Shown here in pieces: positions 1-64,000 of a stretch of 64,000 bases of DNA. Under the pieces are notes generated by a model. The model did no database searches and had not been told where the DNA came from. It saw only the letters and a list, made by a program, of their open reading frames with translations. How positions within the stretch are numbered: position 1 is the first letter of the stretch; every line of letters begins with the position of its first letter. This DNA comes from Aggregatilineales bacterium (GTDB taxonomy: Bacteria; Chloroflexota; Anaerolineae; Aggregatilineales; Ch27), in NCBI GenBank assembly GCA_029976025.1, contig JARKNX010000180.1, positions 1-64,000 on the forward strand. The letters are read 5' to 3'. The translations under genes were made by a program, and so were the position numbers.

Positions 1-1321
1 TAACCTCGATATTTACATCACCCGCGTAGATGGGACGCAAGGCCCCATTCGCCTGACTTACGATCCGGCGCCTGACTTCTCACCGGTATGGGCGCCCGGC
101 GGGCGCGAGATTCTCTATGTCTCCCGCCGCGGGGGCGATCAGGATATCTATATGCTCTCGCTGGATGACCCCACGGAAGCGGCAGCGGTCAACCTGACCG
201 GGACGCCGCAAATCGATGAGGAACATCCGGCCTGGTCACCTGATGGGACCAGAATTGCCTACAGCGCGCGGATTGATGGCCTGGAAGCCGTATTCGTGAA
301 GACGATAGCGAATCTGGATGCCGCGCCAGACCTCATCGATCGCGGCAGGGCGCCGGCCTGGTCGCCTGATGGGAACAGCCTGATCTATGTCGTTGATCAG
401 GGCGGGCGCTCGATACTCGTTGCCGGCCAGGTGGGGACGGTGGGCGTGCCGAGTCAGGCTATTGATCTCCTGCTGCCGGCGGATAACCCGGACTGGACGG
501 CGTGGCGCCCCCAGAACCTCCCTGCAGTGGCTATTCAGCCAGCGCCGCCGCTCTATAACGAACAAATCAGTTTTGTACAGGAAGTGCCGCCTTATTACCG
601 CCTGGCTCTGCTGGGCGATGTGCAGGCGCCCAATCCGTATCTGAGCGACCGAGTCAACGATTCATTCATGGCGCTGCGAGAAGCCGTACTCGAGCGAACC
701 GGTGTAGATTACCTGGGCGAGCTGGAGGATGCTTTCTGGCCGCTTGACCGCCCGCCTGAGCCGGGACAGGACCCTTTGAACTGGCACTTTGCCGGACGCG
801 CGATCGCCCTGAACCGTAACCTGATTTACGGATTCCCTCCCCCGCTTGAGGTTGTGCGAGAGGATGATGGAATACGCACTTTCTGGCGCATCTACGCTCG
901 CACGGCGTTGCAGGATGGCCAGATGGGCGAGCCGCTGACCCGGATACCCTGGGATTTCGCAGCCCGCTCCAGCGGCGATGTCCAGGCTTATGAAGAGGGC
1001 GGCCGGCTGAGATCCGGGGTGCCCGCCGGTTACTATGTCGATCTGACTCAACTGTTCGCCGATTTTGGCTGGGAGCGGATCCCGGCTGATCGGAGCTGGC
1101 GCCGCAACTTTAGCGGAGTGTCTTTCTGGGAGGCCGTGAAGAATGACGGCCTTTCCTGGCCGGAAGCTATGCTCGAAATTTACAGCGTAGAGGAACTAGA
1201 CGCCTTCCTGGCACAGCCGACTGCCCCACCCACCAGCACGCTGGGGCCGCCGACTGCCACGCCGTCGCCGACATGGACGCCAACGCCGGAGCCGCCTGAT
1301 CAGGCTGCGCCATCGAGTTAG
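1..1321 (+). CDS. Secreted/surface beta-propeller protein, C-terminal part (5' end outside window)
   Basis: The reading frame is open from base 2, so the gene begins before the window; the ATG at 152 is internal. The visible part starts with PD40/TolB-like blades carrying repeated 'aWSPDG' motifs (at least three: 'VWAPGG', 'AWSPDGTRIAY', 'AWSPDGNSLIY'), which normally build a propeller. It is followed by about 230 residues I do not recognise, and ends in a Thr/Pro/Ser-rich tail of the kind seen on other extracellular proteins in this window. An M23 peptidase follows 20 bases downstream on the same strand, so the two are probably co-transcribed and act in the envelope. The propeller call is good; the function is unknown. 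Confidence 0.8.
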   Translation, partial: NLDIYITRVDGTQGPIRLTYDPAPDFSPVWAPGGREILYVSRRGGDQDIYMLSLDDPTEAAAVNLTGTPQIDEEHPAWSPDGTRIAYSARIDGLEAVFVKTIANLDAAPDLIDRGRAPAWSPDGNSLIYVVDQGGRSILVAGQVGTVGVPSQAIDLLLPADNPDWTAWRPQNLPAVAIQPAPPLYNEQISFVQEVPPYYRLALLGDVQAPNPYLSDRVNDSFMALREAVLERTGVDYLGELEDAFWPLDRPPEPGQDPLNWHFAGRAIALNRNLIYGFPPPLEVVREDDGIRTFWRIYARTALQDGQMGEPLTRIPWDFAARSSGDVQAYEEGGRLRSGVPAGYYVDLTQLFADFGWERIPADRSWRRNFSGVSFWEAVKNDGLSWPEAMLEIYSVEELDAFLAQPTAPPTSTLGPPTATPSPTWTPTPEPPDQAAPSS

Positions 1322-1341
1322 CTGGGAGATGGGTTGAAGGA

Positions 1342-2631
1342 ATGCCGCTGAAAAAGAACACCCAGCCTCGCAACCTGCAAGGTATTGCGCTTATTCTGGT
1401 CCTGGCAATTGCTGTCGGGCTTTTGCTGATGCGCCAGGGGCAGGGTGCGCCCGCACTCACGGTTAGCCTGCCAGTAGCGCAGGCGTCCCCAACACCTCAG
1501 CCTCCATCCTGGCAGGATGTGCTCCAGCAGCAGGTCCTGGCTAACGCCACGCCAGTCCCTCAGCCGCTCCTGCCGACAGACGACCATACACCGCCGACGC
1601 TGGCGCCCATCAATCCGGCGGCCCCGGTCATTCTGGAGCCGGGCCAGTTGGAAGGCGCCGCCGCAACGACAGCTCCGCTTGCTCTCACTACGAGACAGGA
1701 GGCCGCAGCGCCGGGGAGCCTGGAAGTAGTCAGCGCAGCGGGCAGGGGTGAGGTATCCTGGCAGCCTCCTCCCATGATCGGCCCTATTTCTGTAGACCCG
1801 CGCGATCACTACTGGTTCGCCCGGCCAGTGGATTCCGACGCTGTTAATTACGGGTTGTTCTACTATTCCTTTGGCTCAGACGGTCCGGATGATCTCTGGC
1901 GGGTTCACCATGGCCTTGATATGCCGAACCCGATTGGTGAAAGCGTGCGCGCAGCAGGGCCGGGGACGGTCGTCTGGGCGGCCAACGGATTCCGGGTGGA
2001 GCAGCCGGATGGCACGGTCACAGAGACGACCTACTCCTACGGCAACACAGTGCTGATCGAGCACGATTTCGGATATCGGGGTATGCGTCTCTTCACGCTG
2101 TACGCTCACCTGTCTTCTATTCTGGTTACACGCGGGCAGCGGGTAGAGACCGGCGATATCATCGGCCTCGTGGGGGATACCGGCGTTGTGACAGGATCGC
2201 ACGTGCATTTTGAGGTACGTCTGGGCCAGAACAGTTACTATGCGGTACATAACCCTATCCTGTGGATGGTTCCCTACGCCGGGCATGGGACTATTGCCGG
2301 GCGCGTGATCGGCCCTGACGGTGACGTGCTGGATGATGCTGATATCTCAATCATCGACCGTGCCACAGGGCGCGTAGTGCGGACGGGTGCCGCGTACGTT
2401 CGCCAGGATATCAACCGCGATCACAAGCCGGACATTAATTTTGATCCGGTCTGGAATGAGAATTTCGCGGTGGGCGATATTCCAGAGGGGCGCTACCAGG
2501 TGGTGACGCGCATCGATGGCGTGCGAGTATCGCGGACGGTAGATGTTCACGAGGGGACGACAACCTTTGTCGAGCTGGCCCTCCCGCACGAAGCAACGCC
2601 GGAAGTGCCGCCGCAGGCTGAGGCCTCCTGA
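1342..2631 (+). CDS. Membrane-anchored M23 family metallopeptidase with C-terminal carboxypeptidase-regulatory-like domain
   Basis: A 429-residue protein with an N-terminal hydrophobic segment (about residues 13-30), a long Pro/Ala-rich linker, and an M23 (LytM/lysostaphin-type) domain at about 185-310. The zinc ligands are visible: HxxxD at His189/Asp193, YAH at His256, and HxH at His287/His289. M23 enzymes cleave peptidoglycan cross-bridges, or act as regulators when ligands are missing; here all ligands are present, so an active hydrolase is expected. After the catalytic domain a beta-sandwich of the carboxypeptidase-regulatory type begins at 'GTIAGRVIGPDG' (about 316-415). It follows the propeller gene by 20 bases. 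A purine-rich stretch ends immediately before the ATG, so the ribosome-binding site is not clear-cut. Confidence 0.88.
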   Translation: MPLKKNTQPRNLQGIALILVLAIAVGLLLMRQGQGAPALTVSLPVAQASPTPQPPSWQDVLQQQVLANATPVPQPLLPTDDHTPPTLAPINPAAPVILEPGQLEGAAATTAPLALTTRQEAAAPGSLEVVSAAGRGEVSWQPPPMIGPISVDPRDHYWFARPVDSDAVNYGLFYYSFGSDGPDDLWRVHHGLDMPNPIGESVRAAGPGTVVWAANGFRVEQPDGTVTETTYSYGNTVLIEHDFGYRGMRLFTLYAHLSSILVTRGQRVETGDIIGLVGDTGVVTGSHVHFEVRLGQNSYYAVHNPILWMVPYAGHGTIAGRVIGPDGDVLDDADISIIDRATGRVVRTGAAYVRQDINRDHKPDINFDPVWNENFAVGDIPEGRYQVVTRIDGVRVSRTVDVHEGTTTFVELALPHEATPEVPPQAEAS

Positions 2632-2785
2632 ACGTGAGCCAGACGACGTAAGGATATCGTGGCGCAAGGGTGCCGTCAGGCAAGCGCGTTGTAAACGCAT
2701 GGCGTGCCGGGGATCGAAGGATTACACTTACAGATGAGCACATGCAGACTGCCGTTTACTGGCGTGGGGACTTAAGGAGTCAGGC

Positions 2786-4882
2786 ATGATCAGAAGAGGT
2801 AGCAGGAACCGTATAATGACGCTCCTTGTGGTGGTTGGGGCGATGCTGGGCCTGATTTATGGTGTCGGATTTGTCCTTGCTCAGGAGTCCAGTCGCCAGC
2901 TTATACCCGGGGCATCCGTTACCGCTTCGCTGGACAGGGAGACCTTTGCCCGGACATTCTGGTTTGATGGCACCTCCGGGCAGTCGGTGACGCTCTTTGC
3001 GTCTACAACGGCTGATGGCCTTGATCTGGCTATGCTGCTGAATGATTCCACCGGCAATTTGCTGGCGGTGGACAGCGATTTTGAGACGGTGGGCGCGGCA
3101 GCTATCGCCAATGTAACGTTGCCGGCGGATGGACGTTTCTACGTCACCGTAATACGTTCAACCGGGGCGGAGGGCGATGCCAGCGGTGAGTTTACGCTCA
3201 CGTTTGCGGTAGAAGCCGGTGAGACGCCTGAGACGCCGGGGCCTGGCCAGCCTGTGGCGACCGCGGCTCTTCTGGTGACGCTGGATGCGGGGATTCAGGT
3301 GCCCCTTAGCTGGAACAGCACCGCTGATCTGGGTCTGGAGGTGCGCGATCCACAGGGCAACAGCGTGTACTGGAATAATCCGACAGCGGGCAGCGGTGTC
3401 TTTGAACGAAATGCCAACGGCAACTGCGTCGCTACAACGGATAATGCAGTTGAGCGCATAACGTTCACGCCTGGCGCGCTCCCGGTGGGCAGTTACGAGA
3501 TCATTGTTTACTATCTACAGGGCTGTGACAACACTGATCCAGTCAGCTTCTCCCTTAACACTGTTGTCGATGGCAAGGCGCTGGAGCCAGTGACCGGCAC
3601 GCTGCGCCTGGGTCAGGAGTTCCTCTCCAGCTTTGTGGTCACGGCGTCAGGCGAAGCCGCCAACGGAGCCAGCGGGATCAGCCCGGGCGACCGACTGGCT
3701 GATCCGACATCTTTCCTGGGCCGTCCTGATGTGACTCCCCTCACACTTGATACTACGGTTACCGGCCGTATTGACTCCCAGAATCCGTACCGGACCTACA
3801 GCTTTACGGGCGGGACGGGCGATATGGTCACTATCCGCATGAATGCGCTCGATGGCAATCTGGATACCAAGCTGTACCTGTTGGATCCTGCCGGCATTCA
3901 GGTCGCATTCAATGATGATGCGCTCAATGCCAACACCACTAACAGCGCAATTGCTAACCAGACTCTGGTGAGCAATGGCACCTATACTATCGTCGCTACC
4001 CGGTATGGCACGGATGTTGGCGGCACTGAGGGGAACTACGATCTGACGCTGACGGGCGCCGATCTGGAAGTCCCGGCGGCGCTGGCTAATCTTAACCTGC
4101 CGGTTGGCAGCATCGAGGTGGGCCTGCTCTGGAACACCAACGCAGATCTCCAGTTGCTGGTGCGCGACCCGTCCGGGAATGCTGTGTACGATGATATCCC
4201 CGTAAGTGAGACCGGGGGCAGGCTGGCTGAGGATGGCAATGTGAACTGCCGGAATACCACCACCAGTCCTGTGTCCTACATTTACTGGCCGCCCGATCGG
4301 CTGCCGCCCGGCACATACGAAGTTGAGGTCTGGTATCAGAATGACTGCGGCGATACATCGCCAGTGACGTTCAACCTGACGACCCGAGTTAACGGCGATG
4401 TCATTATCTCCAGCACCCAGCAGCCGCTGCGCGGCCAGATTTATCTCACCACCTTCATCGTGGATGTTAATGGCACGGCGACGGCGGGGGCAGGGGGATT
4501 CATCGGCGGCGCTGATATGTTCAACCTCAGCACCGAACTGGCGAATGCAACACCGATCAACTTCGGGGATACTGTATCCGGCACCATCAACCGGTCGAAC
4601 AGATTCGACCTGTATGCCTTCGAAGGCGCCGCCGGTGACCAGATTCGAATTGGTATGCAGGCGACTGCCGGCACGCTTGATCCGATGTTGTATCTGATAT
4701 CCGGGGATGGTCTTGAGCTGGCTGCCAATGATGATGCCGTAGTCAACGAAACGACCAATGCCCTGATCGACAACTTCACACTGGCGGCGGATGGTACTTA
4801 CGTGATCATCGCCACGCACTACGGAGGGGTTTACGGCGGGACGAGTGGGACTTATAATCTCTCCATTGTCCGGCTCAACTGA
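2786..4882 (+). CDS. Secreted protein with three PPC-type domains alternating with a duplicated beta-sandwich module
   Basis: A 698-residue exported protein (signal segment about 10-33, ending 'VLAQES'). It contains three pre-peptidase C-terminal (PPC-like) domains at about 38-145, 320-425 and 590-698, recognisable by 'DGNLDTKLYLLDPAG'-type strands and 'DGTYTIVATRYG' ends. Between them lies a second module present twice: 'LGLEVRDPQGNSVYWNNP' and 'LQLLVRDPSGNAVYDDIP', each with a conserved Cys in 'NGNCV/NVNCR' and one in 'GCDNT/DCGDT'. This module may be related to YfaP/DUF2135-like sandwiches, but I am unsure. No catalytic domain is seen, so a binding or scaffold role outside the cell is inferred. 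The start is supported by AAGGAG at 2774. Confidence 0.75.
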   Translation: MIRRGSRNRIMTLLVVVGAMLGLIYGVGFVLAQESSRQLIPGASVTASLDRETFARTFWFDGTSGQSVTLFASTTADGLDLAMLLNDSTGNLLAVDSDFETVGAAAIANVTLPADGRFYVTVIRSTGAEGDASGEFTLTFAVEAGETPETPGPGQPVATAALLVTLDAGIQVPLSWNSTADLGLEVRDPQGNSVYWNNPTAGSGVFERNANGNCVATTDNAVERITFTPGALPVGSYEIIVYYLQGCDNTDPVSFSLNTVVDGKALEPVTGTLRLGQEFLSSFVVTASGEAANGASGISPGDRLADPTSFLGRPDVTPLTLDTTVTGRIDSQNPYRTYSFTGGTGDMVTIRMNALDGNLDTKLYLLDPAGIQVAFNDDALNANTTNSAIANQTLVSNGTYTIVATRYGTDVGGTEGNYDLTLTGADLEVPAALANLNLPVGSIEVGLLWNTNADLQLLVRDPSGNAVYDDIPVSETGGRLAEDGNVNCRNTTTSPVSYIYWPPDRLPPGTYEVEVWYQNDCGDTSPVTFNLTTRVNGDVIISSTQQPLRGQIYLTTFIVDVNGTATAGAGGFIGGADMFNLSTELANATPINFGDTVSGTINRSNRFDLYAFEGAAGDQIRIGMQATAGTLDPMLYLISGDGLELAANDDAVVNETTNALIDNFTLAADGTYVIIATHYGGVYGGTSGTYNLSIVRLN

Positions 4883-4989
4883 GAGTTGTTGAGCATATCC
4901 CCGCTACAGGCGCGGCGGTCGCCAGGCTTGCGATAAGGCGCGCCTGCGGGTGAGATGTTGATAAACAGGGTCAACCCCCTACCTTTGAG

Positions 4990-5025
4990 GCGGGGCAGGT
5001 GGACAAAACCTCCTGTCCCGCTTTT
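4990..5025 (+). terminator. Putative rho-independent terminator after the PPC protein
   Basis: Ten-base arms 4990-4999 and 5012-5021 pair with one mismatch around a 12-base loop, followed by TTTT. It lies between the PPC protein and the lipoprotein gene, suggesting they are separate transcripts. Confidence 0.55.
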
Positions 5026-5067
5026 CTCCGAGACGAATGAGATTCTGATAATTGTAAGGGAGTAAAC

Positions 5068-5754
5068 ATGTTGCCCAAGAAAATGCTGTTTATTCTTCCC
5101 CTGCTGCTCATGCTGGCCGCGGCGGGGTGCATGCCCCAGCCGACGCTGCGTTCTGAGCTTTTCCTCCACGATACCAGCCTGATCACCAGGGAGCCTTGCG
5201 CCGCGCCTTGCTGGAACAATATCACACCAGGGGAGACGTCATGGTCAGCGGCGCTGGAGATCATCCAGGGGGATACCAGATTTCAGGGCGTGGAAGTGAA
5301 TACCGACGATCAGGAGGGGCTTATTCAGGCGGTGTGGCAGCCCGCGGGAAGTGGACAGTTCTGCTGCCGGATGCTGGCTGAAGGTGAAGGGGAGAATGTC
5401 TCATTCCTGTTCCTGGCCCTGGCTACCCCGGGCATCATTGTTGACCAGGTTCTGAATACCTATGGCGAACCGACTTATGTCACAACGTTTGATTTCACCG
5501 ATCAGGAGTCGGTGGTCCAGTTGATATATCCGGATGTGCCAATGGTTGTGTCGGCGCTGGTCGGCACGAAGGAGTCATCCCTGCTGGCTAACTCGGAGAT
5601 TGTCGCTATGCTGACCATGGCCCCTGATGAGATGGCCCTGATCCTGCAGACGACTGATCTCAAGCGGTGGGATGGGTATCAGGCTTACGCTACGTATGTT
5701 CAGGCGACGCCGGTCGTCACACCGAGCGTCACGCTGACCCCGGCTCCGAATTAG
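5068..5754 (+). CDS. Lipoprotein of unknown function
   Basis: A 228-residue protein with a clear lipoprotein signal: basic N-terminus, hydrophobic core and lipobox 'AAAGC' with Cys21 as the predicted lipidated residue. The mature part has Cys residues near positions 47-51 ('PCAAPCW') and in 'FCCRM', and ends in a short Thr/Pro-rich tail. I do not recognise the family; small lipoproteins starting with a 'PCAAPCW' segment seem to be a recurrent type in Chloroflexota, but that is recollection, not proof. The start has a good AAGGGAG site 6 bases upstream. It stands alone between two hairpin-containing intergenic regions. No function is proposed. Confidence 0.75.
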   Translation: MLPKKMLFILPLLLMLAAAGCMPQPTLRSELFLHDTSLITREPCAAPCWNNITPGETSWSAALEIIQGDTRFQGVEVNTDDQEGLIQAVWQPAGSGQFCCRMLAEGEGENVSFLFLALATPGIIVDQVLNTYGEPTYVTTFDFTDQESVVQLIYPDVPMVVSALVGTKESSLLANSEIVAMLTMAPDEMALILQTTDLKRWDGYQAYATYVQATPVVTPSVTLTPAPN

Positions 5755-5771
5755 AAAAACTTAGTGCGGGA

Positions 5772-5811
5772 TTAGAGATTGTGCAGCGCGATAGATCTGC
5801 ACAATCTCTAA
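5772..5811. repeat. Perfect 15-bp inverted repeat with 10-nt loop
   Basis: Arms 5772-5786 and 5797-5811 are exactly complementary (TTAGAGATTGTGCAG and its reverse complement) around the loop CGCGATAGAT. On the plus strand it is followed by AACATAAAAC, not a T-run. Read on the minus strand, GTTTTTC appears about 13 bases past the stem. It could be a terminator of the lipoprotein gene or a protein-binding palindrome. Confidence 0.7.
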
Positions 5812-5850
5812 ACATAAAACCGGGTATAGTTATCCATATACTCAAGAAGG

Positions 5851-5889
5851 CGCCCCGGATGGAGATGACACAGCCGCGCCATCCGGGCG
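5851..5889 (+). other. Second stem-loop in the same intergenic region
   Basis: CGCCCCGGATGG (5851-5862) pairs with CCATCCGGGCG (5879-5889) with one bulged C. It lies 31 bases upstream of the DsbA-like start, so it would fall in that gene's leader. Function unknown. Confidence 0.4.
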
Positions 5890-5919
5890 TGCAGATCGTA
5901 TGCCCAGGAGTGCATATTC

Positions 5920-6732
5920 ATGGAAGACCAGCAACGCACCAGCAAACCTGAGGATCGGGAGCAACTTGTTGTCAGCATATCTCGCTCGGCGATCTACGTG
6001 ATCGTCACTGCTGTTGTATTCTTCATCGTCGGTTATGGGATAGCCTGGTTCTCTTTCAACGCCGCTATTTCGGCCCGGGAACAGGGTCTCGAAGAGACAG
6101 TTCGCACGGCTGTCAGCGCGGCATTTGCTGATCTCGATCTGCCCCGGGAAGCTGCGCAGGTAGCCGCTCCTCAGGCTCCGGCAGCCCCGCAGATTGTCAA
6201 TGTGAGCGTGGGCAATAGCCCGTCCCGCGGGCCGGAAGACGCGCCGATCACTATCGTGGAGTTCTCCGACTTCCGTTGTGGCTTCTGTGGCAGGTTCCAG
6301 GCTCAGACTTTGCAGCCGCTCCTGGACCAGTACGGGGATCAGATTCGCTTCGTCTATCGGAATTTCCCGGTTGTCGGAGGGGAGCGCGCTGCTGAGGCGG
6401 CTCAGTGTGTCTTTGCCCAGAGCGAAGAGGCGTTCTGGGCCTATCACGACCTTCTTTTCGCCAATCAGCAGACGACGGGCAGTGACGATACGTTGATTGC
6501 ACTGGCCGGGCAGGTCGAAGGGCTTGACGTTGACGCGTTTCAGGAATGTCTGTCCGCGGATACTTACGTCGCGGCGGTTCAGGCCGATTTTGCTGATGGG
6601 ATTAGCTACGGCGTGAGCGGCACCCCCACCTTCTTCATTAACGGGCGCTTGCTGGTTGGCGCTCAGCCGCTGACGGCTTTTCAGGCGATAATTAACGAAG
6701 CGCTGGCAGCGCAAAATGAGCAGCCTAGCTAA
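5920..6732 (+). CDS. Membrane-anchored DsbA-like thiol:disulfide oxidoreductase
   Basis: A 270-residue protein with one N-terminal transmembrane helix (about 22-46), a short coiled linker, and a thioredoxin-fold DsbA/Thioredoxin_4 domain from about residue 95. The active site is Cys120-Gly-Phe-Cys123 in 'FSDFRCGFCGRF'. The cis-proline loop is 'SGTPTFF' (Pro236). Two further cysteines, Cys163 and Cys210, match the second pair seen in BdbD-like proteins. It should oxidise or isomerise disulfides on the outer face of the cytoplasmic membrane. The VKOR homologue about 1 kb downstream on the other strand is the natural re-oxidant. AGGAG at 5906 supports the start. Family assignment is firm; oxidase versus reductase direction is inferred. 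Confidence 0.88.
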   Translation: MEDQQRTSKPEDREQLVVSISRSAIYVIVTAVVFFIVGYGIAWFSFNAAISAREQGLEETVRTAVSAAFADLDLPREAAQVAAPQAPAAPQIVNVSVGNSPSRGPEDAPITIVEFSDFRCGFCGRFQAQTLQPLLDQYGDQIRFVYRNFPVVGGERAAEAAQCVFAQSEEAFWAYHDLLFANQQTTGSDDTLIALAGQVEGLDVDAFQECLSADTYVAAVQADFADGISYGVSGTPTFFINGRLLVGAQPLTAFQAIINEALAAQNEQPS

Positions 6733-6769
6733 GTGACATACGGCGGGGCGTTACCGGTGCAAAAAGGTA

Positions 6770-6798
6770 TTGTCCCTGTCCGGTATGGAGGGTATAAT
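6770..6798 (+). promoter_or_regulatory. Sigma70-type promoter for the S1-domain gene
   Basis: TTGTCC at 6770-6775, a 17-base spacer, and a perfect TATAAT at 6793-6798. Transcription would start near 6805, about 60 bases before the coding start. Confidence 0.75.
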
Positions 6799-6863
6799 AC
6801 GCCCCTGTCTATTCGATCAGGCAACGCAACCCCGGATCGCGTTCGCAAGAGGAGTCTTGTAAG

Positions 6864-7595
6864 ATGGCTGTGACCGTTGGAGAAAGACCAACATCAATCA
6901 AGGATCTGAAGCCCAAGATGGCTTTGACCGGCATTGTCAAAAAAGTGGAGTTGTTTGGGGCTTTTGTTGATGTCGGTGTGGGCCAGGACGGCCTTCTCCA
7001 TATCTCACAGTTGAGCTCCGGACATGTACGCAATGTCACGGATGTTGTAAAAGAAGGCGACCAGGTCGATGTCTGGGTTATGGAGGTTGATCCGCAGAAG
7101 AAGCGCTTCAACCTGACCATGCTGCGCCCGCCGGAAAAAGGCTGGGACGAAATCAAAGAGGGTGATGTGCTGACAGGCAAAGTCACCCGCATTGAGCGAT
7201 TCGGCGCCTTTGTTGATCTGGGCACGGAGCGCCCGGGGCGTATCCACGTTTCAGAGCTGTCCACTGAGTTCGTCAGGAACCCGGAGGATGTAGTCAAGGT
7301 GGGCGATGAAGTCAGGGTCAAGGTCCTGACCATCAATACGCAGAAACGCCAGATAGACCTGAGCATCAAGGCGCTTGATGAGACTGCGGTTGTCGAGAAG
7401 ATCGAGGAGGATGAAGAGTCCGCCCACGAGCCGACGGCTATGGAGCTGGCGCTGCGGCAGGCGATGAAAGGGACGGACCTGGAGGATGAGATTCCTGTCC
7501 GCGCGCGTCGCGATAAGCGGAATCGGCAGGAGCGCCGGGATCGCAAGCAGCAGGAAGATATCCTGGCTCGCACTCTTCAGCAGCGCAAGGCGTAG
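6864..7595 (+). CDS. RNA-binding protein with two S1 domains
   Basis: A 243-residue cytoplasmic protein with two tandem S1/OB-fold RNA-binding domains, about 16-90 and 100-174. Each carries the typical 'G.V..ve.FGAFVDvG...GLlHISqLs' pattern ('FGAFVDVGVGQDGLLHIS' and 'FGAFVDLGTERPGRIHVS'). The C-terminal about 65 residues are highly charged, acidic then strongly basic ('RARRDKRNRQERRDRKQQ'), and probably disordered. It resembles short S1 proteins of the YugI/general-stress-protein-13 type or ribosomal S1 fragments; it is too short for a true ribosomal S1. AGGAG at 6850 marks the start. It has its own strong promoter and a strong terminator, so it is monocistronic and probably well expressed. 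Confidence 0.88.
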   Translation: MAVTVGERPTSIKDLKPKMALTGIVKKVELFGAFVDVGVGQDGLLHISQLSSGHVRNVTDVVKEGDQVDVWVMEVDPQKKRFNLTMLRPPEKGWDEIKEGDVLTGKVTRIERFGAFVDLGTERPGRIHVSELSTEFVRNPEDVVKVGDEVRVKVLTINTQKRQIDLSIKALDETAVVEKIEEDEESAHEPTAMELALRQAMKGTDLEDEIPVRARRDKRNRQERRDRKQQEDILARTLQQRKA

Positions 7596-7611
7596 TAATC
7601 CTGGTGAATTG

Positions 7612-7643
7612 AAAAGCGGTGTCCGTTGGGGGACACCGCTTTT
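7612..7643. terminator. Strong intrinsic terminator shared by convergent genes
   Basis: A perfect 13-bp stem, AAAAGCGGTGTCC (7612-7624) with GGACACCGCTTTT (7631-7643), around a 6-base loop. A-tract and T-tract flanks make it bidirectional, between the S1 gene and the convergent VKOR gene. Confidence 0.9.
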
Positions 7644-7674
7644 GATTTCTCCGCTGTCAGGCCGGCGGGCTAGA

Positions 7675-8184
7675 TCAGAACGCCGGACGGCGCATAAATT
7701 GAACGATCTGGATCGTGGCGATAATGAAAATGATCGTCATCAGAATGGCCGAGATCAGGCACCAGGTACAGACAGTGTACATAATAAATAACTCGGTATA
7801 CGTCAGGTATAGCGAGAACAGGAAGCCAAACAGGGCCATGCCGAATACCAGAAAAGTGCCATATTCCCGCAGGAAGGAGGCGCGATTCTCCAGGACCCAG
7901 ACGGCCAGAATGGCAAGGTAACCGCCAAAACCGAGAAGGGCAACCGGGAAGCCGAGTATCCTGGCGTACACACTGGATTGCACGAAGCCGCAGTCCACGG
8001 CAATTGCTCCCTCGACGCCCGGTTCGTCGCCAGTGCTCCCGGGACATGTCGTATTGCTCCCGGTAAGCTCTGCCCAACTCATGTACCCGGCGACGAGTAG
8101 TCCCAGGATGGCGAGGACGATCCCGACAATGCGCAGCCATTTATTCCCAACGCTGCTGTTATTTGTTTTTGACGCAGGTGCCAT
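7675..8184 (-). CDS. Vitamin K epoxide reductase (VKOR) family membrane protein
   Basis: A 169-residue polytopic membrane protein with about four hydrophobic helices (about 17-37, 78-97, 107-127, 131-160). It has the four conserved VKOR cysteines: the loop pair Cys47 and Cys65, and the quinone-proximal Cys139-Thr-Trp-Cys142 in 'CTWCLISA'. Bacterial VKORs replace DsbB: they pass electrons from DsbA-like proteins to quinone and so drive disulfide formation. The DsbA-like gene at 5920 fits as the partner. No fused thioredoxin domain is present, so a separate partner is needed. A TATAAT lies on this strand at 8239-8244. The start codon is preceded by GAGGGAT. Confidence 0.9.
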   Translation of the reverse strand: MAPASKTNNSSVGNKWLRIVGIVLAILGLLVAGYMSWAELTGSNTTCPGSTGDEPGVEGAIAVDCGFVQSSVYARILGFPVALLGFGGYLAILAVWVLENRASFLREYGTFLVFGMALFGFLFSLYLTYTELFIMYTVCTWCLISAILMTIIFIIATIQIVQFMRRPAF

Positions 8185-8252
8185 AGAGATCCCTCACAAT
8201 AGTGATGAATTTGAACCACTTCCAGTATACAAATAGCGATTATAACATATAC

Positions 8253-8266
8253 ACAAGAGTTCTTGT
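8253..8266. promoter_or_regulatory. 14-bp palindrome between divergent VKOR and rel genes
   Basis: ACAAGA-GT-TCTTGT is a symmetric half-site pair separated by two bases. It sits between the likely -10 of the VKOR gene (8239-8244, minus) and the rel promoter (8291-8318, plus). The position suits an operator, but no regulator is identified. Confidence 0.35.
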
Positions 8267-8290
8267 CTCTGTAATGGTCGCCGAATATAC

Positions 8291-8318
8291 TTGTCGAAAT
8301 CGTATCTCGTCGCATAAT
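8291..8318 (+). promoter_or_regulatory. Putative promoter for rel
   Basis: TTGTCG (8291-8296), 16-base spacer, CATAAT (8313-8318). Transcription would begin near 8325, leaving a leader of only about 15 bases before the ATG and no visible Shine-Dalgarno site. Confidence 0.5.
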
Positions 8319-8340
8319 TGCTTAAGCTGCGGCTTACACT

Positions 8341-10659
8341 ATGGAACTACAGCAATTCCTTAATTCCTTACCGGCGCTTTCCCCCGCTGACACTCTGCTC
8401 ATCGAGAAGGCCTATGAGCGGGCGGAGCAGGCGCATCGCGGTCAGAAGCGCAAGTCGGGCGAACCGTTCTTCGCCCACTGTCTGGCGGTGGCGCAATTGC
8501 TGGCCGAATTTCGGCTGGACGCGGCTACTATTGCGGCTGGTCTGCTGCATGATGCCGTCGAAGACACCAAGCTGACTCTGGAAGATATTGAGCGCGAATT
8601 TGGCATTGAGGTGGCGCGCCTGGTGGATGGCGTGACCAAGATGGAGCATATCCCCACCCAGAGATCTGTCAAAGATCATGATAAGGATGCCGAATTCCTG
8701 CGTAAGACATTTCTGGCCATGGATGATGATGTGCGGATCGTGCTAATCAAGCTGGCTGATCGGCTGCACAACATGCGCACACTGGGCTATCTGCCTTCCG
8801 AGCGCCAGGTTGAGGTGGCGCGGGAGACGATGGACATCTTCGCTCCACTGGCGAATCGGCTGGGTATCTGGCGCATGAAATGGGAGCTTGAGGATCTTGC
8901 GTTTCGCTACATCAATCCAGTCGCCTATCACGATATTGCGGCCCGGCTGGAAGATCGCCGGGTCGAACGGGAGGCGGAGGTCCAGCGGATCGCTGATCGG
9001 CTCGTTCACCGCCTTGAGGAAGAGGGCATCAAGGCCAAGGTGACAGGCCGCCCCAAGCATATTTACAGCATTTACCGGAAGATGCTGCGCAAGGAAGTCC
9101 CTTACGAAGAAGTTTATGATGTCCGGGCGCTGCGCGTGCTGGTTGATGATGTGCCAACCTGTTACCGGGTGCTGGGGATCGTACATGCGTTGTGGCGACC
9201 GATGCAGGGCGAGTTTGACGATTATATTGCTGGCCCCAAAGACAACTTTTACCAGAGCCTGCATACTACGGTCTATGACGAGCTGGGCAAGCCTCTCGAA
9301 GTTCAGATTCGCACCCTTGAGATGCATAATAACGCTGAATACGGCATTGCGGCTCACTGGCGCTATAAGGAAGGCGCTCAGCGGGATGATGAGGCGTTCG
9401 AGAAACGAATCGGATATTTCCGCCGTTTGATGGCCTTCACGGAGGAAGAGGACGCCCAGGATCAGAGCGCCGCCGAATTTGTGGATGCGCTTAAGTCGGA
9501 GGTATTCCAGGACCGCGTCTATGCCTTCACCCCTAAAGGGGATGTCGTTGATCTGCCGATGGGGGCTACGCCGATCGATTTCGCTTATTACATCCACACG
9601 GAGATTGGCAACCGCTGCCGGGGCGCCAAGATCAACGGCAAACTGGTTGGCCTGGATTACAAGCTCCGGACCGGCGATCGCGTGGAGATTCTGACGGCCA
9701 ACCGCGGCGGCCCCAGCCTGGATTGGCTCAGCCCCTACCTGGGCTACACCTCGACAACGCGCGCGCGCTCTAAGATACGCCAGTGGTTCCGGAAACAGAA
9801 CCGCGAGAACAATATCGCGGCTGGCCGTGTGGCCCTGGATCGCGAGCTCAAACGCCTTGGGCGCGCTGATATGTCTTACGATGAGGTCGGCGGGCTGTTC
9901 TCCATGAAGGCCGACGATTTCCTGGCGACAATCGGGCACGGCGAGATCAACAGCGGGCAGATCGCCTCGCGCATCCTGGAGGCGGAGCGGCGCGTCGGGC
10001 GCGAGACGCTTGACCGCGTCCTGCGCCAGATTGGGCGAGAAGACCTGACCTTCGAGCAGGTGGCGACTCTGTTTGTCTTCAGCCGGTCTGACGATTTCCT
10101 CTCCGCGATCGGCTCTGGCGATATCACTGCGGAGCAGATTCGCGATCGTATCCGGACGGCGGATGCCTGGCAGGATGAGGCAGCTGAGATCGCCTCTGTT
10201 GATGCCTCCGATGGCGTCGAGATTGCCGGAGGAGGGAACGGCCTGCTTATCAATCTGGCGCGCTGCTGCAACCCGACGCCGGGCGACTCGATTGTGGGCT
10301 ATATCACCCGGGGGCGGGGCATCACTGTTCATCGCAGCGACTGCAAGAATATCCTGAACATAGACGAGCCTAACCGGCTGCTCCCGGTGAACTGGCGCCG
10401 GACGGGGGTCGCCCATAAGTCGTATCCGGTGCCGATCATGATTGTCGCTTACGACCGCGAAGGTTTGATGCGCGATATTGGTGGTGTGATTGCAGACGAA
10501 CAAATCAGCATGTCCAATGTCAGCATCACAACGAAACAGAAGGTTGCCACTTTCCTGGTCACCATGGAGATCGTCGATGTTGCGCAGCTCACACGGGTGC
10601 TGAATAAGATCGAGAAGCTCCCCAGCGTGGTCGAGGTATACCGACGCACGGCTGTCTGA
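8341..10659 (+). CDS. rel: Rel: (p)ppGpp synthetase/hydrolase with EXDD-type synthetase motif
   Basis: A 772-residue long RelA/SpoT homologue. Order: HD hydrolase domain (His46, His70-Asp71, Glu74-Asp75 in 'HDAVEDT', and 'LADRLHNMRTL'), synthetase (about 230-340), TGS (about 395-455), helical region, zinc-finger/CC region ('NLARCCNPTPGDSIVG') and C-terminal ACT (about 695-772). It makes and degrades the stringent-response alarmone in the cytoplasm, probably in response to stalled ribosomes. Two oddities: the synthetase loop reads Glu291-Phe-Asp-Asp294, the acidic EXDD form of monofunctional RelA, although the hydrolase site is intact; and the helical region contains two similar copies of about 55 residues (about 499-553 and 554-608). 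There is no clear ribosome-binding site at the ATG. Confidence 0.95.
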   Translation: MELQQFLNSLPALSPADTLLIEKAYERAEQAHRGQKRKSGEPFFAHCLAVAQLLAEFRLDAATIAAGLLHDAVEDTKLTLEDIEREFGIEVARLVDGVTKMEHIPTQRSVKDHDKDAEFLRKTFLAMDDDVRIVLIKLADRLHNMRTLGYLPSERQVEVARETMDIFAPLANRLGIWRMKWELEDLAFRYINPVAYHDIAARLEDRRVEREAEVQRIADRLVHRLEEEGIKAKVTGRPKHIYSIYRKMLRKEVPYEEVYDVRALRVLVDDVPTCYRVLGIVHALWRPMQGEFDDYIAGPKDNFYQSLHTTVYDELGKPLEVQIRTLEMHNNAEYGIAAHWRYKEGAQRDDEAFEKRIGYFRRLMAFTEEEDAQDQSAAEFVDALKSEVFQDRVYAFTPKGDVVDLPMGATPIDFAYYIHTEIGNRCRGAKINGKLVGLDYKLRTGDRVEILTANRGGPSLDWLSPYLGYTSTTRARSKIRQWFRKQNRENNIAAGRVALDRELKRLGRADMSYDEVGGLFSMKADDFLATIGHGEINSGQIASRILEAERRVGRETLDRVLRQIGREDLTFEQVATLFVFSRSDDFLSAIGSGDITAEQIRDRIRTADAWQDEAAEIASVDASDGVEIAGGGNGLLINLARCCNPTPGDSIVGYITRGRGITVHRSDCKNILNIDEPNRLLPVNWRRTGVAHKSYPVPIMIVAYDREGLMRDIGGVIADEQISMSNVSITTKQKVATFLVTMEIVDVAQLTRVLNKIEKLPSVVEVYRRTAV

Positions 10660-10729
10660 TGAGGCGTTCCTGCCTGATATTGCTGGCCAATTCGTGTAGC
10701 CGCCTGAAAGAACCCGGAATGCTGCACTC

Positions 10730-12025
10730 ATGAAGAAAATCCGAAGGCGTACTGCGTTTTTGGAGATAGCGGGCGCGCTTGTGCTGATTATGCTTGCGGG
10801 CGCTTCGCTCACTGCTGCCGGGCCTTCTGGCGCGGCTCCGGGGCGGACTCCTACCCCCGCGTCACCCACGTCGGCTGTTTCAAATGATTCAAGAGCACAG
10901 GAGCCTCTTGAATCGCTGGCAGCAATTGTCAATGCTGAGAATCGGGAATGGGAGAACGTGACCTTCTGGGAGGGAGGAGTGCTCGGCGATTCTGCGCTGG
11001 CGGTGCTGCGTATCGCCCCGGAACCCGGTGAGCGCTTCCCCGACTTCGATATGGAGCTGCTGGATGGCAGCGTATTTCATTTGGCGGACAGTGAGGGGCC
11101 TGTGCTGCTCAATTTCTGGGCGTCCTGGTGCGGGCCGTGCCGGCTTGAGCTGCCCTATCTGATAGAAATGGCTGCCGATGTGCAGGCGCCATTCAGCATA
11201 GTGCTGGCGAATGTCTGGGACGAAACGGAAAGCTATCGCCAGTTTGCCAGGGCTGAATTTCCGGAGACTCTGCCGTCCGGCCGTCTGGAGGATGGGCAGG
11301 CAGCTGAGTTCGGCTTTCGGGGTATCCCGATCAGCGTTTTACTGAACGCGGAGTTGACAATACAGGCCGTCCACGTGGGCAACATCACGCCAGGAGTCGT
11401 GGATTTCTTCTACAACCTGGCTGCCCGGGGGGCGCAGTTACCGCCCGAATTCGTTGATCTTCCGGCAACACAACTGCCGATGCCTGCGGAGGCGTTGCTT
11501 ACAGAAGTCGAGCAGGCTAATCGAGCGACTAATTCCCAGACGTTCTGGAGAGGCGGGCTTATCGGCGAGCCAGGGGGGCCAGAGGTAGCCCTGCAGGCAG
11601 GCGAAAAGCTGCCCGGTTTCGGCCTGATGACACAACGTGGCGAGCCATTCCGCCTGGACCTGGCAGGCGGACCTGTCCTGCTCAATTTCTGGGCGTCATG
11701 GTGCGGCCCGTGCGCAGAGGAGTTTCCGCTCCTGGTTGAGGCGAGTGCTAACTCTAATCTGCCTTTCGGCATAGTCTACGTGAATGTATGGGATGACGAG
11801 TATTCTGCGGAGAGGTTTCTGGCTGAATACCCGCCTGAACTACTGGCCGTGATCGACCGCGCCGGCCAAATCCCGCCTCTTTACCACCTGGAATTCATCC
11901 CCGTCTCGGTTCTGATTGATGGCGAAGGGGTTATCGTGCTGATTCAGAGCGGCCCCGTCAATACTGCCGTTCTGGAATTCGCAGCGGCGCTCATCCGCGA
12001 GGCTCAGCCTGTTTCTGCGCCATGA
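10730..12025 (+). CDS. Exported protein with two tandem TlpA/ResA-like thioredoxin domains
   Basis: A 431-residue protein with an N-terminal signal/anchor (about 10-30) and a Pro/Thr/Ser linker. Two complete thioredoxin-like domains follow, at about 98-225 and 288-425. Both keep WCGPC (Cys134/137 and Cys325/328) within the same phrase 'GPVLLNFWASWCGPC', and both have a cis-proline loop ('GIPISVLL' and 'FIPVSVLID'). Each domain is preceded by a similar segment ('TFWEGGVLGD' and 'TFWRGGLIGE'), so the duplicated unit is about 190 residues. TlpA/ResA proteins reduce disulfides outside the membrane, often for cytochrome c maturation or copper-centre assembly; no such genes are nearby. It could work with or against the DsbA/VKOR pair upstream. 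No strong ribosome-binding site is seen. Confidence 0.87.
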   Translation: MKKIRRRTAFLEIAGALVLIMLAGASLTAAGPSGAAPGRTPTPASPTSAVSNDSRAQEPLESLAAIVNAENREWENVTFWEGGVLGDSALAVLRIAPEPGERFPDFDMELLDGSVFHLADSEGPVLLNFWASWCGPCRLELPYLIEMAADVQAPFSIVLANVWDETESYRQFARAEFPETLPSGRLEDGQAAEFGFRGIPISVLLNAELTIQAVHVGNITPGVVDFFYNLAARGAQLPPEFVDLPATQLPMPAEALLTEVEQANRATNSQTFWRGGLIGEPGGPEVALQAGEKLPGFGLMTQRGEPFRLDLAGGPVLLNFWASWCGPCAEEFPLLVEASANSNLPFGIVYVNVWDDEYSAERFLAEYPPELLAVIDRAGQIPPLYHLEFIPVSVLIDGEGVIVLIQSGPVNTAVLEFAAALIREAQPVSAP

Positions 12026-12121
12026 CAGGGCCACTCCAGAAGCGCCGGGATTCCCTTTCGCTGCAGCACAAAGCCTGTCCCAGACTAATGGAAATGTCTT
12101 ACTTTATAATAACTATTGTAT

Positions 12122-12150
12122 TTGGTTGAAACATACTATTCTGCTATACT
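12122..12150 (+). promoter_or_regulatory. Putative promoter for the BTAD regulator
   Basis: TTGGTT (12122-12127), 17-base spacer, TATACT (12145-12150). It lies in an unusually AT-rich 190-base gap, about 67 bases before the coding start. Confidence 0.55.
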
Positions 12151-12216
12151 GACAGATGGAGTATACCCCGCGGCCAGGACGCAGCAGGCCGCGATAACGA
12201 TCAACGGGAGCACTTC

Positions 12217-13491
12217 ATGATGGCGTATCGCAGATTGATTGAATCAGCCCGCCAGACCTTCGCAGCGTTGCCCGCGGACAGGAATGTGCTCATCCTGCAT
12301 CCTCAATTTCGCTACCATAACGCCCTTATAGAAGCCCTGGTCGAAGCGGCGGGCCGGCGTGTCCTGTACGTTACTCTGCCGCATCCCGGGACTGATCTTG
12401 CCGCCGTATGGGATGCACTGGCGGCAGAATTGGGTGGCGCGCTACCGCTGTTGGGCGCAATGTCACCGGCGGCTGCGGCTGAAGCGTTCTGGCGTGTGGT
12501 CGGGTCGGGACCTCCTCTCATGATGGTGCTTGGCGCTTACGATTTCGCGGAGGATTCTGTCCACGATTTCGTGGCGCGCCTCGCCGCTCAAAGAAATGAA
12601 CTGGCTAGATTCGGCGAGGCTGCTTCCTGCATCATTATGCTTGAAAGCAGGGTATGGCCGTCCCGGCTTATCGATCGGCTTGACACGCCGGACAGAGTTG
12701 TGACGCTGCCCGTTTCTGCAGAAGATATGCTGCTGGATTACATGGCTGCTGATAGATCGCGCGTCCTTCTGGAAGTGCGGACACTCGGCCCCGGGCAGGT
12801 GCTGGTAGACGGACGAAAGATAGAACAGTGGGATGGGGCGCTGCCGCGCGCGTTGTTCTTCTACTTTGTGGATCGCGGCATGACCACGCGCGATGAGGTC
12901 TTTATGACTTTCTGGCCGGACCTTTCTACGCGCGAGGCGACCAATGTCTTCCATGTGACAAAACGCAAGATCAGCGAGATTCTGAACGTCGATCTCACGG
13001 TCTATTCGTCAGGATTTTATCGTATTGCCCCTAATATTGACCTTCACTATGATGTTGTTTCGTTCGCCGAGGCGGTCCAGAACAGCGCAGTAGCTGAGCC
13101 AGACGAAGCGCAGTTTCTGCTTGAGCGGGCTATCAGCCTGCATGAGCGGGATTTCCTGCGTGACTTCGACCAGGCATGGGTTGTACGGCGCCGTGGCGAA
13201 CTCCGGGCCATGTATGTGGACGCCCTGACTGCCCTGGCGCGCCTGTACGAGGATCGAGGCTTGAATACTGAGGCGCTGGGCCTCTACAACCGGGCGTTTG
13301 GAGTCTTTCCTCAACGCGAGGATTTGGCCCGTTCACAGATGCGCCTCTATGAACAATCCGGCCATGCCAGCCGCGCCCTTCTGGTCTTCGACAGGCTGGC
13401 TGATGAGTTACGAACTTCTCTGAATGTCGCGCCCAGCCCGGAGACGGAAGCACTGGCGGAAGCGGTGCGCCAGAAGATGGCCCCGGCATAG
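12217..13491 (+). CDS. BTAD-type transcriptional regulator with degenerate NTPase-like N-terminal domain
   Basis: A 424-residue protein. Residues about 185-265 form an OmpR/SARP-type winged helix ('LEVRTLGPGQVLVDGRKI...FYFVDRGMTTRDEV..TFWPD'). Residues about 270-424 form the helical bacterial transcriptional activator domain (BTAD) with TPR-like repeats. The N-terminal about 180 residues look like the core of a STAND/MalT-like ATPase ('NVLILHPQFRYHNALIEAL', 'GRRVLYVTLP', 'PLMMVLGAYDF'). The P-loop position reads HPQFRYHN instead of GxxGxGKT, and the Walker B position reads VLGAYD. It is therefore predicted to bind DNA but not ATP in the usual way. GGGAG at 12206 supports either of two adjacent ATGs (12217 or 12220). 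Its target genes are unknown. Confidence 0.8.
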   Translation: MMAYRRLIESARQTFAALPADRNVLILHPQFRYHNALIEALVEAAGRRVLYVTLPHPGTDLAAVWDALAAELGGALPLLGAMSPAAAAEAFWRVVGSGPPLMMVLGAYDFAEDSVHDFVARLAAQRNELARFGEAASCIIMLESRVWPSRLIDRLDTPDRVVTLPVSAEDMLLDYMAADRSRVLLEVRTLGPGQVLVDGRKIEQWDGALPRALFFYFVDRGMTTRDEVFMTFWPDLSTREATNVFHVTKRKISEILNVDLTVYSSGFYRIAPNIDLHYDVVSFAEAVQNSAVAEPDEAQFLLERAISLHERDFLRDFDQAWVVRRRGELRAMYVDALTALARLYEDRGLNTEALGLYNRAFGVFPQREDLARSQMRLYEQSGHASRALLVFDRLADELRTSLNVAPSPETEALAEAVRQKMAPA

Positions 13492-13512
13492 GGCGGACTC
13501 AAGCCGAGAGAC

Positions 13513-13549
13513 AAAGACCGCGATACCCAGAAGAGGGGCGCGGTCTTTT
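13513..13549. terminator. Bidirectional terminator between BTAD regulator and topoisomerase gene
   Basis: AAAGACCGCG (13513-13522) pairs perfectly with CGCGGTCTTT (13539-13548). It is followed by T on the plus strand and by TTTGTCTCTC on the minus strand, serving both convergent genes. Confidence 0.85.
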
Positions 13550-13572
13550 GATTCTAACCTGCGCCGGGAGGG

Positions 13573-16164
13573 TTATTCCTCATCCTCCTCCAATACTTTG
13601 TCATAGCCGCTGCCTTCGTCATCGCTATTGCCGTTTTGCACAGCCTGTTCTGATTTTGCCCGGCGTGACACCGGCTTGAGGCGTGGCTTCTGCGGCGCTG
13701 GTTCAGGCTCGGGCGCGGCGGGAATATCCGGGACAGCCAGCGACGCCTGATACTGCACAACCCGGAGGACGGACTCCTTGGCGCGCATCGAGATCACATA
13801 ATCCCCTTTGGCGCTGCGTCCAGCCTTTGGCGCAAGGCTGATTCGCATGTACTTCGGCTTGTCCCTGTTGGTGACTACGACGATATTGTCGTCGCGCCGC
13901 CCTACAATACCTGCCGCCAGCCCTCCCGCGTCCGCGGGCAGCTTCATCGTGATTACGCCGCTCCCAGCGCGCCCCTGCGCCGGGTAGTCGCTTATCGGGG
14001 TATATTTGGCCACCCCTGTGTCTGTGATCACCCAGGCGTACTGCCGGTCATCAACCACGCCGGCCCCGACCACACGGTCGCGCTGGCCCAGGAGCTTAAC
14101 CCCCCGCATGCCGCCCGCAGGGAGGCCGGTTGGACGCACATCGTCTACCGGAAAGCGAATCGCCTGTGCTTGCGCGGTGAACAGGATGACCTGGTCGCCA
14201 TCCACCACATAATCCACCCAGCCAAGTTGCGAATCATCGACATTCATGACGCGGAAAGCGTTAGCGGTCATACCTGGCATATCTTCCATCCGGATACGCT
14301 TGACATCTCCCGACAGCGAAGTGAGGAAGAGATAGCCAGCGGAGACCGACATGGGCAGACTCAGAGCGGCAACGATGTTATCTTTTTTCGTCAGTGTACA
14401 CAGCGTGCTGAAGTGAATGCCTTCGGCCATTTCGTTGGCCTGGGGAAGCTGGTGCACCGGTATGGTGGCAGCGAAGCCGTTTTCGGTGAACAGATACAGG
14501 ATGTGCGCGGTATTGCTCGCCAGCAGGGCGCGGGGGAGGGCTGGCGCGTCAGTTGTGATGCGCGGCGGAATATCTTCATAGCTGCGGCTGATCAACCCGT
14601 CCGCCGTCAGCGATACCCATGTATCTTCGTCGGGGATCTGCGTCAGAGCGTTAGCGCCATTTGAGGCCGGACCAGCCATGATCACGGTGCGGCGAGGATC
14701 GGCGTATTTTTGCTTCAGTTCAGTCAGCTCGTCGATGATGGCCTGGCGCATCAGCCTGGGTTCATCGAGCAGTCGTTCCAGTTCCCGGATCAGTTTGAGC
14801 TTTTCTTTGTATTCGTCCTGAATTTTCTTGCGCTCCAGGGCGGCCAACCGCCGGAGCTGCATATCCAGGATGGCCTGAGCCTGGAGATCGCTCAGGCGAA
14901 AGGCTTCGCAGAGATTGCGGTGAGCCGTCTCGGTCGTGCGTGAACGGCGAATGATGTCAATGGCCTGGTCCAGATGGTCCAGGGCGACGAGCAGCCCCTC
15001 CAGGATATGGGCGCGTTCGCGGGCGCGCGCCAGATCGTACTCACTGCGCCGCCGGACGACTTCCAGGCGATGATCCAGGTAGACGCGCAGCGCCTGTTTC
15101 AGACTAAGCGTGCGAGGCTCGCCATCGACCAGCGCCAGCATGATGATGCTGAATGTGGTCTGAAGTGGTGTGAGCCGGAATAGCTCAGCGGCGACATCGG
15201 CCGGTTCGGCTGTGCGGCTCAGCTCGATCACGATGCGCAACCCCTGGCGGTCTGACTCGTCGCGCAGATCGCTCAGGCCCTCGATACGACCTGTCTGGGC
15301 CATTTCGACGATGCGCTCAATCAGGTTGGTTTTATTGACCTGGTAGGGCAGCTCGCTCACGATGAGGCGGCTGCGCCCGCGCCCGATATTTTCCAGATGG
15401 ACCTTGGCGCGGACGGTGACCTTCCCCCTGCCGACTGCGTATGTCGCCTGAAGAGAGTCTTCTTCCTCGACTCGAGACTCGGCGCGGTATACGATGCCGC
15501 CAGTGGGGAAGTCCGGCCCTTTGATGAACTGCATCAGCTCCGGGATGCCGACATCGTCCAGCTTGGTCCAGTTCTGGAGCATGTAAACCAGCGCGTCGAT
15601 TACCTCGCCGAGATTGTGAGGGGGAATGCTGGTGGACATGCCCACGGCGATGCCGGAGGTTCCGTTAATCAGCAGGTTGGGCAGGCTGGCGGGCAGGACA
15701 AGAGGCTCATCCAGAGACCCGTCGAAGTTGGGGGCAAAGTCAACTGTATCCTTGTTGATATCGGTGAGCAGATCGCGGCCCATCGGAGCCATACGGGCTT
15801 CAGTGTAACGCATGGCCGCGGCGCCGTCGCCGTCAACACTGCCGAAGTTGCCCTGCCCGTCGATCAGCGGATAGCGCATGGCAAAATCCTGCGCCATGCG
15901 CACCATCGCCTCGTAGACGGCCATATCTCCATGGGGATGGTACTTGCCCAGCACTTCACCGACAATACGGGCGCTCTTCTTGTGGGAGCTTTGCGGCCCC
16001 AGCCCCATATCGTGGATGGCGTACAGGATACGGCGGTGGACCGGTTTGAGGCCATCACGGGCGTCTGGCAGCGCGCGCGACACAATTACGCTCATCGCAT
16101 AATCGAGGTAAGCCGCCCGCATTTCCTCGCTTATTCTGACCGGGCGAACCATGCCTATGTCCAT
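13573..16164 (-). CDS. gyrA: Type IIA DNA topoisomerase subunit A (GyrA/ParC-like)
   Basis: The start at 16164 gives 863 residues ('[15 protein letters not shown]'). It has a GGAAGGA site and a promoter just upstream; a longer open frame to 16287 would run through that promoter. The breakage-reunion domain is complete, with catalytic Tyr120 in '[11 protein letters not shown]'. A coiled-coil tower and a C-terminal six-bladed pinwheel follow, then an acidic tail. The region matching the E. coli quinolone pocket reads '[12 protein letters not shown]': Met81 stands at the Ser83 position and Glu85 at Asp87. No canonical QRRGGRG GyrA box is seen in the first blade; the nearest likeness is 'QGRAGSGVI' in a late blade. 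GyrA versus ParC therefore cannot be settled; the partner B subunit is not in the window. Confidence 0.85.
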
Positions 16165-16206
16165 ACGTCGGGTCCTTCCTTCGTACCTGCGCCTTCTCTG
16201 GGGCTT

Positions 16207-16235
16207 ATGATAAGTAGGGCCTATCGTTCTGTCAA
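16207..16235 (-). promoter_or_regulatory. Promoter for the topoisomerase A gene
   Basis: On the minus strand: TTGACA (16235-16230), exact 17-base spacer, TATCAT (16212-16207). It lies between the rpoC terminator and the chosen start at 16164, and supports that start over the longer open frame. Confidence 0.75.
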
Positions 16236-16266
16236 ATAGACAACACAAATGTTCTACACGGGAGAC

Positions 16267-16300
16267 AAAAAGAACGCGGGAGCGCACGCACTCCCGCGTT
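16267..16300 (-). terminator. Intrinsic terminator of rpoC
   Basis: Read on the minus strand, AACGCGGGAG and CTCCCGCGTT form a perfect 10-bp stem around an 8-base loop, followed by CTTTTTG. It lies 10 bases after the rpoC stop codon. Confidence 0.9.
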
Positions 16301-16309
16301 TATGTCAGG

Positions 16310-20908
<4,599 letters not shown>

Positions 20909-21043
20909 GGCGTTCCTCCTCTGCGCTCAAGACGTCAGGACCAAAAAAGAATACAACTGTCTACGCGATACCAGGTTGCTACGGGCGGGACCACAGATCA
21001 CACAGATCACAATGAAGGTGGAACATCTCTCGTAAACCGAAAG

Positions 21044-21069
21044 GGCGCGAGAACTTTGGTTCTAGCGCC
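21044..21069 (-). other. Stem-loop in the rpoC leader
   Basis: GGCGCTAGAAC and GTTCTCGCGCC (minus-strand reading) pair with one mismatch around CAAA, followed by CTTTC. It lies about 45 bases after the predicted transcription start; it could attenuate or stabilise the transcript. There is no match to a leader family I know. Confidence 0.45.
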
Positions 21070-21119
21070 TTACTGTCATCCGTAGAAATGTCGCATATTC
21101 ATCCGTCACCGTATCCCTT

Positions 21120-21147
21120 AGTATATTATGGAAACCGGCACTGTCAA
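21120..21147 (-). promoter_or_regulatory. Promoter for rpoC
   Basis: Minus strand: consensus TTGACA (21147-21142), 16-base spacer, TATACT (21125-21120). No other start signal is needed for rpoC, consistent with an independent transcript. Confidence 0.75.
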
Positions 21148-21350
21148 GATGTTTTTTGTGATTCTGTCGCGTTCAGCAGCGGTGCTGCCAATGAGCGTTC
21201 GACAGGGGCGATATCCTTACGGATAACAAAGTGACGACGATGATAAAACGAGAACCGGTGCGTTAAAAGCGGTACAAACCCTCACGAGCGGATAGTTAAC
21301 CAGGCGCATCCTGGCGAACCGCCTGTTGCCTCGTTGCGACAGGAGTTCGC

Positions 21351-22301
21351 TCACGCGTCGAAGTCAAAAAGCATGAAATCGCCCGGCAAACTGGCGGAGT
21401 CCAGTGCATCCTGCGCGGCGGTCAGAATCTCCTCATCGTTGTTCGCCTCTGCGCGGGCCGCAATTCGATTCAAGGCGCGCCGGGCTTCTTCACCGCCGAT
21501 CTCGCCCAGCGACCAGATGGAAATTTCCAGAATCTCGGTATCTTCGGTTTTCTGTGTCAGGCGCACAAGGTGAGGGATGGCTTCCTCCAGCTCGATGCGG
21601 CCCGCCGCGCGCGCCGCTTCGTACTGCATCTCAGGTATTTCGCTATCCAGCTCATTCAGAATGTCGGAGGCCCAGAGAGAATCGCATGTGCACCCCATGG
21701 CAAAAATAGCGCTCATGCGCATTTTGAGATCATCGTGCCGGTAGAATTCGCGGATTCTCTCATGTACGCCTTCGCGCCCGCAGTTGGCAATTGCTTCCAG
21801 CGCTTTCCGGCGCAACTCATTATCTTCATCAGAATTGAGGATCGCCCACACGCTGTTCTGTGCAAGGCGTGCGTCGGCGTGGCTGATCTCCTCATATTCA
21901 CCCAGAAGGATGAATCTGCCTAGCTCGCTGATGGCGGCGGCGCGGACCTCCAGGCTGGGGTCATGGTGAGCGATGTCCACCAACCGGTGCATCAGCTTGA
22001 TCGATTCGTCTTCCCAGAGTCCTTCAATGGCATACTGGCGAACTTCGCTGTCCGGGTCTTCTATAGCGATATAGTTCACCGCATGGAAGTCCATCTCAAA
22101 GTTGCCTTCGCTGACCATGTTGAGATGCTGGAGCAGCTTCCGGCGCCGCTCCACCGGGTAGGAGGCCCACTGCCGGGCCAGTTGGGCGGCCTGGGCGCTG
22201 TCCAGCCCGGAGAGTCCATAGATGGTGGCGGCGTCCAACGGCTGTTCCGTGTTGCCCAGGATGGTCAGGATAGCCGAAAAATCACGTGGTTTTACAGACA
22301 T
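21351..22301 (-). CDS. HEAT-repeat protein
   Basis: A 316-residue soluble protein built from alpha-helical HEAT/PBS-lyase-like repeats. Units of about 30-35 residues are seen from about residue 75 to 295, for example 'DPDSEVRQYAIEGLWED', 'DPSLEVRAAAISELGRF', 'DNELRRKALEAIANCG' and 'MQYEAARAAGRIELEEAIPHL'. The C-terminus is acidic. There is no catalytic signature; such proteins act as protein-protein scaffolds, and some serve in lyase or phycobilin chemistry, for which there is no sign here. It lies 12 bases after rseP on the same strand and is probably co-transcribed with it. The start has GAGGG about 9 bases upstream. The specific partner is unknown. Confidence 0.85.
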   Translation of the reverse strand: MSVKPRDFSAILTILGNTEQPLDAATIYGLSGLDSAQAAQLARQWASYPVERRRKLLQHLNMVSEGNFEMDFHAVNYIAIEDPDSEVRQYAIEGLWEDESIKLMHRLVDIAHHDPSLEVRAAAISELGRFILLGEYEEISHADARLAQNSVWAILNSDEDNELRRKALEAIANCGREGVHERIREFYRHDDLKMRMSAIFAMGCTCDSLWASDILNELDSEIPEMQYEAARAAGRIELEEAIPHLVRLTQKTEDTEILEISIWSLGEIGGEEARRALNRIAARAEANNDEEILTAAQDALDSASLPGDFMLFDFDA

Positions 22302-22313
22302 GCGATCTGCCCT

Positions 22314-23732
22314 CTAACGGAGGCTCGATGTAATTGGATTGATGATGTCATTCAGAAGAAAGATGCTCATAGTACCCAGAAGGAGGAGAATCCCTATCAT
22401 ATGAACCATCCCCTCACGCTCGGGGGCGATCGGCTTGCCGCGCAGCAACTCGATAATCACGAACAGGATGCGCCCGCCATCCAGCCCCGGGATAGGGAGC
22501 AGGTTGGTGATGCCGAGCGCAAGGCTGATGACCGCCGCAAAATCGAGAATGGGCAGGGCGTTGTGGTACTGGAGGCTCTCCTCCAGACGCATGCCGCCGA
22601 TCTGGCTGATGCCGATGATGCTGACTGGCCGGGCCTGTTCCGGGGACAGGTTGCCGCGGATGATCTCGATCGGCGCCTGGATAATCAGGCCGACCGTCTC
22701 CGCAGTGCGCCGCAGGCTGTATTGGGCAGCATCAAGCAGAGTTGCCGGCTCGTAGTCCACAATGGTGTCATAGTCAGAAAGCGTGACTCCCAGGATACGA
22801 TTGCTTTGCAGCGTGCTGATGGAAATGCCGATAGGACCCTCGTTCGCAGGAGGGGCCTCGCGCGGGATCAGTTGAGTCGTAAGCTGCTCGCCGTCCCGCT
22901 CAATCTGTAGCTCGACTTCTTCGCCCCGGTGGCGATTGGTGAATTCCTGAAGCTGCTCCAGAGAGGCGAAATTCTGACCATTACCGGCCAGGACGATATC
23001 CCCTGGCTTCAGGCCAGCCTGATCAGCCGGCGAGCCAACAACGACGCCCAGAATGACGACCTTCTCAGCGGCCCCGGCGCCGGCTGTACTATCCGGCACG
23101 AAAGAGACATCAAACGGTTCCTGCCCTTCGCGCTCAACGGTCAGGCTGACTTCCCGGCCGTCCTGGAAGGCGAGATATTCCATGAAAGCTGTGCTGGAGC
23201 TGATATGTTCGCCGTTTATGCGCGTGATCACGTCGCCGCGTTCAATGCCCATCGCCGCGGCCGGGGAATTAGCAGTCACGCCCTGAACGATCAGCGTTGT
23301 CCCCCGCACAACGGGCAAGCCCATCAACGCCATCACAAGGAAGATGACCAGAGCCGTCAGGAAATTCATCCCCGCCCCGGCTGACATGAAAAAAATTCGC
23401 TGCCAGGGACCGGCCTGGCTGACGCTCTTAGGATTGGCGATTCCCCGTCGTCGGGCTTCCGCCCGATCGCTTGATTCCTCGTCTTCGCCGACAGGGCGGA
23501 CGAAATCCTCACCAAGCGGGCGCACAAAACCGCCAATGGGCAGCCAGTTCAGCGTGTACTCAGTGCCGTTCCGCTCAAACAACTTGGCCAGGCGGGGAGG
23601 GAAGCCAATGCCGAATTCCAGGACGGTGATGCCCACCCTTTTAGCAGCGAGAAAATGGCCGATTTCGTGCAGCAGAATCGCCGGCACGAGCAGGATGGCA
23701 AATGACAGTAGCGATAACAGAAATTCGTTCAT
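22314..23732 (-). CDS. rseP: RseP-type site-2 intramembrane metalloprotease
   Basis: A 472-residue membrane protease. The zinc site HEIGH is in the first helix ('LLHEIGHFLAAKRVG', about residues 21-35). The third ligand motif is near the C-terminus ('NLLPIPGLDGGRIL'). Two PDZ domains lie between the membrane segments (about 145-225 and 230-300), as in E. coli RseP rather than the single-PDZ forms. S2P enzymes cleave transmembrane substrates such as anti-sigma factors after a first cut outside the membrane. The stop lies 12 bases before the HEAT-repeat gene. No sigma or anti-sigma gene is in the window, so its target cannot be named. Confidence 0.93.
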   Translation of the reverse strand: MNEFLLSLLSFAILLVPAILLHEIGHFLAAKRVGITVLEFGIGFPPRLAKLFERNGTEYTLNWLPIGGFVRPLGEDFVRPVGEDEESSDRAEARRRGIANPKSVSQAGPWQRIFFMSAGAGMNFLTALVIFLVMALMGLPVVRGTTLIVQGVTANSPAAAMGIERGDVITRINGEHISSSTAFMEYLAFQDGREVSLTVEREGQEPFDVSFVPDSTAGAGAAEKVVILGVVVGSPADQAGLKPGDIVLAGNGQNFASLEQLQEFTNRHRGEEVELQIERDGEQLTTQLIPREAPPANEGPIGISISTLQSNRILGVTLSDYDTIVDYEPATLLDAAQYSLRRTAETVGLIIQAPIEIIRGNLSPEQARPVSIIGISQIGGMRLEESLQYHNALPILDFAAVISLALGITNLLPIPGLDGGRILFVIIELLRGKPIAPEREGMVHMIGILLLLGTMSIFLLNDIINPITSSLR

Positions 23733-23833
23733 CGAGGTGCCTTTACGCTAACGATTGTTTCTTACATCATTGACACCGAATCTGGCTGCCTGCAATCAGC
23801 CCCGGTGGTATCACTCGCCGTCCGATACAAGAG

Positions 23834-23854
23834 CGGGGCGCCAGTCGCGCCCCG
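23834..23854 (-). terminator. Candidate terminator downstream of the decarboxylase operon
   Basis: CGGGGCGC (23834-23841) pairs with GCGCCCCG (23847-23854) around a 5-base loop. On the minus strand it is followed by CTCTTGT, so the T-tract is weak. It lies about 120 bases after the decarboxylase stop codon. Confidence 0.4.
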
Positions 23855-23970
23855 AGTTGTCCCTGAGCGATATTCATGATGGTGCAACGTCACCTGTATT
23901 ATAACGTCGGGGCACCGCAGGAACAAGATGGCGGGCGTTTCCGCGAGCGTTTCTAACGGGACTTTAAGAG

Positions 23971-24948
23971 TTAACTGGCGACCAGTTGAGCAGGACCGCC
24001 CGGTGTTGCGCGGAATATTTCCAGGACTCCCGGGAGGGTGTCGAGCGCTGCTTCGACGGTCCCCGCTGCTTCGGCTGTACAGATGCAATGCACATTGGGG
24101 CCGGCATCGATGGTGTAACATACGTCGATACCATTATCCTGGCGCAGCTCCCGTATCAGACTCATGATGTGGAGCGTCTCAGGCTCCCAGTAAAGCAGGG
24201 CCGGGGTCCCCGTCATCATCACGCTGTGCATGACGTGATTATCCTGTTCCACAACAGAGGCGAGCGCCCTGAAATCACGATTGAGGATTGCCTGTTTGCA
24301 GCGGTCAAAACGCTCCTGAGCGGTCGCCACGCGCGCGGCTTGCAGAGGGCTGGTGACTGCAATGGCGTGCCCGGGGGTGGATCCGGTCTTCTTGTGTTCC
24401 CGGCTGACTACGGCAACCAGATCGACGAGTGCCCAGTGCTCCGGTGGCGCGAATGTCTCTGCATATGAATCCTGATGGTGCGCTCCGGTGTACCAGGCGA
24501 CGAACCCGCCTGGAATTGATCGGGAAGCAGAACCCGAACCGAGCCGGGCCAGGATGCTCAGCTCACGCTCAGTGAGCTGGAGTTTCAGAGCAGCCGTCGC
24601 CGCCAGTGACAGCGCCGCGAACGCCGACGCTGATGAAGCGATTCCTGTTCCCGCAGGGAAATTGTTACTCGATTCGACACGGGCGAATCCAGCATGACGG
24701 GCTATTTTACGGACATGATCCAGATGGTGCGCCACCCGATCGCGGCTGTCACCGGTCGCTTCCTGACCATTAATCAGGATGTAGTCGGCGGCCAGATCGC
24801 TCTCCCATGTGACCGTGGTACGCGTATGGAGTTCAGCCAGATTGAACGAGATAGATGGCGAAGCGGGCAGGCGAAGCAGATTATCTGTGTTGCCCCAGTA
24901 TTTAATCAGAGCAATGTTGGGAGAAGCAAGGGCGGTAGCAGTGTTCAT
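23971..24948 (-). CDS. GHMP-family decarboxylase of the mevalonate pathway, probably phosphomevalonate decarboxylase
   Basis: A 325-residue protein of the diphosphomevalonate decarboxylase family: 'NIALIKYWGN' (11-20), phosphate-binding loop 'FPAGTGIASSASA', 'GSGSASRSIPGGFVAW', and catalytic Asp281 in 'TIDAGPN', with Arg143 kept. The enzyme uses ATP to phosphorylate and decarboxylate its substrate. The classical enzyme has 'KYWGK'; here the final Lys is Asn20. The classical 'SSR.GM' motif reads 'GSTPGH', replacing its Arg by Thr. As I recall, those Lys and Arg residues contact the diphosphate in the staphylococcal structure, so a monophosphate substrate is inferred. Isopentenyl phosphate kinase at 29665 supports this. 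It is the last gene of the yraN-miaA operon. No ribosome-binding site is obvious. Confidence 0.85.
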   Translation of the reverse strand: MNTATALASPNIALIKYWGNTDNLLRLPASPSISFNLAELHTRTTVTWESDLAADYILINGQEATGDSRDRVAHHLDHVRKIARHAGFARVESSNNFPAGTGIASSASAFAALSLAATAALKLQLTERELSILARLGSGSASRSIPGGFVAWYTGAHHQDSYAETFAPPEHWALVDLVAVVSREHKKTGSTPGHAIAVTSPLQAARVATAQERFDRCKQAILNRDFRALASVVEQDNHVMHSVMMTGTPALLYWEPETLHIMSLIRELRQDNGIDVCYTIDAGPNVHCICTAEAAGTVEAALDTLPGVLEIFRATPGGPAQLVAS

Positions 24949-24977
24949 CGTCTTTGGGCGCTTTCAGGGAGGGCGAA

Positions 24978-25709
24978 TCAGCCACCCAGCGGCTGTGCTT
25001 CGCCGGTTAGCGGCTGGACAAGCCCGATAGAAAAGGCAATTTCATTCGATCGCAGCTCGTTCACCACGTAGACGCCCTGTGTCGGGAATATGGGGGTCGC
25101 AGTCGCCTGAGGCGCGACATTCCACTGTCCGCTGAACGGATTGCGATAGATGGCCTGGATTACGTAATTGCCGGGCGGCAGCCCCAGATTGCTCAGCCGG
25201 GCTGGATCGAATGAGAAATCCTGCCGGCAGCTCTGACGCGCCCCGAGGACATGCAGGCCTTCCACCGGGAACACCTGCCGGACCGGAACAGGCGGCCGGA
25301 TGGTAGCCGGCTCGGCAAAGACGGCGCCATCGGGCGAACGCCGGATTTCAAAATGGAGGCCTTGCGAGCCATCATCGCGTAACAGGGCTTCTTGTGGCAC
25401 CAGAAATATGGTGACCGATCCCACTCCGCCGTTCTGGAAGATCACGGTTGGCGCGAGAGCGTCAATAGTGCTGATGTTAGATTGAGCGAGGGTCAGTTGG
25501 AGCGAGAGCAGGCCTTCGGATTGCGCCGTAAGGTGGGAGCCGTTATTGCCGCCCGGGATCGGGTTGGCCATCCTGCTGCATTCGACACCTACGCGTTCCG
25601 TGGGGAAAATCCGTGGCAACAGAATCAAAAGTGTAAGGACCAGGAAGGCTCCTCCAACGGTGAGGACACTATTGGGAGTCTCGTTGAATGTATCGCGTAT
25701 TCGGCGCAT
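24978..25709 (-). CDS. Single-pass membrane protein of unknown function in the miaA operon
   Basis: With the ATG at 25709 this is a 243-residue protein. It has one N-terminal transmembrane helix (about 15-37, 'VLTVGGAFLVLTLLILLP') and a soluble, beta-rich outer part. That part has strand patterns like an immunoglobulin or CARDB-type fold ('VTIFLVPQEALLRDDG', 'PPGNYVIQAIYRNPF'). It overlaps the 3' end of miaA by 41 bases. A longer frame to 25739 is possible but less likely; the next in-frame Met would delete the membrane helix. I do not recognise the family. Its place between miaA and the decarboxylase is the only hint of function, and a weak one. Confidence 0.65.
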   Translation of the reverse strand: MRRIRDTFNETPNSVLTVGGAFLVLTLLILLPRIFPTERVGVECSRMANPIPGGNNGSHLTAQSEGLLSLQLTLAQSNISTIDALAPTVIFQNGGVGSVTIFLVPQEALLRDDGSQGLHFEIRRSPDGAVFAEPATIRPPVPVRQVFPVEGLHVLGARQSCRQDFSFDPARLSNLGLPPGNYVIQAIYRNPFSGQWNVAPQATATPIFPTQGVYVVNELRSNEIAFSIGLVQPLTGEAQPLGG

Positions 25710-26652
25710 GAGATGGACTTTCCAGCCAGTTCTGCACAAACTCTATAATAGTCGCCGTTGTGGTTTCTGTCATCTCAAACCAGTGGGCATCGCGGTTGTA
25801 CTTGCGGAACCAGACATCCTGTCGCCGGGCGAAGTCATAGGTCGCACGCCGCACAGCTTCTACCGCCGCCTCAAGCGATAGGTCGCCCACAAGATAATCG
25901 GCTATCTGCCGGTAGCCCAGGCCGCTCATCGCCGGGCTGTGACGGTCGTAGCCGGCGGCGAGCAGCCTGCGCACTTCCTCCACAAGGCCATCCGCCAGCA
26001 TCTGTTGCAAGCGGCTGTCGATTCTTGCGTACAGATTTCTTTTTGTCCGCCACAATCCGACCTGGAGCACCCTGTAGGGAGGAGGCGCTTTGCGCTGCAA
26101 CTCGCTGATCGGGATGCCCGATTCCAGGAACACTTCCAGCGCGCGGACGACCCGGCGTATGTTGTTGGGGTGGATACGGGCTGCCGCTTCCGGATCATGC
26201 TGTTGGAGCCGTTCCCAGAGCGCCTGTGGCCCGAAAGTTCCCGCTTCTGCCTCCAGTCGGGCGCGGAGTTCCGGATTGGGCAGGACCTCCGGGATGCGCC
26301 AGCCTTCTACAACTGCAGTGATGTACTGTCCCGTCCCCCCGACCAGAAGTGGGAGGTGACTGCGGCAGTGAATCTCAGCGATGGCCTGATAAGCGGCTCG
26401 CTGATAATCTGCCAGCGACAGACTTTCAGCCGGAGAGACCAGATCGAGCAGGTGATGCGGCACAAGTCTCTGTTCTGCGGCGCTCGGCTTGGCTACGCCG
26501 ATGTCCATCCCCCGATAGACCAGCCGGCTGTCGGCGCTGACGATTTCGCCATCAAGGACACGGGCGAGCGCAATGGAGAGCGCAGTCTTCCCGACGGCGG
26601 TAGGGCCCAGCAGCACGATCAGAGGGGCGTCTTTTTCACCAGCCGGTGGCAT
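25669..26652 (-). CDS. miaA: tRNA dimethylallyltransferase
   Basis: With the ATG at 26652 this is a 327-residue MiaA, the usual length; the open frame extends further upstream but through yraN. The protein transfers the dimethylallyl group of DMAPP to adenine-37 of tRNAs reading UNN codons. Visible features are the P-loop 'GPTAVGKT' (about 14-21), 'DSRLVYRGMDIGVAKP', the substrate loop 'LVGGTGQYI', and the C-terminal 'DVWFRKYNRD'. The start lies inside yraN (17-base overlap), so the two are translationally coupled. The decarboxylase that feeds the isoprenoid pool lies two genes downstream in the same operon, placing DMAPP use and supply under shared transcription. Confidence 0.93.
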   Translation of the reverse strand: MPPAGEKDAPLIVLLGPTAVGKTALSIALARVLDGEIVSADSRLVYRGMDIGVAKPSAAEQRLVPHHLLDLVSPAESLSLADYQRAAYQAIAEIHCRSHLPLLVGGTGQYITAVVEGWRIPEVLPNPELRARLEAEAGTFGPQALWERLQQHDPEAAARIHPNNIRRVVRALEVFLESGIPISELQRKAPPPYRVLQVGLWRTKRNLYARIDSRLQQMLADGLVEEVRRLLAAGYDRHSPAMSGLGYRQIADYLVGDLSLEAAVEAVRRATYDFARRQDVWFRKYNRDAHWFEMTETTTATIIEFVQNWLESPSHAPNTRYIQRDSQ

Positions 26653-27001
26653 CTCGGATAATCTCAATCTGCGGCCCGCGGGTGGAGAGCGCCACAACTG
26701 CCAGATCAACGCGCCAGGATACTTCGTCGAGCTCGTGCGCCTGTAAATAGGCTTCGGCAGCCGCCAGTATGCGCGCCTCTTTGCCCTCAGTGATACTTTC
26801 AATGGCCGGGCTGGTGTCCTGAGCGCGTCGCGTGCGAACCTCGATGAATACCCATTCGCCTCCCTGCCGTGCGATGATATCCAGCTCTCCGGCGCGGCAT
26901 CGCCAGTTTCGCTCGATAATCTCATAGCCCTGGGCTGCCAGGTAGCGGGCGGCCAGTTGTTCTCCATGCCGGCCCAGCTTTTCTCTGGGGGTGGGGGACA
27001 T
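26636..27001 (-). CDS. yraN: YraN/UPF0102 family nuclease-like protein
   Basis: A 121-residue member of the UPF0102 family with a PD-(D/E)XK-type core: 'RAGELDIIARQGGEWVFIEVRTRR'. The Glu and Asp of 'GELDII' and the Glu of 'FIEV' are present; the usual Lys of 'VEVKTR' is Arg here. The family is widely conserved and predicted to be an endonuclease, often near ribonuclease H or processing genes, but its role is unsettled. It begins the minus-strand operon that runs through miaA to the decarboxylase. The Lys-to-Arg change may reduce catalysis or be a normal variant of the family. Confidence 0.9.
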   Translation of the reverse strand: MSPTPREKLGRHGEQLAARYLAAQGYEIIERNWRCRAGELDIIARQGGEWVFIEVRTRRAQDTSPAIESITEGKEARILAAAEAYLQAHELDEVSWRVDLAVVALSTRGPQIEIIRDATGW

Positions 27002-27117
27002 TACACCTCGCTCATATGAATAGCGCGGCCAATTTGCTTCTTTCTAGCGCAGGAGGCGGGTCTGCGCAAGGACGATCGCGGCCAGCCGTCATGCCGCCGG
27101 CGATCGGTGTACGGCGT

Positions 27118-27147
27118 TTGCGTCTCGCTGTTCAACCATGCTACAAT
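27118..27147 (+). promoter_or_regulatory. Putative promoter of the cyclic-nucleotide-binding protein gene
   Basis: TTGCGT (27118-27123), 18-base spacer, TACAAT (27142-27147). Transcription would start near 27154, about 40 bases before the ATG at 27193. Confidence 0.5.
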
Positions 27148-27192
27148 TCGAATAAGAATTATTATCTGGTGTGTGTTCAGGCAGGAGCAGCT

Positions 27193-27684
27193 ATGGCCAT
27201 AGCAACCACCCTCAGACAGGCCGATATCTTCTATGAACTGACCAGCACCCAGCTTGAACAGGTAGCATCGATCTGCGAGGAGAAATATTACCAGACAGGC
27301 GATGTGATTTTTGAGGAAAATTCTCGCAGTGACGAGTTATATGTGATTGTAAACGGCGAAGTCGAGATTCAGGTCCGCCCCGGGTTGATTGGCAGTAGGG
27401 ATACCGGGATACCCCAGACTATCGCTACGCTACGCCGCGGCCAGTCTTTTGGTGAGGTCGCGCTTGTGGATGAGGGGCTTCGCTCTGCCGCAGCGCGATG
27501 CGCCCAGCATGATACACATCTGGTTGTTATACCCCGCGACAAGCTCATGTTGCTGTGCGACACCTATCCGCAGCTCGGCTACCGGTTGATGCGAAATCTG
27601 GCTGCCGATCTGGCGATGAAGATTCGTAATACCGACTTACAGGTCCGCGAGCAGCTTACCTGGGGGCAGCGCCCTGCCTCATGA
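27193..27684 (+). CDS. Stand-alone cyclic-nucleotide-binding domain protein
   Basis: The start at 27193 (AGGAG 6 bases upstream, promoter at 27118) gives 163 residues, almost all a single CNB/CAP-effector domain. It has 'FYELTSTQLEQVASICEEKYYQ', 'GDVIFEENSRSDELYVIVNGEVEI', the phosphate-binding cassette region 'GQSFGEVALVDEGLRSAAARC', and the C-terminal hinge helix. In the cassette, Glu of 'FGEVAL' is kept and 'RSAA' matches the usual 'R(S/T)A'. There is no DNA-binding helix-turn-helix and no other effector domain, so it would act through protein contacts. A terminator follows, so it is probably separate from the UbiA operon. Ligand unknown. Confidence 0.85.
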   Translation: MAIATTLRQADIFYELTSTQLEQVASICEEKYYQTGDVIFEENSRSDELYVIVNGEVEIQVRPGLIGSRDTGIPQTIATLRRGQSFGEVALVDEGLRSAAARCAQHDTHLVVIPRDKLMLLCDTYPQLGYRLMRNLAADLAMKIRNTDLQVREQLTWGQRPAS

Positions 27685-27722
27685 TTCGGGCCGCTCAATA
27701 CGGAAATCCATCTGTAGGAAAG

Positions 27723-27755
27723 CGCGCAACCCAATAGATGGTTGCGCGTTGTTTA
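27723..27755 (+). terminator. Terminator after the cyclic-nucleotide-binding gene
   Basis: CGCGCAACC (27723-27731) pairs perfectly with GGTTGCGCG (27740-27748), with an 8-base loop, followed by TTGTTTA. Confidence 0.7.
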
Positions 27756-27799
27756 TAAGACGACGACAGCGGTGGATTATTGGAGGCGGGTGATCTGGA

Positions 27800-28717
27800 A
27801 TGGCTGATGTCTCAGAGATAGGAGCCTCAACGCGCTCCACAACACAGGTACTGGTGGCGCTCCTCAGGACGATGCGCCCCAAACAATGGGTCAAGAACGG
27901 CGTAGTCTATGTTGGCCTGGTCTTTGATGCCCAGTTGCTGGTTCTGGAATCGGTCATCCGGGTCACACTGGCTTTCGTGCTTTTCTGTCTCATTGCTGGC
28001 ACGGTCTACATCATCAATGATCTGGTGGATATCGAGAAGGACCGTCTGCACCCGCGCAAGCGAAACCGCCCCCTGGCTTCCGGCCGTCTTCCGATACCTG
28101 TCGCTGTCATGGCAGCGGCAATTCTGCCCGTTGTCGCGCTCGGAATTGCCCTTGCCATCAGCCCACCGCTGGCGCTGATTTTGCTGTTGTACCTTGTGCT
28201 CCAGATTGCTTATTCATTTAAGTTGAAGAACGTTGCTCTGATTGATGTGCTGGCGATTGCTGCCGGATTCTTATTACGGGTGATTGCCGGGGTGGTGGTC
28301 ATTCAGGTGGCTCGATTTTCGCCCTGGTTATATGTTGTAACCGGTTTCGCAGCATTGTTTCTGGCTGTGGGCAAGCGCCGGCAGGAGCTCGCCACGCTGG
28401 GGGATGGCGCGGCACAGGCGCGGGCGGTGTTCGATCACTACAATCTGCCCCTTCTGGATGATATGCTGCGTTTGGTAACGACCGCCACGCTGCTGTCCTA
28501 TACCTACTACACGTTTGTGGCGCACCCCGGCGGGTACAGCATGATGCTGACCATCCCCTTCGCAGTATTCTGTATCATGCGCTACCAGTACATCATCCAC
28601 GTGCTGGGCAAGGGCAGCGCGCCGGATGAGGTCCTGCTTGAGGACTTGCCGCTGATGGCTGCCATTGGATTGTGGGGACTGCTCATTGTCATTATTCTGT
28701 ATCTGAATACGCTATGA
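27800..28717 (+). CDS. UbiA-family prenyltransferase, resembling decaprenyl-phosphate phosphoribosyltransferase
   Basis: A 305-residue membrane enzyme with about eight to nine helices. The first Asp-rich motif is 'NDLVDIEKDRLHPRKRNRPLASG' and the second active-site region is 'YSFKLKNVALIDVLAIAAGFLLR'. The N-terminal 'MRPKQWVKN' and 'HPRKRNRP' resemble the branch that transfers phosphoribose from PRPP to polyprenyl phosphate, as in arabinan or related glycan pathways; substrate choice is inferred from this likeness. UbiA enzymes act at the cytoplasmic membrane on polyprenyl substrates. Its stop overlaps the mevalonate kinase start (ATGA), so the genes are coupled. A GGAGG lies 12 bases before the ATG, a little far. 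Confidence 0.85.
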   Translation: MADVSEIGASTRSTTQVLVALLRTMRPKQWVKNGVVYVGLVFDAQLLVLESVIRVTLAFVLFCLIAGTVYIINDLVDIEKDRLHPRKRNRPLASGRLPIPVAVMAAAILPVVALGIALAISPPLALILLLYLVLQIAYSFKLKNVALIDVLAIAAGFLLRVIAGVVVIQVARFSPWLYVVTGFAALFLAVGKRRQELATLGDGAAQARAVFDHYNLPLLDDMLRLVTTATLLSYTYYTFVAHPGGYSMMLTIPFAVFCIMRYQYIIHVLGKGSAPDEVLLEDLPLMAAIGLWGLLIVIILYLNTL

Positions 28718-29652
28718 GCGAAGTGAGCGCGACCGCCCCGGGGAAGATCATTCTTTTTGGCGAACATGCCGTAGTGCACGGGCAGCCCGCGATCGCTGTT
28801 CCTGTGCGGAGCGTGTGGTCCAGAGCGGTGGTCAGGCCGGGGAGGGCAGGGGGAGGGGCAGTGATCATCGCCGCTAACCTGGCCCGCACTATTGTTGTCC
28901 GCCCTGATGTGCAATCTGGAGATCACCCGCTGGCAGAAGCTGCGCGCATTCTGTGCCGGTATCTGGGGCGGCCCCTGCCAGACGTTTATGTCCTGCTGCA
29001 CAGCACTATCCCGGTGGCCAGTGGCCTGGGAAGCGGCGCGGCGGCGACAACGGCCCTCATGCGTGCGCTCTGTCTGGCTATTGGCGTATCCCTGGATGAT
29101 GCTACTTTGAATTCGCTGGTCTATGAAGTGGAGAAACTGTACCACGGCACCCCCAGCGGCATTGATAACACGGTGATCGTGTATAACCGGCCGGTGTATT
29201 TCCGGCGCGATGAAGGTATGCAGACCTTTGCCATCGGAGCGCCGCTTCATATCGTTATCGCGGACACGGGAATCGCCAGCCCCACTCATCAGGCGGTCGG
29301 AGATGTCCGCCAGCTCTATGAGGCTGAGCCTTCGCGCCTGGGCCTGCTCTTTGAGCGTATCGGTGAGATTGTCCGGCTGGCGCGGCAGGCTATCGCCAAC
29401 GGGGATGTGATTGCCCTGGGCAGCCTGATGCGTGAGAATCACGCGCTGCTACGCGATCTGACTGTGTCCTGCCCGGAACTGGATATGCTGGCGGCAGTCG
29501 CCGAGGAAGCGGGCGCTCGCGGGGCCAAGCTATCCGGCGCAGGACGGGGAGGTAATCTCATTGCTCTGATCGAACCGGAATGTGCTGGCGCAGTGACTGA
29601 GGCTCTGCTTCGGGCTGGGGCCAGGCGTGTTATCTGCGAAGTGCTCTCCTGA
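28714..29652 (+). CDS. mvk: Mevalonate kinase
   Basis: The start at 28714 overlaps the UbiA stop as ATGA; the longer open frame to 28672 is not needed. The 312-residue GHMP kinase phosphorylates mevalonate at C5 with ATP. Signatures: 'APGKIILFGEHAVVHGQPAIAVPV' region at the N-terminus, phosphate loop 'IPVASGLGSGAAATT' (Gly in place of the second Ser of the usual GLGSSAA), the mevalonate-kinase-specific 'HGTPSGIDNTV', and 'KLSGAGRGGNLIAL' (usual GAGGGG). It is followed 12 bases later by isopentenyl phosphate kinase. A phosphomevalonate kinase is not present in the window, consistent with the alternative pathway. Confidence 0.93.
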   Translation: MSEVSATAPGKIILFGEHAVVHGQPAIAVPVRSVWSRAVVRPGRAGGGAVIIAANLARTIVVRPDVQSGDHPLAEAARILCRYLGRPLPDVYVLLHSTIPVASGLGSGAAATTALMRALCLAIGVSLDDATLNSLVYEVEKLYHGTPSGIDNTVIVYNRPVYFRRDEGMQTFAIGAPLHIVIADTGIASPTHQAVGDVRQLYEAEPSRLGLLFERIGEIVRLARQAIANGDVIALGSLMRENHALLRDLTVSCPELDMLAAVAEEAGARGAKLSGAGRGGNLIALIEPECAGAVTEALLRAGARRVICEVLS

Positions 29653-29664
29653 GGAGCATACCCG

Positions 29665-30456
29665 ATGCTGGTCTTTGTCAAGTTAGGCGGATCGCTGATC
29701 ACGGATAAGACACAGGAGCAGGCATTCCTGGCCGATCGGATGAAGGGGCTTGCCGCAGCGTTCGGCGACGCCCTGGCCGCCAGACCTGATCTACGGTTGG
29801 TTATCGGTCACGGAAGCGGCTCGTTCGGCCATTTTGCCGCTCACAAGTACGGGACTGCGTCCGGCGTCCGGACGGTCGAGCAGTGGCGAGGATTCGCCGA
29901 GGTGGCCCGTATTGCGCGTCGCCTGAGCCAACTGGTGGCCGATTCGCTGGGGGAGGCTGGTCTCCCGGCCTGGCCGCTTTCGCCATCGGCTTCGGCTGTG
30001 TGTTCGGACGGCGAGATAGACATCCTGGCGATTGAGCCGATTCGCGCGGCCCTGACGCACGGCCTGATCCCTCTGGTCCACGGAGACGTAGCGCTCGATA
30101 GCGTGCGCGGCGGCACAATTGCCAGCACAGAAACGGTTTTTCTGTATCTGGCTCCTGTTCTGCGACCGCAGCGAATTTTCCTGTTTGGTGAGGTGGACGG
30201 CGTGCTCGATGCCACGGGGCAGGTGATCCGCCGCATTTCTCCGAGTCAGCTTCCCGAGCTTGAAAGACTCCTGGGCGGGTCGCATGGCGTGGACGTGACC
30301 GGCGGCATGGAGTCCAAAGTTCACGATATGCTGCGCCTGGTGCAGACAGTGCCGGGCCTCCGGGTGCATATTCTGTCCGGGCTGGACCCGGAGCAAGCCC
30401 GAATTGCGCTCATCGATCCTGAAGCGGCGCCAGGGACGCTTATTACGGAAGATTGA
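29665..30456 (+). CDS. ipk: Isopentenyl phosphate kinase
   Basis: A 263-residue amino-acid-kinase-fold enzyme that phosphorylates isopentenyl phosphate to IPP with ATP. The Gly-rich N-terminus 'VKLGGSLITDK', the loop 'IGHGSGSFGHFAAHKYG' with the catalytic His expected after 'SFG', 'LVHGDV', 'FLFGEVDGVLD' and 'DVTGGMESKV' all match archaeal-type isopentenyl phosphate kinases. GAGGAG lies 8 bases before the ATG. It is the last gene of the UbiA-mevalonate kinase operon and converges with the ABC transporter genes, with 4 bases between stops. In Chloroflexota such kinases are known to complete the mevalonate route via phosphomevalonate decarboxylase. Confidence 0.93.
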   Translation: MLVFVKLGGSLITDKTQEQAFLADRMKGLAAAFGDALAARPDLRLVIGHGSGSFGHFAAHKYGTASGVRTVEQWRGFAEVARIARRLSQLVADSLGEAGLPAWPLSPSASAVCSDGEIDILAIEPIRAALTHGLIPLVHGDVALDSVRGGTIASTETVFLYLAPVLRPQRIFLFGEVDGVLDATGQVIRRISPSQLPELERLLGGSHGVDVTGGMESKVHDMLRLVQTVPGLRVHILSGLDPEQARIALIDPEAAPGTLITED

Positions 30457-30460
30457 TCTT

Positions 30461-31297
30461 TCAGGTCCGGTTGCGAAAACGTTCCTGGGAGGCGTCGGCC
30501 AGGCGGTTGACAGCCATCACCGTTGCCGTGATGGCGAGTCCCGGCGGTATGGACATCCACGGCGCGACCCGGAAGGCGTAGCGAGCCTCGGCGAGCATGA
30601 CACCCCAGTTGGGCACGGAAGGATCCCCCCCGAATCCCAGAAAGGCCAGGGCGGCGCTGTTGAGCATTGTCCAGCTCAGAGATACGGCGGCGAAGCTCAG
30701 CAATAAAGGCAGGACATTCGGCAACAGATGATGGCTGAGCAGTCGATCGGAGCGTACGCCGATCGCGCGCGCTGCATCGATATAGAGCGCGTTCCGCGTA
30801 GTTGCCGTCGCGGTGCGGGCTATACGGGCATAAGCGGGCAGCCCGGCGATGCCTACTGCAATCGCAATCTGCCAGCCTCCTGATCCCAGCAGAGTGATGA
30901 TAACCAGCGCCAGCAGCAGATTGGGGAAGGCGAGCAGTATATCCATGCTCGCCATAAGGAGGCGGTCAGTCCACTGGCCGTAAAACCCCGCGCTCATCCC
31001 CAGAACAGTGCCCGGGAGGATGATGATGGCGACGCCAATCAGGACAATGCTCAGGCTTTGCTGGCCGCCAAAGAGTGTGCGGCTCAACACGTCTCGCCCT
31101 AATGTGTCTGTGCCGAACAGATGCTCCCGGGTAGGGGGCTGATATGGCTCTCCGGTGATGGCCATTGGATCATATGGGGCGATAACGGGGGCCAGGGTGG
31201 TCGCCAGGATTATCGTAGCCAGGACAGCGAGCGGCACCTTCAGCCGATCCGTCCGTGACACGACGAAGACGAACACATCGCCCGGAGGCAGGCGCAC
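30461..31297 (-). CDS. ABC transporter permease, DppC/OppC type
   Basis: A 278-residue inner-membrane permease of the peptide/nickel (Dpp/Opp) class. It has an N-terminal helix (about 20-40), the characteristic 'HLFGTDTLGRDVLSR' loop, five further helices, and the ATPase-contact region around 'IARTATATTRNALYIDAARAIGVRSDRLL'. The start is GTG at 31297 with GGAG about 9 bases upstream, 2 bases after the stop of the DppB-type gene. It forms the pore with that protein. No ATPase subunits are next to it; the operon ends here, facing isopentenyl phosphate kinase. Confidence 0.9.
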   Translation of the reverse strand: MRLPPGDVFVFVVSRTDRLKVPLAVLATIILATTLAPVIAPYDPMAITGEPYQPPTREHLFGTDTLGRDVLSRTLFGGQQSLSIVLIGVAIIILPGTVLGMSAGFYGQWTDRLLMASMDILLAFPNLLLALVIITLLGSGGWQIAIAVGIAGLPAYARIARTATATTRNALYIDAARAIGVRSDRLLSHHLLPNVLPLLLSFAAVSLSWTMLNSAALAFLGFGGDPSVPNWGVMLAEARYAFRVAPWMSIPPGLAITATVMAVNRLADASQERFRNRT

Positions 31298-31299
31298 GG

Positions 31300-32229
31300 T
31301 CAGGCTCCATTCTCGCGAACGCGCGGATCGAGGATGCCGTGCAGAATGTCGGTCACTACGCTGATCGTACTGTAGACCAGTGCTGAGAGCACCACGATCC
31401 CCAGGACAACGGGGTAATCCTGGTCAATCACGGCTCCCACCAGGAGCTGGCCGATGCCCTGCCGCGCAAAAAGCGCTTCGGTGATGGCTGCTCCTCCCAG
31501 CAGGAAGCCGATCTGAAGGGCAACCACGGTCAGAATTGGCGGGAGGCTGGCGCGCAGGATGTGTACTCGGAAGATATACTGTCCGGGCAACCCTTTGGCA
31601 CGCGCAACGCGGATATAGTCGGCGTACATCACCTCGGTCAGGATGGTCCGGGTGACTCTGGCGATGCTGCCGGAGACATGGAATCCCAGCACTGCCGCCG
31701 GCAAAATCAGATGATCTATGCTCCCGGAGCCTGTCGCAGGCAGCAGGCCGAGCCATGAGCTGAAGATGAAGATCGCGGCGGTACCGGTCCAGTAAATAGG
31801 CGTAGAGAGGGCCAGCACGCTGATCGTCCCCGCCAGCCGCCCGGGCCAGGCGCCTGTATGTGCGGCCTCCAGAATGCCCAGCCCCAGCCCGAGCGCGACC
31901 GCGACCAGGAGCGCAGCAGCGGCAAGCATCACTGTCGCCCCCAGTTGCTCTCCAATCAGAGTGCTGACAGGTAGTTGGCTGATGTAGGAGTACCCCAGAT
32001 CGCCCCGGAGAAGGCCGGCCAGATACGTGACGTACTGGACAGGCAGCGGCCGATCCAGCCCCAGGGCAGCCTGCCGGGCGGCGATATCAGCCTGCGTGGC
32101 TCCGCCTTGAAGCATCTGGCCGACGATTGCGTTCCCGGGGATGATATGCAGGGCTGCGAAGGCCAGAGTCACACAGCCCCACACAATCAGCAGGGTTGAA
32201 AGCAGGCGATCGCGCGCAAAGTGGCGCAT
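31300..32229 (-). CDS. ABC transporter permease, DppB/OppB type
   Basis: A 309-residue permease with six helices. It has the DppB-type N-terminus ('ARDRLLSTLLIVWGCVTLAF', then 'IPGNAIVGQMLQGGA' before 'RQAALGLDRPLPVQYVTYL') and the cytoplasmic contact loop 'TRTILTEVMYADYIRVARAKGL'. It should pair with the DppC-type permease. It starts 3 bases after the stop of the binding-protein gene, with no separate ribosome-binding site, so it is translationally coupled. Likely substrates of the class are peptides, nickel complexes or oligosaccharides; the sequence does not tell which. Confidence 0.9.
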   Translation of the reverse strand: MRHFARDRLLSTLLIVWGCVTLAFAALHIIPGNAIVGQMLQGGATQADIAARQAALGLDRPLPVQYVTYLAGLLRGDLGYSYISQLPVSTLIGEQLGATVMLAAAALLVAVALGLGLGILEAAHTGAWPGRLAGTISVLALSTPIYWTGTAAIFIFSSWLGLLPATGSGSIDHLILPAAVLGFHVSGSIARVTRTILTEVMYADYIRVARAKGLPGQYIFRVHILRASLPPILTVVALQIGFLLGGAAITEALFARQGIGQLLVGAVIDQDYPVVLGIVVLSALVYSTISVVTDILHGILDPRVRENGA

Positions 32230-32232
32230 TGG

Positions 32233-33909
32233 CTAGTTGCGATCTTCGGGGGTCAGACCGAAATTATACAGAATCGGGAACCAGCCCTGAGCATCAAAGG
32301 CCACGCCCTCCAGCCGGGCTGTTGCTCCGTTGAGGTTAACATAGTCGCGGACTGGCAGAATCAGCGCTCGCTCCATGATGCGTGTCTGAGCAGCGCCATA
32401 AAGCGCTCCGCGCATCTGTGAGTCGATCTGGCGCGAGCCTTCCTGCAGATAAGCGTCCAACTCGAGGTCTGAATATCCGGTCCAGTTAAACGGGGCGTTT
32501 GTCACAAAATACTGTTCCAGCAGGCTGGGATCGCGGCCGGGGGAATTCATGGCAATCAGGTTGTATCGACCCGTTTCGGCCGCTTCACGGAGCTGATTGA
32601 GGCCCGCTACCTGCTCAATTTTCAGATCGATACCTATCTCGCGCCACTGACTCTGAATCACTTGCGCCACCTGAGGAACAAGCCCCCACGGCGGGACGAC
32701 CATTGTCAGCTCCAGAGGTATCCCGGTAATCTGGGCGGCGGCAGGCGTGGCAGTCAGGTCTCCCACCGAGCCACCGACAGGGGTGGGCGGGATGTCCAGG
32801 CCGGTCGGCGCAAACAGGATTCCATTGCTGTTTGTCTGGGTGAAACCTGCCGCACTGAGCAAAGATTGGGCCTGCTCGATATTGTACGAATACGAATTCG
32901 CAACCTGATCGTAGTAGTAGTCGGTGGATGGGCTGAGCGGCCCGTAAGCCACCGGAGAAAATTGCTGAAAAACCGTATCGACGATGGCAGCCCGGTTTGT
33001 TGCGAAGAGGAGTGCCTGCCGCACAGCGTCGCTGTCAGTCGGGAAACGGCTTGTATTCATCATGAACTGCAGCGGCTGTCCGGGTATAGGGACAGGATAT
33101 AGACGCAGCCCGGGGTTGCCGGAGAGTAGCTGCGCGTCTACCGGCAGGATTTCGCCCACAATCTGCACTTCGCCGCTTTCCAGCGCCAGCGCCCGCGTGG
33201 GTGGATCTTCCAGAAAGCGAAATTCGATCGTCTGGACCGGGTTAGCCGGCATCACGTAGAAAGGCGGGCCCCAGGCATAATCCGGATTGCGCGTCAGCAC
33301 CAGACGATTGCCGGGCACATACTCCACCATCTTATACGGACCGGTGCCGACCTGGTGAAACTGGTATGTTGCGTTGTCATATTCAGCCAGCGCGCGCGGG
33401 CTGGCGATCCCCAGATAGACCTGACTGAGCGAGTCCAGCAGGGGCGCGTAGGGCTGGCTGAGGTTCAGCCTGATGGTGTAGTTGTCGAGTATTTCATAAC
33501 CGGCCAGCGGCCCAAGCATAAATCGCGCCTTCTGCGATCCTGTCTCAGGCACCATGATACGGTCGATGTTGGTCCCGACCGCGTCAGCATTGAATTGCGT
33601 GCCGTCGTGGAATTTGACATCGCGGCGGAGTGTAAAAGTGTAACTGAGTCCATCCGCTGTAATTTGCCACTCCGTTGCCAGGCCCGGCACATAGTCGCCT
33701 GTCGCAGGATCGCGATATACGAGCGTATCGTAGACCGAGCGCAGCGGAATCCCCAGTTCTGCCGAGGCATTGATATGCGGGTCAAACCCGCTTGGCATCA
33801 GCGATAACCCGTAGACGATTCGCGGCTCCGGCAGCTTTGACGCGGACGAAGGGACGCAGGCAGCCAGCAGCAGAGACAGGATAAGAGCGCAGGCGACAAG
33901 GTATCTCAT
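32233..33909 (-). CDS. Solute-binding lipoprotein of a peptide/nickel-type ABC transporter
   Basis: A 558-residue family 5 extracellular binding protein. It has a lipoprotein signal with lipobox 'LLAAC' (Cys18) and the family pattern '[35 protein letters not shown]'-like N-terminus, '[31 protein letters not shown]', and '[28 protein letters not shown]'. It captures substrate outside and delivers it to the two permeases encoded immediately downstream. It is divergent from the PrsW-like gene. A TATACT-like box lies on this strand at 33961-33956 without a convincing -35. Substrate unknown. Confidence 0.92.
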   Translation of the reverse strand: [558 protein letters not shown]

Positions 33910-34038
33910 AGGATGGTCAGCCTACCGTAAAAAGGTCCGCGAATCAGTAGATGGAAGTATAGCGCGTGGGCTGGCTATAGGGTAGATACGAGGTGGAGGG
34001 GTGCGGTAGAATGGGACAGCGCTCAGGAGGGGCTGTTC

Positions 34039-34950
34039 ATGACCACATTCGACGTTCGCCTGCTGCCGCCGGAGGAGCCTGAGCAGATACTCCCCGAGTA
34101 TCGTTCGGTCTGGCGATCTGCGCTTTATGAGATGATCGTTCTGGTCATCCTGGCAGCGGGTCTGCAGATCGGCCTGGCCCGGGTGCACCTTGATGCGGGG
34201 CAGCGCCAGGCAGTTTCGGCTGTTATCGCACTGGCACCGGTGGGGCTGTGGCTGTTCTTCACCTGGCGCCGGGAGCAGCGCGTGCAGCATCCCCGCCAGC
34301 GGCTCCTCACGGTAGCGCTGCTAGGCCTTGTGATGACGGCCGCCGTTGTCATACCGGTTATCAGCCGGATCGTCGTGCCAGCAGACTGGCTGTACGGTGC
34401 GTCCGGCCTGACACGACTGATTGGCTATTCGCTGACTGTCGGGGTGGTGACTGAGCTTATCAAGTATCTGGTCTTGCGGTACACGGTCTGGTGGGAGCAT
34501 TTCGAGCGCCGGGCTGATGCGGTTGCCTACAGCCTGACGGTCAGCCTGGGGGTTGCGACTATGCTCAACTTGCAATTCGCGCTGCTCGATGGCGGGGCAC
34601 AGGCCGGGCCTGCCGCTATCAGGATCGTATCGGTCGTATTGTCACAAGGGGCTGCCGGGCTGCCCGTGGCGTACGGTCTGATGCGGATGAAGCTCCGCCC
34701 GACAGTGTATGAGCCGGCGCTGTTTCTGCTTTTCGGAGCATTTTTGCATGGATTCTATATGATGATGCGCGCCGGCATCGCGATACAGGGGTTCAGCGCC
34801 AGGGCGAGCGGGAATTCGCCAGTCGCCGGACTGATTTTCTCGGTTATCTTCGCCCTGACTTTCTATGGCCTTTTTGCCTTTCTCATCGCGTCTGCGGACG
34901 CGCGCGATGAGAAAGTGGCCGGGTTGGAACCCGGCGAGCGGTCGCTATAG
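34039..34950 (+). CDS. PrsW-like polytopic membrane protein (possible protease)
   Basis: A 303-residue protein with about eight hydrophobic helices and short polar ends. It resembles the PrsW/CPBP-like membrane protease group: 'GVVTELIKYLVLRY' matches the 'EE..K' helix, and 'FGAFLHGFYMM' supplies a conserved His in a later helix. In PrsW the motif usually begins with two Glu; here only one is present (Thr-Glu), so catalysis is uncertain. AGGAGG 8 bases upstream gives a firm start. It is followed by an anchored protein (14 bases) and a secreted serine protease (overlapping), suggesting one operon for proteolysis at the cell surface. Confidence 0.6.
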   Translation: MTTFDVRLLPPEEPEQILPEYRSVWRSALYEMIVLVILAAGLQIGLARVHLDAGQRQAVSAVIALAPVGLWLFFTWRREQRVQHPRQRLLTVALLGLVMTAAVVIPVISRIVVPADWLYGASGLTRLIGYSLTVGVVTELIKYLVLRYTVWWEHFERRADAVAYSLTVSLGVATMLNLQFALLDGGAQAGPAAIRIVSVVLSQGAAGLPVAYGLMRMKLRPTVYEPALFLLFGAFLHGFYMMMRAGIAIQGFSARASGNSPVAGLIFSVIFALTFYGLFAFLIASADARDEKVAGLEPGERSL

Positions 34951-34964
34951 AAAGGCCGCCCGTT

Positions 34965-35561
34965 ATGCAGCAATTTCCTCTCGTGCCGGAAAGACCGCTC
35001 ACCCGTACCCAGCGCTGGGCAAACGCTCTGGTGGTAGCTGCCGCCCTGATCACGCTCGGAGTCGGGCTTATCATGAAAGATCAGTTGATGAGCGGCACCC
35101 AGCCATTTCAGGACCTGGCGGCAGGCATTCTGGCTCAGTATCCATCCGGCTGGCTGCTGGATCGATCTGGTGGCTATGTGTTTCAGGTGCGGGACGCTCA
35201 ATCGTCCGGTTTTCACACGATGCTGGGGGTGAGTATTCTGCCTATCGGGGGGGATGCGAAGGCGCGCAATGTGCTGGACGCGCTCACGCTGGAACGTGCG
35301 CGTTCCCTGGCTGCCTATGATGTTCTGAGCTCAGCGCCCCTTACATTGCCTGATGGCGACCTGGCGACACGCCTGGAATATGTCTATGTAGCGAGCGAGA
35401 GCAACCCATTTCTGCAGGCTGTCCCGACGGTGGTGCATGGCGTTGATGTTGTGGTGATCAAGCGCGGGCAGGCGATCGTTGTGACGTTTCGGGCGGAGGC
35501 CGATCGTTTTGATAAAGAAGAGTGGCGACTGGAGCAGTTTCTTGCTTCGCTCGAATTCTAA
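34965..35561 (+). CDS. Membrane-anchored protein of unknown function
   Basis: A 198-residue protein with one transmembrane helix (about 20-37) and an outer domain of about 150 residues. That domain is reminiscent of PsbP/LpqN-like folds ('YPSGWLLDRSGGYVFQVRD' at its start and a regular alternation of strands and one long helix). That likeness is impressionistic. It lies 14 bases after the PrsW-like gene and its last codons overlap the start of the serine-protease gene by 20 bases, so the three are probably co-translated. It may be a partner, substrate or inhibitor of the protease; no evidence decides. Confidence 0.65.
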   Translation: MQQFPLVPERPLTRTQRWANALVVAAALITLGVGLIMKDQLMSGTQPFQDLAAGILAQYPSGWLLDRSGGYVFQVRDAQSSGFHTMLGVSILPIGGDAKARNVLDALTLERARSLAAYDVLSSAPLTLPDGDLATRLEYVYVASESNPFLQAVPTVVHGVDVVVIKRGQAIVVTFRAEADRFDKEEWRLEQFLASLEF

Positions 35562-37818
35562 ACTGCTGATAGCTTTCGTGCTGATGACGCTGGCAGTAGC
35601 TCCGATAGGAGAAGCACTGCCGATCGCTCAGGCTCAGACAGGCGTCAGCTTCGCCAATATTATCCGGGCGACTGTTTACCTCGCCAGCCAGTTTGATGTG
35701 CCCGGGGGACAGGCTACATCATGCGCTGGCTCTGGCACGATTGTTTCTCCAGACGGCCTCATTCTGACTAATGCGCACAATGTGGTGAATGGTCTGCAGT
35801 GTAAAGTGGATGCCATTGTCGTATCTCTTTCGATGCGCCCTAATGATCCACCGGAGCCTAAATACTATGCTGAGGTCGAGATTTATGATCTGAGGCTGGA
35901 TCTGGCTGTGCTGCGCATCACCCGGCAGATCGACGGGCGCATAATCGAGCCGGGGTCCCTGAGCCTGCCCTTCGTAGAACTGGGAGATTCACTGACACTC
36001 CGACTGGATGACACCGTTGTCGTATTCGGTTACCGGGATCTGGGTGATGACGCGCTCACGCTCTCCCGGGGAACCATCATCGGGTTCATTGCTGAACCAC
36101 TGGGGGGCGAGCGCGCCTGGCTCAAGACCAGCGCCACGGTTGTAGGGACCATGAGCGGAGGCGGTGTTTACAATGCGCAGGGGCGGCTGATCGGCATCCC
36201 TACGGCCGCGCCGTCCCTGGCACCGGGCGCGGTGCTGGACTGCCGGCGTGTGCAGGATACGACCGGCGATGGGATAGTGGACAGCCAGGACGGCTGTATC
36301 CCGATCGTGGGTTTCATCAACAGTCTGCGACCCGCCCACCTGGCGCGGGGGATGATCAGGGCCGCTCAGCTGGGTATTCGCTATATGGGGCATGTCGCAA
36401 CCCCCGTTGTCGAAGCAGCACAGGAGGCAGTGACCGGAGGGCCAGAAGTTGGCGCCATTCATTTCTCCCCGGCTGTGAACGAGGCCGGGCAGCCCACGAC
36501 ATTTGTGACGCAGCTCCCGGCCGGGGCGAACAGCCTGTACCTGTTCTTCGACTACCGCAATATGCGTCCCGGGGTAGTTTACGAGCTGAGGGCGACCCGT
36601 AACGGTGATAGCCAGTCCACGTTCAGCCAGTCACCGGCGCTCTGGGGCGGGCAGACTAACGGCCTCTGGTATATCGGCAGCGCCGGGCAGGCCTGGCAGA
36701 ACGGTGTGTACGAGTTCACCCTGCTGATAGAGGGCCGCGCTGTTCAGACCGCCCAGATCACGATAGGCGGAAGCCCTGCTGCATCCCCCTCTTTTTCCGA
36801 TGTGAGCTTCGGCCTGCTTGATTTGCAGGGTAACGATATTCAGGTGGGCTATGTGCTGGGAGTAGGGGATATCATCGCGGCGCGTTTTATCTTCCGGGAT
36901 ATGCCGGATGGACTGCCCTGGACAGCGATCTGGTATTACGAAGGTATGGAACTGAGGCGGGATGAAGCCACCTGGAATCAGGGAGTCAGCGGGGCGGCCA
37001 CGGTCAATATCCGCCCCCAGTCGGGGGGATTTGTGCCCGGGCGCTATCGCCTGGAGCTATGGGCCGGGGACCGGCTTTCGGCCCTGGGCGATCTGATTCT
37101 AGCGGGCGGACAGGAGGGTGTCTTCGCCCGTATATTTCAGAATCTGCGCTTTTCCAGCGATATCCAGGCGGGTGAGCCGGGCGGCATTGTGGCCTCCAGT
37201 TTTGCCAACCGTCCGGCCGGTCTCTACGCCTTTATTGACTGGCAGTTGATCGGCGCCGGAACTCCCTGGACATATCGCTGGCTGGTGGATGGCGAGGCGT
37301 TTTTCGAGCGGACGGAACAATGGGCGGCGCCGGAATCCGGGGCAAATTTCTGGTCGCGCCTTGGCTCATCTCTGCTCCTCCCGGATGGCTCCTACACCTA
37401 CGAAATTCTGATTGGCGGGCAGCTATTTGTCACGGGTAGCGCGCGGGTCGGAATGGGCCAGTTGCCGGTGACTGCGGGCAGCCGGGCAACGGGCGTGCGT
37501 GTTTCCGGCGAGGTTCTGGACGCTGCGACTCAGGAAGGCATCCCGGGCGCGCTGGTGATCGTGCTGGAAGCGCAGTATTCCGTCGTGGATTTTGTGTGGG
37601 ATGCGGCGCAGATTCTGGCAATGTCCGTGACCGACAGTCAGGGGCGATTCGAGTTTGACCGTCTGCTGCCGTATGGAGAGTTCTACAGCATGATCGTGAT
37701 TGGGGAGCGCTATCTGCCGCTGACAGCAGATGGCATCGAGCTTAACCTCGCCGATCCCGAGCTGGAGGACGGGCAGTTAGAATTTCGGCTGGAGCTGAAC
37801 CGGGATCTCGTGCCATGA
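35542..37818 (+). CDS. Secreted trypsin-like (HtrA-type) serine protease with C-terminal beta domains
   Basis: The start is best placed at TTG 35542 (GGAG 7 bases upstream), giving 758 residues with a good signal peptide ('LLIAFVLMTLAVA', ending near 'IAQAQ'). The trypsin-fold domain covers about 35-225. The triad is visible: His79 in 'LTNAHNVV', Asp120 in 'LDLAVLRI', and Ser205 in 'GTMSGGGV'. No PDZ domain follows. Instead there are several repeated beta-sandwich units with 'W..R..P.G.Y.LEL..G' patterns (about 285-630) and a final carboxypeptidase-regulatory-like domain ('VSGEVLDAATQEGIPGALV'). This suits an extracellular, substrate-binding protease. It overlaps the upstream gene by 20 bases and tlyA by 4. 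Confidence 0.85.
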   Translation: MLRSNSKLLIAFVLMTLAVAPIGEALPIAQAQTGVSFANIIRATVYLASQFDVPGGQATSCAGSGTIVSPDGLILTNAHNVVNGLQCKVDAIVVSLSMRPNDPPEPKYYAEVEIYDLRLDLAVLRITRQIDGRIIEPGSLSLPFVELGDSLTLRLDDTVVVFGYRDLGDDALTLSRGTIIGFIAEPLGGERAWLKTSATVVGTMSGGGVYNAQGRLIGIPTAAPSLAPGAVLDCRRVQDTTGDGIVDSQDGCIPIVGFINSLRPAHLARGMIRAAQLGIRYMGHVATPVVEAAQEAVTGGPEVGAIHFSPAVNEAGQPTTFVTQLPAGANSLYLFFDYRNMRPGVVYELRATRNGDSQSTFSQSPALWGGQTNGLWYIGSAGQAWQNGVYEFTLLIEGRAVQTAQITIGGSPAASPSFSDVSFGLLDLQGNDIQVGYVLGVGDIIAARFIFRDMPDGLPWTAIWYYEGMELRRDEATWNQGVSGAATVNIRPQSGGFVPGRYRLELWAGDRLSALGDLILAGGQEGVFARIFQNLRFSSDIQAGEPGGIVASSFANRPAGLYAFIDWQLIGAGTPWTYRWLVDGEAFFERTEQWAAPESGANFWSRLGSSLLLPDGSYTYEILIGGQLFVTGSARVGMGQLPVTAGSRATGVRVSGEVLDAATQEGIPGALVIVLEAQYSVVDFVWDAAQILAMSVTDSQGRFEFDRLLPYGEFYSMIVIGERYLPLTADGIELNLADPELEDGQLEFRLELNRDLVP

Positions 37819-38624
37819 GCAGCCGGGAGCGCATTGATATCCTGCTGGTCGACCGGGGGCTGGTGGCCAGCAGGGAGCTTGCCCGCCGTTTAGTAATGGC
37901 CGGTGAGGTTATGGTGAACGGTGTTGTTATTGACAAGCCGGGCACTCATGTAGACATGAATGCGAATGTGACGCTCAAGGCTATGCCGCGCTTTGTCAGC
38001 AGGGGAGGGGATAAGCTGGCAGCAGCGCTGGCGACCTTCCCGATTTCAGTGGCGGGGTGCGTCTGCGCTGACGTAGGAGCGAGCACGGGCGGATTCACGG
38101 ATTGCCTGCTTCAGCATGGCGCGGCGCGAGTCTATGCTATTGATGTTGGCTACGGCCAACTTGACTACCGGCTGCGTCAGGATGCCCGGGTCCGCGTAAT
38201 GGATCGGACGAATGCGCGGTATCTGGATCGTCTCGAGGAAGCCGTAGATGTGGTGACAGTGGACGCCTCCTTCATATCTTTGCGCCTGCTGCTGCCGGTG
38301 GTTATGGGCTGGCTGAAGCCTGAGGCGACGGTTATTCCGCTGATCAAACCCCAGTTTGAAGCGGGCAAGAAGGACGTAGGCAAAGGCGGAGTTATACGCG
38401 ATCCTCGCATTCATCAGCGTGTCCTGCAAGAGGTGCTGGCAGACGCCCGGCAAATGGGATTCAGCATCCGCGGCCTCATCCGCTCCCCGCTGAAAGGCCC
38501 GTCCGGAAATGTGGAATTCCTGGCATGGCTTGTAGCCGGGAGGAATGAGCAGCTTCAGCCTGATTTGAGTCTGCTGATCGAGAGGGTGGTCAGCACCGAG
38601 GCGGGCGAACACAACGACGCCTAG
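37815..38624 (+). CDS. tlyA: TlyA-family rRNA 2'-O-methyltransferase
   Basis: A 269-residue protein with an N-terminal S4 RNA-binding domain (about 5-65, 'RIDILLVDRGLVASRELARRL') and an FtsJ/RrmJ-like methyltransferase domain. That domain has the SAM-binding motif 'CADVGASTGGFTDCLL', catalytic Lys in 'RGGDKL', Asp in 'DVVTVDASFISL', and Lys in 'LIKPQFEAG'. The family methylates 16S and/or 23S rRNA and was first described as a haemolysin; the enzyme role is the secure one. It overlaps the protease gene by ATGA. lepA follows 76 bases later with its own likely -10 box (TATACT near 38654). Confidence 0.93.
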   Translation: MSSRERIDILLVDRGLVASRELARRLVMAGEVMVNGVVIDKPGTHVDMNANVTLKAMPRFVSRGGDKLAAALATFPISVAGCVCADVGASTGGFTDCLLQHGAARVYAIDVGYGQLDYRLRQDARVRVMDRTNARYLDRLEEAVDVVTVDASFISLRLLLPVVMGWLKPEATVIPLIKPQFEAGKKDVGKGGVIRDPRIHQRVLQEVLADARQMGFSIRGLIRSPLKGPSGNVEFLAWLVAGRNEQLQPDLSLLIERVVSTEAGEHNDA

Positions 38625-38700
38625 CCGATCTATACAGGCAGATACGATTCAGGTATACTCCACTCCGCAGTCAACCCGGAACTTGCAGGCAAGATGATAA

Positions 38701-40506
38701 ATGGATAAGCAACTTATCAGAAATTTCTGCATCATCGCCCATATTGATCACGGGAAGAGCACGCTGGCCGATCGCCTTCTGCAGCTTACCGAGACGATTG
38801 CTCCCCGCTATATGAAGGAGCATATCATGGATGATTTGGACCTGGAACGCGAGCGCGGCGTCACAATTAAGGCGTCAGCGGTCCGTATTTCGTATACGGC
38901 GGATGTTTGTCAGCAATATGAGATCAATCTGATTGAAACACCGGGACATGTCGATTTCTCCTACGAGGTGAGCCGCGCGTTACAAGCCTGCGAGGGGGCT
39001 GTCCTGGTTGTGGATGCCACCCAGGGGATTGAGGCGCAGACCCTGGCCAATCTGTATATGGCCCTTGAGCATGATCTGGCGCTTGTGCCCGTTGTCAATA
39101 AGATCGATTTACCCGCCGCTCAGCCGGATGTTGTGGCGAAAGAGATTGTTGATCTGCTGGGCGTCCCTGCAGAGACCGTAATCCCGATCTCGGCCAAGAC
39201 CGGCGCCAATGTTCACGCCGTGCTCGAAGCCGTGGTGAAGCAACTCCCGCCCCCATCAGGCGACGCCGAGAAGCCCCCCCGCGCCCTCATATTTGATTCC
39301 CATTACGATTCGTACAAGGGCGTGATTGCTTATGTGCGTGTATTCGACGGTTCTTTTGGCATGAAAGACAGGCTCCGGCTGATGTCCACCGGAGCGGTTA
39401 TCGAGCCAATCGAGATCGGCGTATTCAGCCCTAAGATGATTCCGACTGATCAGTTACAAACCGGCGAGGTGGGATATGTGGCGACCGGACTTAAAACGGT
39501 GCAGGAGTGCCGGGTCGGGGATACGCTGACGACTGTAGCGGGTGGGGCCATCGAAGTACTGCCGGGGTTTGAGGTGGTCAAGCCGATGGTTTTCGCCGGG
39601 TTGTACCCGGTGGAGAACGACGATTACAACGATCTTCGCGACGCATTGGAAAAGCTCCAGCTAAATGATGCCTCGCTTGTTTTCCAACCAGAAACATCTC
39701 AGGCGCTTAATTTCGGCTTTCGGGCCGGGTTCCTGGGGCTGTTCCACATGGAGATTGTGCAGGAACGCCTGGAGCGCGAGTACGATCTGGACATTATCGC
39801 CACAGCCCCCAGCGTGGAGTATGAGGTTCTGTTGCGCAGCGGAGAAGTGATCCGGATTGACAGCCCTGCGGATCTCCCCGATGAAAGTGTTATTGAGGAG
39901 ATTCGCGAACCCTGGATGAAGATTCAGGTCTTCACGCCGCAAGAGTATATTGGCGCGATTATGGACCTGGTCACCAAGCGGCGCGGCATCTATCTGACCA
40001 TGGAATACCTGGATACCAAGCGCGTGATGCTGAACTATCGTATCCCGCTGGCCGAGCTGATTGTCGATTTCTACGATCGGCTCAAGAGTATATCGCGCGG
40101 TTACGCCAGCCTGGATTACCAGTTTGACGGGTATGAACCAGGCCGGCTGGTCAAGCTCGAAGTGCTGGTCAACAAGCTGCCGATTGATGCCCTCGCCCTG
40201 ATCGTTCACGAAGATGATGCCTTCCACAAGGGTCAGCGGCTGGTGTCGCAGCTTAAGCGTCTGATTCCGCGCCAGCAGTTCGAGGTGCCCATCCAGGCGG
40301 CGACTGGCAAACGGGTGATTTCGCGGGCGAATGTGAAGGCAGTCCGCAAGGATGTGCTGGCCAAATGCTATGGCGGCGATATCACGCGCAAGAAGAAGCT
40401 CCTTGAAAAGCAGAAGAAGGGCAAGAGGCGCATGAAGATGATCGGACAGGTGGAAGTGCCGCAGGAAGCGTTTATGGCGCTGCTGCAGCTCAACGACGAA
40501 GACTGA
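38701..40506 (+). CDS. lepA: Elongation factor 4 (LepA), ribosomal back-translocase GTPase
   Basis: A 601-residue translational GTPase, the typical LepA length. G1 'AHIDHGKST' and G2/switch 'MDDLDLERERGVTIKASAV' identify LepA, as do G3 'ETPGHVDF', G4 'NKIDLP', G5 'ISAKTG', and the LepA-only C-terminal tail 'KKKLLEKQKKGKRRMKMIG'. It binds the ribosome in the cytoplasm and affects back-translocation or initiation. The ATG has only a weak upstream purine stretch. The gene ends before a strong GC hairpin and faces cinA. Confidence 0.97.
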   Translation: MDKQLIRNFCIIAHIDHGKSTLADRLLQLTETIAPRYMKEHIMDDLDLERERGVTIKASAVRISYTADVCQQYEINLIETPGHVDFSYEVSRALQACEGAVLVVDATQGIEAQTLANLYMALEHDLALVPVVNKIDLPAAQPDVVAKEIVDLLGVPAETVIPISAKTGANVHAVLEAVVKQLPPPSGDAEKPPRALIFDSHYDSYKGVIAYVRVFDGSFGMKDRLRLMSTGAVIEPIEIGVFSPKMIPTDQLQTGEVGYVATGLKTVQECRVGDTLTTVAGGAIEVLPGFEVVKPMVFAGLYPVENDDYNDLRDALEKLQLNDASLVFQPETSQALNFGFRAGFLGLFHMEIVQERLEREYDLDIIATAPSVEYEVLLRSGEVIRIDSPADLPDESVIEEIREPWMKIQVFTPQEYIGAIMDLVTKRRGIYLTMEYLDTKRVMLNYRIPLAELIVDFYDRLKSISRGYASLDYQFDGYEPGRLVKLEVLVNKLPIDALALIVHEDDAFHKGQRLVSQLKRLIPRQQFEVPIQAATGKRVISRANVKAVRKDVLAKCYGGDITRKKKLLEKQKKGKRRMKMIGQVEVPQEAFMALLQLNDED

Positions 40507-40537
40507 CCTGATCGATCTGAAACAGGGGAAGATATCC

Positions 40538-40564
40538 GGGGCGGCGCGCAATAAGCGCCGCCCC
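40538..40564. terminator. GC-rich hairpin between convergent lepA and cinA
   Basis: A perfect 10-bp stem, GGGGCGGCGC (40538-40547) with GCGCCGCCCC (40555-40564), and a 7-base loop. No T-run follows on either strand, so it may be a non-canonical bidirectional terminator or 3'-end stabiliser. Confidence 0.55.
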
Positions 40565-40582
40565 AACACATTACGCAGTCGT

Positions 40583-41773
40583 TCAGCCCTGTTTAGTCAG
40601 CCAGCGCCAGGCCAGCGCCATTCCCCAGGTACTGGCCCAGACGACCGGATGGGCTTCCTGTGGATCGGCGCGATACAGGCGCGATTCTGCGTGTCCGGGC
40701 GCTGCTACGGCGACGGCTGTCCCATCGTCGCGCCCAACCAGGGCGATTCCAATCCCGGCCTGCAGACGCTCGCGGAGATTTTGAGCGGCTATTACGGCCA
40801 GTTCTTCCAGCGGCAGTCCTGCATCTGAGCCTGTCTCCCGGCAGAGTTCTTCCAGAGAGGCGTGATTCTCAGTTCCAGCCAGGACGTGTTCGCTGCCGGG
40901 CACTGCCGTTAGCCTGGCAGCCAGCCTGTCCTCCAGGCCGATCTCGCTCGCTGCCAGGCGAGTGCTGTTGCGCTCCAGCTCTGCGACAAGCGCGTGTTCG
41001 ATCTGATCTTTATCCGTGCCATAGATGAAGTCGCCAACTCGCTCGCGGATGCGCTCCTCAATTTCAGCGATCATCCGGTCAGCGGTTGCTTCGTCTTCAG
41101 CTTTGGCCGTGATGCGGATGTCGGTCTGGCCGATATGCGCTGCCAGCCCGACAGTCGGGTTTGCGAGGGTCATGAGATCGATAATCGCCTGATCTACCTG
41201 ACTCTCTCCAATGCCGGCTGTCCGCAGCACGCGAGCCTTGATGATGCTGGAGAGTTCGAAATGCGCCCGCAGATAGGGCAGGACAACCGTGTCGAGCAGA
41301 TACTTCATCTCGCGAGGCACGCCGGGCAGGCTGATCACGACGCCGCGCTCGGTCTCCACAATGAAGCAGGGCGCGGTCCCTACCGGATTCTCGATTGGTA
41401 TAGCCCCCTCCGGAATGAAGGCCTGCTGCCGGTTGTTTGGACTCATAGTGCTGCCGAGGCGCCTGAAGCGTTCGACAATCTGGTCGAATAACTCCTGACT
41501 GAAGACCAGCGGCCGGTTGGTTACTGCGGCGACCGCCTGGCGCGTCATATCGTCGACGGTTGGTCCGAGGCCGCCCGTGGTGATGATGACATCGGACCGG
41601 TTAAGCGCCGCGTCCAGCACCTCCGCGATTCGCATCTGGTTATCGCCGACTGTGGTGAGATAAAACAGATTCAACCCGATATCGCGCAGGCTGCGGGCAA
41701 TATGGGCGCTGTTTGTATCCACGATTTCACCGAGGAGTAATTCTGTACCGATGCTGACAACTTCTGCGTTCAT
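40583..41773 (-). CDS. cinA: CinA-family protein with degenerate C-terminal amidase domain
   Basis: The start at 41773 (AAGGAA just upstream) gives 396 residues; the open frame extends to 41866 without need. Residues 1-165 form the CinA/MoCF-like domain ('VVSIGTELLLGEIVDTNSAHIA', 'TTGGLGPTVDD', 'LPGVPREMKYL'), linked in other bacteria to ADP-ribose pyrophosphatase activity. The KH-like middle part is normal. The C-terminal domain should be the PncC NMN deamidase, whose active site is 'AESCTGG'. Here that stretch reads 'AASEIGLEDRLA': the catalytic Ser and its motif are gone, while the flank 'ARLTAVPGSEHVLAG' is kept. Deamidase activity is therefore predicted to be lost. Confidence 0.88.
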   Translation of the reverse strand: MNAEVVSIGTELLLGEIVDTNSAHIARSLRDIGLNLFYLTTVGDNQMRIAEVLDAALNRSDVIITTGGLGPTVDDMTRQAVAAVTNRPLVFSQELFDQIVERFRRLGSTMSPNNRQQAFIPEGAIPIENPVGTAPCFIVETERGVVISLPGVPREMKYLLDTVVLPYLRAHFELSSIIKARVLRTAGIGESQVDQAIIDLMTLANPTVGLAAHIGQTDIRITAKAEDEATADRMIAEIEERIRERVGDFIYGTDKDQIEHALVAELERNSTRLAASEIGLEDRLAARLTAVPGSEHVLAGTENHASLEELCRETGSDAGLPLEELAVIAAQNLRERLQAGIGIALVGRDDGTAVAVAAPGHAESRLYRADPQEAHPVVWASTWGMALAWRWLTKQG

Positions 41774-41865
41774 AGTTTCCTTGCCTGATATGCACGGGTC
41801 GCTTCTTCGCGCGGGCTGCGATTGTAGCGCAGCAACCCCCGCAAGGGGGAAAGAGCGACGCTCCA

Positions 41866-41895
41866 TTGCGATAGAGGAAAGGCTTAGAGTATACT
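41866..41895 (+). promoter_or_regulatory. Putative promoter of the FHA regulator
   Basis: TTGCGA (41866-41871), 18-base spacer, TATACT (41890-41895). Transcription would start near 41902, giving an untranslated leader of about 335 bases. Confidence 0.55.
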
Positions 41896-42044
41896 GAATC
41901 TGAGCAGATTTGAGATTATGTTAAACCCGAACTTGCCAGGGAGGTGTTTGCGATTTCGTCGTGAGCAATTGGCCTGCAAATTTCGCGCTGCCTTGCCTGG
42001 TGTGGGTAGCGCAATGTCTGATGCCGGACTGACAGGCCAGTATG

Positions 42045-42075
42045 CCGGCGCGGTGTACGCCGACTATCGCGCCGG
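42045..42075 (+). other. Stem-loop in the FHA gene leader
   Basis: CCGGCGCG (42045-42052) pairs perfectly with CGCGCCGG (42068-42075) around 15 bases. A palindromic TGCCGGCCGGCA also occurs about 45 bases downstream. No known riboswitch pattern was recognised. Confidence 0.4.
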
Positions 42076-42237
42076 ACGTTCGTCAAAGGGAGATTGCCTT
42101 TATGTCGCCCGCACAAATGCCGGCCGGCAGGATTCTGGTATGAGGCGCCTGTGCCGGTTGGCTGACACCACCCTACGCGCGGAGAACAAAGCCAGTTTGT
42201 GTGGGCCAGCAGTGAACAAATTGGAGGAATTCCAGAG

Positions 42238-42891
42238 ATGGCCAAATTAATCGCTGAACGGCCGGTGCTCACCGTGGAGGAGGGTGAGCATCTCGGGTTG
42301 CGCGTGGTGGTGGACAGCGATAGCTTCATTATTGGGCGCGGAGAAGAATGCAACCTGGTCCTCAACGATCGCGCTATTTCGCGGCAGCATGCGCGTCTCT
42401 ATCGAGAGGGCGGGGCATATTATGTGGAGGATCTTGCCAGCAAGAACGGCACCTGGCTCAATGGTGAGGCGCTCACCCAGCCGCATGTGCTGTCGGATGG
42501 CGACAAGATTCAGCTCGCCCGGGCTGTGCGCATCGGATTCGCCGAGTCCGACGCCACGGTGGAGATGGCATTTGATCCGACCCGGCTTAAGGGACGCCTG
42601 ATCCTCGACCGGGACGCCCGGCGTGTATTCATCGGCCAGCAAGAGGTTATCCCTCCGCTCAGCCTGCCTCAGTACCGGCTGCTGCAACTCCTCATGGATG
42701 CGGCGGGGGCTGTATGCACGCGGGAACAGGTGGTGGAGACGGTCTGGCCGGAGGCCGCTATTGAGGGGGTCAGCGAACAGGCTATCGATGCGCTGGTGCG
42801 GCGGCTGCGCGATCGTCTGGCCGAGGTGGACCCGGATCGCCAGTATGTGCTCACTGTGCGCGGACATGGCTTCCGGCTGGACCAGGAGTAA
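42238..42891 (+). CDS. FHA-winged-helix transcriptional regulator
   Basis: The start at 42238 (GGAGGA 9 bases upstream) gives 217 residues. The N-terminal forkhead-associated domain (about 20-95) has all the phosphothreonine-binding marks: 'IIGRGEECNLVL', 'ISRQHARL' and 'DLASKNGTWLNG'. The C-terminal domain (about 120-215) is an OmpR-type winged helix ('LSLPQYRLLQLLMDAAGAVCTREQVVETVW', 'VRRLRDRL', 'VRGHGFRL'). It should bind a Thr-phosphorylated protein and convert that into DNA binding. The Ser/Thr kinase at 58350 is a conceivable partner, but it is 16 kb away. The gene has its own promoter and a long leader. A PLP decarboxylase follows, with a TATAAT at 42903 between them. Confidence 0.88.
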   Translation: MAKLIAERPVLTVEEGEHLGLRVVVDSDSFIIGRGEECNLVLNDRAISRQHARLYREGGAYYVEDLASKNGTWLNGEALTQPHVLSDGDKIQLARAVRIGFAESDATVEMAFDPTRLKGRLILDRDARRVFIGQQEVIPPLSLPQYRLLQLLMDAAGAVCTREQVVETVWPEAAIEGVSEQAIDALVRRLRDRLAEVDPDRQYVLTVRGHGFRLDQE

Positions 42892-42996
42892 GACGGCGGG
42901 AGTATAATATGTCCCCTGTGAGAACTCAGTCCTGATGGGGTGGTGCGCGTCTCACATTCCGTTGAGACAGCCGTCGGCTGCGCGGCCGAGAGATAT

Positions 42997-44364
42997 ATGT
43001 CTGATTTAATGAACAATCTATTGGTGTCTGTCGCCCGGCGCGCTGGCTCCTACCTCGAGTCGCTTGAACAGCGGGGTGTGGCGGCTACGGATAAGGCGAT
43101 CGCGCGGTTAGCTCTGCTTGATGAACCGCTACCCGAAGAGTCGGCTACGCCTGAAGCAGTGCTCAGCCTGCTGGATGAGATTGGCTCGCCGGCGACCGTC
43201 GCCACGGCTGGACCGCGCTTCTTTGGCTTCGTAGTTGGCGGCTCACTCCCGGCGGCGCTCGCGGCGAACTGGCTCGCCGGAGCATGGGACCAGAACGCCG
43301 GCCTGAGTGGAACTTCCCCGGTGAGCGCCAGGATCGAAGAAGTGGCGTCTCGCTGGCTGATTGATGTGCTCGGCCTGCCAACAGGGACAGGTGTAGCCTT
43401 CGTCACCGGCGCGACGATGGCGAATTTCACCGCGCTGGCTGCCGCGCGACACGCTGTCCTGCGCCGCGCTGGCTGGGATGTCGAGTCGGATGGTCTGTTC
43501 GGAGCGCCGCCGATTACCGTCATCATCGGGGCGGAGGCTCACCCGACACTGCTGCGCAGTCTGAGCCTTCTCGGACTGGGCCACCAGCGCGTGAAGATTG
43601 TTCCCGTTGACGGCCAGGGCCGGATGCGGGCTGAGGCCTTGCCGAAGCTGACCGGCCCCACCATTTTGTGCGCTCAGGCCGGTAACGTCAATACGGGGGC
43701 GTTTGATCCGATTCAGGCGATCTGCGAGCAGGCACATGAGGGTCATGCCTGGGTCCACGTGGATGGCGCTTTTGGCCTGTGGGCGGCAGCAACGCCAACG
43801 CGAAGGCACCTGGTGCAGGGGATCGGCGATGCTGACTCGTGGGCAACCGATGCACACAAGTGGCTGAATGTCCCGTACGATTCGGGCCTGGCTTTCGTAC
43901 GAGAGCCAGAAGCGTTGCAAGACGCGCTGCGGCTTGCCGCCGCTTACTTGCCCCACGATGAGCGACGAAGCCCTTCGCAATATACGCCCGAGTTGTCGCG
44001 CCGAGCGCGCAGCATCGAAATATGGGCGGCGCTGAAATCGCTCGGGCGCTCCGGCCTTGCCGACCTGGTCGAGCGCACCTGTCGCCACGCTGCCCGCTTC
44101 GCAAAGGGCTTGCAGGACGCGGGTTATTCGATCCTCAATGAAGTCGTCCTCAATCAGGTTCTGGTCTCTTTTGGCGAGCCAGAGACTACCCACCGCGTGA
44201 TCGCGGGTATTCAGAACGACGGAACGTGCTGGTGCGGCCCGACCGTCTGGCAGGGGCAGACCGCAATGCGCATCAGCGTCTCATCCTGGGCGACGACCGA
44301 AGCTGATGTCGAAAGGAGCCTGGCGGCCATGCTGCGTATCGCGGATCGCGAGAAAACGCGCTGA
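42997..44364 (+). CDS. PLP-dependent group II decarboxylase-like enzyme
   Basis: A 455-residue protein of the aromatic-amino-acid/glutamate decarboxylase fold: 'GVAFVTGATMANFTALAAARH', 'WVHVDGAFGLWA', and the cofactor Lys in 'WATDAHKWLNVPYDSG'. 'QNAGLSGTSPVSARIEEVASRWL' matches the N-terminal substrate-side region. The family removes CO2 from amino acids, but some members are aldehyde synthases or lyases; the substrate cannot be read from the sequence. The start at ATG 42997 has GAGAG upstream. A GTG at 42940 would add 19 residues and is not excluded. It follows the FHA regulator on the same strand. Confidence 0.85.
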   Translation: MSDLMNNLLVSVARRAGSYLESLEQRGVAATDKAIARLALLDEPLPEESATPEAVLSLLDEIGSPATVATAGPRFFGFVVGGSLPAALAANWLAGAWDQNAGLSGTSPVSARIEEVASRWLIDVLGLPTGTGVAFVTGATMANFTALAAARHAVLRRAGWDVESDGLFGAPPITVIIGAEAHPTLLRSLSLLGLGHQRVKIVPVDGQGRMRAEALPKLTGPTILCAQAGNVNTGAFDPIQAICEQAHEGHAWVHVDGAFGLWAAATPTRRHLVQGIGDADSWATDAHKWLNVPYDSGLAFVREPEALQDALRLAAAYLPHDERRSPSQYTPELSRRARSIEIWAALKSLGRSGLADLVERTCRHAARFAKGLQDAGYSILNEVVLNQVLVSFGEPETTHRVIAGIQNDGTCWCGPTVWQGQTAMRISVSSWATTEADVERSLAAMLRIADREKTR

Positions 44365-44394
44365 ACCGGGCCCAGGCTCCTGCGAACTAAAACC

Positions 44395-46383
44395 TCACTT
44401 CGATCCTTCCTGCGAGGAGAGATCCAGATATTCGGTATGGAGCGTCTGATCTATCGCGATGCCCAGCAGATCGAGAATCTCGCTGGTGAGCTGTGATTTG
44501 TATTCCGCGTCCCGCTTGGACCACGTCCGGCTCTTGATTTCCAGGAAGTACCCCTCATAAGCGGGCTGCTGCAGAGCATCCAGATTGATATAGAACAGAA
44601 CGCCCTTGTACAGGATATGCCAGCGCCGGCGTTCTTTTTCCACGATGCGTTCGCTATCCGGCTGGAAATACTCCCGATAGAAGCGGAGCGGGCGATCGGC
44701 CGGGGCGATGAACTGCGAGCGCGAGAGCAGGATAGCCTGGCGAAACTCGCGCTCTTTGGTCGGCATAGTATAGGTCAGCCGGCTGCGAACAGCCGGCACA
44801 TCACCAGTAGCTGTGACGGTTTCATCCTCACGGTAGCGCACCCGGCCCTGTTCGGCATCTTTGAACAGAAAATAAGTATCATACTGACGGTAGTGCGTGT
44901 GTTTGACCAGTTGCACATCGTGATTTTGCAGCAGCGCTTTGACGATTTCATCGTTGTCCACGCGGGCTTTGACCTGAATCTCGAAGCTCTCTTCCTGTTC
45001 CAACCCCCCGATCGCCACCAGCTTACTCAGAACATTGCCTTCGCGTGCGATCAGGAAGGCATCAATGCGGCGAGCGTAGTCTTCGGCGACTGCCCTGATC
45101 GCCGCCTCGTCGATGGTGAGCAACTGGCGGTCCCGCATCAACCAGCGCCCATCGACCATGACGTTGACAACATCCGCGCCTTTTGATGCATAGACGATCT
45201 GCGAGTAGACAGCATTAGGGTCGCGCTCAAACCGCGGGAAGTTGTGCAGCGGATTATGGGCTACGGTGATCAGATCGGCGCGCTTGCCAGCTTCCAGACT
45301 CCCGGTGATGTCGTCGAGGAACAGAGCTTCTGCCCCCATGCGCGTCGCCATTTCCAACGCTTGGCGGGCGGGAAGGGCAGTTGGATCGCCAGTCGCCCCC
45401 TTCGCCAGAAAAGCGGCCAGGCGAAGCTCCTCGAACATATCCAGATCATTATTGCTGGCTGGCCCGTCCGTGCCGATCCCGATGACGATGTTGCGGTCCA
45501 GCATTTCCTGCACTGGCGCGATGCCGCTGGCTAGTTTGAGGTTGCTGGTGGGGTTGTGGGCGACGTGCGTTCCCTGCCGGCGCATGACACGCATCTCGCC
45601 AGCGTCTACATGGACGCAATGGGCCGCCAGCACCCTGGCGTTGAGGAGACCCAGCCCATTCACCCAGGGTATGACCGGCATATCGTGATCGCGACGGCTC
45701 TCCTCGACCTCCAGCCGGGTTTCGGAAAAATGAGTTAGCAGGGGGATATCCAGCTCGAGCGCCAGCGCAGCACAGGCTTTAAGAGTCTCTTCCGTATTGG
45801 TATAAGGGGCGTGGGGAGCAATAGCCGGCGTGATCAGCGGATGGGCCTTCCATTGCTGGACGAATTCCCGGGTATAGGCCAGACTTTCTTCGTAGCTCTG
45901 GGCGTCGGGGGCGGGAAACTTCAGAATCGTTTGCCCCAGCACTCCACGCATACCGGCTGTCGCTACGGCGCGGGCGATATCCGATTCGTAATAATACATA
46001 TCGGCCATGCACGTCGTGCCGCTGCGTATCATCTCCGCGCAGGCGAGTAAGGCCCCCTGATAGCAGAATTCAGGGCTGACAAATTCGCGCTCTACAGGCA
46101 TCATATAGCCCATCAGCCAGACATCCAGCCGGAGGTCGTCAGCCAGGCCGCGCAGCAGGGTCATGGGGAGGTGGGTGTGGGCGTTAACCAGCCCGGGCAT
46201 GAGGATCTCACTGTCAGCGTGCAGCACCTCGTCAGCCTGATAGGCAGAGAGGATCGTGTCGCGCGGTCCGACGGCGACGATCGCGCTGTCGTGGATCGCA
46301 ACTGCGCCGCCCGAAAAAACATCGTATGTCTTGTTCATGGTTATGACAACGCCAGCTGTCACAATTTTGTCAACATGTTCCAT
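44395..46383 (-). CDS. Fusion of an adenosine-type deaminase (amidohydrolase, MtaD/SsnA-like) with a CYTH domain
   Basis: The start at 46383 gives 662 residues; an ATG further up (46416) overlaps a TATAAT. Residues 1 to about 455 form an amidohydrolase of the 5-methylthioadenosine/S-adenosylhomocysteine deaminase class. Metal ligands are visible: HxH in 'VNAHTHLPM' (about 66-68), His in 'LLTHFSETRLEVEE', His in 'AAHCVHVD', and Asp in 'GTDGPASNNDLDM'. Residues about 463-662 form a CYTH (triphosphate tunnel) domain: 'FEIQVKARV' (Glu468-x-Gln470-x-Lys472, usual ExExK), 'YRQYDTYFLF', 'GRVRYREDE', and 'GYFLEIKSRTW'. CYTH domains bind triphosphates (adenylate cyclase IV, thiamine triphosphatase). 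The frame is continuous across the junction. I know of no described protein with this combination. Confidence 0.85.
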   Translation of the reverse strand: MEHVDKIVTAGVVITMNKTYDVFSGGAVAIHDSAIVAVGPRDTILSAYQADEVLHADSEILMPGLVNAHTHLPMTLLRGLADDLRLDVWLMGYMMPVEREFVSPEFCYQGALLACAEMIRSGTTCMADMYYYESDIARAVATAGMRGVLGQTILKFPAPDAQSYEESLAYTREFVQQWKAHPLITPAIAPHAPYTNTEETLKACAALALELDIPLLTHFSETRLEVEESRRDHDMPVIPWVNGLGLLNARVLAAHCVHVDAGEMRVMRRQGTHVAHNPTSNLKLASGIAPVQEMLDRNIVIGIGTDGPASNNDLDMFEELRLAAFLAKGATGDPTALPARQALEMATRMGAEALFLDDITGSLEAGKRADLITVAHNPLHNFPRFERDPNAVYSQIVYASKGADVVNVMVDGRWLMRDRQLLTIDEAAIRAVAEDYARRIDAFLIAREGNVLSKLVAIGGLEQEESFEIQVKARVDNDEIVKALLQNHDVQLVKHTHYRQYDTYFLFKDAEQGRVRYREDETVTATGDVPAVRSRLTYTMPTKEREFRQAILLSRSQFIAPADRPLRFYREYFQPDSERIVEKERRRWHILYKGVLFYINLDALQQPAYEGYFLEIKSRTWSKRDAEYKSQLTSEILDLLGIAIDQTLHTEYLDLSSQEGSK

Positions 46384-46414
46384 AAGGGTCCCATTCCTTT
46401 TTTTGAGTTGTGCC

Positions 46415-46420
46415 ATTATA
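46415..46420 (-). promoter_or_regulatory. -10 box upstream of the deaminase-CYTH gene
   Basis: A perfect TATAAT on the minus strand, about 32 bases before the chosen start; no clear -35. Its overlap with the upstream ATG at 46416 argues against that ATG as the start. Confidence 0.45.
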
Positions 46421-46560
46421 GCCTGAACGCGGGACGGGAGGAAAGCAGCTCCCTACTCCCCGGAGCAAGCAGATGCGCATCCGGCCCTGATCGGGGATAA
46501 TGGCGGGGTAGTGTGAATACAGGGGCATCTCCCGCACTATACAGAAGAGGCGAGAGGACT

Positions 46561-48597
46561 ATGCAGCGTCGAGAGACGTTCATGCGCGGTTTAGGAATCG
46601 TTGAGACAGGACTGGTGGGGTGGTTCTTCATGCAGGCGCTGCGCTTCCTGCTGGGAACTCTGTATGCCCATGCCTCCAGTGCGGATATTGTCTTGCGGCT
46701 GGGGATGCCGGACCCGGCAGCGATTAATGCGGTACCGCCGGAAGTGGCTCAGGCAGAAATCGTGGCAATTGTTATCGCTACGCTGGCGCCCCTGCTGGCT
46801 TTTATGCTGGTGCGGCGCCCGGTGACGTTTGTCGCCACCGCTGCGGCGATTGCCGTAGGTCGGGTATTCATGGGGCTGGATGACCCCTTTATCAGCGCAC
46901 TCGGCGCGTCTGTCGCGGCTGCGGCCGCCCTGATCTATCTGGCAGCGACCGCCCGCCAGCAGCCGACGCGCTTCGCTTTAATTTTGACACTCGGTCTTTT
47001 GCTCGACCAGATTGTACGGGCACTGGGGCAGACGTACGATCCTACCTGGGTCGAGTCATATCTGCCGGTTCAGACGATTCTGTCAGCAGTACTTTTTGTC
47101 GCCGCTGTGCTGCGCGCTTTATTGAGCGGGCAGCCGACTTTCGCCTCTGTCACGGCGTATTCGGGTATCTCGATCTGGGGAGGGATGTCCTTCGGCGCGA
47201 TGCTCTTCCTGCAGGTTGCTCTGCTGGGGCTTCCCAATGCCGTCGCCCGGTGGTCGGAAGTAGACTATAGCCTGCTCGCCCCGTGGCTTGTGGCGGCGAC
47301 AGCCTTGCCGCTGATTCCGGAAGTGCGGGATGGCGCGCGCCGGGCGCTCACCCTCGTCGATGTGCAGTGGCGGGGATGGTTCTGGCTGGCAATCCTGGCG
47401 ATCCTGGTGGTTGTGGGCAATCGCTTCAATGGAATTGGGGCGGCGATAACGCTGGTGCTGGCTCAGCTCATGGTTGTCCTGATGCTGTGGTGGACGGTCC
47501 GCCCGCAGGGCAAGGAAACGCGTGACGTGACAGGGTTGGCGCTGGTGCTGGCTGTGATAGTGCTTGCGCTGCTATTTGTGGCTGATTTCTTCACCTACGA
47601 GTACGCTTTTGTGCGCGACTTCGAAGGCGGTCTGGCCGTGATTAGCTCCCTGCTGCGGGCGATGCGCGGCCTCGGGCTGGCAGTCATGTTGATTGCGGCC
47701 AGCATTGCGGTTATCCCGATGATGGATTCCGCGCGCCGGGTTCCCTGGCAGCGTGGCAAACGGAGCGAGACGCTCGGCGGCCTGGTGGCCGTGCTGATCA
47801 GCGCAGCCCTGGTTGCGCTCGCTGTTTTGCCGGTCACTGCGGGGGAGGTTGTCAATGTCGATCGAATTCGCGTGGCGACCTATAACCTCCATGGCGGGTA
47901 TAACCTGTACTTCGATTACACGCTGAGCGAAATGGCCGATACCATCTGGGAGAGTGGCGCGGATGTCGTGCTGCTGCAAGAGGTGGATGCCGGCCGTACT
48001 GTTTCTTTTGGTGTGGATCAGGCGTTGTGGCTGGGGCACCGGCTGGGGATGAACGTGAGCTACCTGGCCACTAACGAACATTTGCAGGGCCTGGCCGTCC
48101 TGTCGCGCGTGCCTGTCGTACAGGAGCGGGGTGTACTTCTGCCGAGCCAGGGGCAGCAGACCGGCCTGCAACGGGTGCAGATTCGCCCCGATGAAGGTGT
48201 GCTCGATATTTACAACACCTGGCTGGGATTGCTGTTCGCTTCCGATGCTCAGATCCTGGCTAATCAGGAGCAGGATCAGTGGCAGCAGATGGAGCAATCG
48301 CTGGTCATCATTGGCGCGGATCATCCGGGCGGAGTGGTGGGCCGCGTGGTGTTTGGAGGAACCTTCAATAACACGCCCGATTCGCAACTGTATGACCAGA
48401 TGATCGGGGTCGGCTTTACTGATCCGTTTGATGGGATGCCTGTTGAACAGGCGGCAACCCTGCTGCGAGGCAATATCGTGCAGGCGCGTCTGGATTACCT
48501 CTGGCTCCGCAATATCCTGCCGACAGGGCGGGCGGTCCTCCAGCAGGATGCTTCGGATCACCGGCTCGCCGTCGTTGAGCTGGATCTTTTGCGCTAG
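46561..48597 (+). CDS. Polytopic membrane protein with C-terminal endonuclease/exonuclease/phosphatase domain (Cwh43-like layout)
   Basis: The start at 46561 (GAGAGGA just upstream) gives 678 residues. About 440 residues contain some eleven to twelve hydrophobic helices, followed by an extracytoplasmic EEP-fold domain. The EEP domain starts at 'IRVATYNLHGGYN' (Asn present), with 'VVLLQEVDAG' (Glu present) and a final 'SDHRLAVVEL' (Asp-His present). The motif that is usually 'GDFN' reads 'GGTFNN', so one acidic metal/catalytic residue is missing. A membrane part plus EEP domain is the layout of eukaryotic Cwh43, which remodels lipid anchors; whether this protein does so is speculation. It converges with rnc, 6 bases apart. 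Confidence 0.75.
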   Translation: MQRRETFMRGLGIVETGLVGWFFMQALRFLLGTLYAHASSADIVLRLGMPDPAAINAVPPEVAQAEIVAIVIATLAPLLAFMLVRRPVTFVATAAAIAVGRVFMGLDDPFISALGASVAAAAALIYLAATARQQPTRFALILTLGLLLDQIVRALGQTYDPTWVESYLPVQTILSAVLFVAAVLRALLSGQPTFASVTAYSGISIWGGMSFGAMLFLQVALLGLPNAVARWSEVDYSLLAPWLVAATALPLIPEVRDGARRALTLVDVQWRGWFWLAILAILVVVGNRFNGIGAAITLVLAQLMVVLMLWWTVRPQGKETRDVTGLALVLAVIVLALLFVADFFTYEYAFVRDFEGGLAVISSLLRAMRGLGLAVMLIAASIAVIPMMDSARRVPWQRGKRSETLGGLVAVLISAALVALAVLPVTAGEVVNVDRIRVATYNLHGGYNLYFDYTLSEMADTIWESGADVVLLQEVDAGRTVSFGVDQALWLGHRLGMNVSYLATNEHLQGLAVLSRVPVVQERGVLLPSQGQQTGLQRVQIRPDEGVLDIYNTWLGLLFASDAQILANQEQDQWQQMEQSLVIIGADHPGGVVGRVVFGGTFNNTPDSQLYDQMIGVGFTDPFDGMPVEQAATLLRGNIVQARLDYLWLRNILPTGRAVLQQDASDHRLAVVELDLLR

Positions 48598-48603
48598 GCG
48601 GCG

Positions 48604-49317
48604 TCAGTTCCCTTCTTCGGAAGCCGTGATACGCTGCCAGGCGGCCCATGCTGCCTGCCGGGTGGCTACCTTCTTGCTGTTTCCAATGCCCCGGCCATAC
48701 ACCTCGCTGCCAATGACGACCTCTACCGTGAATTCTCTGAGGTGGTCAGGCCCGCTGATCTGAACAACGTGGTAGCTCGGCGTCAGGTTCAGATGCGCCT
48801 GGCTCCATTCCTGGAGCATACTCTTGGGATGAGCGTCAGCATCGGTCGCCAGTATCTGGTTCAGGGCAGGCTCGAACAACGGAAACACGAACTGGCGAAC
48901 AGCATCCATGCCTTGATCCAGATACAGAGCGCCGATGAAAGCCTCGAACCCACAGCAGAGATTGGCCTCTCTCTGGCGACCGCCAGTCTCCTCTTCCCCG
49001 TGACCCAGCAGCAAAGCGTCGCCCAGTGAGCACTGAGCTCCCAGCGCCGCAAGCGCCTCAGTCCGCACCAGCGCCGAACGCAGGCGGGTTAAACGCCCTT
49101 CTTTCAATTCCGGGAAGCGATTATAGAGCCACTCTCCTGTGATGAACTCCAGCACGGCATCCCCCAGAAATTCCAGCCGCTCGTTGTCTTCTATAACATT
49201 TTCAGGGTGTTCATTGATATAAGAGCGGTGGGTGAGGGCGCGCTGCAACAGCGAGACATCACGAAAACGGATATTGAGCCTGCTCTGAATGTCATCCAGG
49301 TTGAGTTCGGGCGCCAC
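48604..49317 (-). CDS. rnc: Ribonuclease III
   Basis: A 237-residue RNase III. The catalytic domain carries the signature 'ERLEFLGDAVLEF' and the downstream acidic site in 'GFEAFIGALYLDQG'. The C-terminal double-stranded-RNA-binding domain spans about 160-232 ('PKSMLQEWSQAHLNLTPSYHVV', 'GIGNSKKVATRQAAWAAW'). It cleaves double-stranded RNA in rRNA processing and antisense decay. The start is GTG, with GAGG about 8 bases upstream. Its promoter lies back to back with that of ftsY and appears to share -35 bases. Confidence 0.96.
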   Translation of the reverse strand: MAPELNLDDIQSRLNIRFRDVSLLQRALTHRSYINEHPENVIEDNERLEFLGDAVLEFITGEWLYNRFPELKEGRLTRLRSALVRTEALAALGAQCSLGDALLLGHGEEETGGRQREANLCCGFEAFIGALYLDQGMDAVRQFVFPLFEPALNQILATDADAHPKSMLQEWSQAHLNLTPSYHVVQISGPDHLREFTVEVVIGSEVYGRGIGNSKKVATRQAAWAAWQRITASEEGN

Positions 49318-49349
49318 GTTATACCTCTTCAGAAGTGTATCCGGAGGAT

Positions 49350-49378
49350 ATTATAGCGTATCGGGCTGAGGTTGTCGG
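49350..49378 (-). promoter_or_regulatory. Promoter for rnc overlapping the ftsY promoter
   Basis: Minus strand: CCGACA (49378-49373), 17-base spacer, TATAAT (49355-49350). The -35 hexamer occupies the same bases as the ftsY -35 on the other strand. Confidence 0.5.
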
Positions 49379-49400
49379 GGTGCAACGCCCCTGGTATACT
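49372..49400 (+). promoter_or_regulatory. Promoter for ftsY
   Basis: TTGTCG (49372-49377), 17-base spacer, TATACT (49395-49400). It lies inside the upstream extension of the ftsY open frame, which argues that translation begins downstream at 49443. Confidence 0.6.
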
Positions 49401-49442
49401 CTCGACGTTTCGGGGGTATGGGGTATAAGGAGGGTCGTCGGC

Positions 49443-50354
49443 TTGGAGTCTTTGCGTAAGGGCTTGCAGCGCACACGGCAGTCATTCTTCGGGCGGATTG
49501 CCCAGACGCTTGGCACGACTGAAATTGATGAAGATACCTGGGATGAGATCGAAGGATTGCTCATCCAGGCCGATGTCGGTGTAGATACTACGGTCAAATT
49601 AGTGGGGCGGGTCCGGTCGCGCGTCAGCCGGGAAGGGCTGATCAAACAGGCTCAGGTACAACGTGCGCTGAAGGAAGAGCTGCGGGGACTGCTGGATGAT
49701 CCCCCCCCCTTGAACCTCAGCGGCCGCGATCTGTCGGTGATCTTCATCGTGGGCGTCAACGGCTCGGGCAAGACGACCTCTATCGGCAAGATGGCCTACC
49801 GGCTCAAGAACGCAGGGCGTAACCCGATGATCGCCGCTGGAGATACCTTTCGTGCGGCGGCTATAGAACAGCTTCAGCTCTGGGGAGAACGGGCTGGCGT
49901 GCCAGTCGTGGCCGGGCTGCCTAATTCGGATCCTGGTGCGGTTGTCTACGATGCGGCGCAAGCGGCCCGGTCGCGTGGGCACGATCTCCTTATTGTGGAT
50001 ACCGCCGGACGGCTGCATACCAAGTTCAACCTGATGCAGGAGCTGACCAAGATTCGCTCGGTAATCGGCAAGGTGATCCCGGACGCACCGCATGAAACGC
50101 TGCTGGTGCTGGATGGCACTACCGGACAGAATGCGCTATCACAGGCGCGGCATTTTCAGGAAGCTGTGAATGTCACTGGCGCGGTTGTGACCAAACTGGA
50201 CAGCACCGCTAAAGGTGGCATGGTTTTTGCTATCTATCAGGAGTTGAAGCTGCCGGTGCACTATATTGGCGTTGGTGAAGGTATCACTGATCTCTTGTTC
50301 TTCAATCCGGATCAGTTTGTGGATAGCCTGTTCGATGAGAACGGGCGATCCTGA
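49443..50354 (+). CDS. ftsY: Signal recognition particle receptor FtsY
   Basis: The TTG at 49443 has an excellent AAGGAGG site 8 bases upstream and lies just after the promoter, giving 303 residues. The upstream ATG at 49335 would sit before the promoter. It has a short N domain then the SRP-type G domain: '[15 protein letters not shown]', '[12 protein letters not shown]', '[16 protein letters not shown]', '[12 protein letters not shown]' and '[12 protein letters not shown]'. It lacks the long acidic A domain of E. coli FtsY, as is common outside proteobacteria. It docks ribosome-SRP complexes at the membrane for co-translational insertion. prfB follows. Confidence 0.95.
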
Positions 50355-50405
50355 CACGCGCCAGATGTGTTGTGAGTGATGCAAGTATTTCAGGAGAATC
50401 AGGAT

Positions 50406-51492
50406 ATGGAAGAGTTAGCCAGCCGGTTGAATGAATTTAAGCAGACGATTGCTCAGCTTATGGAGCGTCTTTGACATCGCCGAATCAGAACGTGAAGCCG
50501 CCCTCCTGGAGGAGCAATCCGTCGCGCCTGATTTCTGGGATGATATCGGGGCCGCCCAGCAAACCATGCGCAAGCTGTCACGACTGCATGAGGAAATTGA
50601 CCGCTGGGTATCTGTTGTCCAGCAGATTGATGAAGCGCTTGAGCTTGTGGAACTCGGCGACCCCGATATGCTGGAGGAACTTACGGCGGAGGCCGATCGC
50701 CTGGCTGATGTAGTTGAGCGCATGTCTTTTCAGGCGCTTTTCTCCGGCCCCTATGACTCTGAGGATGCAGTGCTGGCGGTTCATGCAGGTGCGGGCGGGA
50801 CGGATTCGCAGGACTGGGCGCAAATGCTCCTGAGGATGTTCCTGCGATGGGCTGAGACACAGGGTCATAAAGTCGAGGTTATCAGCGAGACGGATGGCGA
50901 CGAGGCCGGGATCAAGAGCGCAACGGTGTCGATATCGGGGCACTACGCTTATGGGTATCTGCAATCTGAGCGCGGCGTCCACCGCCTGGTGCGCCTCAGT
51001 CCGTTTGACGCTGCCCATCGGCGCCACACCTCTTTCGCGCTGGTTGAGGTCTGGCCGGATATTCAGGGCGAGATCGAGCTTGAGATTGACGAAAGGGACT
51101 TGCAGATTGATACGTTTCGCGCCAGCGGCGCGGGCGGGCAGCATGTCCAGAAGAATGAAACAGCTATCCGGATCACCCATAAGCCAACCGGTGTAGTCGT
51201 CTCCTGCCAGAACGAGCGCAGTCAGGCTCAGAATAAAGAGCGCGCCCTGCACATCCTCAAGGCGCGGTTACTGGACCTGGAACGCCAGAAACAGGAGGCG
51301 GAAATGACCGCGCTAAAGGGGAAGCATATTGACGCTGAATGGGGTAACCAGATTCGCTCCTATGTCCTGCACCCTTACCAGATGGTCAAGGATCACCGCA
51401 CCGATTACGAGACCGGCAATGTCAGCGCAGTTCTTGACGGCGCACTCGACGCGCTGATGGAGGCGTATCTGAAGGCGAAAGTGGGTTCCTGA
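50406..51492 (+). CDS. prfB: Peptide chain release factor 2, with programmed +1 frameshift
   Basis: Translation starts at ATG 50406 (AGGAGA upstream) and reads 22 codons to CTT-TGA (50469-50474). A +1 shift at CTT then continues with GAC (50473-50475), giving a full-length product of 361 residues. The shift site has every known element: an internal GGAG, three bases, then CTT TGA C. RF2 recognises UGA and UAA. The anticodon-like SPF tripeptide is at 198-200 and the catalytic GGQ at 243-245. When RF2 is scarce, the in-frame UGA is read slowly and the ribosome shifts, so the gene regulates itself. The second frame alone would lack a proper start. Confidence 0.96.
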
Positions 51493-51515
51493 GGCGATTT
51501 CGGGCTTTTGTATAG

Positions 51516-51547
51516 AAGCCGGGCGGCCCTGCACCGCCCGGCTTTTT
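51516..51547 (+). terminator. Intrinsic terminator of prfB
   Basis: AAGCCGGGCGG (51516-51526) pairs perfectly with CCGCCCGGCTT (51534-51544) and a TTTTT run follows. It may also stop the convergent P-type ATPase transcript. Confidence 0.9.
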
Positions 51548-51558
51548 GTTGAATGGAC

Positions 51559-54363
51559 TCAGGTAGCCGGCTGAATTGTCTGATATGCCTCACGGCGCAA
51601 AAAGAACTTTGCGACTTCCGCAGCCAGCGACGGCAGCAGAATAAAGGGCAGAATCAGGAGCCAGTTTTCTACAGACAAAGGTGCGGTGTTGAACACCGGC
51701 TGCAGGAAGGGGATGTAAATCGCGGCCAGGAGCATCAACATGGAGATTCCTGTGGCGTAGATCATCCATTTGTTCGACAGGAATCCAATCTGCCAGATGT
51801 TGTAACGCTCAGATCGGGCTGTGAAAGCTCTGAGCAACTCGGCGGTGACCAGTGTGGTGAAAGCAATTGTGCGCGAGAGCACCGGATCGGCAAGATCGGT
51901 CTCTATTGTATTCAGGGCGATGACATATGCCCCCAACGTAGCGGCAGTCTCCGCGACTGCCTGGATCAGCGTGAGCACCCACAGATCGCGGGTGATGATA
52001 GGCTGACGGGCAGAGCGGGGCCTGAACTGCATGATATCCGGCTCCTTAGCTTCCAGACCCAGGGCCAGGGCTGGCGCGCCGTCAGTGACGAGATTGAGCC
52101 AGAGCAGGTGAATGGGCAGGAGTGGCAGGGGCAACCCTACCAGCATGGACAGGAAGATAATCAGAATCTCACCCACATTACAGGAGACGAGATAAAAGAC
52201 GAACTTGCGGATGTTGGCGTAGATAACACGGCCCTCTTCAATCGCGGCGACGATGCTGGCGTAATTATCATCGGTCAGAACCATGTCAGCGGTCTGCTTG
52301 CTGACGTCCGTGCCGGTGATACCCATGGCAACGCCGATATGGGCGCGCTTGAGGGCGGGGGCGTCGTTGACCCCATCGCCGGTCATAGCGACGATATTTT
52401 CGCGACTCTGAAGCGCCTCCACAATGCGCATCTTGTGAGCCGGGTTGACCCGCGCGTAAACAGAGATATGAGCGGCTTTCTCGGCCAGATCGGGGTCGGA
52501 GATGGCGCTCAATTCCGCACCGGTCAATATCTGTTCTCTGTCGGTTAGCAGGCCGAGATCTTCGGCAATTGCGGCGGCGGTATCGGGATAATCGCCAGTG
52601 ATCATGACGGTACGGACTCCGGCATGGCTGGCTGTGGCGATCGCTTCCTTGACCTCCGGACGGGCAGGATCGCGCATTGCGGCTAAACCGACAAGCGTCA
52701 GTTCTTTCTCTATTTCGTTCGCCTGTAGTGTCGGGGGGAGCGTCTCCAGCTCCCGGTAAGCTACTGCCAGGACCCGAAGAGCCTGCCCGGCCAGTGTGGC
52801 GTTAGCGGCCAGAATGGTCTCTCTGTCCTGATTGCTGAGCGGGACCTCGCACCCTTCCAACAGGATATGATCGCATTGCGCCAGCAGAAGCTCCGGAGCG
52901 CCTTTTGTGAAAGCTATGAGCTTGCCTGTGCCATTGGACGAGCGATGGATGGTAGTCATCCTCTTGCGCTCGGAGTCGAAGGGGATTTCAGCTACCCGGG
53001 GCCACTGGGCCGCCAAATCGGCGGCATTAAGCCCCGCTTTGGTTGCCATTGTGATCAGAGCACCTTCCGTGGGATCTCCGATCAAGCGCCAGGCAGCTCC
53101 GTCCAGCTCAACGATGGCGTCATTGCACAGCATCGCGCCCCGTGCCAGCACCCGAAGCGTAGACTGTGCAGTGCCCTCAACCGCCTGACCGTCCAGCGAG
53201 AAGCGTCCTTCAGGCCTGTACCCTTCGCCGCTGACGTGCAAAGTCTGATTGTCAACCACTACGCGCACGACGGTCATTTCGTTGGTGGTCAGGGTGCCGG
53301 TTTTGTCCGAGCAAATCACATTGGCGCTGCCCAGTGTTTCCACCGCGGCCAGCCGGCGGATCAGAACGTGCCGCCGGACCATCCGCTGCATCCCCAGGGC
53401 CAGTGCGATTGTCACGATCGCGGGCAGCCCTTCCGGGACAGCGGCGATTGCCAGACTGATAGCAACCATGAATAGCCCGATGACAGCTTCCTGATGCACC
53501 GGCATGGCCAGCCATGCGCCAATATCGTCAACCGGCGTCGCATTAATCAGGCGAAAGACGCCCACCAGAAATACGATTGCGCAGATGACCAGCGTGATAT
53601 AGCCCAGCCATTTGCCAAGTTGATCGAGGCGTACCTGAAGCGGGGTGGGCGGATCTTCCTGACTCTGGATCATCTCAGCAATCTTGCCGATCTCGGTATT
53701 CATGCCCGTGCTGAAGACAATACCGCGCCCGCGCCCATAAGAGACCATGCTGCCCATGAAGGCCACATTTTTGCGATCGCCCAGGGTGACGTCTGCATTG
53801 AGCACACTGTCCGGCATCTTGGCAACAGCGACTGACTCGCCAGTCAGTGGAGATTCATCAATAGTCAGGTTGTAACCTTCGGATAGCCGCACGTCCGCCG
53901 GGACGTAGTTGCCGGTATCCAGCAAGGTGATATCCCCAGGCACTACTTCCCGACTCGGGATTGTCTGGAGCTTCCCGTCGCGAAGCACCCGCGCCTCGGG
54001 TGCCGTCATCTTCTTGAGGGTGCGCAGGGCGGCTTCCGCCCGGCCTTCCTGTACGACGCCGAGGACCGCGTTGAGGATGACGATAGCCATAATCGCCAGT
54101 GTGTCGGTGTAACCCTCATTAGTATAGGTGCCGACTATGGCGGATATGATTGCGGCGACGATCAGGAGGATGACGATGAAATTGTTGAACTGGGCAATAA
54201 GCCTTTGAAGTAAAGTCGGAGGTGGCTCCTCCCGGAGTTCATTCGGGCCATATTGCGCCAGGCGGCGGGCCGCTTCATCTTCGGTGAGGCCGGTGACAAG
54301 GTTGGTGTCGAGCTGACTGGCTACGGCTTCTGTAGACAGGGCATGGACATGCAGTTCGGACAC
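51559..54363 (-). CDS. P-type Ca2+-transporting ATPase, SERCA-like
   Basis: A 934-residue P2A-type ATPase. It has an N-terminal cation-ATPase domain, actuator 'LTGES', phosphorylation site Asp353 in 'DKTGTLT', nucleotide-binding 'FTKGAPELLL' and hinge 'TGDGVNDAPALK'. The Ca2+-binding helices match SERCA closely: 'AVPEGLPAIVTIALALG' in helix 4, 'SCNVGEILIIF' in helix 5 and 'LLWLNLVTDGAPALALG' in helix 6, so both Ca2+ sites could form. It would export Ca2+ (or Mn2+) from the cytoplasm. The start is GTG at 54363 with GAGGAG upstream. The 490-base region upstream is partly structured. Confidence 0.93.
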   Translation of the reverse strand: MSELHVHALSTEAVASQLDTNLVTGLTEDEAARRLAQYGPNELREEPPPTLLQRLIAQFNNFIVILLIVAAIISAIVGTYTNEGYTDTLAIMAIVILNAVLGVVQEGRAEAALRTLKKMTAPEARVLRDGKLQTIPSREVVPGDITLLDTGNYVPADVRLSEGYNLTIDESPLTGESVAVAKMPDSVLNADVTLGDRKNVAFMGSMVSYGRGRGIVFSTGMNTEIGKIAEMIQSQEDPPTPLQVRLDQLGKWLGYITLVICAIVFLVGVFRLINATPVDDIGAWLAMPVHQEAVIGLFMVAISLAIAAVPEGLPAIVTIALALGMQRMVRRHVLIRRLAAVETLGSANVICSDKTGTLTTNEMTVVRVVVDNQTLHVSGEGYRPEGRFSLDGQAVEGTAQSTLRVLARGAMLCNDAIVELDGAAWRLIGDPTEGALITMATKAGLNAADLAAQWPRVAEIPFDSERKRMTTIHRSSNGTGKLIAFTKGAPELLLAQCDHILLEGCEVPLSNQDRETILAANATLAGQALRVLAVAYRELETLPPTLQANEIEKELTLVGLAAMRDPARPEVKEAIATASHAGVRTVMITGDYPDTAAAIAEDLGLLTDREQILTGAELSAISDPDLAEKAAHISVYARVNPAHKMRIVEALQSRENIVAMTGDGVNDAPALKRAHIGVAMGITGTDVSKQTADMVLTDDNYASIVAAIEEGRVIYANIRKFVFYLVSCNVGEILIIFLSMLVGLPLPLLPIHLLWLNLVTDGAPALALGLEAKEPDIMQFRPRSARQPIITRDLWVLTLIQAVAETAATLGAYVIALNTIETDLADPVLSRTIAFTTLVTAELLRAFTARSERYNIWQIGFLSNKWMIYATGISMLMLLAAIYIPFLQPVFNTAPLSVENWLLILPFILLPSLAAEVAKFFLRREAYQTIQPAT

Positions 54364-54524
54364 GGGGTCTCCTCTTCCGCAACGAAATCAGTTTGCCTGC
54401 AGATAGATGACGGGCGGTACAAAAACGGTATACAGAACTGCTTGAGAGCCTAGATTAATCTGCCCTCCCGTAATGATCAATGGTCGGCTGTACACACCCC
54501 CAAATGTTCGGGGGAGTCGAGATG

Positions 54525-54590
54525 AGCCGGATGCCACAGCAAGTGAAAATGACAGCCTGATCGGGCTGGCTAATTGTACTCCTTCCGGCT
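54525..54590. other. Candidate structured element upstream of the Ca2+ ATPase
   Basis: An outer 7-bp stem, AGCCGGA (54525-54531) with TCCGGCT (54584-54590), encloses an inner stem CAGCC (54553-54557) with GGCTG (54564-54568) and a possible third, GCCA/TGGC. It could be a cis-regulatory RNA of the ATPase mRNA or an operator; I could not match it to the yybP-ykoY or other known classes. Confidence 0.3.
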
Positions 54591-54641
54591 GGTTTGTGAA
54601 TAACCTCGCAGCTTCTGGCCGACGTATTTTGCCCTTCTGAT

Positions 54642-54670
54642 TTGGCACAATTGGGCAATTTGTCTATAAT
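54642..54670 (+). promoter_or_regulatory. Promoter of the 2-oxoacid:ferredoxin oxidoreductase operon
   Basis: TTGGCA (54642-54647), exact 17-base spacer, TATAAT (54665-54670). The leader to the first gene is about 177 bases. Confidence 0.75.
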
Positions 54671-54853
54671 ATGAATATATAGAATTGGATACAGTGCACA
54701 TCATAAGCGAGAGAGCAATTGTGACAATGAGCACAAGGTGGCCAGAGATATTCCACTAACTTCGGGCAGAAGAGTGCTCTATTCTGATAATAAGGACCTG
54801 TACTGGCTGTGCTGCTATTCGTGCGAAACGCTTGAATTAGGGAAGGAGCCCTG

Positions 54854-55105
54854 ATGGCCACAGGCACGATCGTAATTAACGAAATCCGTTGTAAGGGCTG
54901 TACTCTGTGTACAACGGTTTGCCCCCAGGACATTATTCATATGGACACGGGGCGTGTCAATGAAAAGGGATATACCCCGGCTATACTGGTTGACCCCGAT
55001 CAGCGTTGCACAGGCTGCGCGATTTGCGCAGTGATCTGCCCTGATGTGTGTATTACGGTGTACCGCGACATCCCTGCGTCAAAACTGCACCGGAATGTGG
55101 CGTGA
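54854..55105 (+). CDS. korD: 2-oxoacid:ferredoxin oxidoreductase, delta (ferredoxin) subunit
   Basis: An 83-residue protein with two [4Fe-4S] ferredoxin motifs, '[12 protein letters not shown]' (about 13-24) and '[12 protein letters not shown]' (about 53-64). It carries electrons from the catalytic subunits to external ferredoxin. AAGGAG 5 bases upstream gives the start. It is the first gene of a D-A-B-C operon, the order known for the 2-oxoglutarate:acceptor oxidoreductase of Helicobacter (oorDABC); the substrate assignment is by that analogy. It is followed by the alpha subunit after 11 bases. Confidence 0.9.
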
Positions 55106-55116
55106 GGACATCCAGC

Positions 55117-56196
55117 ATGACTGCACAACTCATGAAAGGGAATGTAGCTATCGCCGAAGCGGCTGTTCGGGCGGGCCTGCAGGCTTATTTCGGCTATCCG
55201 ATCACCCCGCAGACAGAGCTTCTTGAGCACCTGGCGATGCGTATGGTAGAGCTTGATCGGGTTTTCGTACAGGCGGAGAGCGAAGTCGCGGCCATCAACA
55301 TGGTTTACGGGGCGGCCTGTGCCGGTGTCCGCACTATGACTTCGTCATCCAGCCCCGGCGTCAGCCTGATGCAGGAAGGTTTCTCCTACATCGCGGCATC
55401 TGAGATCCCCTGTGTTATCGTAGACATGATGCGCGGCGGACCGGGGCTTGGCAATATCCAGCCGTCACAGGGCGACTACTTTCAGGTCACACGATCTGCG
55501 GGCCATGGCGATTATCGCCCGATAGTGCTGGGGCCGGCGTCAGTACAGGAGGCGATCGATCTCACAATCCTCGCCTTCGATCTGGCGGACAAATATCGCC
55601 ACCTGGTGTTTGTGGTTGGGGATGGGTTGATTGGACAGATGATGGAACCCGCCGTGATGCCAGAGATGCGGCCGATCCGTCCGCACCCTGACTGGGCGGT
55701 AGATGGGGCTGTTGGACGCCCCAAACGAATCATTACGTCGCTCAACCTGACTACCGAAGGATGCGAGCAGGCCAACAAGCGGATTCAGGCGCGTCTGCAA
55801 ATTATTCGTGAAAACGAGCAGCGTTCGGCTGAATATGACACCGAAGACGCGCGCATCTTGATCATCGGTTATGGCACAGCGGGGCGCGTTGCCCAGTCAT
55901 CTGTGAAGATGGCCCGGCAGATGGGCCTGCCGGTAGGGCTGCTGCGCCCGATCACTTTGTGGCCATTCCCGGAGGATCGGCTGCGGTCCCTCGTGGACAA
56001 TGGTGTTGAGGCGATTCTGGTTGTGGAGATGAACGCCGGTCAGATGATTGAGGATGTCCGGCTGGTTGTTGGCCGTGACGTGCCGGTTGAATTGCATGGC
56101 CGGATGGGCGGTGCTGTCCCGCTGCCTGACGATATCGTCGAACAGGTACAGGAGATTGCAGCCCAGATTGGCTTAACCCGCGCAAGTGTTGTATAG
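55117..56196 (+). CDS. korA: 2-oxoacid:ferredoxin oxidoreductase, alpha subunit
   Basis: The ATG at 55117 (GAGGA upstream) gives 359 residues; the frame open to 55048 overlaps korD. The N-terminal pyrimidine-binding domain begins '[34 protein letters not shown]' and carries '[34 protein letters not shown]', typical of this family. Domain II follows, with '[16 protein letters not shown]' and '[15 protein letters not shown]'. It binds the 2-oxoacid substrate and closes over the thiamine diphosphate held by the beta subunit. 2-oxoglutarate is the likely but unproven substrate. The beta subunit gene follows after 15 bases. Confidence 0.93.
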
Positions 56197-56211
56197 CCCC
56201 GAAGGAGTGCT

Positions 56212-57003
56212 ATGGTGACACTACAGGATGAGTTGGTGCGGACAGTTGTATATGAGCATCCCAAGGCATTGACTGAAGTTCCCACACACTACTGCCCGGG
56301 GTGTACACATGGTATCGCTCATCGCCTTGTGGCTGAAGTGATCGATGAGCTGGATATTCGTGAGCACACGGTCGTTGTGGTGCCTGTCGGTTGTGCCGTC
56401 TTCGCCTACGATTACTTCAATCTGGATGGGGTTGAGGCCCCCCATGGCCGCGCCCCGGCGATGGCGACCGGGATAAAACGCTCCCTTCGGGATCGTATTG
56501 TGTTCACCTACCAGGGGGACGGCGACCTGGCCGCTATTGGCACGGCTGAGATTATCCATGCGGCAGCGAGAGGCGAAAATATCACGACGGTGTTCATCAA
56601 TAATGCTATCTACGGCATGACCGGAGGGCAGATGGCGCCGACGACGCTCCCCGGCCAGCAGACGACCTCTTCGCCGCGGGGGCGCGATATTCGCCTGGCC
56701 GGTAACCCGCTCCGGATAACGGAGCTACTGGCGCAGATTGATGGCACCTGTTACGCGGTGCGACGATCGCTGCACAGCGTCAGGGAGATCCGGCGCGCTA
56801 AAAAGGCGCTTATGACCGCATTCAGGACGCAGGTGAACGGCCTGGGCTTCTCAATAGTGGAGTTGCTCTCCTCTTGTCCAACGAACTGGGGAATTACGCC
56901 GCCAGATTCGCTCAAATGGATCGAGGATAACATGGTGCCGTTTTATCCGCTGAACGACTTCAAAGTCAGCGATAGCGTTTTGACCATGGAAAGCGGAGCG
57001 TAG
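56212..57003 (+). CDS. korB: 2-oxoacid:ferredoxin oxidoreductase, beta subunit (thiamine diphosphate-binding)
   Basis: A 263-residue TPP-binding subunit: '[19 protein letters not shown]', '[13 protein letters not shown]', the TPP/Mg2+ motif '[30 protein letters not shown]', and '[12 protein letters not shown]'. It holds the cofactor at the site of oxidative decarboxylation, giving acyl-CoA and reduced ferredoxin. AAGGAG lies upstream of the ATG. It ends 4 bases before the gamma subunit gene. The enzyme lets the cell run the oxidative TCA step at low potential, or the reductive step under suitable conditions. Confidence 0.94.
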
Positions 57004-57007
57004 AGCG

Positions 57008-57562
57008 ATGGAGGAAGCTGTCATCTTTGCCGGGTTCGGAGGGCAGGGCGTTCTATTCTCAGGCCAACTGCTGGCTCATGCTGCTATGGCCGAGGGGAAG
57101 TATGTCACGTGGATTCCGTCCTACGGGCCGGAGATGCGAGGGGGCACTGCCAATTGCACAGTGGTCGTCAGCGACGAGCCAATCGGCTCCCCATTGGTCA
57201 GCCGGTATAGCGTGGCAGTGGTATTCAATAACCCCTCAATGCTGAAGTATCGCAGCCTGGTCAAGCCGGGCGGCTTGCTGGTCGTCAATACCTCTATTGT
57301 GGAGGCAGTGGCTGAGCGAGACGACATCACTGTCCTGTCCATCCCGGCCACATCATCAGCGAGCGACCTGGGCGAAGTCAAGCTGGCGAATATGATCATG
57401 TGCGGGGCTATGCTGGCGGCCCGCCCTGTTGTCTCCGTAGATACGCTGCGCAGCACCCTCACCGCCAAATTGCCCGGCGGCAAGAGGCACCTTCTGGAAG
57501 TGAACCTGCGCGCGGTGGAGGAGGGTATCGCCCTGGCCAGGGGACAATTTATGCCGGCCTGA
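57008..57562 (+). CDS. korC: 2-oxoacid:ferredoxin oxidoreductase, gamma subunit
   Basis: A 184-residue gamma subunit: 'IFAGFGGQGVLFSGQLLAHAAMAEGKYVTW', 'SYGPEMRGGTANCTVVVSDEPIGSPL', and the closing 'LEVNLRAVEEGIAL' are family hallmarks. It completes the four-subunit complex by contacting the CoA/acyl-transfer side. GGAG in the 3' end of korB serves as ribosome-binding site. A strong terminator follows, ending the operon. Confidence 0.93.
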   Translation: MEEAVIFAGFGGQGVLFSGQLLAHAAMAEGKYVTWIPSYGPEMRGGTANCTVVVSDEPIGSPLVSRYSVAVVFNNPSMLKYRSLVKPGGLLVVNTSIVEAVAERDDITVLSIPATSSASDLGEVKLANMIMCGAMLAARPVVSVDTLRSTLTAKLPGGKRHLLEVNLRAVEEGIALARGQFMPA

Positions 57563-57611
57563 CGGGGCTGAGTGCCTGTTGGATATTCGCTCTGACGAAT
57601 TACGAGAACTG

Positions 57612-57638
57612 ACACCGCAGATATCCTGCGGTGTTTTT
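57612..57638 (+). terminator. Terminator of the oxidoreductase operon
   Basis: ACACCGCAG (57612-57620) pairs perfectly with CTGCGGTGT (57626-57634), with a 5-base loop, followed by TTTTT. Confidence 0.9.
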
Positions 57639-57664
57639 GTTGTCCGCGGCATCCTCGTTACAAT
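57637..57664 (+). promoter_or_regulatory. Putative promoter of the HD-domain gene
   Basis: TTGTTG (57637-57642), 16-base spacer, TACAAT (57659-57664). It overlaps the T-run of the preceding terminator, a compact terminator-promoter junction. Confidence 0.5.
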
Positions 57665-57708
57665 TGGGACACCTGATGACAGTCCCTTTGAAGAGGAGAG
57701 CCACCCTG

Positions 57709-58305
57709 ATGGATCGAGCTGAGGCCTGGGCGCTGGTCACTGCCCATACCCGGTCGCTTTCTTTGCAACACCATATGCTCGCTGTAGAGGCGGCAATGCG
57801 CGCATATGCGCGGCGCTTCGGTGAAGATGAGCAGCTATGGGGTGTCGCCGGGTTGATACATGATTTTGATTATGAGGAGCATCAGGATATGGATGCCCCC
57901 GACGGGCACCCGGTATGGGGTATCCGCTATTTGCGAGCACAGGGAGCTGATGAGCGCATAATTCGCGCTATAGAGGCGCACGCTGCAGAGCGCACCGGCG
58001 TCAACCCGGCCAGTCTTATGGAGAAGACGCTGGTCGCGGTGGATGAGCTGACCGGCTTCCTCACCGCAGTTGCGCTGGTCCGCCCGACCAAAGATATCCG
58101 CGATATCACCAAGATCAAGTCAGTTCGAGATAAATGGAAGGATCGGAGCTTCGCTGCGGCCGTGAACCGGGAAGAGATTGAGCACGCCGCCCAGGCTCTG
58201 GGGGTAGACCTGTGGACCGAGCACGTCCCGCTGGTCCTGGAGGCGATGCAAGCGATTGCCGCCGATCTGGGGCTGGATGGATCAGCGCTGGCTCCGACCG
58301 GGTGA
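57709..58305 (+). CDS. HD-domain hydrolase
   Basis: The start at 57709 (GAGGAG 10 bases upstream) gives 198 residues. The HD metal-dependent phosphohydrolase signature is visible: 'LQHHMLAVEAAMRAYARRFG', then 'GLIHDFDYEEH' (His-Asp), and 'HAAERTG' and 'VDELTGFLTA' with further ligands. Such stand-alone HD proteins cleave phosphoesters, often nucleotides, but the substrate is unknown. It resembles a family of about 190 residues widespread in anaerobic bacteria and Chloroflexota. It lies convergent with the PknB kinase gene, which ends 45 bases beyond its stop. Confidence 0.85.
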   Translation: MDRAEAWALVTAHTRSLSLQHHMLAVEAAMRAYARRFGEDEQLWGVAGLIHDFDYEEHQDMDAPDGHPVWGIRYLRAQGADERIIRAIEAHAAERTGVNPASLMEKTLVAVDELTGFLTAVALVRPTKDIRDITKIKSVRDKWKDRSFAAAVNREEIEHAAQALGVDLWTEHVPLVLEAMQAIAADLGLDGSALAPTG

Positions 58306-58349
58306 ACAATGCGGGAGGGAAGTGCTGCGTAGAGGTGTTTCCTGATGCG

Positions 58350-60191
58350 CTACTTGTCGTAGGCGAATAACGTGATCGTGAAGAGATCGCCGATCGGTAC
58401 CTGACCCGGCGTGCGTAGCTCCCACGTGCCAGAGCGCGGTCCACCACGGCCGCGCGGCGGCGTTGTGCCTGTGAAGTTCAGCGTGACCTCATCAGCAACC
58501 TCGACGCGGTTTCTGATGAAGATGCGCGGCCCCGCTCCAAAGGATTCGCCTTCCAGAAAAGTGAGCGATGTATTGCGCTCCCAGGCGCACGTCCCGGTGT
58601 TGAGCAGCGTGATGTCAAACGAAAAGTCGGTGTCCGTAGGGATGAAGACACGCTCCCCCTGACCAGTGTAAACAGGATAGTACTTGAGCTGCTCGTCACC
58701 CTGATCAGGAGGAATGATCGCGTACTCGAAGTTACAGGCTGCGATGGTCGCGGTCATGTCGGCCGCCATTAACGTAGACTGGACCAGGGTCTGCGTGATG
58801 TCAATGGTGGGGGTGAGCGTCAGCGTCGGCGTCAGCGTAGCAGTGGGCGTGGCAGATGGCGTCGGCGTGGCTGTCGGGGTGTGCGTAGAGGAAGGTGTCG
58901 CCGATGGGGTGATGATCGGTGTAGCAGTTAGCGTTGGTGTTGGGGTCAGCGTCGCGGTTTCCGTAGGCGTATCCGTAAAAGTAGGCGTGTAAGTGAGCGT
59001 CAGCGTCGGCGTAGGGGTGAGTGTGCTGGTCGGCGTTTCGGTAGATGTTTGAGTGCTGGTTGCCGTTGGCGTCAGCGTTGCAGTGGGAGACGATGTTGGC
59101 GTCGGGGTTTCCGTAGGGCCAAGGGCCACGGTGAGGACGCCATTGTTGAAAGCCCAGATGGTGACGATAAGCATCACGCCGATCAACCCCAGCAGTATCC
59201 AGGCCATCCGGCTTGGGCCGGCCCGGCGCGAGGCCGGGAATGCTTCGGCAGGAGGTGGGCCAGCCGGCGGGATCGCAATCCCGCCCGGTGGGGGAAGCGC
59301 ACCGTCATATCCGTCGGATTCTGCCGGTAAATCCACGACATAAGCTGCTGAGCCGCTCATGCCCTGGCGAATTGCCTGTAACTGATCCACCATTTCCCTG
59401 GCCGTGCTGAAACGATCGTCCGGTTCTTTGGCCATCGCTTTGAGGATGACTTTTTCGATCGTCTCAGGCAGTTCCGGCGCGCGGTTACGGGGGCGGGGGA
59501 CAGGTTCGTTCAGGTGCTTGAGGATCGTCGCCAGCGGCGTATCCGCTTCAAATGGGAGCTGGCCGACGCACAACTGGTACAGGATGACCCCCAGCGAATA
59601 GATATCGGAGCGTTCATCCCCTGCCTCGCCCAGACCCTGCTCTGGCGCCATATAGGCAGGTGTCCCGACCATCCCGCCGCTGGCGGTGAACTGGACGCCG
59701 GTGACGATCTTGGCGATGCCGAAGTCGGTCAGGACCACCCGGCCATCGGAGTCAAGCATGAGATTGGCCGGTTTCACGTCGCGGTGGATCATGCTCTGCC
59801 GGTGTGCATAAGCCAGAGCGGAACCGGCGGCCTGGACGATACGCAGCGATTCATCCAGGGGAAATAGTTCGTGCGATGTGCTTAGCTCAAAGAGGCGCTC
59901 CTTCAGCGTCGGCCCCTCAATAAGCTCCATGACCATGTAATAGCTTTCGTTGCCTTCATCGTATTCGAAGTCATAGACCTGTACGATGTTGGGGTGCTTC
60001 AGCTTGGCAACGTTCTGGGCCTCTTTCTCGAAGCGTGACTTGAACTCCGGGTCGTCGGCCAGAAATGAATGCAGGAGCTTAATCGCGACAAAGCGGTCGA
60101 GGGCGGGATGATAGCCGCGGTAGACTTCGGCCATGCCGCCGCGTCCCAGGCGTTCGACGATTTCGTATTTGCCGAGAGTCTTTCTGGACAC
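58350..60191 (-). CDS. Transmembrane Ser/Thr protein kinase with extracellular Thr/Pro stalk and NBR1-like Ig domain
   Basis: A 613-residue PknB-type kinase. The cytoplasmic kinase domain (about 8-270) has 'LGRGGMAEVYRG', 'VAIKLL', Asp138 in 'HRDVKPANLML', 'DFGIAK' and 'GTPAYMAPEQ'. After a Pro-rich linker there is one transmembrane helix (about 330-350). A stalk of about 100 residues made of TPTPT-like repeats follows, then a C-terminal domain of about 125 residues. That domain has the pattern of the immunoglobulin-like domain of NBR1 ('LLNTGTCAWERNTSLTFLEG', 'WELRTPGQVPIGD'). The outer domain is probably the sensor. The start is GTG at 60191, with a promoter at 60235-60263. A phosphothreonine-reading FHA regulator lies at 42238. 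Confidence 0.92.
   Translation of the reverse strand: MSRKTLGKYEIVERLGRGGMAEVYRGYHPALDRFVAIKLLHSFLADDPEFKSRFEKEAQNVAKLKHPNIVQVYDFEYDEGNESYYMVMELIEGPTLKERLFELSTSHELFPLDESLRIVQAAGSALAYAHRQSMIHRDVKPANLMLDSDGRVVLTDFGIAKIVTGVQFTASGGMVGTPAYMAPEQGLGEAGDERSDIYSLGVILYQLCVGQLPFEADTPLATILKHLNEPVPRPRNRAPELPETIEKVILKAMAKEPDDRFSTAREMVDQLQAIRQGMSGSAAYVVDLPAESDGYDGALPPPGGIAIPPAGPPPAEAFPASRRAGPSRMAWILLGLIGVMLIVTIWAFNNGVLTVALGPTETPTPTSSPTATLTPTATSTQTSTETPTSTLTPTPTLTLTYTPTFTDTPTETATLTPTPTLTATPIITPSATPSSTHTPTATPTPSATPTATLTPTLTLTPTIDITQTLVQSTLMAADMTATIAACNFEYAIIPPDQGDEQLKYYPVYTGQGERVFIPTDTDFSFDITLLNTGTCAWERNTSLTFLEGESFGAGPRIFIRNRVEVADEVTLNFTGTTPPRGRGGPRSGTWELRTPGQVPIGDLFTITLFAYDK
58806..59110 (-). repeat. Low-complexity coding repeat (Thr/Pro stalk of the kinase)
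   Basis: Imperfect tandem repeats of GTCGGCGTC/GTAAGCGTC-like hexamers and nonamers encode the TPT/TLTPT stalk. Copy number could vary by slippage; it is not a mobile element. Confidence 0.75.
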
Positions 60192-60234
60192 GGATGTCGC
60201 TGAGCCTTATTGCTCGGAGGCGAAACTGTTATGG

Positions 60235-60263
60235 AGTATACCTGAAATCGCCCACCGTCTCAA
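60235..60263 (-). promoter_or_regulatory. Promoter of the PknB-type kinase gene
   Basis: Minus strand: TTGAGA (60263-60258), 17-base spacer, TATACT (60240-60235), about 45 bases before the GTG start. Confidence 0.65.
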
Positions 60264-60283
60264 CCGTCCGCATCGGCGCCCGA

Positions 60284-60676
60284 TCATGCCTGTGGCCGGG
60301 TGTCGATTTCACGGGTGTTGGGGGCCGGGATATTGAAGGTTATTTCGCGGATATCCTGCGGTTGCGTGCGCTCGTCATAGAAGAGCTCAACGCGTACGAG
60401 ATAATCGCCCGATGTGTCTTGCAGGCCGCGAATGTGCAGCGTGAATTCAAGTCTGGGCGTCATGGTTTCGATGATGCTCATTTCAGCTACGAGAGGTCCG
60501 TCGATTTTCCGCGCGTATATCTCCAGATTAGGACGCTCGATAAAGGGCGTGATGTTCAACGCGAGACGCACCCGACGGCCGTCCGGATACGGCTCGACTA
60601 TCAGGGCAGCGATTCTTGTATCTTCACGTGAGCGTGGCTCTTCATCCGAATCGAGCCAGAAGATGCTATCTGACAA
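60284..60676 (-). CDS. Small conserved-looking protein of unknown function
   Basis: The long open frame reaches 60892, but that N-terminal part is the shadow of the ACT gene. The best start is TTG at 60676, with AAGGA about 8 bases upstream, giving 130 residues ('SDSIFWLDSDEEPRSRED...'). It is soluble, with alternating strands ('RRVRLALNITPFIERPNLEIYARK', 'RLEFTLHIRGLQDTSGDYLVRVELFYD') typical of a beta-sandwich such as an Ig-like or C2-like fold, and an acidic N-terminus. I do not recognise it. It follows the ACT gene by 49 bases on the same strand and is probably its operon partner. Confidence 0.65.
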   Translation of the reverse strand: MSDSIFWLDSDEEPRSREDTRIAALIVEPYPDGRRVRLALNITPFIERPNLEIYARKIDGPLVAEMSIIETMTPRLEFTLHIRGLQDTSGDYLVRVELFYDERTQPQDIREITFNIPAPNTREIDTRPQA

Positions 60677-60725
60677 CGGATTTTCCTTATAATGAATGGA
60701 CAATAAGCCGGTAAAGGCGCGACGG

Positions 60726-61172
60726 TTACTCTTCTTCCCAGCGCGCTTGCTGCCGCAGCGCTGCCAAAGCAGACAGGGCCGCTTGCAGCAGGTGCTGAGG
60801 CACCAGCAGATGATCCCTCTTGTAGGCCGAATAAGCCATAACAGGCACCTGTGCAGCAGCCAGAGCCTCACTGACAGCAGCCAGAAAACCAATCATTGTA
60901 TGTTCCAGCGGCAGCGTAAAAGTGATCAGCGCATAGCTGTCTGATACAACGCTGCCGGGAAGCCGATCGGAAAAATCTACGAGTTGTTCTTCCGGTAGAA
61001 TGAGGGTGACCTCATCGGAATCGGCCAGAAGCCCACAGAATGGGGTAGCGCATTCTGCCAGCACACTCGCGGCGGCTAGCAGGGCGCGTGGCGGCAGGTG
61101 CGCCAGGCGATAGCGTTGACCATCAGTGACGATCTGTGTTTTATTCAGGGCCTGGCGTACGGCATCGTTCAT
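60726..61172 (-). CDS. ACT-domain protein (CASTOR/ACT_7-like)
   Basis: A 148-residue protein with two ACT-like halves. The second is clearest: 'YALITFTLPLEHTMIGFLAAVSEALAAAQVPVMAYSAYKRDHLLVPQ' matches the amino-acid-sensing ACT_7 type also found in CASTOR proteins and aspartate kinases. It has no catalytic domain and would bind a small ligand, likely an amino acid, and signal through protein contact. No ribosome-binding site is clear at the ATG. It is divergent from the NUDIX gene and is followed by a small unknown protein. Confidence 0.8.
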   Translation of the reverse strand: MNDAVRQALNKTQIVTDGQRYRLAHLPPRALLAAASVLAECATPFCGLLADSDEVTLILPEEQLVDFSDRLPGSVVSDSYALITFTLPLEHTMIGFLAAVSEALAAAQVPVMAYSAYKRDHLLVPQHLLQAALSALAALRQQARWEEE

Positions 61173-61389
61173 GGCATCGGTTATCGGATAGAAAGATCAC
61201 TTCGATTGCAGCGCCGGACTTGTCTGGATGAAAGGCGCTCCTGTTATGATTTCAACGCTGGTTATCCCGGGGGCGCACCTCCGATTATATACGACCAGCC
61301 TGCCTTCGTGAATATGGGGTATGCTGGGATTATCGTGCTCGACGCCGGGCAGGATGCAGAATCGGGCTTTTGATGAGATGGGAGAAGAT

Positions 61390-61902
61390 ATGGGCGCTGT
61401 GGATCAAGGAGCAGATGCAACAGCGGGGCGCTGGCTGGTTATCCCGCGCACACTTTGTTTTGTCACCTCTGGCGATGAAGTGTTACTCCTCCGCCGGGCG
61501 ATGACCAGGCGTGTCTTCCCCGGAAAATATAATGGAGTAGGGGGGCATCTTGAGCGAGACGAGGATCCACTTAGCGGCGCACGCCGCGAGATTGAGGAAG
61601 AGACAGGTCTCCGCGTCCGCCACGTCCAGCTATGTGGCATTTCACATATTGACACGGGACATTCGAACGGCATTCTGCTGCTAATCTTCCGGGCGGAAGC
61701 GCTAGATCGAGAGGTGCGCGACACGCCGGAGGGGCGCCTGGAATGGGTGCCGCGATCGCGGCTGCTGGACTATGATCTAGTTGAAGATCTGCCGCTGATT
61801 TTACCACGCGTGCTGGATATGCAACCTGGCGAACCGCCATTCTTTGTGCACCTGAGTTATGATGCGACCGATCAGGTGCAGTTAAGATTTGCCGGGGCCT
61901 GA
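61390..61902 (+). CDS. NUDIX hydrolase
   Basis: The ATG at 61390 (GGGAG 5 bases upstream) gives 170 residues; upstream in-frame Mets lack a ribosome-binding site. The NUDIX box is complete: 'GHLERDEDPLSGARREIEEETGL' region fits GX5EX7REUXEEXGU. The N-terminus 'PRTLCFVTSGDEVLLLRR' and 'FPGKYNGVGGHLE' resemble MutT/8-oxo-dGTPase-like members. It hydrolyses a nucleoside diphosphate linked to another group; the exact substrate is unknown. It stands alone, divergent from the ACT gene and convergent with the LysM glycosidase gene. Confidence 0.9.
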   Translation: MGAVDQGADATAGRWLVIPRTLCFVTSGDEVLLLRRAMTRRVFPGKYNGVGGHLERDEDPLSGARREIEEETGLRVRHVQLCGISHIDTGHSNGILLLIFRAEALDREVRDTPEGRLEWVPRSRLLDYDLVEDLPLILPRVLDMQPGEPPFFVHLSYDATDQVQLRFAGA

Positions 61903-61939
61903 ACGAGATGGTAGTCCAGACCGTGATAGCGAGGCCAAA

Positions 61940-61970
61940 CAGCCCCCTGAAGCGATCTTTCAGGGGGCTG
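61940..61970. terminator. Hairpin between convergent NUDIX and glycosidase genes
   Basis: CAGCCCCCTGAA (61940-61951) pairs perfectly with TTTCAGGGGGCTG (61958-61970, last 12 bases). On the minus strand a short TTT follows, so it better suits the glycosidase transcript; on the plus strand the T-run is absent. Confidence 0.65.
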
Positions 61971-62008
61971 CCGTCTGTTCGACTCTATGAGTCTGAAATG
62001 CAGGTGTC

Positions 62009-63538
62009 TTACCGCGGCATATCACGTACCGCAGCGTAGGCCGGGCGCGCTCCAGTTGGCCCGACTAGCGCCCACAGGCATTGTTCCGATGCCGCCCCTG
62101 CTGCCTGGCAGAAGTTCAGGTTCCACAGCAGCATCGGACCGACATAATTGAGGGACCGCCCCAGTGCATAAGCGCGCACTATATAAGTTGCTTGCTTATC
62201 CAGGCTGGTATAGGCCACGAACTCATAACCGGCTGGCGGCGCGCTGCCAGTATCAGCGTTGGTCCCCCAGCCAAACTCTGTCGCCCAGATGAAGGTCTGC
62301 GAGTCGCCAGCGGCCACCATGATGCGACGGTAATCCTGAAGCGTCTGGAGGAAGAAGAAGCTCGGGTGATCATCATGGGTCGGCACGCCGGGCGTATTGT
62401 TGCAGCAGACGGAATCTGGCGGGTTGGCCCATCCGTTGGGATGCGCCCCGATAGCATCGGAATATCGCGCCAGCCCGTTGGCATACATACCCTGCAGGTA
62501 GACCCGATCGTCAATGGCATTCACACCATCGTTGAAGCCCGTCGGGGCCAGACCGCCGGAGACGACTATCGCGGCCGGATCGGCTGCCTTGATCGCGTTG
62601 TAGGCCAGGCGCAGCATTTCCATGTACTGTGCCGCGCTGATGGGATGCGAGCGGCTGTTCCATTCGCGGCGCAGATTCTGCTCGTTCCAGATTTCATACG
62701 CATCGACGCGCCCGCGATAGCGCTGAGCCAGCGCCCCCACAAAGTTCGCGTAAGTCTGGAAGTCAGCCGGTGGGCCGTCTTCTACATTGCTGTCGCGCGC
62801 CCAGGCCGGCGCTTTCACCACGCTGAACAGGATGCGAACACCGATTGAGTCGAGCGTGTTCACCATCTGATCCAGCGCACCCCAGTCAATGTTACCCTGG
62901 GATGTCTCATAGACTTTCCACTCGATCTGCTGCTTCACCCACTGCATCCTGAGTTCGGTGATCTGGCTGGCGACCTGACTCTGATTCTGGCCTGGCAGGT
63001 GGACCTGTATGCCATAGGCAAACCCAACGCTTGGCGACGTGCTGGGAGGCGCGGGAGGCGCCGGAGTGGTGCCAGGGGCCGGAGTCGCCGGCGGCAGCGG
63101 GGCGCCACCAGCGCAGGGCACGACGAGGGTCTGGCCAGCGAAGATCAGGTTGGGATTGGCGATATTGTTGAAGGAAGCCAGCGTGTTTACGGTTGTGCCG
63201 AACCGCAGAGAGATGCGAAACAGCGTATCTCCGCGTTGCACGACATAGGTACAGGTCTCAGGCGGCTGGCCCGGCGTAGTGGGAGTAGGGACAGGCGTCA
63301 CGACGGCCCCGCCCGCTGGGATGACAAGAACTTGCCCCGGGAAGATCAGATTAGGATTGACGATGCCATTGGCCTGAACAATAGCATTGACGGTAGTACC
63401 GTACTGCTGGGCGATGCGAGTCAGGTTATCGCCCCGTTGGACTACATATGTTTGTTGTTGTCCCTGGGCGCTGGCAATGGCCCCGCCAATGGAAAGCAAC
63501 AGGATCACCAGTAGTATGACTATGGGCGCACGTCGCAT
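62009..63538 (-). CDS. Secreted LysM-containing clan GH-A-like glycoside hydrolase
   Basis: A 509-residue exported protein with signal peptide (about 1-24, cleaved near 'ASAQG'). It has two LysM peptidoglycan/chitin-binding domains (about 29-74 and 97-141, both 'YVVQRGD.L.RI'), a Pro-rich linker, and a TIM-barrel-type glycosidase domain from about 172. The expected acid/base Glu is Glu286 in 'YEIWNEQN' and the nucleophile Glu421 in 'WATEFGWGT', as in clan GH-A (for example GH39-like). LysM domains would hold it on the cell wall. The start has AGGAGG upstream. The sugar substrate is unknown. Confidence 0.88.
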   Translation of the reverse strand: MRRAPIVILLVILLLSIGGAIASAQGQQQTYVVQRGDNLTRIAQQYGTTVNAIVQANGIVNPNLIFPGQVLVIPAGGAVVTPVPTPTTPGQPPETCTYVVQRGDTLFRISLRFGTTVNTLASFNNIANPNLIFAGQTLVVPCAGGAPLPPATPAPGTTPAPPAPPSTSPSVGFAYGIQVHLPGQNQSQVASQITELRMQWVKQQIEWKVYETSQGNIDWGALDQMVNTLDSIGVRILFSVVKAPAWARDSNVEDGPPADFQTYANFVGALAQRYRGRVDAYEIWNEQNLRREWNSRSHPISAAQYMEMLRLAYNAIKAADPAAIVVSGGLAPTGFNDGVNAIDDRVYLQGMYANGLARYSDAIGAHPNGWANPPDSVCCNNTPGVPTHDDHPSFFFLQTLQDYRRIMVAAGDSQTFIWATEFGWGTNADTGSAPPAGYEFVAYTSLDKQATYIVRAYALGRSLNYVGPMLLWNLNFCQAAGAASEQCLWALVGPTGARPAYAAVRDMPR

Positions 63539-63579
63539 ATCTCTATCCTCCTGTTAGTGGCATTGTCACCCTGTCCCAT

Positions 63580-63607
63580 GATATAACGAATATAGATCAA
63601 ACGCCAA
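63580..63607 (-). promoter_or_regulatory. Putative promoter of the LysM glycosidase gene
   Basis: Minus strand: TTGGCG (63607-63602), 16-base spacer, TATATC (63585-63580), about 42 bases before the start codon. Confidence 0.5.
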
Positions 63608-63792
63608 TGTCTATGCAGGTTGGGTGCATGCCAGATTAGGGACATTTTTTCGGCGTAACCGGAGCACATCGCGATAGCGCGCCGGGGAATCCTGTAGAAT
63701 AGATTCGAAGTTTCTCGACAACTGCGAATCCTGCCCCGAATCTGGAATACGCCCTGCGTTGGAGGATCGAGTCTACCCAGGAGAGATATATT

Positions 63793-64000
63793 GTGACGGC
63801 TTTTCGGAATTACAGGCGGCAGTGGGCCACGGTTGCGGTGGCCTTTGCGGTTCTGGCGGCGATGCTGGCGACCGTATATTCGGCGCAGGCACAGACTAAG
63901 ATGCTCTTCTGGCGCCAGTGGAACGTCTCTATCAGCGATATTGATACTTACGCCAACCGGTTCAGCGTGGCTGAGATCCATGATATTCAATTCCAGCGTG
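63793..64000 (+). CDS. Exported protein, N-terminal part only (gene runs off window end)
   Basis: A GTG at 63793 preceded by AGGAGAG (8 bases) opens a frame to the end of the window: 69 residues. The N-terminus is basic, then hydrophobic ('VAVAFAVLAAMLATVYSAQA'), a typical signal peptide with cleavage near 'SAQAQ'. The mature start 'WNVSISDIDTYANRFSVAEIHDIQF' has the strand pattern of DUF2207-type membrane proteins, a low-confidence likeness. A TAGAAT lies at 63695-63700 without a clear -35. The rest of the gene is beyond the window. Confidence 0.65.
   Translation, partial: MTAFRNYRRQWATVAVAFAVLAAMLATVYSAQAQTKMLFWRQWNVSISDIDTYANRFSVAEIHDIQFQR

Follow-up and report, generated by a model that had tools for sequence, protein, structure and literature searches.

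A Chloroflexota Rel with an EXDD synthetase loop and an intact hydrolase site, and its bearing on the origin of RelA

Introduction

The stringent response was founded on the pair RelA and SpoT, which is a standard example of how subfunctionalisation follows a gene duplication. The stretch of DNA analysed here (the window, 64,000 nucleotides from an Aggregatilineales bacterium of the Chloroflexota) encodes a long RSH that carries the acidic loop EFDD, a motif of RelA, next to the complete set of hydrolase ligands of a bifunctional Rel. This raises the question of whether the combination is an oddity of one protein, and what it says about the origin of RelA.

Our best explanation, to which we assign a probability of roughly three in four, is that the window protein is the single bifunctional Rel of Anaerolineae-type Chloroflexota and that RelA descends from this EXDD Rel lineage. 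It rests on the sequence, the distribution of the motif, trees, a shared insertion and intermediate proteins, from which we infer the catalytic behaviour, the substrate preference and the direction of transfer. The state seen in the window is real and, for Chloroflexota, ordinary; its value is that it brings to light the likely ancestor of RelA.

Domain architecture and genome context of the window Rel

The following features were annotated, all on the plus strand.

8341-10659, +: rel, a long RSH of 772 amino acids; open frame with HD, synthetase, TGS, doubled helical domain, zinc-finger region and ACT
8410-8871, +: HD hydrolase domain (HD_4), residues 24-177; domain match
8476-8478, +: hydrolase ligand His46; from the sequence
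8548-8565, +: HDxxED hydrolase motif, His70-Asp75; from the sequence
8758-8772, +: Asp140...Asn144 (DRLHN), hydrolase ligand and pocket; from the sequence
9046-9375, +: ppGpp synthetase domain (RelA_SpoT), residues 236-345; domain match
9211-9222, +: EFDD at the RXKD/EXDD position, residues 291-294; from the sequence and phmmer alignments
9517-9696, +: TGS domain, residues 393-452; domain match
9733-9744, +: 4-residue insertion, about residues 465-468; from the alignment, common to the RelA examined
9805-9993, +: first copy of the alpha-helical (AH) domain, residues about 489-551; domain match, self-comparison and AlphaFold2
9994-10176, +: second copy of the alpha-helical (AH) domain, residues about 552-612; 45% identity with the first, specific to the family
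10417-10644, +: ACT domain, residues 693-768; domain match

The window Rel has strong matches to HD_4, RelA_SpoT, TGS, RelA_AH_RIS and ACT, in the order known from Rel[HS]. Since the frame is open and the domain matches are strong, the EFDD motif is not due to chance. PF04607 and PF13328 each have one match in the genome (4.0 Mb, completeness 91.8%), both in the window rel; neither a second HD_4 or RelA_SpoT match nor a SpoT-type partner was found in this genome. As the sole RSH found in a genome that is about 92% complete, the window protein is most likely an ordinary bifunctional Rel. With both families confined to one gene, the cell would have no recognised route of ppGpp removal if the hydrolase were dead.

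Judged by eye from their translations, the neighbours of rel are a DsbA-like thioredoxin-fold protein (5920-6732, +), a VKOR-like membrane protein (7675-8184, -) and a protein with two TlpA-like domains (10730-12025, +).

The EFDD loop in the synthetase site

The initial annotation placed EFDD at residues 291-294, in the RXKD position. The placement is borne out: phmmer sets EFDD on GRFKDY of the solved Rel chains 6yxa and 8fr8 and on DEFDDY of solved RelA chains, and the loop falls in the same place against E. coli K-12 RelA and SpoT, which were fetched by accession. EFDD thus occupies the RXKD/EXDD position. The residues that follow agree as well, with D293-Y295-K300-N302-Y304-H308 of the window Rel fitting one for one the spacing K297-Y299-K304-N306-Y308-H312 reported for RelSeq (PMC8801413). 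The synthetase residues Asp260 and Glu320 and the pocket residues K300, N302, Y304 and H308 are the same in all 26 proteins aligned.

In RelSeq, Lys297 is one of the residues reported to bind pppGpp (PMC13299517), and EFDD would put an Asp in place of the lysine that matches this contact to bound pppGpp. Replacement of the Lys297 equivalent most likely shifts the acceptor preference (towards GDP) and the Mg2+ response, and would leave the hydrolase alone. Effects of EXDD versus RXKD on Mg2+ and on GDP/GTP use are known from the work of Sajish and colleagues, as cited in PMC3153485 and PMC8801413. The RelA of Francisella tularensis, with an EXSD loop, is reported to be GTP-specific (PMC4708007), which shows that the loop does not strictly dictate the choice of substrate. 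If EXDD acts as reported for RelA, the metal dependence or balance between synthesis and hydrolysis that had been predicted as unusual for the window Rel would be the norm in Chloroflexota.

We also considered a charge swap in which Lys251 of the catalytic loop is coupled to Asp293. On the tree, 24 changes at position 251 stand against 4 of the motif, with too few independent contrasts, and Lys or Arg is also found there in E. coli SpoT and in most proteobacterial RXKD proteins. The idea was dropped.

Loop motif and hydrolase state across phyla

To the initial annotation, RXKD was the normal loop of Rel and SpoT, EXDD marked a dead hydrolase and the mixture in the window predicted an unusual metal dependence or balance of the two activities. 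We counted the combinations in a Chloroflexota sample of 104 fetched loci, about one per genus (genera g4 and g79 excepted); all 151 genomes had a match, and one ORF was counted per locus, the HD-intact one where there were two. xxDD with an intact HD domain is the commonest state (64 of 104), followed by xxKD with an intact HD (28) and other loops (10), and two loci are cut by contig ends. The other loops, all counted with an intact HD, are EFND, GFRD, RIRD and RVRD (two each), EFTD and RLRD (one each); in one of the EFND proteins E-D of the hydrolase ligands is replaced by E-N. The first loop position of the 65 Chloroflexota xxDD proteins is Q in 36, E in 23, S in 3 and A, G and R in one each, so that strict EXDD is a minority inside a larger xxDD class. 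A cultured member, Thermanaerothrix daxensis (L054), has EFDD with an intact HD and one PF04607 match.

Outside the Chloroflexota, xxKD is present in 30/30 long RSH from the phylum of an Actinomycetota MAG, in 30/30 of Bacillota and in 28/28 of Cyanobacteria. The Pseudomonadota-phylum sample (n = 30) is mixed, with 11 xxDD proteins whose HD is lost or partly aligned, 11 intact xxKD proteins, one intact KFRD protein and seven RFKD proteins that have lost the HD. The view of RXKD as the normal loop therefore stands for the Actinomycetota-phylum, Bacillota and Cyanobacteria samples and falls for the Chloroflexota, which mostly combine xxDD with an intact HD; as a consequence RXKD is not defining for Rel[HS]. 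The pairing noticed in the window is real, and it is normal in its phylum. EXDD cannot serve as a mark of a dead hydrolase, as xxDD stands beside an intact site in most of the Chloroflexota loci and EXDD in 8 of the best 30 gammaproteobacterial RelA-type loci, and RXKD with a lost hydrolase exists. Since xxDD with an intact HD and RXKD or RIKD with a lost HD both occur, loop motif and hydrolase status are uncoupled in both directions.

Several loci show further combinations. Seven proteobacterial-phylum RFKD long RSH (L286, L287, L289-L293) have lost their HD ligands, with one match per genome at E 1e-60. In L172-L176 and L180 (Chloroflexota, mostly family f24) an RIKD protein with an intact HD lies in tandem with an RIKD protein with a lost HD. 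Other tandem long-RSH pairs are L351/L352 (G286), L349 (G292) and L047, two of them in the order of the window, with one copy having an intact HD (GFHD or AFDD) and the other EFDD with a decayed HD (HHGEQIN or HHDQYDN); these pairs look like a RelA/SpoT-like split evolving within Chloroflexota. The rare loops GFRD, EFTD and EFND are found inside the Chloroflexota xxDD clade in L115, L131, L137, L139 and L028, with hydrolase ligands that are intact except for one D-to-N in L028.

The motif changes 4 times on a tree of 307 rows and 2 times on one of 104 rows, both built without the motif columns. We read the EFDD loop as a lineage trait of Chloroflexota Rel, in which position 1 is mostly Q or E and the Asp at position 3 is fixed. 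An unlikely account, for which we would still allow some room, is that the protein is an ordinary bifunctional Rel whose loop has drifted neutrally with no functional effect. The variety at position 1 fits such drift; position 3, whose lysine counterpart is the pppGpp contact in RelSeq, very rarely changes and speaks against it.

A shared insertion between TGS and the helical domain

After TGS and ahead of the helical domain, the window Rel has the sequence WLSPYLGY; its counterparts in RXKD proteins include WLN-F. This 4-residue insertion is present in 14/14 RelA and in 27/27 named xxDD proteins with an intact HD, a set of named examples found with six search peptides that included MQGEFDDY and hence biased; that search supplied named examples and tree rows and was kept out of the 104-locus frequencies. 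In the Chloroflexota sample 35 of 62 xxDD ORFs with an intact HD have the insertion, and 27 of 65 xxDD proteins are without it. All 195 KD- or RD-loop proteins from outside the clade, among them SpoT of E. coli, lack it, and the two GFRD proteins inside the clade carry it. Among the best 30 gammaproteobacterial RelA-type loci, the insertion is complete in 29 and shorter by two residues in the remaining one.

The alpha6/alpha7 loop has been discussed as a switch in RelA (PMC8012599). This stretch has 21 residues in most RXKD Rel, 24 in the window Rel, 27 in E. coli RelA and 27-33 in eight RelA with intact ligands described below. Because the stretch is long in 15 of the 28 RXKD proteins of Chloroflexota as well, its length is supporting evidence at best for a kinship of RelA and Chloroflexota Rel.

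Placement of RelA in trees and by similarity

The alignment comprised 317 long-RSH ORFs and was later extended to 380; RelA and SpoT of E. coli K-12 served as named references. A FastTree was built from 307 of the 317 rows (sequences of at least 560 residues) on columns 20-547, from which those of the motif and the HD ligands had been removed. In it 14 RelA, that of E. coli among them, lie within the xxDD clade of Chloroflexota, and SpoT groups with proteobacterial Rel.

IQ-TREE was then run with the LG+C20 mixture model. With C-terminal columns only, RelA groups with the Chloroflexota MAG proteins L050, L052 and L055 at 94, on the Chloroflexota side of a split with support 98; the corresponding supports for synthetase plus C-terminus, from 73 rows (95 minus 22 loci with long branches or near-duplicates), are 97 and 95. 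With more gammaproteobacterial loci, the RelA clade has 98 and RelA with the three MAG proteins 100. A careful search used 65 rows, hand-picked from 104 with each lineage kept, after removal of the HD domain and the motif columns. It supports the RelA clade (100/98), RelA with the same three proteins (100/100), a clade defined by EXDD plus the insertion (100/98), Chloroflexota with RelA (100/99) and SpoT with proteobacterial Rel (99/97). The window Rel lies outside the proteobacterial RelA clade, within the Chloroflexota clade that encloses RelA.

The HD domain alone, from intact proteins, joins gammaproteobacterial RelA to L050/L052/L055 at 99, with deeper nodes without resolution, and the synthetase domain alone puts RelA with Chloroflexota weakly (86.9/37). 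Four-state recoding gives the same nesting (94.9/90 and 99.5/91), and RelA stays inside Chloroflexota when the three MAG proteins are removed (95, 97, 99). Ranked by score against E. coli RelA, the 316 other long RSH begin with four proteobacterial RelA; L050 and L052 (both 46%) and L055 (44%) rank 5th, 6th and 8th, and SpoT ranks 291st (32%). The best Rel of each sampled phylum outscores SpoT. Five phyla were sampled in number, and the true donor could be another phylum.

Constraint tests were made on groups that were named after the first tree had been seen, except for the duplication hypothesis, which comes from the literature. A single Chloroflexota clade that leaves RelA out is rejected (p-AU 0.0057 and 0.0127; 0.036 without the proteobacterial SpoT/Rel rows). 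RelA with SpoT and proteobacterial Rel as one clade is not rejected under C20 (p-AU 0.257 for the C-terminus only, 0.0587 and 0.31; 0.456 for HD only), a constraint that allows SpoT to enter the Chloroflexota together with RelA. Fast constrained searches under LG+F+G4, which can exaggerate rejection, give p-AU 0.0004 for the textbook arrangement in full, with a single Chloroflexota clade and with RelA as the sister of SpoT/Rel, 0.0066 for RelA as sister to SpoT/Rel, which is rejected, and 0.44 for Chloroflexota plus RelA as one clade.

These results bear on the published view that a duplication inside the proteobacteria gave rise to RelA and SpoT as paralogues. Atkinson and colleagues inferred the duplication from the co-distribution of RelA and SpoT, and reported each of the two as monophyletic (83%) and long RSH as little prone to transfer (PMC3153485); the duplication is repeated in later papers (PMC9974481, PMC8012599, PMC6416229). 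The co-distribution and the union of RelA and SpoT that is not rejected under C20 are in its favour. It would require EXDD and the 4-residue insertion to have arisen twice, in RelA and in Chloroflexota, and a monophyletic Chloroflexota without RelA, which is rejected, as is the full textbook constraint; the ranking of SpoT below the best Rel of each sampled phylum adds to this. We therefore hold a duplication to be improbable. Still more improbable is a descent of both RelA and SpoT from a Chloroflexota-type EXDD Rel, a tree that the unrejected union would permit, as SpoT would have had to revert to RXKD and lose the insertion exactly, and the free trees set SpoT and proteobacterial Rel outside the Chloroflexota. 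No derivation of RelA from Chloroflexota was found in the titles and abstract openings of the open-access papers that our searches listed.

RelA-type proteins with intact hydrolase ligands in Gammaproteobacteria

In the class of a gammaproteobacterial MAG, 50 of 56 genomes have a match to E. coli RelA, and we read the best 30 loci. All 30 are xxDD, and eight (L355, L356, L360, L361, L362, L364, L366 and L367) have the intact ligands HHDEDDN together with complete HDxxEDT and KLADR-type motifs. All eight genomes also encode another long RSH, with (K/R/C)FKD and HDVIEDT, that is 51-56% identical to E. coli SpoT. Both genes lie on one near-complete contig in G340 (3,446,950 bases) and in G325 (2,956,257), which makes contamination unlikely there. 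The gene rlmD flanks relA in E. coli, L358 and L365; it was not found within 12-15 kb around the eight hydrolase-intact RelA genes, where gene position thus gives no support.

RelA-type proteins with EXDD and intact ligands imply that EXDD is older than the loss of the hydrolase. In the 65-row tree L360 falls on the E. coli side of RelA and the other seven fall elsewhere, which means that, barring any regain, the hydrolase disappeared on more than one occasion. Over 37 RelA rows the HD is intact in 8 and lost in 29, with 5 changes over the tree, a count that does not separate gain from loss.

Returning to descent from the EXDD Rel lineage, we propose that an EXDD Rel with an intact hydrolase would have entered the beta/gamma-proteobacteria, lived there beside SpoT and lost its hydrolase more than once. 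E. coli RelA is then probably a xenologue and not a paralogue of SpoT: an ancestor of the beta/gamma-proteobacteria would have acquired a Chloroflexota EXDD Rel with a working hydrolase, which survives with intact ligands beside SpoT in several gammaproteobacteria and underwent independent hydrolase losses in several RelA lines. EXDD, the insertion and the longer alpha6/alpha7 loop would be inherited traits and not consequences of hydrolase loss. If RelA was acquired with EXDD in place, comparisons of RelA and SpoT must be redone against the right ancestor, and EXDD no longer holds as a rule by which an enzyme is called monofunctional. The ligand-intact gammaproteobacterial RelA would be living intermediates in which the loss of the hydrolase can be studied directly.

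The hydrolase site of the window Rel

The hydrolase residues that the initial annotation described as kept (H46, H70, D71, E74 and D75) are all present, as are D140 and N144 and the further pocket residues R37, S39, K137, R141 and T147. We compared the pocket in 93 xxDD and 76 xxKD proteins that have all seven ligands intact, a selection that fixes H70, D71, E74 and D75. R37, H46, D140, R141, N144 and T147 are identical in all of them, and K137 is Lys in 92/93 and 76/76, respectively.

The sole departure in the window pocket is F43. The equivalent residue of Acinetobacter SpoT is Y51, reported as essential from Ala substitution (PMC9974481). Phe is about equally common at this position in xxDD (11/93, window included) and in RXKD proteins (10/76), and the nearest relatives, L032 and L033, both have Tyr. 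We examined F43 as a possible cause of hydrolase loss through another missing ligand and judged it not decisive. That the hydrolase is dead for some cause outside the ligands, such as F43, and that the window protein is a functional RelA is very unlikely: the essential Tyr of Acinetobacter SpoT argues for it, and the Tyr of the nearest relatives, the Phe of RXKD Rel and the only HD_4 and RelA_SpoT matches of the genome argue against it.

As a bifunctional enzyme the window Rel probably works like other Rel, with the synthetase moving pyrophosphate from ATP to GDP or GTP on a starved ribosome. Off the ribosome the HD site would hydrolyse (p)ppGpp.

A doubled helical domain and comparison with known systems

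Residues about 489-551 and 552-612 are tandem copies of the helical domain, with 45% identity over 56 residues (E 8e-16). The duplication is present in 4/4 members of the window's family that have a match (the window genome, G278, G280 and G281; G279 is without a match). All the same-order proteins read from beyond this family lack it. Besides the window (9805-10176) the loci are L032, L033, L324, L325 and L326. AlphaFold2 models the same helix pattern twice, with a block pLDDT of 79-91 over residues 491-610; with a pLDDT of 80 and a pTM of 0.51 for the whole model, the placement of the domains is not trustworthy. On the ribosome, the second helical domain would lengthen the link from TGS to the zinc-finger region.

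The window Rel resembles Rel[HS] such as RelSeq and B. subtilis Rel in domain order, HD ligands, synthetase residues and in likely being the sole RSH. It differs from them by EFDD in place of RFKD, by the 4-residue insertion after TGS and by the doubled helical domain. With E. coli RelA[hS] it shares EFDD, the same insertion, the longer alpha6/alpha7 stretch and its tree position, whereas RelA lacks the HD ligands, which the window Rel keeps, and coexists with SpoT. A further natural loop variant is the EXSD of Francisella tularensis RelA (PMC4708007). L050, L052 and L055 are like the window Rel in EFDD, intact HD and insertion; unlike it they have a single helical domain, and they are the nearest kin of RelA (100/100).
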